Part shown: positions 1 through 25,420 of the stretch, one piece after another
Position numbering within the stretch: position 1 is the first letter of the stretch
Layout: every line of letters begins with the position of its first letter
Virus record (IMG/VR): IMGVR_UViG_3300010334_000245
Coordinates: 1-25,420 of that record
Source: a virus
Length of the DNA: 25,420 nt
Direction: 5' to 3' (one strand)
Notes under the pieces: generated by a model
Seen by the model: the letters and a program-made list of their open reading frames with translations, nothing else
What the model was told of the DNA's origin: nothing
The model's database searches: none
Program-made: the position numbers and the translations under genes

Positions 1-840
1 CAAACCTTTAATATAATCCTCAAGATTACGCTTTGGTTTCCAACCTAATGCTCTAGTCTTATCAGATATAACTGGAGACGACATTCGGTTACCCTTACGA
101 TACGGAAGAAAATCAATCGCAGTTGGCTCAAACATATGTGCTACCTGAAGAACGCTGTATGGTTCTGGATGACCGATTCCATACTCATCACCAGATCCAT
201 GCTCACCAACAAGAATTAGAGCATCAACAATATCATCTACATGAGTAAAGTTTCTAGTCTGAATACCTGGTCTTACTACCTCAAGTGGCAGACCATTTCG
301 CACTCGATCTGCAAATTTAGCAATTAGAGTTGAATAGTGACCCTGAGAAATTTCTCTTGGTCCATAAACATTATAGAAGTAAGTAATAGCATAATTAATG
401 CCAAACCATTCAGCATATTTCATGACTAGTTCTGTATTTGATGCTTTAGACCATGCATATGGACTTTGGGTATAATCTTCTTCATCAACAAATTTAGTAC
501 TTGAACCTGCATAGACTAATTTAGCACCAGTCTTTTTCACAAATTCAAGAACTTGATATGTGCCAATCTTGTTATATTCAAAGACCAGATCCATATCATC
601 AAAGCTTTGTTCTACACGAGAATATTCACCCAAGTGATAGACAAGATCTGGAATATAATCTCCAAGGATATGATTTATATCTACAGTAGAACCGGTAATA
701 TACACGACTCCAGCGATATGATTATCTACTGATCCTGTAAAATAGTTATCAAGAGAAACTACTTCATGTCCGAGACTTACTAGTCGTTCACATAGGTGAG
801 AACCGACAAACCCAGCACCACCAGTTACAAGAATCTTCAT
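1..840 (-). CDS. NAD-dependent nucleotide-sugar epimerase/dehydratase, C-terminus cut by the window edge
   Basis: The reading frame is open from an ATG at 840 to the left edge (280 codons, no stop), so the 3' end is missing. The N-terminus shows the Rossmann dinucleotide-binding motif GGAGFVGSHL (residues 7-16). The extended short-chain dehydrogenase active site follows: Ser113/Ser114 in AGSST, and Tyr128-x3-Lys132 in SPYAWSK. Further on are the family-typical YNVYGPRE and RNFTHVDDI stretches that shape the sugar-nucleotide pocket. The family includes UDP-glucose 4-epimerase, dTDP-glucose 4,6-dehydratase and GDP-fucose synthase; the exact substrate cannot be read from sequence. Its start overlaps the stop of the upstream four-cysteine gene (ATGA), and it is last in an operon with a glycosyltransferase, which suggests it supplies or modifies the sugar donor. 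Family assignment is firm; its role in DNA modification is inference. Confidence 0.93.
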   Translation of the reverse strand, partial: MKILVTGGAGFVGSHLCERLVSLGHEVVSLDNYFTGSVDNHIAGVVYITGSTVDINHILGDYIPDLVYHLGEYSRVEQSFDDMDLVFEYNKIGTYQVLEFVKKTGAKLVYAGSSTKFVDEEDYTQSPYAWSKASNTELVMKYAEWFGINYAITYFYNVYGPREISQGHYSTLIAKFADRVRNGLPLEVVRPGIQTRNFTHVDDIVDALILVGEHGSGDEYGIGHPEPYSVLQVAHMFEPTAIDFLPYRKGNRMSSPVISDKTRALGWKPKRNLEDYIKGL

Positions 841-1058
841 TTGGGCTCCCATAGTTTACCTTTCATGCCACACTTTGCAAACCAACTTGTTTTTGCTCGT
901 TCTTGTTGTGTATCAGAACCATACTCACGGCTGCCTCTTGATAGTGCCCATGAGTCGTTAGCATTAATAATAGGATTGACACATCTAAGGTACCAGTCGC
1001 GATTGTCTTCCTTGCGAGACCATTTACAATCGCGACATAATGCGGGATAAGGTTTCAT
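837..1058 (-). CDS. Small four-cysteine (zinc-ribbon-like) phage protein
   Basis: A 73-residue protein with Cys8-x2-Cys11, Cys26 and Cys63, a spacing compatible with one structural zinc site. The C-terminus CGMKGKLWEPK matches a recurrent ending of small hypothetical proteins in aquatic T4-like phages (recalled from general knowledge, not searched). It lies between the glycosyltransferase and the epimerase, overlapping the first by one base (TAATG) and the second by ATGA, so all three are probably translated together. There are no membrane segments or signal peptide. The function is unknown; a zinc-stabilised binding module is the most that can be inferred. Confidence 0.8.
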   Translation of the reverse strand: MKPYPALCRDCKWSRKEDNRDWYLRCVNPIINANDSWALSRGSREYGSDTQQERAKTSWFAKCGMKGKLWEPK

Positions 1059-1969
1059 TATCGCTTCCTTGGTACTGGAGTGTCAATAATCTTTGCCTGG
1101 TCAGTACCATAACCATAGACATATTTCATTCCATACTCATTAGGCTCATCTGGAAATTCTGCATCTGGCTTAATGATAAGCTCATTATTTCTAAATGGTC
1201 GCATGTCAACATCGTGATGCCAACGACCATAGCGCTGAACAAGCTTGACACAATCAGGATGGAGATTCACAAGCATCTTTGATTTCTCAAAAGTACCGTC
1301 ACCATAGATTTCAGTGGTGTTTCCGCCTTTGACCGTACCAGTTCTAAGCTTTCCTTGCAAGAATGCATAGAAGAGAAAAGTACAGTAACCTGCCTTGAGA
1401 CAACGAAGTGATAGATCTACGTCCTCGTTATACTTACCTCTCCAGCGGAAAGGCAAATCATTTTTAATGAGAATACAAGACATAAGCCGAGTATTCTGAA
1501 GCACGGGTGGATGATGATAGTTATCAGGACAGAAGAACTTATACTGTGGGCCAGCGAGAGCTACATTCTCAAACCGATCTGTAAAGTCTTCCATAGCTCG
1601 AAAGATTGATCCTGTCTCAACACGGACTCGATCATTGTTGTGAAAGCGCCAGAACTCGGTGATGTTATCGTCGATACACCAGTGCCGTTCATAACCTTGT
1701 GCAATTGACCATTCCCAGATCCAATTTCTAGCAGGTCCAGATCCCTTACCGTGATTGCTGAAAGGTAGTTCTAGTACAGTTCCATATTTTGGATTAATAA
1801 CAGCTCGATAGTTATCAGCTTCTTGTGGCTCTACTGCAATGTAGTAGCGAACACCCATCTTTTCAAAAGCCTTAGCTGTATGACGAGTTTCCCAGCGCCC
1901 CTTACTGATAATAATGAGAGGATATTTTGACTGATATTGTTCGCTTGTCTTGGATGGAAATTTGTTCAT
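1058..1969 (-). CDS. GT-A-like glycosyltransferase resembling TET-associated glycosyltransferases (candidate DNA hypermodification enzyme)
   Basis: The protein has 303 residues from the ATG at 1969, which forms an ATGA overlap with the preceding stop; an in-frame ATG at 1981 would add four residues but has no ribosome binding site. The N-terminal strand YPLIIISKGRWETR (about 16-29) is followed by VEPQEADNYRAV, then HWCIDDNI with Asp100-Asp101 as the likely metal/nucleotide-sugar DXD-type motif. KYNEDVDLS (about 180-188) is a probable second acidic catalytic motif. This pattern resembles phage TET-associated glycosyltransferases, which add sugars to hydroxymethylated bases in other phages. The neighbours are an ITPKTKS-type gene upstream and a sugar epimerase downstream. 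Glycosyltransferase fold: fairly sure. DNA as acceptor: inference, because no TET or hydroxymethyltransferase gene is present in this window. Confidence 0.75.
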   Translation of the reverse strand: MNKFPSKTSEQYQSKYPLIIISKGRWETRHTAKAFEKMGVRYYIAVEPQEADNYRAVINPKYGTVLELPFSNHGKGSGPARNWIWEWSIAQGYERHWCIDDNITEFWRFHNNDRVRVETGSIFRAMEDFTDRFENVALAGPQYKFFCPDNYHHPPVLQNTRLMSCILIKNDLPFRWRGKYNEDVDLSLRCLKAGYCTFLFYAFLQGKLRTGTVKGGNTTEIYGDGTFEKSKMLVNLHPDCVKLVQRYGRWHHDVDMRPFRNNELIIKPDAEFPDEPNEYGMKYVYGYGTDQAKIIDTPVPRKR

Positions 1970-2340
1970 TCTTCGATCCATCGCTTTAGAGAGTTCTCAT
2001 CTCGTTCCTTGATAGGATGCCAGACCGACTTAGTCTTTGGAGTTAATGGCTGATCAATGAGCTTACCAAACTCAAGAAAATCCTCTTCAGATCTGAAGTT
2101 AATGATTAACTGCTTAGAAGCCTCAAGATTTTCAGATTCATACGAAGGCATTCCCTTCCAGAGCTTGCGCCAATTCTGGTAGTTATGTTCCTTCTCGGCT
2201 TCCTCAACTGTGTCTGGCACATCACTGAGTCCAAGAAAGTTAGCCAATGAACCAGGACGTCCTTCAGTTTCCTTCTTACCAATGCATGCATCAAAATCAA
2301 GTGAAGTATCTGGTAATGCATCTTTCTTTGATTTACTCAT
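1966..2340 (-). CDS. Conserved phage protein with ITPKTKS-type motif, first gene of the glycosylation cassette
   Basis: A 124-residue protein starting at an ATG preceded by AAGGAG. The first 70 residues are acidic/polar and include NYQNWRKLWKGMPSY. The last third holds the module LIINFRSEEDFLEFGKLIDQ followed by PLTPKTKSVWHP. A similar module occurs alone or fused to ParB-like or methyltransferase domains in many phage genomes, often beside a glycosyltransferase like the next gene; this is recalled and was not searched. No catalytic residues can be named. It is the first gene after the sigma-70 promoter at 2364-2392 and overlaps the glycosyltransferase start by ATGA. A partner or targeting factor for the transferase is possible but unproven. 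Confidence 0.8.
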   Translation of the reverse strand: MSKSKKDALPDTSLDFDACIGKKETEGRPGSLANFLGLSDVPDTVEEAEKEHNYQNWRKLWKGMPSYESENLEASKQLIINFRSEEDFLEFGKLIDQPLTPKTKSVWHPIKERDENSLKRWIEE

Positions 2341-2363
2341 AATTTCTCCTTACTTAATAATTC

Positions 2364-2392
2364 ATTATACTATATGTAGCTAAAAATGTCAA
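2364..2392 (-). promoter_or_regulatory. Sigma-70 promoter for the glycosyltransferase cassette
   Basis: On the minus strand, a perfect -35 TTGACA (2392-2387) and a perfect -10 TATAAT (2369-2364) are separated by exactly 17 bases. The start codon at 2340 lies 24 bases beyond the -10, with AAGGAG between. This is host-polymerase, early-type promoter architecture, unlike the TATAAATA late elements of the virion genes. The -35 overlaps the end of the 50-codon ORF upstream. Confidence 0.88.
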
Positions 2393-2541
2393 CCCTTTTT
2401 TGAATACTTGTCAAGTAAATATTTCTTTTCTACTTCAAATTTCTGTTTAATTAAAAGACATTCATAAACATGATCTCTATGCTCTAGTATCTGTTGCATA
2501 GTATCTGTATATAGTCTTTTATATTCGTCATCTAAAGTCAA
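2389..2541 (-). CDS. Small 50-residue ORF with TTG start, after the gene 46 remnant
   Basis: The frame reads 50 codons from TTG (2541) to TGA (2389-2391): MTLDDEYKRLYTDTMQ..., a charged, probably helical peptide ending KYLLDKYSKKG. The TTG overlaps the TGA of the preceding remnant (TTGA), which would allow translational coupling. The first in-frame ATG is codon 15. The amino-acid composition looks like a real small phage protein rather than noise, but I do not recognise a family. Its last codons overlap the -35 of the next promoter. Coding status is moderately supported; function unknown. Confidence 0.5.
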   Translation of the reverse strand: MTLDDEYKRLYTDTMQQILEHRDHVYECLLIKQKFEVEKKYLLDKYSKKG

Positions 2542-2621
2542 GCAGCTATCCTACTAAAGTTAGAGTGCTTTTCAAACTTGATAATAGAATGAAATTTATC
2601 AAACACCCAAAGCATTCTCAT
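2538..2621 (-). pseudogene. Leftover 3' end of a second gene 46 allele
   Basis: A 27-codon frame (ATG 2621 to TGA 2538-2540) contains FDKFHSIIKFEKHSNFSRI, which matches gp46 residues 551-569 in 18 of 19 positions. The matched DNA (2547-2603 versus 2655-2711) differs at 12 of 57 bases by my alignment, almost all at synonymous positions. Its ending (AA, stop) differs from that of the intact gene (SDIAF, stop). The silent divergence indicates that the copy came from a related phage's functional gene 46 and not from a fresh local duplication. It has no clear ribosome binding site and is too short to be an enzyme. Confidence 0.8.
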
Positions 2622-2636
2622 TCTAATGGGTGGAAA

Positions 2637-4361
2637 TTAAAAAGCAATATCTGATATTCTACTAAAATTACTATGTTTTTCAAATTTAATTACAGAATGA
2701 AATTTGTCGAATAAGTTAGATCCTTTATGAGATATAACAAAAATATTATTCTCTGAACCCATAGTATCAAGAATTTTCAAAAATTCTTCTGTACCACCGA
2801 CATCTAGAGATGAATCAAATACTTCATCCATTATTAGAAGATTAGTTGAAGCACTATTTCTGAGTTTTGCTATAGCTCTCCAGGTAAGAATTAAAGATAC
2901 GTCAATACGAAATTTTTCCCCTTCAGAGAATGATGCATAAGAAAACTCATCACGGAATCTAGACTTGATAGTCTCTGTAAACTTTTCATCAAGCTCAAAG
3001 TTGACAAAGAAGTCAAGTGCTGCCAGATACTTATTTACTAGCTTATTGATAATTGGAACATACTGACGGATAATACGAGTCTTAATTCCAGTATCTTTAA
3101 GTAAACTGGATGACACCTCAAGAAGTTCTCGTTCATCAATTAGTTTATACTTATCTTTAATACTTTTAGTTAGAGTATCTTTATGTTCCTGAATTTCAGT
3201 TACCGAAATATCAATCTGAGTTGTATTAGATCTGATTGATTTAATTTCAGCCGTAAGTGTCTTGACACTATTATTCCAAGAACGAATATCCGCATTGTTA
3301 TTGGATATAGTAGAATTAAGAAAAGTGATCTGTGCATTAATTTTGGTAATTTCATCAATACGACTATTTACATTTTGAATTTCTTGTTCAAGTGTGACTA
3401 ATGCCTCATTAATCTCTTTAGTCTTTCCATCACGAGTTTCAATAGTTTTATTCTTGAAGTCGTGATCAATACCCTGCTTACATGTTGGACAATTGTCGTG
3501 ATCATGGAAGAACTTAATCTCTCGTCTAAGATTTTTGATCTTTGTTTCCAGTTGAGACTCAAGTTCAATTAGCTTACTTTTCTTCTTTGAAATCTTATCT
3601 TGATCTGCAATAAGAGAATTTAATTCTTCAATTTTATCTGAAAGCAAACTTGTCTCGGATTCAGTCTGACTAATCTTTGAGTCAAGATCATCAAGTAAAG
3701 CCTGTTTAGACTGAACTAGTGATTCATTATTATTCTTCAGAGAGTCAATATGCTTTCGTTGCATTTCAATCTTTTGTTCAATCAGTTCAATCTGATAATC
3801 GGCATCACGAATAGCGGTCTTATTTAGTGTAATCTTGTCACGAAGCAAAGTATTCATGACAGAAAAGATCTGAATGTCAAGTAGATCTTCAATAACAGCT
3901 CTTCGTTCACCAGCCGATAGTTGCATGAATGGAACATAGTTAGCTGATCCAAGAACTACAATTTGAGTAAATGACTTGTGATTCATTTTTAGAATAGTCT
4001 TCTCGAGCATTTCTTGATACTCGCGAATATCAGAATTCTGATTAATCATAGTGTCATTTAGATATACTTCAAAGATATTAGGTTTGATACCGCGGCGGAT
4101 CATATACTCTTTTCTACCAACAGAGAACTCAACTTCAACAAGCATTCCCTTACAGGTAATACTATTAATAAGCTGAGGCTTATTGATGTTCCGATAAGGT
4201 TTTCCGTATAGTACAAATGACAGAGCATCAATTAATGAAGACTTGCCAGCTCCATTTTCACCAACAATTAAAGTTGATTTTGATCTATTTAAAATAATCT
4301 CTGTAAACTGATTACCAGTAGACAACAGATTCATATATCTTAGTTTTTTAAATAATATCAT
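2637..4361 (-). CDS. 46: gp46-like recombination nuclease subunit (SbcC/Rad50 family)
   Basis: The ATPase subunit of the gp46/gp47 complex, which processes DNA ends to feed recombination-dependent replication in T4-like phages. The 574 residues are close to the 560 of T4 gp46. Visible in order: Walker A GENGAGKSS (34-42); a long coiled coil (about 170-420) with the zinc-hook CPTC at 291-294 at its turn; the ABC signature SEGEKFR (479-485); Walker B LLIMDEVFD (508-516); and a switch histidine in ISHK (His545). The start ATG overlaps the stop of the preceding 67-residue gene (ATGA). Gene 47 lies just beyond that gene, as expected for a two-subunit complex. A diverged copy of its last codons follows about 35 bases after its stop. 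Confidence 0.97.
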   Translation of the reverse strand: MILFKKLRYMNLLSTGNQFTEIILNRSKSTLIVGENGAGKSSLIDALSFVLYGKPYRNINKPQLINSITCKGMLVEVEFSVGRKEYMIRRGIKPNIFEVYLNDTMINQNSDIREYQEMLEKTILKMNHKSFTQIVVLGSANYVPFMQLSAGERRAVIEDLLDIQIFSVMNTLLRDKITLNKTAIRDADYQIELIEQKIEMQRKHIDSLKNNNESLVQSKQALLDDLDSKISQTESETSLLSDKIEELNSLIADQDKISKKKSKLIELESQLETKIKNLRREIKFFHDHDNCPTCKQGIDHDFKNKTIETRDGKTKEINEALVTLEQEIQNVNSRIDEITKINAQITFLNSTISNNNADIRSWNNSVKTLTAEIKSIRSNTTQIDISVTEIQEHKDTLTKSIKDKYKLIDERELLEVSSSLLKDTGIKTRIIRQYVPIINKLVNKYLAALDFFVNFELDEKFTETIKSRFRDEFSYASFSEGEKFRIDVSLILTWRAIAKLRNSASTNLLIMDEVFDSSLDVGGTEEFLKILDTMGSENNIFVISHKGSNLFDKFHSVIKFEKHSNFSRISDIAF

Positions 4362-4561
4362 TTAAGATCATCCATCATTTCATAAACTTTGAGATCATAT
4401 CCAGCTTTATATCCAACCTCATATGCTGCTTGAAGCCAAGCAATTATGCGTTTATCTGCTTGTTCTAGATTATCATAAGGTCGTTGCCCTAATTCTTCAA
4501 AGAATCGCTCATTACGAGTTGAAAAGTTTTCTATTTCATTAAACCATTTATCAAACGTCAT
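4358..4561 (-). CDS. Small protein encoded between genes 47 and 46
   Basis: A 67-residue acidic, helical protein. Near the C-terminus is AAYEVGYKAGYD, a pattern seen at the ends of many small phage proteins. It starts four bases after the gene 47 stop and ends in an ATGA overlap with gene 46, so it is translated within the 47-46 unit. No domain is recognised. Being wedged between the two nuclease subunits makes an accessory role conceivable, but this is speculation. Confidence 0.82.
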   Translation of the reverse strand: MTFDKWFNEIENFSTRNERFFEELGQRPYDNLEQADKRIIAWLQAAYEVGYKAGYDLKVYEMMDDLK

Positions 4562-4565
4562 ATTT

Positions 4566-5627
4566 TTACTCTACAGTTAGAGCTTCTGCATATAAATCAG
4601 ACAAGAAAGCATCTAGTTTATTCTTGTCAACTTTAGTTTCAATATTACTACTAAACTTGCGGAGAATAGTAAGTGTATCTTCCGCTTCATCAATAATGTC
4701 AGAGTCATCTTCAAGATTTAGATTGAGATTATCTTCGACTACCTGAAGATCAAGCACACCAGCCTTTTCGATCTTGTCGATGTACATATCGAACCAATAT
4801 GGATTGAGTTTGTTATGGATAATTACCTTGACATATGTTCCACGAAGTGCTTCCGCATCAATATCCAAAACCGTATTCATAACTCCAAGCGAATCATCAT
4901 AATGGATCTTATGAAACATCTTATACGGATTCTGAATATATGTCAACTCTCTTGTGTCAGTATCGAAGATATGAAAGCCTCGTGGATCGTTCCAATCAGA
5001 CCAGGTCATCTCGTAAGGGGCACCTAGATAGTGAATATTACCACGAGATGATTTATGATGAAAATGTCCTGACATGACTATGTCAAACTTCTCAAATGGC
5101 TGTGTACTGAAACCGTGATCATTTATTGATCCACGATACATTTCAAACCCAGCCAACTCAAGATGACCCATCACAATTTGCGACTTAGTATCTTCAAGGA
5201 ACTTCATTGATTCCTCAAAGTTACCAGAGCAAATCCAAGGAATGAATGAAATATCAGTATTATCAAACTTTACAGTTTCGGGTGAACTATATGCCTTGAT
5301 CATTTTATATTCTTTAAGAAGAAGATCTGGTGAATTTACATCATTTGTATTTTTGAAGAAAGTGCAGTGGTTTCCCACTATAATATGTAAATTAAGTTTG
5401 TTTCTCTCAATTTGATCAAACCAGTATTTTCTACATAGAGCAAGAGTATTAAAATTGATATACTTACGTCTATCAAATGTATCCCCAAGATCTATAATAG
5501 TATCAATCTTGTGTTCCTTTAGATAAGGAAAGAAACATTCAGTATAGAACTTAGCAAAATAGTCTGCAAATGCAAGATTATCACCTCGAGCACCAAAATG
5601 CTGATCTGTAACCAAAGCAAGTTTCAT
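4566..5627 (-). CDS. 47: gp47-like recombination endonuclease subunit (SbcD/Mre11 family)
   Basis: The metal-dependent phosphoesterase partner of gp46, forming the end-processing nuclease for recombination and host-DNA scavenging. Calcineurin-like motifs appear in order: Asp8-x-His10 in TDQHFG, GDTFDRR with Asp49, GNH with Asn86-His87, MGHLE with His155, and SGHFHH with His188 and His190. The 353 residues compare with about 339 in T4. The C-terminus is acidic (EDDSDIIDEAED), in the region expected to contact gp46. The ATG overlaps the stop of the 54-residue upstream gene (ATGA). All metal-binding positions are present, so the enzyme looks intact. Confidence 0.96.
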   Translation of the reverse strand: MKLALVTDQHFGARGDNLAFADYFAKFYTECFFPYLKEHKIDTIIDLGDTFDRRKYINFNTLALCRKYWFDQIERNKLNLHIIVGNHCTFFKNTNDVNSPDLLLKEYKMIKAYSSPETVKFDNTDISFIPWICSGNFEESMKFLEDTKSQIVMGHLELAGFEMYRGSINDHGFSTQPFEKFDIVMSGHFHHKSSRGNIHYLGAPYEMTWSDWNDPRGFHIFDTDTRELTYIQNPYKMFHKIHYDDSLGVMNTVLDIDAEALRGTYVKVIIHNKLNPYWFDMYIDKIEKAGVLDLQVVEDNLNLNLEDDSDIIDEAEDTLTILRKFSSNIETKVDKNKLDAFLSDLYAEALTVE

Positions 5628-5788
5628 TTGCCATACTTCTTTGTATATGCTGCAAGTGCAGTTTCACAGCCATCTCTTATTTTAGTAAGTGTCTGCATAT
5701 TATTGAACTTCACATTTGGTGGAGTAGCAGGATCCAACATTGAAAAAATTGCCTGCTGAACAATTGGTGGTAATGAATCATAGTTCAT
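5624..5788 (-). CDS. 54-residue conserved small protein between genes 55 and 47
   Basis: Reading from ATG at 5788 to TGA at 5624 gives MNYDSLPPIVQQAIFSML... ending AAYTKKYGK. It is preceded by GGAG nine bases upstream, overlaps the end of gene 55 by 11 bases, and its stop overlaps the start of gene 47 (ATGA). The composition (LPPIVQQAIFS, KFNNMQTLTKIRDGCE) resembles a small conserved protein of aquatic T4-like phages, recalled without a search. Function unknown. The tight coupling on both sides makes it almost certainly translated. Confidence 0.8.
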   Translation of the reverse strand: MNYDSLPPIVQQAIFSMLDPATPPNVKFNNMQTLTKIRDGCETALAAYTKKYGK

Positions 5789-6380
5789 CTTCTAACTCTC
5801 CAATAAACTTTTCAATACCCTTCTTTTTTGTAGATTTAGATTCTTTAAGTTTTTCAAACTTGGCTATCAAATCGTTAGATCTACCATCATCAAGGTGGAC
5901 ATATGCTGCATTAAAGTGAGCTGCATCATCAGATGACATTTCTACAAGAGTATTGTGAATAGACGAATTAATTAAGCTCTTCTGCTTAATGTACTGTTGC
6001 TTTTGTTCACGGGCAATCCGCCGAAGAAAGGCATAGTAAATGATTGTAGTGAAATAGGCAAATGGATTTTTAGACTTATCTGGATCAAAATTGTGCAGAT
6101 ACATCAGACAATTTTCAATGCCATCTGAAATCATTTCATCTTTATACGAATAGCCTGCAAAGTTTGGTTTTGTTGCAAGTCTAGTTGCAATTAGATAGAT
6201 TGTTTTACCAACGTATTCTGAAACTCTAGGTAAAGTAGTTTCTGTTTCCTTTGCCGTATTTAACTTATTTAAATAGACAATCATTTCTGTATATAACTTT
6301 TTGTTATCTACATAGTGAGTTCGTTCTTTGGGTTTCTTGTATGGTTCAGTGCCTGGTGGTAAATTCGTATTTATTGTCAT
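5778..6380 (-). CDS. 55: gp55-like late-transcription sigma factor
   Basis: A phage-encoded sigma that redirects host RNA polymerase to the TATAAATA late promoters seen upstream of the virion genes in this same window. In 200 residues (T4: 185) the sigma region-2-like core runs from about 78 to 132: YKDEMISDGIENCLMYL, then FDPDKSKNPFAYFTTIIYY, then AFLRRIAREQKQQYIKQ. This part binds the polymerase coiled coil and reads the -10. The short acidic/hydrophobic C-terminus (IEKFIGELEDEL) lies where T4 gp55 carries its sliding-clamp-binding tail. The start is within the end of the upstream gene (35-base overlap). Identification is strong; clamp binding is inference. Confidence 0.92.
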   Translation of the reverse strand: MTINTNLPPGTEPYKKPKERTHYVDNKKLYTEMIVYLNKLNTAKETETTLPRVSEYVGKTIYLIATRLATKPNFAGYSYKDEMISDGIENCLMYLHNFDPDKSKNPFAYFTTIIYYAFLRRIAREQKQQYIKQKSLINSSIHNTLVEMSSDDAAHFNAAYVHLDDGRSNDLIAKFEKLKESKSTKKKGIEKFIGELEDEL

Positions 6381-6663
6381 TTAATTCACTCTCATTTAAA
6401 GAATCCATATATTGCTTATAGTAAGTAATAAGCTTTTCATTAGGGACACTTGTCACTATAATATACTTTTTATTAAATGTAAACAACTCATTTTCAGTCC
6501 ATGTCATAAAAGGAGCTAACTTAATAAGACTGTAACCTTCTATTGTATATCCTTGACTAATTTCAACTGGATTTATAAGATTAATAAACTCATCATTTGG
6601 TTCCTCAAGCTCACCCATTAGTTGCTCGCCCGATACTAACTTAATACTTAAATACTCAGTCAT
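6346..6663 (-). CDS. Sm/LSm-like small phage protein upstream of gene 55
   Basis: A 105-residue protein. The N-terminus YLSIKLVSGEQLMGELEE, followed by INLINPVEI, has the strand pattern of an Sm-like (Hfq/LSm) barrel: a glycine-containing beta turn, an acidic strand and a hydrophobic strand. Next come KLAPFMTWTENELFTFNKKY and IIVTSVPNEKLITYYKQY. Similar proteins stand near uvsW/55 in aquatic T4-like phages (from memory). The start overlaps the uvsW stop (ATGA). RNA binding or a structural role is possible; no biochemical function is known to me. It is not recognisably the co-activator gp33. Confidence 0.78.
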   Translation of the reverse strand: MTEYLSIKLVSGEQLMGELEEPNDEFINLINPVEISQGYTIEGYSLIKLAPFMTWTENELFTFNKKYIIVTSVPNEKLITYYKQYMDSLNESELNDNKYEFTTRH

Positions 6664-8114
6664 AATTCCACCGTAGTTATAGAGTACTCGAACTGTTCAG
6701 CATCATAAATTTTACATCGCTCAATAAAATGTTTCAATGTGTAATTCTGATAGGACTTAACCGATAAGTCGTCTACAATATCATATAATGTAGCATGTTC
6801 TTTAGATTCATGCATACGTAACATACGACCAATTGATTGTAGAACTTTAATCTTTGATTTTGAAGGTGATGCTGCAATCATATGGTGTAGTTTATTTATC
6901 GACACTCCAGTACTGGTAGTTCCTAATGATGCAATCAATGTTGCATTATGTTCATCTTCAATAGCATGACGAATTTGTTCTCTGTCTACTGCTTTAACAC
7001 TACCATCTATGTAGAATACGTTATTATTGGAGTCTGCCTTAATTGCATCGTACAAGGATTTTCCGTGATCCACGATCCGAAAGAATAAGAGTTTGTTGCC
7101 CTTGAGCGATAAGGTGAGCTTTTTAATAAATTTATTTCGCTCTGGGTTGTTAACCAAGAAATCAATTTCTTCGGCGTAAGTTTTTCCTCTGACCGACTTG
7201 CATGTGTCGGTGCTGTATTTGAGAATAATACATTTGATCTTGAGCTTGGAGACATAACCTTGGTCCATAAGCTCTCTTGTAGAAATTGCTCGATAAACTG
7301 GTCCGAATAAGCCTTCAATTGTTGCTTCATTAAGAGGTTGTCCATCAAGCGTTCCCGTCGTACCAAATCTATATCGACAATGTTCAAGACTTGAAAGTAT
7401 TTGAATGAGACTTGTGGCTTTACAGCCGTGCGCTTCATCTCCAAAGACGAGACCAAATTGCTGATACCAAGCTTTGGGCATTTTTGACTTTCCGTTGTTA
7501 AGGGATTGCCATGTAGTAATAACCAAGTCGGCGTCAATGTTGTTAGCTTTACTAAGTCCTCCAATCGAGGTGTGTATCTTCCCTGTATAGCCATAATCTC
7601 TAAAATCACTTTCCATTTGTGTAACAAGTCCAATTGTAGGAACAATAATCAGACCTTTTTGTTTGTACCATTGTGAAATAACATAAATCATCATCGATTT
7701 ACCAGATGAAGTCGGACTGAGAAGTGTTCGCTTACCTGAACGAAGACACTTCAGAATTGATTCTTTCTGATAATCACGCTCTTCATATTTTGCTGGAATG
7801 TTTAATGATTTAATATGAGTTCGAAGTTCATCTTCAGTTATATTCTGATAGATAAGTTCATCATCAAATGAAAATGTATAGCCACGAACATCACAGAACT
7901 TTTTAATACGTGCAGCAAGACCTGAATAAATTACACATGTAAGTGTATTCAGAAGTCTAATTTTACCATCCCATTGCCTAGCTCGGAATTTAGGATGAAA
8001 TTTATAGTTGTTAGCAAAGTAAGTAAAATGCTCAGATAGTTCCATCACAATAGATGGTTCGGCAAGTACTTTTACATAAACAGCATTTATATATTTTAGA
8101 TGAACATCAGTCAT
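6660..8114 (-). CDS. uvsW: UvsW-like superfamily 2 helicase
   Basis: An RNA-DNA/branched-DNA helicase that in T4 unwinds R-loops, reverses stalled forks and helps switch from origin- to recombination-driven replication. The 484 residues show an N-terminal substrate-binding part with RARQWDGKIRLL (44-55), then Walker A SPTSSGKS (133-140), the DEAH box in GDEAHG (225-230), motif III GTTGTLDG (251-258), and motif VI QSIGRMLRM (426-434). The start ATG shares a base with the uvsY stop and has a GGGGA ribosome site inside uvsY. The uvsY-uvsW pairing supports joint action in recombination repair. All helicase motifs are intact. Confidence 0.95.
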   Translation of the reverse strand: MTDVHLKYINAVYVKVLAEPSIVMELSEHFTYFANNYKFHPKFRARQWDGKIRLLNTLTCVIYSGLAARIKKFCDVRGYTFSFDDELIYQNITEDELRTHIKSLNIPAKYEERDYQKESILKCLRSGKRTLLSPTSSGKSMMIYVISQWYKQKGLIIVPTIGLVTQMESDFRDYGYTGKIHTSIGGLSKANNIDADLVITTWQSLNNGKSKMPKAWYQQFGLVFGDEAHGCKATSLIQILSSLEHCRYRFGTTGTLDGQPLNEATIEGLFGPVYRAISTRELMDQGYVSKLKIKCIILKYSTDTCKSVRGKTYAEEIDFLVNNPERNKFIKKLTLSLKGNKLLFFRIVDHGKSLYDAIKADSNNNVFYIDGSVKAVDREQIRHAIEDEHNATLIASLGTTSTGVSINKLHHMIAASPSKSKIKVLQSIGRMLRMHESKEHATLYDIVDDLSVKSYQNYTLKHFIERCKIYDAEQFEYSITTVEL

Positions 8115-8548
8115 TAAATCCCCAGTTGAAATTTCTCAAAGGCTATAGCATTAGTAATGATGAAATTTCGATTGGCAATTGATTTAATAATAGATTCTAA
8201 CAGACCAGTCTTTTCGATTTGCAGACCAATCTTTAGAGTAAGATCTATAATATCTTTATCAGTTTCAACGTAACCATTTGCATCCGCCTTGAGTATCTTT
8301 CCTCTTGGCGGAAGTCTCCATCCTAATGCATGAGTCTCTTCGGTTGGTCCTTCGGTATAGAAATCAAACTTGTCCTTCTTGAGGAGCTTAAGTTGAGTTT
8401 CATATTTGCGGAGAGTAAGCCTCTCATTAATATATATACGATAGTATTTGTGGTGTAACTGTGGGATCTTGATTGCTTCATTTGTAAGATCGGTTTTGTC
8501 AATTTTACAGTCTACTTCCCATAAGACAAAAATTTCATCAAGTTTCAC
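8114..8548 (-). CDS. uvsY: UvsY-like recombination mediator
   Basis: The 144-residue protein matches T4 UvsY (137) in length and layout: a basic, helical N-terminal half (YYRIYINERLTLRKYETQ, then LKLLKKDKFDFYTEG) for single-stranded-DNA binding, and a C-terminal helical half (DIIDLTLKIGLQ, ESIIKSIANRNFIITNAI, AFEKF) like the hexamer-forming region. UvsY loads the UvsX recombinase on gp32-coated DNA. The start is GTG at 8548, directly after the deformylase stop, with GGAG eight bases upstream. It is followed immediately by uvsW. Sequence divergence keeps certainty below that of the helicase, but the gene order is diagnostic. Confidence 0.88.
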   Translation of the reverse strand: MKLDEIFVLWEVDCKIDKTDLTNEAIKIPQLHHKYYRIYINERLTLRKYETQLKLLKKDKFDFYTEGPTEETHALGWRLPPRGKILKADANGYVETDKDIIDLTLKIGLQIEKTGLLESIIKSIANRNFIITNAIAFEKFQLGI

Positions 8549-9085
8549 TTAGATAACTCCACTCAGATATGCAGTTACCATATCATTTTTAGACTTAAAT
8601 GGTTTACCAGACTTTAGTCGATTCCGTGCTTGTTCTAAGTGAATCTTGCTTGCCCTCTTTGTAAAGTTAATACCTTGAAGATGATCATATTCATGTTGAA
8701 AGATTCTAGAAGTCAGTCCATCCAAGGTTTTAGTCACGACATTACCATTTGGTTCTGTATAGCGGACTTTAATAGTCTTTGAGCGCTTTACTTTTACTAT
8801 GAGACTAGGATATGATAAACAACCTTCATCTAAATAGATCTTGTCGGCGCTTTCATCTACAATAAATGGATTGAAGCACACAATAACAGGATTTGCTTTG
8901 ATTGCAAAAACTCGGTATGGAAGACCAAGTTGATTAGCAGAAAGCCCCATACCATTATGTTTTAACATTGCTCCCGCAAGTTCATATGCTAATTGAATTG
9001 GATCCACTGGTGGAATAGAAAAATCAAACTTTAGTACAGGTACTTTTAACACTTCTGCATTGCAATCAATTAGTTCATAGTTCAT
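8549..9085 (-). CDS. def: Peptide deformylase
   Basis: Removes the N-formyl group from nascent proteins. All three family motifs are present: GMGLSANQ (45-52, motif 1), EGCLSYP with metal ligand Cys89 (motif 2), and QHEYDHLQG with His131, Glu132 and His135 (motif 3). The 178 residues include a C-terminal extension of about 40 residues past motif 3, longer than the trimmed deformylases known from some marine phages. The gene sits between the ATPase gene (ATGA overlap) and uvsY, with AAGGA upstream. Phage deformylases are a recurrent auxiliary gene of aquatic T4-like phages and are thought to sustain fast processing of host or phage proteins during infection. Confidence 0.95.
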   Translation of the reverse strand: MNYELIDCNAEVLKVPVLKFDFSIPPVDPIQLAYELAGAMLKHNGMGLSANQLGLPYRVFAIKANPVIVCFNPFIVDESADKIYLDEGCLSYPSLIVKVKRSKTIKVRYTEPNGNVVTKTLDGLTSRIFQHEYDHLQGINFTKRASKIHLEQARNRLKSGKPFKSKNDMVTAYLSGVI

Positions 9086-9600
9086 AGCTGTTCCTTAATA
9101 ATGTCAAAGATCACATATTTAGCATCTTGATTTGCTGGAACTTCGATAAAGGGAATTTCAAATTCAAGCATGAGATCTTTAATTTTGGAATCTAATTGTC
9201 TAGCTTGATCTTCAGTCTGACTACGACCTACTTTATGATATGGCTTCTCTCGTTTTAGAAAGATATTGATATTATCATAATGATTAAAAAGTTCAAGGCC
9301 AAGCTTTTTAAAATATCCAGGAAGATAATCTGGTTGAGCGTAAACAAGAGACATAGCTAAAGGACTGTCTGTAATAACACAATCAACTTGTCCTTTAAGT
9401 CTCCAGAGCTTGTGATTCTGTTTAGCCATAATGTAGAGTTGATCTTCAAGAATCTTAAATCGTTCATCCCAGGTTACTTCCTTGGCATATTCATTTACCA
9501 ATTCTACGTTTATATTTAACCACTTCATATGAGCAAACAAATCAGATGCAGTAGTACTCTTTCCTGATCCTGGTCCCGACCATAAGTTAACAATTTTCAA
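9082..9600 (-). CDS. P-loop ATPase/kinase of the AAA_28 (NadR-kinase-like) type
   Basis: A 172-residue protein with Walker A GPGSGKST (9-16) near the N-terminus, VNEYAKEVTWDER (about 35-47), DCVITDSPLAMSL as a probable Walker-B-like strand (73-85), and KREKPYHKVGRSQTEDQAR (117-135), an arginine-containing lid. This resembles the small nucleoside/ribosylnicotinamide-kinase-like P-loop proteins often called AAA_28 in phages; the substrate is not known. The start is TTG at 9600. No ATG exists in frame before an upstream stop, and GGAG lies eight bases ahead, so this unusual start is well supported. It is the first gene after the promoter at 9639-9666 and overlaps the deformylase start (ATGA). 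Confidence 0.85.
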   Translation of the reverse strand: MKIVNLWSGPGSGKSTTASDLFAHMKWLNINVELVNEYAKEVTWDERFKILEDQLYIMAKQNHKLWRLKGQVDCVITDSPLAMSLVYAQPDYLPGYFKKLGLELFNHYDNINIFLKREKPYHKVGRSQTEDQARQLDSKIKDLMLEFEIPFIEVPANQDAKYVIFDIIKEQL

Positions 9601-9638
9601 TACACATACTCCATATTATATTACATTGGTATAACGCT

Positions 9639-9666
9639 CTTATATACACATTCTATAAAATGTCAA
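9639..9666 (-). promoter_or_regulatory. Sigma-70 promoter for the ATPase-def-uvsY-uvsW-55-47-46 operon
   Basis: The minus strand has a perfect -35 TTGACA (9666-9661) and -10 TATAAG (9644-9639), spaced by 16 bases, about 39 bases ahead of the TTG start at 9600. The -35 overlaps the last codons of the upstream tail gene. From here to gene 46 the genes overlap or nearly abut, so one early transcript probably covers them all, including the late sigma gene 55. Confidence 0.8.
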
Positions 9667-10133
9667 CTACTCATTGCATCAAAATAAAATCTATTAAATT
9701 GAAGTGACACTGTTGCTGTTGCATATTGAATTTCTGATAAAGTACTATCAAAGTTTAAATCAGAAAGAGAAATTGGGAATAGATCTGTAAATCTCACATC
9801 CATAATAGGTTTCAATGCACTATTTAAAATTAAAACACTACCATCAAGTTTTCGTTCTTGATATTGTTCAAATCTATCTGGATAACTTAGTTGAACCATC
9901 CAATTAAAGATTTCCATATAATCTTTAAGATTTTCACCAACCATAAAAGACAATTGCAAATTGGTATATTCAAGATTACCAGGATTGCTTAATCTCACAA
10001 ACGGAGTAGGAATCATTGCTTGACCTAATGTCAGTCCAGGAATAATTACAGATTGAGCTCTCAACTCAAGATTATTTAAAGTTGGTATCTTCAATTTAAA
10101 ATTAAGTTGCGATAAATTATTTTGATCGTACAT
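9663..10133 (-). CDS. Tail tube-fold (gp19-like) structural protein
   Basis: A 156-residue protein, start ATG at 10133 with AGGAA upstream. The stretches LRAQSVIIPGLTLGQ, NPGNLEYTNLQLSFMVGE, DYMEIFNWMVQL and ATATVSLQFNRFYFD give the beta-rich pattern of the tail tube / baseplate-tube fold. In this fold a PG-containing loop follows a first strand, and a helix of the E-I-x-x-W type packs on the sheet. Gene 19 proper is found elsewhere in this window, so this is a paralogue, perhaps a baseplate tube or tail-terminator component. It has its own late promoter (10185-10192), consistent with a virion role. Exact T4 equivalent unresolved. Confidence 0.72.
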   Translation of the reverse strand: MYDQNNLSQLNFKLKIPTLNNLELRAQSVIIPGLTLGQAMIPTPFVRLSNPGNLEYTNLQLSFMVGENLKDYMEIFNWMVQLSYPDRFEQYQERKLDGSVLILNSALKPIMDVRFTDLFPISLSDLNFDSTLSEIQYATATVSLQFNRFYFDAMSS

Positions 10134-10144
10134 GCGGTTTCCTA

Positions 10145-10172
10145 TTTACATATTTTAGAAAATGATTATAGT
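10145..10172 (+). promoter_or_regulatory. Possible plus-strand sigma-70 promoter
   Basis: TTTACA (10145-10150) and TATAGT (10167-10172) are spaced by 16 bases, each one mismatch from consensus. They point rightward toward the 37-codon ORF at 10205 and away from all other genes in the window. In such AT-rich DNA a chance match is possible. Confidence 0.4.
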
Positions 10173-10184
10173 AACAATATGAGG

Positions 10185-10192
10185 TATTTATA
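10185..10192 (-). promoter_or_regulatory. T4-type late promoter (TATAAATA)
   Basis: Exact TATAAATA on the minus strand, 52 bases ahead of the start of the tube-fold tail gene. This is the gp55-dependent late -10 element. Confidence 0.8.
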
Positions 10193-10204
10193 AGGAAAAA
10201 TTAG

Positions 10205-10318
10205 ATGAAACTAGAACCTGAGAATACAATTTTGGATTCTGAATTGGCACAGAGAGATGTAAAAAGAACCCACAGATCAATGAAGCCATTAGATCCAAAA
10301 TTTCCCCTTTATCACTAA
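10205..10318 (+). CDS. 37-residue ORF on the opposite strand, between gene 23 and the tail gene
   Basis: ATG at 10205 to TAA at 10318 reads MKLEPENTILDSELAQ..., ending MKPLDPKFPLYH. An AAGGA ribosome-like site lies eight bases upstream, and a promoter-like pair sits at 10145-10172. It would be the only plus-strand gene of the window. The peptide is hydrophilic and has no membrane segment or recognised motif. It lies in a 250-base gap where no minus-strand gene exists, and its stop falls against the base of the gene 23 terminator. It could be a real small gene or chance; I lean slightly to real because start signal, frame and terminator fit together. Confidence 0.45.
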   Translation: MKLEPENTILDSELAQRDVKRTHRSMKPLDPKFPLYH

Positions 10319-10347
10319 AAAGGAGGGGAACCTTTCGATTCCCCTCC
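10317..10347 (-). terminator. Intrinsic terminator after gene 23
   Basis: A nine-base-pair stem GGAGGGGAA (10322-10330) / TTCCCCTCC (10339-10347) with an eight-base loop. On the minus strand it is followed by TTTTT (10321-10317), the classical Rho-independent form. It lies 37 bases beyond the stop of the major capsid gene. On the plus strand the stem is not followed by a T run, so termination of the opposing ORF here would be weaker. Confidence 0.9.
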
Positions 10348-10383
10348 AGTATGCATTTAAGTTTCTGGTTATTAAACCAAATC

Positions 10384-11757
10384 TTACATGAGATTTGAAA
10401 TAATAATACGGCGGTAATAGTTGTTGGAATCTTGTGTAAGAGTACCTTGACCAGCAGTAAGACCTTCAGCGAATGGGTTTGCTACCATACCGTAACGAGT
10501 CTTGAAGCCGATTTTTGGCTGGAAGGTATTAGGATCAACCGCACGAACCATCTGAAGTGGAACGTATGGGCAGTAGAAAATACCTGCATCAAATGCACTT
10601 GAACCCTTGTAACCGACAACCATGTAGTTTGAACCAGCATATGGATCAATGTACACGCGGAGACGGCCGTTAAGAACACCAGCAAAAGTATTGCCTGTGT
10701 CATCAACCTGTAGGTTGTTGCTGTTTAGAGCAGGAGCGTAGTCAAGAACGCCAGCCATCTGAAGGGCAGAAGCAACATCTGATGAACAGATGATTACGTT
10801 ACCCTTACCACGTCTGGTGCCCTTAGCGATAGCATTTGCTTCACGCTCTACTTGGAACATAAGACCCTTGAACTTCTCAACAGACCAACGACCATTTGAG
10901 TCAGTGTCAAGATCAAAGATACCAGCAGTTGTTGTACCGGATTCTGCACCTTGCTTAGCAGTAATAACGATTGAACGAATAACTTCACGGTTGATTTCAG
11001 CAAGAATTTCCGCAGAAAGAATATTGCTTAGTTCTGTTTCAGCATCAAGACCGTGGATTGCCTTTAGATCCTGAGCAAGTTCAAGTGAGTATTCAGCCTT
11101 TAGAGCACGTGTCTTAGCAGAAACTGTAACTTTCTCGATTGAGAATGCCATTTCTGGGAATACTGATGGGGTGTTGCCTAGACCTTCAGCGAATGAAGTG
11201 TTAAGACCAGCAGCAAAGTTGTATGCACTGTTACCAGCATTGTTTGAAGCAGCTGGGTAAGTACCTACGTTTGTATTTGCACCACCAAGGGCAGTTGCAG
11301 AAGCAGCAGCAGTATCTGTATACTGACCGTTTGCACCACCGCGAGCGGACTGACCGGTATTAACTTCGTTGTAGAAAGTTTCAGAACCAGTCTGGTTAGC
11401 ATAACGTGCACGCATAGCAAAGATAAGTCCTGTTGGACCTGTCATTGGCTGGACGCCGCAAACATCATATGCAATAAGGTTAGGCATTGCACGACGAACT
11501 AGTGAGATAAGTACTGGATCAAAGGTATCAATTGCACCGGCGTTTGTTGAATCTGGGTTACCAATTGAGTTGGTTGGACCAGCTTCACCAAGGAAACCAC
11601 CTGACATTGCTGCACGTGCTTCACGAACTGCATTCTCAGTATTCTCAAGAATCTGTGCAGTAACTGCGCGCTTGTGAGCATCTTTAATTGATGGAAGATC
11701 GTCGTGCTCGAGGATTGGCTTCCACTTATTTTGAATTTCTTCATTTAAATATGACAT
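10384..11757 (-). CDS. 23: gp23-like major capsid protein precursor
   Basis: A 457-residue HK97-fold capsid subunit precursor (T4: 521). The helical N-terminal delta region (1-58) ends in FLGEAGPTN. Leu56-x-Glu58 before Ala59 matches the L/I-x-E cleavage rule of the gp21 prohead protease, so the mature subunit should start at Ala59. Later stretches typical of gp23 are FDPVLISLVRRAMPNLIAYD, AEYSLELAQDLKAIHGLDAE and the C-terminal YRRIIISNLM. A Gly/Ala/Asn-rich segment (about 138-183) probably forms a surface insertion. GGAGAAG precedes the ATG, a late promoter lies 45 bases upstream, and a strong terminator follows: the signals of a highly expressed single gene. Confidence 0.97.
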   Translation of the reverse strand: MSYLNEEIQNKWKPILEHDDLPSIKDAHKRAVTAQILENTENAVREARAAMSGGFLGEAGPTNSIGNPDSTNAGAIDTFDPVLISLVRRAMPNLIAYDVCGVQPMTGPTGLIFAMRARYANQTGSETFYNEVNTGQSARGGANGQYTDTAAASATALGGANTNVGTYPAASNNAGNSAYNFAAGLNTSFAEGLGNTPSVFPEMAFSIEKVTVSAKTRALKAEYSLELAQDLKAIHGLDAETELSNILSAEILAEINREVIRSIVITAKQGAESGTTTAGIFDLDTDSNGRWSVEKFKGLMFQVEREANAIAKGTRRGKGNVIICSSDVASALQMAGVLDYAPALNSNNLQVDDTGNTFAGVLNGRLRVYIDPYAGSNYMVVGYKGSSAFDAGIFYCPYVPLQMVRAVDPNTFQPKIGFKTRYGMVANPFAEGLTAGQGTLTQDSNNYYRRIIISNLM

Positions 11758-11801
11758 TTTTTCTTCTCCGTTATTTTTAAGCTTTATTATAAGCTATTCT
11801 T

Positions 11802-11809
11802 TATTTATA
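11802..11809 (-). promoter_or_regulatory. T4-type late promoter for gene 23
   Basis: Exact TATAAATA on the minus strand, 45 bases ahead of the gene 23 start and directly after the gene 22 coding end. Gene 23 can therefore be transcribed separately at high level. Confidence 0.85.
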
Positions 11810-11816
11810 TTTTTCT

Positions 11817-12857
11817 TTATTTTGAAATTGTTTTGGAAATTGCCTGCATGTATTTCTGCATATGTACAGGTACTGATTCAGTTAATGAATCGTCTGTACC
11901 ATCAATTTCTTCTGTGATTAAACCTGTTGATGAAGAGGTAAGTTTTTTACCAGAAAAATATGTTTCCTTGATGATTTCAAGCTTTCTTTTGAAAGTGTCA
12001 GCATCAGTAAACTCAATTCCTTCAGCTAGAGTGCGGAATTTGTCAATCTGTGTTTCTACTAAACCTGTTGAAACATCATCAAGTGTTGCTTCAATTACTG
12101 CTTCATTAAGAACGGTTTGAAGTTCAAGCTTTGAATCAATTGTTTCATTAAGCTTTGTCTTAAGTTCTTCAAGTTCAGACTTCATTTCTGCAACAAGATC
12201 AATCTTTTCATCTGGAACAGTAATATAATGTTCAGCAAATAGATTTTGTAGACCTTTAATAAAGTCTTCCGCAATATCTGAACGAATACTATTTTCAACT
12301 GCAAGCTGATTTTCTTCCATCCACTGTTCAATCACATAATCAAGATACTGATCAAGCTTATCTGATAGTTCTTCAAATATTTCTGCAGACTTTTCTTCAA
12401 GTGCTTCATTAAATTGCTCTTCAAGATCGGTTGTGATAGTTTCAAGCTCTTCTTCAAGACGAGCAACTTCAAGATTGATACGAGTATTTACAGCTGCTTC
12501 AAAAATTGTTTCAGCCTTTTCACGGAATTCTTCAGTTAGATCATCACCGAACATATCGTCAATGTCTTCTTTCCATGCACCCTTATCTATTGCTGCTGAT
12601 GGCTTCATATCATGTGAGGCAGCATTCTTTGCAGAATAATCAACCACACCTGGAGCGTTGTTAGGACCATACTGAGCTTGAACTGCATCAAAGATGCTTG
12701 AAAGATCTTCTTTTCCAAGCTGTGCAAGAAGTGATGTAAAAGTAGCTAGCATTTCTGCCTTAGATTCTGTACCACCTGAACCACCGCCAGGCTTAAGTGT
12801 ATCGGCAGCAGCAACTTCTTCAAGATTACTATCATCAATGTTTTCATATTCTTCCAT
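11817..12857 (-). CDS. 22: gp22-like prohead scaffolding core protein
   Basis: A 346-residue, very acidic, mainly helical and coiled-coil protein located between the protease gene 21 and capsid gene 23, the place of the T4 scaffold gene (269 residues there). After a flexible GGGSGG stretch (24-29) come long helices such as VARLEEELETITTDLEEQF and LVAEMKSELEELKTKL. Several L/I-x-E before Ala sites (for example IFEA, LNEA) fit digestion by gp21 when the head matures. The ATG has a textbook AAAGGAG six bases upstream. Low sequence conservation is normal for scaffolds; position, composition and cleavage sites carry the call. Confidence 0.9.
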   Translation of the reverse strand: MEEYENIDDSNLEEVAAADTLKPGGGSGGTESKAEMLATFTSLLAQLGKEDLSSIFDAVQAQYGPNNAPGVVDYSAKNAASHDMKPSAAIDKGAWKEDIDDMFGDDLTEEFREKAETIFEAAVNTRINLEVARLEEELETITTDLEEQFNEALEEKSAEIFEELSDKLDQYLDYVIEQWMEENQLAVENSIRSDIAEDFIKGLQNLFAEHYITVPDEKIDLVAEMKSELEELKTKLNETIDSKLELQTVLNEAVIEATLDDVSTGLVETQIDKFRTLAEGIEFTDADTFKRKLEIIKETYFSGKKLTSSSTGLITEEIDGTDDSLTESVPVHMQKYMQAISKTISK

Positions 12858-12888
12858 TTGTAACTCCTTTAGGATAATTTATTATAGT

Positions 12889-12896
12889 TATTTATC
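12889..12896 (-). promoter_or_regulatory. Late promoter-like element for gene 22
   Basis: GATAAATA on the minus strand, one base off the late consensus, 32 bases ahead of the gene 22 start. It overlaps the very end of the gap after gene 21. Confidence 0.45.
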
Positions 12897-12900
12897 TTTA

Positions 12901-13572
12901 TTAGATTTTTGAAATTTTTCTTAAAAATGATTCAAACATTTTCAGTTTAGTATTCTCATTTAATGATTTGGAAGTAACTGCAGCCTCAATTTGTTTCTTG
13001 GTATTTTCAAGAATCTGAACTGCTTTCCAACCTAGTCGTTCGTCGTAAACCCAATCGCAATTCTCCATAATACCATTCACCCAAGCATTTGGAGCAGAAG
13101 GATCTGCAACAATATCAGCAGCAGTAGCTAATCTAAAATCGCCCTGAACTTCATTTACACCTTCTTTGTTGAGCTTCAATGAGCCCATACCACGTGATGA
13201 GACTCCAAGTCTAGCACCTGATTCCATAATACCCTTGGCAATATTACCCATTGGAGTATTAGTAATCATAGCTTTACCGACATAATCAGTACCTTCCTTA
13301 CGAAGACTTACAATACGGTGAGAAACGCGATCAAGGTTAATCTGTGGACCATTTGGGTGTCCAAGTTCACCCATAGCAGTTTTAGTATCTACGGCTTCTT
13401 TCATATAGCGGGCAACTTCTTTGTCCATAATATGTTCTGGGTACATACGGCCGTTACGGTTTTTGATTGCAGACTGTAGAAAAACACCTTCAATATAGAA
13501 GTTCTTTCCGCCATCTTCTTTTGCTTCTGTGACGTATTGAACGTCTTCAAAAATTTCTCTAATAAGCTTCAT
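12901..13572 (-). CDS. 21: gp21-like prohead maturation protease
   Basis: A 223-residue serine protease of the herpes-assemblin-like prohead protease family (T4: 212). It cleaves the scaffold and capsid proteins after L/I-x-E. The catalytic histidine is visible in MGELGHPNG (His72), and the serine in ARLGVSSRGMGS (Ser125 or Ser126), followed by the acidic IVADPSAPNAW region typical of the family. The basic C-terminus (KMFESFLRKISKI) may be removed by self-cleavage. It is preceded by GAGG and sits just upstream of its substrates gp22 and gp23, matching T4 order. Catalytic residues are intact. Confidence 0.96.
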   Translation of the reverse strand: MKLIREIFEDVQYVTEAKEDGGKNFYIEGVFLQSAIKNRNGRMYPEHIMDKEVARYMKEAVDTKTAMGELGHPNGPQINLDRVSHRIVSLRKEGTDYVGKAMITNTPMGNIAKGIMESGARLGVSSRGMGSLKLNKEGVNEVQGDFRLATAADIVADPSAPNAWVNGIMENCDWVYDERLGWKAVQILENTKKQIEAAVTSKSLNENTKLKMFESFLRKISKI

Positions 13573-13581
13573 GTTATCCTC

Positions 13582-13974
13582 TTAAGTTTGGAAATAAGTA
13601 TCAGGCACAAATGGACCGATCTTTTGTAGTTCAATCATAAGATAACCATTAGCCGTAGAAGAATCTAATGAAACAACTAATGTTGCAGCAGAATCAAGAT
13701 TAATAGCATTACCATTACCAGCAAAATCAACATAAGAAGTAGAATCAAAGACACCTACAGTGTTTGCTCCACGTTTTACTGTCCATTGTACCTGACTTCC
13801 GTGCCATACTTGTGTAATAGAAGCACCAGTAAGAACTTCATCACCAATAGCAAGATGACTTACTGAATTATTACCTGACACAATGATTGTAGCATTAGCA
13901 GTAAAATGAAGCGTAGCAGAAAGATTCTTTCTATTTGCAATCATTCTAGCGCCAGCAGGAAGTGTATTAGCCAT
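13582..13974 (-). CDS. Beta-rich small virion-associated protein, conserved in aquatic T4-like phages
   Basis: A 130-residue protein made almost entirely of predicted strands with Val/Thr/Ser-rich segments (TLHFTANATIIVSGNN, GDEVLTGASITQVWHG, VDFAGNGNAINLD, TLVVSLDSS), suggesting a small beta-sandwich or jelly-roll. It has AGAGGAG ahead of the ATG and lies between the core-like protein and the protease gene in the head-assembly block. I recall similar proteins at this position in cyanophages, without an assigned function. A head decoration or head-fibre role is possible but only inferred from fold pattern and place. Confidence 0.72.
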   Translation of the reverse strand: MANTLPAGARMIANRKNLSATLHFTANATIIVSGNNSVSHLAIGDEVLTGASITQVWHGSQVQWTVKRGANTVGVFDSTSYVDFAGNGNAINLDSAATLVVSLDSSTANGYLMIELQKIGPFVPDTYFQT

Positions 13975-13976
13975 AC

Positions 13977-15092
13977 TTAAACTCCTCTAGTCTTAATTGC
14001 AAAATCAAGAAGATTTAGAACACCCTCATGAGTATCTGCGGCTGATAACATCTTCATTTGATTATCTTCATTGAGATTTTCAAATACAGTTACAAGTGTG
14101 TCAATGTGAGCTTCAGAAAGACCATCAAGTTTTGCAAGTAGACGGTCGGTTGGAGTTGGAAGATCTTCTTCACTAACGATATATTTTTCAATAGTACGAT
14201 TGATTACATCTTCCTTGGTGAGTTTCTTAGCGATCTCATGGCCTTTTCTAATAGTAGATTTCTTAAGAGGCGGAGTATCACCAGTAGACTTCATAGCAGC
14301 AGCCATACCTACTGCATATGGATTCTTTACAGCTTCTGAACCAATAATTGCTTCTACAATATCCTGAATCTGCTCTTCTTGTAGTTCTTCACCAGACAAG
14401 TCTGCCATTTCTAGAACATAAGTTCGAACGGAATCTTCATCAAAGTTTTCAGCTACATAGACTGTGCTATGACCGTGTTCTTTTGCCCATTTCTTCGCAG
14501 ATTTAGAAGCATCAGCAAATGTACCTTTACCAATATGTGATTTCTTGTGATCATCTAAATCAATATTGCCATTCTTCTTGTTGGTAAAAATCCAAGCACC
14601 GTTACCAGTTGCTTTCTTTCCATGACTACGAAGATAACGATCATGTGAAACACTTACCGCTTCATCCAAATCTTCATTTGTAGCATTAACTTTAGCTTTA
14701 CCCGCTAATTTTAATTTAGCATTACGATCACCGGCTGCTCTTTTTAACATTGTACCCATAGATTTTGGATATTCTTCTTCAGAACCTGAACCATCAACTA
14801 CTTCCTTAGTAGCTTTATCATACGAAGGTGCCGCTTTATTGAGATAGTTACTAACTTTTGTTTTTGAAAGTTCATCAAGATCTTCAGTTTCTTCGTAGAC
14901 CTTCTCATCGTCTCCAGCATCATAACCGTGCCGTTCTTTCTTACGATTAACTGATTTAGTCTTGCCTTTAAAAAGATCATCGCCATTACCGTTACGATCT
15001 TTGTGTTTAATGACTACATGTTTATCGACAAAATCTTGCTCGCCTTCTGCTTTTGGTCTATAAAGCTCAAATAATTCTTTAGTCGTTTTCAT
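13977..15092 (-). CDS. Large prohead-core-like protein with repeated protease sites (position of T4 gene 68)
   Basis: 371 residues from the ATG at 15092, which has GAGG six bases upstream; an in-frame ATG at 15107 lacks such a site. Charged and Lys/Glu-rich, the protein starts KTTKELFELYRPKAEGEQD. A 65-residue module (about 147-212) includes HDRYLRSHGKKATGNGAWIF and KWAKEHGHSTVYVAE. The tail is helical (HIDTLVTVFENL). Several L/I-x-E before Ala sites (Glu144, Glu247, Glu327) would let gp21 cut it into pieces. T4 gene 68 is only about 140 residues long, so equivalence rests on order 20-67-68-21. An internal head protein ejected with DNA is another possibility. Confidence 0.68.
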   Translation of the reverse strand: MKTTKELFELYRPKAEGEQDFVDKHVVIKHKDRNGNGDDLFKGKTKSVNRKKERHGYDAGDDEKVYEETEDLDELSKTKVSNYLNKAAPSYDKATKEVVDGSGSEEEYPKSMGTMLKRAAGDRNAKLKLAGKAKVNATNEDLDEAVSVSHDRYLRSHGKKATGNGAWIFTNKKNGNIDLDDHKKSHIGKGTFADASKSAKKWAKEHGHSTVYVAENFDEDSVRTYVLEMADLSGEELQEEQIQDIVEAIIGSEAVKNPYAVGMAAAMKSTGDTPPLKKSTIRKGHEIAKKLTKEDVINRTIEKYIVSEEDLPTPTDRLLAKLDGLSEAHIDTLVTVFENLNEDNQMKMLSAADTHEGVLNLLDFAIKTRGV

Positions 15093-15360
15093 CTGTACCC
15101 TCGTCATCTAAATCTAAATCTAAATCATCCAAGTCTACATCGTCAAGATCAATATCTAAATCGTCTAGATCGTCATCAAAGTCAATATCAAATTCAGAGT
15201 CTGGATCTTCTGCCTCACCATAGATATCCTGAGCTAGTTCAATTTTTTTATTCTCAAGAGCAGCAATAGCTTTACCTCTAAGAATCTCGTCAAATGCACT
15301 AGCAAAGTCAACTGGGTTTTTATCAATGGCTAGACTAAGTAAGTCAGTTGTGTCTGGCAT
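15079..15360 (-). CDS. 67: gp67-like acidic prohead core protein
   Basis: A 93-residue protein between genes 20 and the core-like gene, the position of T4 gene 67 (80 residues). The N-terminal half is helical (PDTTDLLSLAIDKNPVDF, then ASAFDEILRGKAIAALENKK). The C-terminal third is almost only Asp and Leu/Ile in a repeating pattern (DDLDDLDIDLDDVDLDDL). Extreme acidity fits a prohead core component that is later proteolysed to peptides. AAGGAA precedes the ATG. The end overlaps the next gene's start by 14 bases. The DNA of the acidic tail is itself a degenerate six-base repeat. Confidence 0.8.
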   Translation of the reverse strand: MPDTTDLLSLAIDKNPVDFASAFDEILRGKAIAALENKKIELAQDIYGEAEDPDSEFDIDFDDDLDDLDIDLDDVDLDDLDLDLDDEGTDEND

Positions 15361-15386
15361 AAAGTATTCCTTCTTTTAGTATAATC

Positions 15387-15394
15387 TATTTATT
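15387..15394 (-). promoter_or_regulatory. Late promoter-like element before gene 67
   Basis: AATAAATA on the minus strand, one base off the consensus, 27 bases ahead of the gene 67 start, in the short gap after gene 20. Confidence 0.35.
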
Positions 15395-15402
15395 AAAGTT
15401 TA

Positions 15403-16989
15403 TTATTGCGCTTGACTGCTTAAAGTTTTCTGTGAACCTATTGGGTCTGGCTGTTGTTGATTGGGATCTGCTGGATTAGTTGTCTGATCGGACGGAATAG
15501 CTGCATACTGAGGATTGTTAACTTCATTCTTAATCTGCTTATCAATTTCTTGCATCTCTTCATCTGTCTGTCTAAGAACATGTCGACGGATCCACTCATT
15601 TGAGTAGTATTTACCGGCATAATCATCAACATCTCTAAGCATTGTAATGCGATCTCTAAGAATTTCTGTTTCTTTGAGTTCAGCAAAATAGTTATCCTGA
15701 GAAAACTTATAACGAATTTGATTCTTAAGTAGTTCCCATTCTTCGTATGTAATAATACCTTTGAGTACTAATTGCTTTTCAAGAATCTTAGTAAATAGAG
15801 TCGCAAAACGATTGCGTAGTCTATTGATAAACTTGGAAAACTTTACTTCATCACGAGTAATTTCATTAGCTCTACCAAACCCAAATTGTGTTTCTGTATC
15901 AAGTCGCGATACTGGTACGTTAAGAGATTGATATAGCTTCTTTTGGAAGTAAATAATATCTTCAATCTGACCTAAGTTTTGACCGCCTGGCAACGTAGTA
16001 ATTTCAGTACCTTTTCCTTCACGACGAGGTAACCAGAAATCTTCAAGCATGGTCATGAATTTGCGATCATCGCGAACTTCACCACTGGCAGAATCGTAGA
16101 CCAGTTTGTTTTTAAAGCGAGTCATCTGATCACGAAGATACTGTTCTGCCTTCATTTTGGGAAGGTTACCAACATCAATGTAGAAAATACGACGTTCAGG
16201 TGCACGGCTAATACGATAAATGACTAGCGAGTCTTCCATTGAACGAAGCTGATTAAGTGGTTTAATTGCTTTATGAAGATATGACTGGACTAGATCACCA
16301 TTGATTGATGTGAGACCAGATGTATTATGAACAATTGAGTCTCTGGCAATTTTTACACCGCCAATATTATTATTTGGAATTGAACTTGAATTGCCACTTG
16401 ATTTAGCAAAGCCTTTATCATTATAGATATAGTATTCTTTACTTGTCTGGCTGGTAGGAATATTGTCTACCAATTTCTTACGCTTTATTTCTCTAACTTT
16501 ACGGATTTTTCGTGGATCAACGTAACGTAATTCAACAATTCCGTCTTTAGGTGCTGATTCATCTAGAATAACATGATAATATAGTCTACCATCTACATAC
16601 CAGCGCTTGAAGATTTCATAACCTTGAGCATTAAATTCAAGTAACCTTAGAACATTTCTAAATTCATCTACAAATAGCTTTTTAATCCGATCTGAAAGCT
16701 CGGTATCATCAAGAATTAATTCTACAGGTTCCGTTTCTGGTTCTTGAGTAACTACTTCATTGACAATGTCATCTACAGCTCTGTCAATTTCTGGATGATA
16801 TGACATCTCACGGTATTTGTTAACTAATTCCGCTTCAGTTCGAATAGATCCATCAAGATCTACATATGTACCATAAACACCACCTTCAGCAACGACTACG
16901 GCCCCATCATCGTTTGTTTTAGGTGCAAACGAGATGGGTTCCGGATTTTTTCTTTTTAATTCAAAGCCAAACAACTCAAAACCACTCAT
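15403..16989 (-). CDS. 20: gp20-like portal vertex protein
   Basis: A 528-residue portal (T4: 524) that forms the dodecameric DNA gate at one head vertex and the docking site for the terminase. Characteristic stretches are VNKYREMSYHPEIDRAVDDI (56-75), YVDPRKIRKVREIKR, YRISRAPERRIFYIDVGNLP, and LPGGQNLGQIEDIIYFQKKL followed by LDTETQFGFGRANEI in the wing/stem region. The C-terminus is Gln/Pro-rich. The ATG overlaps the stop of the upstream homing endonuclease gene (ATGA), and its GGAG ribosome site lies within that gene's last codons. No interruption is seen in the portal itself. Confidence 0.96.
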   Translation of the reverse strand: MSGFELFGFELKRKNPEPISFAPKTNDDGAVVVAEGGVYGTYVDLDGSIRTEAELVNKYREMSYHPEIDRAVDDIVNEVVTQEPETEPVELILDDTELSDRIKKLFVDEFRNVLRLLEFNAQGYEIFKRWYVDGRLYYHVILDESAPKDGIVELRYVDPRKIRKVREIKRKKLVDNIPTSQTSKEYYIYNDKGFAKSSGNSSSIPNNNIGGVKIARDSIVHNTSGLTSINGDLVQSYLHKAIKPLNQLRSMEDSLVIYRISRAPERRIFYIDVGNLPKMKAEQYLRDQMTRFKNKLVYDSASGEVRDDRKFMTMLEDFWLPRREGKGTEITTLPGGQNLGQIEDIIYFQKKLYQSLNVPVSRLDTETQFGFGRANEITRDEVKFSKFINRLRNRFATLFTKILEKQLVLKGIITYEEWELLKNQIRYKFSQDNYFAELKETEILRDRITMLRDVDDYAGKYYSNEWIRRHVLRQTDEEMQEIDKQIKNEVNNPQYAAIPSDQTTNPADPNQQQPDPIGSQKTLSSQAQ

Positions 16990-17633
16990 GATATAATCTC
17001 CATAATCCCTTGTTTACAATACTTTTTTATTAGATAATGAGATATATTTAATTCATCTGAACATTCTTTTACAGTAGAATAAATTACTTCACCAAATTTA
17101 ATCTTCTTAGCATTAGGATTTTTACCACCATTATAAACTCCCTGTTTAGCCAAACTCATCTTTTTTCTCACTTCGGGATCTTTTGCTGGATTATAAAATC
17201 TATATCCTATAGAAATACCCTGTTCTGATAATTTCAATTTTGCTAAACTCATCTTTTTTCTTACTTCTAAAGTTTTTGGCTTTCCTCTTAATTTATTTGC
17301 CAATTTTTCATAATGTTCATCAGTATTTTCTATAGTAAAATTGTCTGTCTTATTTAGAAATTTTTCAGATTTTGATACATTTAACTTTTTGAGTACTTTA
17401 TTTTCCCAAATTTTAGCTTTTTCAATACATTTAAACTTTTTTCTTATTTGAATAATATCAGGTTGGCCATTTTCTAAAATGAATTGTTTTACATGGTTTG
17501 AGCTGGTGAAATATTTTACCCAAAGATCATCTTCAGGATTTATATTTAATTTTACATTTCCCCATCTCAAACCATAATACCATTTATTTAGATTAGTCCA
17601 ACCTATCAAATACGTATAAGCTAAAGCTTCCAT
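16986..17633 (-). CDS. GIY-YIG homing endonuclease (Seg-like) between genes 19 and 20
   Basis: A 215-residue protein. The nuclease domain shows TYLIG (residues 7-11) and YYGLRW (19-24) as the GIY/YIG pair, with Arg23 and Glu77 (IWENKV) as the expected catalytic residues. Two NUMOD3-like DNA-binding repeats follow (EVRKKMSLAKLK at 123-134 and EVRKKMSLAKQG at 154-165). The C-terminal NUMOD1-like helix-turn-helix includes STVKECSDELNISHYLIKKY (186-205). Such enzymes cut a homologous site in a phage lacking the gene and spread by repair. It is inserted precisely between tail tube and portal genes. Codon use is visibly more AT-rich than in the neighbours. It has no late promoter of its own and is probably read through from gene 19. 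Confidence 0.88.
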   Translation of the reverse strand: MEALAYTYLIGWTNLNKWYYGLRWGNVKLNINPEDDLWVKYFTSSNHVKQFILENGQPDIIQIRKKFKCIEKAKIWENKVLKKLNVSKSEKFLNKTDNFTIENTDEHYEKLANKLRGKPKTLEVRKKMSLAKLKLSEQGISIGYRFYNPAKDPEVRKKMSLAKQGVYNGGKNPNAKKIKFGEVIYSTVKECSDELNISHYLIKKYCKQGIMEIIS

Positions 17634-17660
17634 TATAATATAACCACTTTTAAAATAAAC

Positions 17661-18209
17661 TTAACTCAATGTACCAGTATTTCCAGGACTGGTTACTTCA
17701 AACCAGTCATATGCAAAACTAGTTGTAAATGTTTCAATTTGATTAGTTGAATCCCAGCTAAGTTCAATTGGTGAAATTGATGTAGGAAATAGACCATAAA
17801 AAGTATATGTTCTTACAATAGTACCGGTCTTAGAGTATTGAGAAATTTCAGCCTGTCTCTTATAGTTACTTGGTGACGGGCTATTTGTTGTATTTAAGTT
17901 ACCGCTAAGTGAATTGATTTTATTATGCCATAGCTCTAGAGCATGACGAACTTTAAAATCTTCATCATTCATTACGTTTACTTGCCAATCTTCAAAGCTT
18001 CGGTCACCCGCAACTTTAATTTTACGTCCCCAGTAAGGGATTTCAATTGGAGCAATAGTAGATCCAGGCAAAGAACTCGCCTGGATCATAAATGAAGCTA
18101 CAGAACCTAAATCTGATGTGAATGGGCTAGAAAGCTTTACTTCAAATAGAGTCGGGCGAGCCCCTCCAAATTTAAGTTGTGATCTGATATCATTAACTGT
18201 AAATGACAT
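17661..18209 (-). CDS. 19: gp19-like tail tube protein
   Basis: A 182-residue subunit of the inner tail tube through which DNA passes (T4: 163). Recognisable parts are RPTLFEVKLSSPF (19-31), FMIQASSLPGSTIAPIEIPY with the PG loop and WGRKIKVAG, DWQVNVMNDEDFKVRHALEL, and the C-terminal YTFYGLFPTSISPIELSWDS. The last one is the tube-fold signature strand in which phages write G-x-FP-x-x-I-x-x-I-x-LSWD. AAGGAG precedes the ATG. The gene follows the sheath gene directly, as in T4. Confidence 0.96.
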   Translation of the reverse strand: MSFTVNDIRSQLKFGGARPTLFEVKLSSPFTSDLGSVASFMIQASSLPGSTIAPIEIPYWGRKIKVAGDRSFEDWQVNVMNDEDFKVRHALELWHNKINSLSGNLNTTNSPSPSNYKRQAEISQYSKTGTIVRTYTFYGLFPTSISPIELSWDSTNQIETFTTSFAYDWFEVTSPGNTGTLS

Positions 18210-18237
18210 ATTAGTTCTCCTTGTCTTTATTTATCTA

Positions 18238-20358
18238 TTAAGCGCCAGCGATCTCTGAGAACTCTACACCACTACGGACAGCAACAAAGTTAAGCTGAAT
18301 GTAGTTAATTGATCTTGCAGGTTTGATATAAATATCGCCAACAAATCTATTACCATCAATAACTTCAGAGGTATTATTTGTTTCATCACAAATAACCTTA
18401 AAGTCATAAATGCCGCGGCGTCCTTGTACATCACGTAGATATGGTTCTATTAAATTACGAAACTGCGACCGAGTAAATTCATCATTGAATTCAAATAGAA
18501 GTGATTTAGAAGCATTTGAAATTGCCTTTTCGAGCACAATGAATAGACGACGAACGTTTATGCGATCAAACGCAGATGGTTTATTCAAGAATGTCTTGTC
18601 ACCATAAAGTGTTGGTCCTTGACCAGAGATATTAACTACTGGATTAATGCTATTCTTATATAGTTGATCTCGTTGAGCCTGATTTGGATTAAATGCAAGC
18701 TTGATTACATTTTTAATGCTACCGCGTGTTGTACCAGCAGGTGAAAACCATGGATCACGAGTCTTATCTGTTCTTGCACAAACACCCGCAATATCACCGT
18801 TAAGTGGAATGTAACGATAAATATCATTGTACTTATCATACATATACTTGTAACCAGAGTCAACAACTGCATATGAAGAAGATCTAAGATTACTTCTAAA
18901 ACCAAGGATACTTTCTACTGGTTGTGTGTTATTAACCACACTTGACTTAGGTGGTGACACAAAAACTACGCAGTCTCTGCGTGTTTCAGCTAAATTGTCA
19001 ATTAGATAGTTACCTGATTGTGCACCACTAAATCCTCGTGATAATCCGGTCATAATTAGCGAAACATCAACATCATCTGAAGATACAAATAGATCATATG
19101 CTTTTGCAATATCAGCAAAAGAAACACCAGTTGATGGATCTTCTGTCTCATTCTTGTCAATACCACCAGTAAATGATAGAGTAAGTGGAATTTGATTAAT
19201 AGAACTTACAATATTTACAGCAGTGTTAGATACTGAACCTACACGATCTGTGCCAAACCATACATAATTTGATTCATTATTGATTACATCTTTATAATAG
19301 TTGGTTGTACCATCAGAAAGCTTGGAATCACTAGCTCTTGAAAGTCCTTTATAGACTTCAAGAATAGCACCTGGACTACTAGTAAAACCACCTTCTTCGT
19401 CTACAATTACTATATGAAGTTCATCATTCTGTGCAGCAGTATTACCTAGCTGAGCAACTGTATTACCGTTTACAGAAACATAAGTAGAACGACCAGGTGC
19501 AACATCTACCTGATTGTAATATTCCCAGTAACGATTTACAGTTGATGTATTAATGTCAGTTGATAGTTTAAGTGGTTGATCAAACGTTAGAGTAAATGAT
19601 GCAGTATTTCCTGTTGTTAAGTTAGCAGACAATGAAGTAGCACTCTTTGAAATAATCTTTAAGTATTGTGTGCCAAATGTTGCAGCATTACCGACCTGAA
19701 TATAATCACCAACTGTAATAAGATTTAAAATAGCATCAGATGATGTTTGATTTGCAGAACCATTTGCAGTAAAGAGTGTAATACTTGCTGTTGTTGAACC
19801 TACTGCAAGTGTCATAGATGTATTTGAATTATTACAATTATATGCTGTAGATTTTAGATCAATTGTTGAATTATACTGAGTGGCACTACCGCAGACTGAT
19901 ACTTTAAGAGAGTTACCAAGTTCACCTGGGTAGCGAGCTATATAAGTAGCTCCTGATGAAGTAAAGTTGTTAGACTTAATTAGATAATCATCAGAGTTCA
20001 GAATTGTATATGAAGAGCTAGCATTAATTGATGCAGTATTGCTTGTTGCAACAGCAGAAAACTGATTAGCATTTAGAGCACGGCTTACATATAGTGCATT
20101 TGAATATGAAAGAAAGCTTGCGGCAACAAACCAAGTTTCAGCATTGATATTAGTTGGTTTGCCAAATTTATTAGCTAGATCATTTTCTGATGTAACTAAA
20201 ATTCTTTGCCCAACAGGTCCCCAGCGAAATACACCTGCAATTGCACCCGCAGAAGTATCTACTGAAGGGACTACAGTAGTAAGATCAATCTCAGAAACAT
20301 TAATACCTGGGCTAAGCTGGAATCCGCCACCACCCGATCCAAAATTTTGTACGGCCAT
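18238..20358 (-). CDS. 18: gp18-like contractile tail sheath protein
   Basis: A 706-residue sheath subunit (T4: 659). The N-terminus LSPGINVSEIDLTTVVPSVD and GAIAGVFRWGPVGQ is the conserved sheath start. The middle (about 110-400) is a Ser/Thr-rich variable domain exposed on the outside. The C-terminal core has FNPNQAQRDQLYKNSINPVV, INVRRLFIVLEKAISNASKS, FEFNDEFTRSQFRNLIEPYL and FVGDIYIKPARSINYIQLNF, which give the strands that link neighbouring subunits. TAAGGAG precedes the ATG, and a late promoter lies 47 bases upstream. It is intact and without inserts. Confidence 0.97.
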   Translation of the reverse strand: MAVQNFGSGGGGFQLSPGINVSEIDLTTVVPSVDTSAGAIAGVFRWGPVGQRILVTSENDLANKFGKPTNINAETWFVAASFLSYSNALYVSRALNANQFSAVATSNTASINASSSYTILNSDDYLIKSNNFTSSGATYIARYPGELGNSLKVSVCGSATQYNSTIDLKSTAYNCNNSNTSMTLAVGSTTASITLFTANGSANQTSSDAILNLITVGDYIQVGNAATFGTQYLKIISKSATSLSANLTTGNTASFTLTFDQPLKLSTDINTSTVNRYWEYYNQVDVAPGRSTYVSVNGNTVAQLGNTAAQNDELHIVIVDEEGGFTSSPGAILEVYKGLSRASDSKLSDGTTNYYKDVINNESNYVWFGTDRVGSVSNTAVNIVSSINQIPLTLSFTGGIDKNETEDPSTGVSFADIAKAYDLFVSSDDVDVSLIMTGLSRGFSGAQSGNYLIDNLAETRRDCVVFVSPPKSSVVNNTQPVESILGFRSNLRSSSYAVVDSGYKYMYDKYNDIYRYIPLNGDIAGVCARTDKTRDPWFSPAGTTRGSIKNVIKLAFNPNQAQRDQLYKNSINPVVNISGQGPTLYGDKTFLNKPSAFDRINVRRLFIVLEKAISNASKSLLFEFNDEFTRSQFRNLIEPYLRDVQGRRGIYDFKVICDETNNTSEVIDGNRFVGDIYIKPARSINYIQLNFVAVRSGVEFSEIAGA

Positions 20359-20404
20359 TTATAAATCTCCTTAGAAGAGTTCGTTATTGTTTTAACTTAT
20401 ACTG

Positions 20405-20412
20405 TATTTATA
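20405..20412 (-). promoter_or_regulatory. T4-type late promoter for genes 18-19
   Basis: Exact TATAAATA on the minus strand, 47 bases ahead of the sheath start and just after the end of the terminase C-half. Confidence 0.85.
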
Positions 20413-20422
20413 AAAGTAAGAA

Positions 20423-22177
20423 TCAGAAGAACATGAATTCGGGATTTGGATTAGCTACTAAATCTATAATTTCATCTTCGGGTTGACCATCGTCCATAAA
20501 CCCTGAAGGGAGAAGATCACGTTCTAATTCTTCATCTGTTCGATCTCTAAGTTGCATAAGAGTATTAATATCAGTTAAATCTTTAAAATATTGCTGATCA
20601 GACATCCACCCAAATAGAACAATGCCCATCACTAAATCATCATGACAACCTGGTTCTGCTTCATACGAAGTTCCTTTCTTTGAGAATCTTGACAACTCAA
20701 AGATGGTATCGTGATCATTAATAATCAATTGTCTTTGCTCAATGAGAAGTTTTAACATCGAGCAACCAATTGCCTTCACTGTCTTTGTAGTTCTAACTCC
20801 TCTATCGCTTGAAGCTGTCTTTGAAAAGCCTGCAGAGATTCGTTTGCCTCTTGCACCAGCATTTTCAGTCTGAATAACAGTCTCACACTCGTAATCAAAA
20901 TAGAGAGCATCTGCAACTTGACCACCAGTATCGTTGATTTCAACAAGAACAGAAGCCATATTATAAAGCTTTGAGATCTGAAAAATAGTTCCGGCATAGT
21001 CTAGAGGGGTTACCATATTGTTTTTATAGGTACAGACCTGATTGTAAGGCATTTTAGTAATGTCGATGACGTGAAAAGCCGAGTAATCTAGACCTTTACC
21101 ACGAGACACATCGCAGACAATTACATACTGATGATTTGTAAGTTTTTCTTCATAGACTTTAAGTCCATCTCTAGAAGCTAATGGTGTTTTTGATACTAGT
21201 GATTTAAGAACAGCACCAGAAATAAGTGTACCAGATGATCCTAAGAACTGACATTCAAATTCTTGTGCAAACTTTTCAACATCGAAGTCCATTGAAGATA
21301 GAGTCTCATGTCTCCATTTCTCACCTCGACCCGGAACTTTTTGCCAAGGAACTTCTACATATTCATAACCGTTCCATTCGGTACTATCATGAGAGGCAAT
21401 AGCGCCAATACAAGTTTTATAGAAGTGATTTAATCCATTTGGCGTAGAAGTAAATAGAATTTTTGTAGTTTCACCCGATGAAATGGTTGGAAAAACAGAA
21501 GCAAAGAATTTATCCCAGTTTTCTACGAAAGCAGTTTCGTCAATATATAGAAGTGAGATTGACTTACCACGAATAGCCGATGATGATGTAGCAGCAGCAA
21601 TAATCTTACAGCCATTTTCAAGTTCGATTGATCCTTTATTCCATGAAACTACGCCCTGCTGAAGCCAAGATGGAAGACCTTCATATGAGATTTTAATACG
21701 ATCTAGAATTTCTCTAGCGGCATCACCTTTATTTGCAAGTAGTGCTACAGTTTTATGACTATTAAAGATGATATAATGAAGAATAACAGCAGCCGCGGTA
21801 GTGGTATTATGACTTAAAATTCCATTTGTGTAATATCTATGATTATAAGAGTTAACGGTTAAATCAAACATATTACTGAATACTTCAGTCTTAGTAATAG
21901 ACTTTACAAGATCAGGACCAAACTTTGTAATAACTTTAGTTTTATTAGGAATACAATTTTTTAGAAAAATTTCATTAAACTGCTCATCAAATAGTATATG
22001 ATCATCTGCAGCTATTAGATTAAACCCAGATTCTGTTTCTATAATCCATTCTTGGTATTCTATTGTTTTGTGAATAGATTCAATATCTTCCCAGCCGGTA
22101 TCCGTTTCGATTTCCCAATCCGAAATATCAAAAGATTCAAGAAATTTTCTTTCTATTGTTTCAGAAAGTTTATGCAT
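20423..22177 (-). CDS. 17: Large terminase C-half fused behind a C-intein (gp17, fractured gene)
   Basis: The 584-residue product begins with about 124 residues of intein: TESGFNLIAADDHILF carries the block B histidine (His60). DLTVNSYNHRYYTNGILSHN (105-124) holds blocks F and G, ending in the catalytic His123-Asn124. Then follows TTTAAAVILHY, the continuation of a Walker A motif. The rest is a normal large terminase: Walker B LLYIDETAF (Asp213, Glu214), coupling motif TSTPNG, and nuclease residues Asp356 (VCDVSRG), Glu413 (LVEINDTG) and Asp513/Asp514 (CHDDLVM). On its own it lacks the ATP-binding GK and should be inactive until spliced in trans with the N-half. Its ATG lies inside the end of the endonuclease gene, with GAGGA about 12 bases ahead. 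Confidence 0.93.
   Translation of the reverse strand: MHKLSETIERKFLESFDISDWEIETDTGWEDIESIHKTIEYQEWIIETESGFNLIAADDHILFDEQFNEIFLKNCIPNKTKVITKFGPDLVKSITKTEVFSNMFDLTVNSYNHRYYTNGILSHNTTTAAAVILHYIIFNSHKTVALLANKGDAAREILDRIKISYEGLPSWLQQGVVSWNKGSIELENGCKIIAAATSSSAIRGKSISLLYIDETAFVENWDKFFASVFPTISSGETTKILFTSTPNGLNHFYKTCIGAIASHDSTEWNGYEYVEVPWQKVPGRGEKWRHETLSSMDFDVEKFAQEFECQFLGSSGTLISGAVLKSLVSKTPLASRDGLKVYEEKLTNHQYVIVCDVSRGKGLDYSAFHVIDITKMPYNQVCTYKNNMVTPLDYAGTIFQISKLYNMASVLVEINDTGGQVADALYFDYECETVIQTENAGARGKRISAGFSKTASSDRGVRTTKTVKAIGCSMLKLLIEQRQLIINDHDTIFELSRFSKKGTSYEAEPGCHDDLVMGIVLFGWMSDQQYFKDLTDINTLMQLRDRTDEELERDLLPSGFMDDGQPEDEIIDLVANPNPEFMFF
21806..22177 (-). other. C-intein (IntC) coding segment
   Basis: Codons 1-124 of the C-half. 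The block B-like LIAADDH, block F DLTVNSYNHRYY and block G TNGILSHN are present, with Thr as the +1 splice residue. No endonuclease domain is inside the intein. Confidence 0.9.
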
Positions 22178-23175
22178 TTTAGTATTGTTTCCTCAGGAAT
22201 TTTATCTAATTCACTTTCCCATATAATAAGAACTTCATAGCCTCTAGATCTTGCAACATTTATTTTACTTTCGTCAAGTTCCCATTGCAGTTTTGCGGTT
22301 CTTTTCGTTCTTTTGTTTATATCAGTTTCATTATATAGTTTCGGATTCATATGCCAAAAATCACCATTGTATTCAATTATTTTATTTTCATATCTTAAAT
22401 CATAATTTAATCTTCTTTTTTCATTTTTTAACGTAAATTGTCTTTCTATATCTGGAAATTCTTTTACTAATGAATTAAACACAAAAGTTTCACCTTTAGA
22501 ACAATTAAACCCTTTTGATATCTTTTTTCGGTTTATTTCGCTTAACTCGTGTTCAGATTTAGAGTTTAATGTGTTTTGCCATCTTATTTGTCTATCATTA
22601 AATATTTCTATTCCTTTTTCTTTTCCGTGCCTTTTAACGCATTTCTTTAATGTGAAAGTTTGTTGTCGTTTCCTTAATTCTTTCTTTGCTTCTTCTAATG
22701 AGAATCCTTTTTTGAGATAGTAAGCTAATGTTGTATTTGATGCTCCATTTCTCTGTTCAATAGAATTTTTATTTCTTGCTTTTGTTTTGGATTCTTCTGA
22801 GAATTTAGGGTTTTTCTTCGAATATATTGAATATTTTCCTTGGTGGTTAAACCAGACATTATTTTCACCTGTTACTCTGGCGGACTTTTGTTTCATTTTT
22901 TCTTTTGCGAGATTCTCATCATTATAAATGAGTGTATACCATTCCAAACAATCTCGTCTAGATTCAGTATATGAATTAATTCGATTAATCCACTTTATAC
23001 GTTCCTGCCAAGATAGATTAGAATCTAATATTCTTTTAAAATTGTCTGTTCTACCAATGACCTTACTAATTCCAAGTTTTTGCATAGCAATAATAGTTCT
23101 TACATCAGTAAGAGAATTAATATCAGATCTTTTAGATATTCGCATTCTGATCACGCTTTTTTGCTTCAAGTTCAT
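22153..23175 (-). CDS. Free-standing Vsr/EDxHD-like homing endonuclease between the terminase halves
   Basis: 340 residues from the ATG at 23175, which has GGAG six bases upstream; an in-frame TTG at 23187 is less likely. The C-terminal nuclease part has Glu229 (SKGET), FPDIERQFTLK, Asp259 in RRLNYDLRYENK, then IIEYNGDFWHMNP with Glu268, Asp272 and His275. This order fits the EDxHD family related to Vsr mismatch nucleases, known from fractured split-intein genes and phage introns. The middle has basic DNA-binding stretches (SEESKTKARNKNS, GIEIFNDRQIRWQNTL). It overlaps the N-half by 44 bases and the C-half by 25. It would cut intein-less gene 17 and so spread the split. AT-rich codon use supports foreign origin. 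The family call rests on motifs only. Confidence 0.82.
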   Translation of the reverse strand: MNLKQKSVIRMRISKRSDINSLTDVRTIIAMQKLGISKVIGRTDNFKRILDSNLSWQERIKWINRINSYTESRRDCLEWYTLIYNDENLAKEKMKQKSARVTGENNVWFNHQGKYSIYSKKNPKFSEESKTKARNKNSIEQRNGASNTTLAYYLKKGFSLEEAKKELRKRQQTFTLKKCVKRHGKEKGIEIFNDRQIRWQNTLNSKSEHELSEINRKKISKGFNCSKGETFVFNSLVKEFPDIERQFTLKNEKRRLNYDLRYENKIIEYNGDFWHMNPKLYNETDINKRTKRTAKLQWELDESKINVARSRGYEVLIIWESELDKIPEETILKCINFLKQ

Positions 23176-23524
23176 ATAAATCTCCAATAGTCATTTCGAG
23201 TATTTCACCGGTCTTTTTATTTTTTAATTTGACTATTGTATTTATACTAACGCATTTTCCAGCCTGTCTACTTGTACAAACTGCTACTCGTCTATTATTG
23301 GTAATTTTATGAATAATTTCTTTCTGATATTCATAGAGCTTAATTGGAATAAGACCATGATCAACATGCACAATTTGAATATATTGTTCGGCAAAATAGA
23401 TAGGATCTTCAGCACACTTTAAATACTCTTGAACCATATCTGGAGTCCAAGAAATTGCCTTTCTTGACTTCTTTAAAAGTGGATTACCATTATAACCTTT
23501 GTCAATTGTAAAATCTGGATTCAT
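23132..23524 (-). CDS. 17: Large terminase N-half ending in an N-intein (gp17, fractured gene)
   Basis: The 130-residue product's first 90 residues are the start of a large terminase: ISWTPDMVQEYLKCAEDPIY, FAEQYIQIVHVDHG, LYEYQKEIIHKI, and the first half of Walker A in CTSRQAGK. The chain then switches to an intein start, CVSINTIVKLKNKKTGEIL (91-109), with nucleophile Cys91 in block A, and stops after 40 intein residues (GDLYELEAKKRDQNANI). The reading frame does not continue into the terminase, and the C-half lies about 950 bases away beyond another gene, so this is not a frameshift. The ATG overlaps the stop of gene 16 (ATGA), the normal place of gene 17. Confidence 0.93.
   Translation of the reverse strand: MNPDFTIDKGYNGNPLLKKSRKAISWTPDMVQEYLKCAEDPIYFAEQYIQIVHVDHGLIPIKLYEYQKEIIHKITNNRRVAVCTSRQAGKCVSINTIVKLKNKKTGEILEMTIGDLYELEAKKRDQNANI
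23135..23254 (-). other. N-intein (IntN) coding segment
   Basis: Codons 91-130 of the N-half. Cys1 follows the Lys of SRQAGK. Block A reads CVSINTIV, with Asn where many inteins have Asp. It ends before block B, so the split falls unusually early. Confidence 0.88.
23239..23246 (-). promoter_or_regulatory. Exact late-promoter element inside the N-intein coding region
   Basis: TATAAATA on the minus strand, made by the codons for intein residues Ser-Ile-Asn-Thr. It lies 64 bases ahead of the endonuclease ATG at 23175, a spacing similar to the other three exact late elements. It could drive the endonuclease and the terminase C-half, but being inside coding sequence it may be fortuitous. Confidence 0.5.
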
Positions 23525-23928
23525 TGTGATTTATTTCGAAGATCATCCAACATTTTTGTAAGTTCGGCAGTACTTCCAACAAAAAGGTTGTTATTAGTGA
23601 CATTTTTAACTTCCTCAGGATTTGGTTTACCATTTAGTCGTTGCTTTTTCATATGAAGATCTGCCAAACCCATGCTTACATCTGCGTAAGTTTTAATAAT
23701 AGCATTTAACGCTTCATAAGCTTTCGGGTGTTGTGAACTCTGAGCAATAACAATCATATCTTTTACTGCTTGCTCTGCAGCATCTACAGCTTTATAGATA
23801 TTTTCTCGAACTTGATCTATATCATGATCTGTCTGTTTGTCTTTAGCAACTTCTGGTAAATAATCTCTTTCAGTTTCCAACATGGGAAGTGGTCTTAAAC
23901 CAAGACTGTTTTCTAACTTTTTACTCAT
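23521..23928 (-). CDS. 16: gp16-like small terminase subunit
   Basis: A 135-residue protein (T4: 164) that forms the ring which recognises DNA and stimulates the large terminase. It is mostly helical: DIDQVRENIYKAVDAAEQAV, KDMIVIAQSSQHPKAYEALN and IIKTYADVSMGLADLHMKKQ form the central antiparallel coiled coil. The C-terminal SKKLENSLGL-type N-arm is replaced by a tail with STAELTKMLDDLRNK. It sits directly before gene 17 with an ATGA overlap and after gene 15 with another, so packaging subunits are co-translated. No helix-turn-helix is obvious, as in T4 gp16. Confidence 0.92.
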   Translation of the reverse strand: MSKKLENSLGLRPLPMLETERDYLPEVAKDKQTDHDIDQVRENIYKAVDAAEQAVKDMIVIAQSSQHPKAYEALNAIIKTYADVSMGLADLHMKKQRLNGKPNPEEVKNVTNNNLFVGSTAELTKMLDDLRNKSQ

Positions 23929-24956
23929 GTATTATTCTCATTTAAATCTATAATAAAACCCCAATCACTATTTTCAATTACATTATTTGCCGGAATTGCT
24001 AATGGTATAACACTAATAGAGGTAATAGTAGCCGGAAGTTTGCTAATAGAACCTTGAACTGGTGTGTTGACAGTTAAAGTACCACCAACATCATAAGCGG
24101 TAATATAAGAAGAATTAGCAGTTCTGATATAAGCGTAATTATTAGTATTTGTAGTTGATTGCAGTCGTTCCGTAATGTAGAAATTTGTATTTGGTGCTGA
24201 AATTCCATAAGTGTATAGTAATGGAGGCGCTGAAACGGCTATTCCATTTGCTGTCTGCCCAGGTGTAATATGTATAGTCTCTGAAGGTGCGACACCAAAT
24301 GCACCAACACCAAAATTAAGTCCAATATCTTTAATAATACCAGAAGTAGTAGCACTTGTAGGACCGAATAACCAGCCTTTCATTGTAAAGTTTAATGTCC
24401 AAATAATAGCTCTACGTTCAGTAAATGCACCTTCATAAGTGTCTTCTTGAGTTACGTTATCTAATGTGATTGGAACATCATATGTAAGATTTAGATCTGG
24501 ATTTAAATTGAGAGTAGCTTGCCACGTAGGACCAAAGTATGGAAGAATCTGTTCAACGATAAAAGTCCCATCCATTACATTTTTGACCATAATTGAAAGA
24601 GTGAAGTCGATGTTATATGGAACTGGTGAGTATTGTGATGCTTTACCATGTGGATTATTTGGATTCTGACCAGATACTTTATTAATTGTAGGCATCTTAC
24701 GGGTTGAATCGTAATACAGACCGGTCATTTCAAATGTCATTCTAGGCAATTGAATAGCAATTTGTCTATTTAGATCTGGATTACCATCTAGACGAGCAAG
24801 AAATTTATCGCGAGGTCCATAGTTGAGTGGGACTTTACTAGTCTGAACTACAGTTCCATTAATATCATATCTATTTAGATGGATATTATTAAAAAGTGTC
24901 CCAAAGTAAATAACATACTTACGAAGTGTATTATGTCCATATGTAATACCAAACAT
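23925..24956 (-). CDS. 15: gp15-like tail terminator / sheath stabiliser
   Basis: A 343-residue protein that caps the tail before it joins the head (T4: 272). The N-terminal HNTLRKYVIYFGTLFNNIHL, KVPLNYGPRDKFLARLDGNP, IQLPRMTFEMTGLYYDSTRK and FTLSIMVKNVMDGTFIVEQI are the conserved gp15 stretches. The C-terminal 140 residues are beta-rich and variable (TPGQTANGIAVSAPPLLY), longer than in T4, and may form an extra surface domain. The ATG shares one base with the gene 14 stop (TAATG), and its stop overlaps the gene 16 start. Confidence 0.94.
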   Translation of the reverse strand: MFGITYGHNTLRKYVIYFGTLFNNIHLNRYDINGTVVQTSKVPLNYGPRDKFLARLDGNPDLNRQIAIQLPRMTFEMTGLYYDSTRKMPTINKVSGQNPNNPHGKASQYSPVPYNIDFTLSIMVKNVMDGTFIVEQILPYFGPTWQATLNLNPDLNLTYDVPITLDNVTQEDTYEGAFTERRAIIWTLNFTMKGWLFGPTSATTSGIIKDIGLNFGVGAFGVAPSETIHITPGQTANGIAVSAPPLLYTYGISAPNTNFYITERLQSTTNTNNYAYIRTANSSYITAYDVGGTLTVNTPVQGSISKLPATITSISVIPLAIPANNVIENSDWGFIIDLNENNT

Positions 24957-25420
24957 TAGATAAATCCGGAACTAAATGGGTCTATATCTGACCAATCTAA
25001 AAGTCCAGTACCTTCAGCTTGGAGTTCTACATTGGTTTCAAATACATCACTCATAGCTGCTTCATATGCAGTATTTGAGGTTACATTTGAAACAGAATAT
25101 TTAGTCTCAATAGAATCAATTTCATATACACCAGTATTAAAGACTTCATTTGAATATTCCCAAACATCACATGCAACGTCCCAGATCTGTAAACTGCCCA
25201 TCTGATAGAAAATAGCGGTCTGGTTTACATACTTGATAACAAAGATACGCTTCATCATTGTCGAGTAGATCAAATCACCTTCACGTGGTCTCTGAATATC
25301 TGGCTGCTGTACTGTTACTTCTTTACCAAATGTTCTTCTTGCAATGGTAAATGTAATTGAATCTCTAATCTCTAGATTAAACTTAGATAGAAATGTTCCA
25401 TCTCCTTCATATGAATCATA
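24956..25420 (-). CDS. 14: gp14-like neck protein, N-terminus cut by the window edge
   Basis: The frame is open from the right edge to the TAA at 24956 (154 codons seen; T4 gp14 has 256). The visible start YDSYEGDGTFLSKFNLEIRD, RPREGDLIYSTMMKRIFVIK, then FYQMGSLQIWDVACDVWEYS and NTGVYEIDSIETK match the C-terminal part of gp14. Together with gp13 it forms the neck joining portal and tail. The gene order 14-15-16-17 is as in T4. An apparent start at 25273 is an internal TTG, not a real beginning. Confidence 0.92.
   Translation of the reverse strand, partial: YDSYEGDGTFLSKFNLEIRDSITFTIARRTFGKEVTVQQPDIQRPREGDLIYSTMMKRIFVIKYVNQTAIFYQMGSLQIWDVACDVWEYSNEVFNTGVYEIDSIETKYSVSNVTSNTAYEAAMSDVFETNVELQAEGTGLLDWSDIDPFSSGFI

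Follow-up and report, generated by a model that had tools for sequence, protein, structure and literature searches.

A conserved early-type promoter faces the late genes at the junction of gene 23 and the gene-3-like tail completion gene of a T4-like phage, and the gap downstream of it is probably a slot for early genes on the opposite strand, which here would hold the gene of a small early protein. In seven relatives the promoter and the borders of the slot are kept, similar promoters stand before prereplicative genes, and in one relative the slot contains an opposing operon. The window, i.e. the whole stretch of DNA analysed, is an entire virus record of 25,420 bases. All of its identified genes lie on the minus strand; besides those listed here, they include the scaffold, terminase pieces, SbcC/SbcD-like (gp46/47-like) nuclease subunits, a UvsY-like protein and the tail sheath stabilizer.

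5778-6380, minus strand: gp55-like late sigma factor, the expected reader of the late promoters (phrog_234)
9663-10133, minus strand: gene-3-like tail completion protein, tail tube family (phrog_45)
10145-10150, plus strand: -35 element TTTACA of the opposing early-type promoter, kept in 7/7 relatives
10167-10172, plus strand: -10 element TATAGT, predicted start near 10179; TATAAT in 7/7 relatives
10185-10192, minus strand: late promoter TATAAATA of the gene-3-like gene, found in 7/7 relatives; predicted late start near 10179
10192-10196, plus strand: Shine-Dalgarno-like AAGGA, 8 nt before the ATG at 10205
10205-10318, plus strand: 37-codon ORF MKLEPENTILDSELAQRDVKRTHRSMKPLDPKFPLYH (37 aa plus stop, ATG at 10205), probable small early gene
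10322-10347, minus strand: intrinsic terminator of gene 23 with an 11-bp stem, right-hand border of the slot
10384-11757, minus strand: gene 23, major capsid protein (phrog_138)

The original prediction had singled out 10134-10383 as the only sizeable gap of the virion block, and by the ORF list it is the largest one there; a larger gap (2341-2636) sits outside the block. The anatomy was also borne out as described: a promoter-like pair TTTACA-16-TATAGT on the plus strand, followed by a ribosome site, the 37-codon ORF and the terminator stem.

The opposing promoter and its relatives

With a -35 element of the TTTAC/TTGAC type and a TATAAT-like -10 (TATAGT in the window) at a spacing of 16 nt, the site has the form of T4-type early or prereplicative promoters, in which the two elements lie 16-17 nt apart. 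Taken alone, the hexamers hardly exceed chance, if at all. Sigma-70-like pairs occurred 8 times in 9000-11500, against 8.9 +/- 3.0 in shuffles, and TTTACA-16-TATAAT with at most two mismatches occurred 15 times in the window against a mean of 9.6, a count reached in 4 of 100 shuffles. An extended pattern built from the relatives and the window matched the window once where 0.07 matches were expected, a flattering figure because the window itself helped to build the pattern. A stricter consensus, picked after the sites had been seen, gave its top score of 14 once in the window and in none of 20 Markov resamples. Support for the promoter beyond chance is mainly comparative.

Scanning viral contigs with the gene-3 protein yielded two loci, then seven that included these two, and then the same seven (L002, L003, L006, L007, L008, L009 and L010), whose gene-3 proteins are 72-80% identical to that of the window, L010 covering the first 81 residues only; the same scan of genome contigs gave no loci. 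All seven carry the promoter opposite the gene-3 start, each with a perfect TATAAT, in the plus-strand pattern TTTACAT-N10-RTG-NN-TATAATGAC followed by NNTATGGTCAATGGAATAT. Over the promoter stretch L008 equals L009 and L010 equals L006, leaving five distinct sequences. From the -10 onward, distinct relatives share 26-29 of 30 bases, as against 30-53% of the fourfold sites in gene 3 and 72-86% of those in gene 23; the contrast is strong relative to gene 3 and modest relative to gene 23. The near-twins L007 and L009 agree at 30/30 bases and at 100% of the gene-3 fourfold sites. Identity in the spacer amounts to 8-10 of 15 bases in eight of ten pairs (14 in L003-L006, 13 in L007-L009); the spacer is thus less conserved than the -10 and leader, which fits the expectation for a promoter. 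The window is the outlier of the group: it has the poorest -10, has lost the conserved leader and matches at only 16 of 30 bases over the -10/leader stretch, which may reflect decay. Taken together, the head block of this T4-like clade carries an early-type promoter on the opposing strand that seems to be under selection even as what lies behind it varies.

When viral contigs were scanned with the promoter pattern, 20 stretches were returned, seven of them the gene-3 site and three a site directly before the DNA primase gene of the records G001, G002 and G003 (phrog_47; 1.5e-73 in G001, 7.1e-78 in G003). By eye, the other ten shared no flanks with the gene-3 or primase sites and were set aside. 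Between the primase-promoter block of G003 and L007, 39 of 45 bases agree, or 22 of 23 when counted from the -10 onward; the site is identical in G001 and G002 and looser there (28/45 against L007 in G001, without gaps). The presence of a close copy of the slot promoter before a primase gene argues that it is a prereplicative promoter. Consensus sites scoring at least 13 numbered 19 in G001, 4 in G003 and 4 in the window, whereas 20 Markov resamples averaged 2.1, 0.35 and 0.25. Six sites across these three records reached the top score, the window site among them, and four of the other five lie just before a same-strand gene, namely primase (two contigs), ligase and replicative helicase; the fifth lies inside a gene. 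The promoter family thus precedes prereplicative genes, with the caveat that 10 of the 19 sites in G001 lie within 150 nt before a called same-strand gene, seven being inside genes without such a downstream gene and two neither. The remaining window sites scoring at least 13 lie before a kinase gene (9666, minus strand), before a 124-aa gene (2392, minus strand) and inside a gene. For plain TTTACA/TATAAT pairs there is no enrichment, either in G001 (24, against 15-31 in five shuffles) or in the window (6, against 4-7).

G001 is itself T4-like, with polymerase, helicase and baseplate genes. None of 27 window proteins matched G001, G002 or G003; applied to the seven relatives, the same search recovers 14 of these proteins. 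G001 may represent the complementary part of such a genome. The sample number in the names of G002 and L006 is identical.

By eye, a palindrome TGAC-N6-GTCA is centred near the predicted start in the sites of L002, L003, L006, L007 and G003. This operator-like element is common to the slot and primase promoters and is lost in the window. An iterative promoter search drifted to another strong early promoter type, TTGACAT-17-TAGACT, and was not used for scoring the window site. It revealed 28 strong promoter-like TTGACAT-17-TRGACT sites with a leader like AAACTATAAGGAATGGAG (score at least 18; 26 in G001, 2 in G003), whereas five Markov resamples gave none, the matrix having been trained on these same matches. 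They mostly precede small genes (G001 at 50-141 kb, L037-L042, and G003) and amount to a very uniform putative early promoter plus leader. Extended-leader scans added only two further loci, one inside a long ORF (L053) and one judged on sequence alone (L052); neither was retained.

Slot contents and the 37-codon reading frame

The cargo of the slot varies, from a three-gene operon through a single tiny ORF and a late-strand gene to almost nothing. In L007, a three-gene plus-strand operon lies between the promoter and the gene-23 terminator and encodes a 72-aa protein (no family), a 5'(3')-deoxyribonucleotidase (phrog_2643, 1.6e-23) and a 51-aa protein (no family); L008 and L009 share this stretch until the nucleotidase gene begins. 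A 448-aa late-strand gene fills the slot of L006 and L010, its Pfam matches (helix-turn-helix, Mom; run on L006) lying below the curated cut-offs, and L002 and L003 have almost no slot. No plus-strand ORF starting after the promoter within the gap reaches 30 aa in L002 and L003 or 40 aa in L006 and L010. Since the promoter is kept in these four loci, its maintenance does not depend on an ORF, and a promoter kept without a sizeable ORF could have a regulatory role. Slots of this kind are places where new small early genes can arise.

In the window, the ribosome site and ORF fall between the same slot borders as in the relatives. AAGGA follows directly on the complement of the late promoter, at a position where L007-L009 have GAGGA and L002 and L003 have GAGCA, and the stop of the ORF overlaps a conserved A-run before the terminator stem. 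An ATG-initiated ORF of at least 37 codons arose in 9.4% of 5000 Markov-resampled gaps, and in 2.1% together with a Shine-Dalgarno-like site. By codon score the ORF ranks first among the six frames. Its score was matched or beaten by 4.8% of 188 spurious stop-free windows (3.7% when the codon table came from small genes of G001) and is higher than that of 24% of 190 real-gene windows, which came from the same phage genes as the main codon table. The frame has the start, ribosome site and gene-like codons of a small gene.

Homologs were not found by tblastn against phages (E up to 10) or in PHROGs, Pfam, PADLOC and NCBIfam, pattern scans of viral contigs gave no counterpart, and tblastn against 61 loci gave a best E of 0.12 apart from the window itself. 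Conservation of frame and start, named as a check by the original prediction, was absent in all seven relatives (best tblastn E 0.15, outside the slot), alongside the conserved promoter and slot borders of the same seven loci. Several apparent similarities were rejected: a weak 29-base DNA match to a Lactococcus phage; the peptide DPKFPLYH, shared with L004 and L005 in an unrelated setting; a match of L054 to the terminator stretch only, in a locus that gave no match to window proteins; similarity to the opposing genes of L007, with scores no better than shuffles; and a resemblance between L007 and the window immediately ahead of the terminator, judged too short.

The ORF RNA folds better than its shuffles (z -2.9, 0/200 for the ORF alone; z -2.6, 2/200 from the start to before the terminator), aided by a perfect 10-bp inverted repeat within the ORF (10228-10237 / 10293-10302). 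This excess could hint at an RNA and is read here as unexplained; Rfam gave no window matches at gathering scores. On balance, the 37 codons probably encode a protein. Of the two products envisaged originally, a small early protein is the preferred one, given a promoter like those of primase, ligase and helicase and the coding operon of L007, with the unconserved frame and start counting against it.

Overlap of early and late transcription

The late promoter TATAAATA also occurs before gene 23 (11809-11802) and before the gene at 18238-20358 (20412-20405). Exact copies in the window number 5 against 3.2 expected, so the argument rests on their placement and not on their number. At the other end of the slot, the T-run (a U-run in RNA) is present on the minus strand only, and the hairpin therefore reads as the gene-23 terminator; a like stem with a T-run follows gene 23 in L002, L003, L006 and L007. 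As the plus strand lacks a U-run, early RNA may continue past the hairpin, antisense to gene 23.

The early start was taken 7 nt after the -10. Late starts were placed by the T4 rule, with the late promoter at -13 to -6 (PMC1524935, in the part consulted). Both predicted starts fall on 10179. Close to its 5' end the predicted early transcript runs through the gene-3 late promoter, which it crosses in 8/8 loci. From these starts, the two RNAs would have 1 nt in common in the window and 8-21 nt in the relatives. The claim that the unit crosses the late promoter and leader in antisense consequently stands for the late promoter and for the promoter DNA, which is opposite the leader; it was not confirmed for the RNAs, whose predicted overlap in the window is about 1 nt. 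With the predicted starts, the early RNA shows no substantial complementarity to the leader of the gene-3 mRNA, and the proposal of an antisense RNA that silences the leader of the tail gene is not supported. Each polymerase must first cross the promoter of the other, which makes mutual exclusion at the DNA level plausible and leader antisense not.

We infer the following order of events for an early-gene slot. Before replication, a host-type RNA polymerase would start at the plus-strand promoter (10145-10172), near 10179, and read rightwards into whatever gene occupies the space from the gene-3 late promoter to the gene-23 terminator. In the window, this cargo would be the 37-codon ORF, which has a ribosome site of its own and most likely encodes a small early protein that evolves fast. 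Later, polymerase bearing gp55 would start from TATAAATA at almost the same base and read leftwards through the early promoter, and early and late use of the junction would exclude each other. Such a tight overlap of predicted early and late starts is a simple layout for an early/late switch.

The lost leader and weak -10 of the window would also be explained by a relic promoter, left after the loss of an ancestral opposing early operon like that of L007, with the ORF as a chance frame in leftover or inserted DNA. The lack of a homolog in our searches fits such an origin, as do the rates at which resampled gaps produce a frame of this length, with or without a ribosome site. We nevertheless consider a relic unlikely, since the -10 and leader are identical at 28-29 of 30 bases in L002, L003 and L006 despite 43-53% identity at gene-3 fourfold sites (by the gene-23 yardstick, at 79-86%, this argument is weaker), and since the codon score of the ORF is gene-like. 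The conserved block might instead be an element of the gene-3 late mRNA leader, such as a hairpin or ribosome site, that looks like a promoter by accident. TTTACA adjoins the gene-3 ribosome site, and a 7-bp hairpin is possible in the leaders of L003 and L006; however, a close copy precedes primase genes in records without a gene-3 match, and 5/5 leaders fold no better than shuffles (z -0.39 to 0.27), which renders this explanation very improbable.

Conservation of the promoter in L002, L003, L006 and L010 without a sizeable plus-strand ORF after it would suit non-coding regulation, in which early firing represses gene 3 or the capsid operon and the ORFs are passengers. Repression could act through polymerase occupancy over the late promoter, which the predicted early RNA crosses in every locus, or through RNA antisense to gene 23, into which that RNA may continue. 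T4 gene 3 depends on gp55 and replication anyway. Early repression therefore seems superfluous; moreover, the overlap with the gene-3 leader RNA is just 1-21 nt and the L007 promoter leads coding genes, and we regard this reading as quite unlikely. Similarly doubtful is a dedicated early-to-late switch, built on a prereplicative promoter with the operator-like TGAC-N6-GTCA box of the primase promoter. If it existed, firing would cross the gene-3 late promoter and proceed in antisense towards the capsid gene, the promoter would be kept for that act regardless of the gene in the slot, and the late start at nearly the same base would shut the early promoter off.

Comparison with other phages and further observations

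An early-gene slot at this junction is a sensible variation on the arrangement of T4-type phages. In T4, too, genes on the opposite strand occur downstream of gene 23 within the late head block: segD faces genes 23 and 24, and the late genes ahead of uvsW are opposed by rnlB-24.2-24.3-hoc-inh. Opposing transcription over a T4 gene, as predicted for the slot, has a counterpart in gene 32, for which sense and antisense transcription was reportedly described by Belin et al. in 1987. In the part of PMC2988022 consulted, the fact that segD is oriented against genes 23 and 24 is described as noteworthy, and searches are said to have failed to find a segD-specific promoter. Unlike segD as reported there, the junction studied here has a conserved promoter, and its gene content differs.

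According to the consulted part of PMC1524935, T4-type early promoters of the GTTTAC / TATAAT class have TTTAC or TTGAC at -35 and TATAAT at -10 and often precede novel ORFs, and a terminator follows gene 23 in six T4-like genomes. The window site is like these promoters in its hexamers but lies within a late block, facing a late promoter. The text of that source, its logos aside, does not mention the leader TGAC-N6-GTCA seen in the relatives of the site and in the primase promoter, as far as it was consulted. In the literature searched, partly in excerpt, we found no report of such an opposing early-promoter layout, which is a weak negative. For the marine methylophage Melnitz, 31 early and 15 late promoters were predicted (PMC9004378, in the part consulted). 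As annotated examples and not a survey, the Melnitz genes from capsid to UvsY lie on one strand, Stenotrophomonas phage DLP_6 has a late-strand exonuclease gene between the capsid and tube genes, and in Synechococcus phage S-CREM1 an 81-nt gap separates the two.

Elsewhere in the window, 1058-1981 (minus strand) matches beta-glucosyl-HMC-alpha-glucosyltransferase (phrog_842, 6e-49), and modification of DNA bases is possible on the strength of this match. In L002, a UvsW-like helicase (7020-8957) is, by eye, seemingly broken by intein-like sequence, after which another ORF follows. The large terminase of the window (20423-23524, minus strand) likewise seems split, into an N-terminal ORF (23132-23524) and a C-terminal ORF (20423-22177). 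Both match terminase families, and intein-like sequence is present at the break. Between the two parts lies an ORF (22153-23187) with a match to phrog_22677, of unknown function, and a weak match to DUF559; by eye, the arrangement suggests a split intein accompanied by a free-standing endonuclease.
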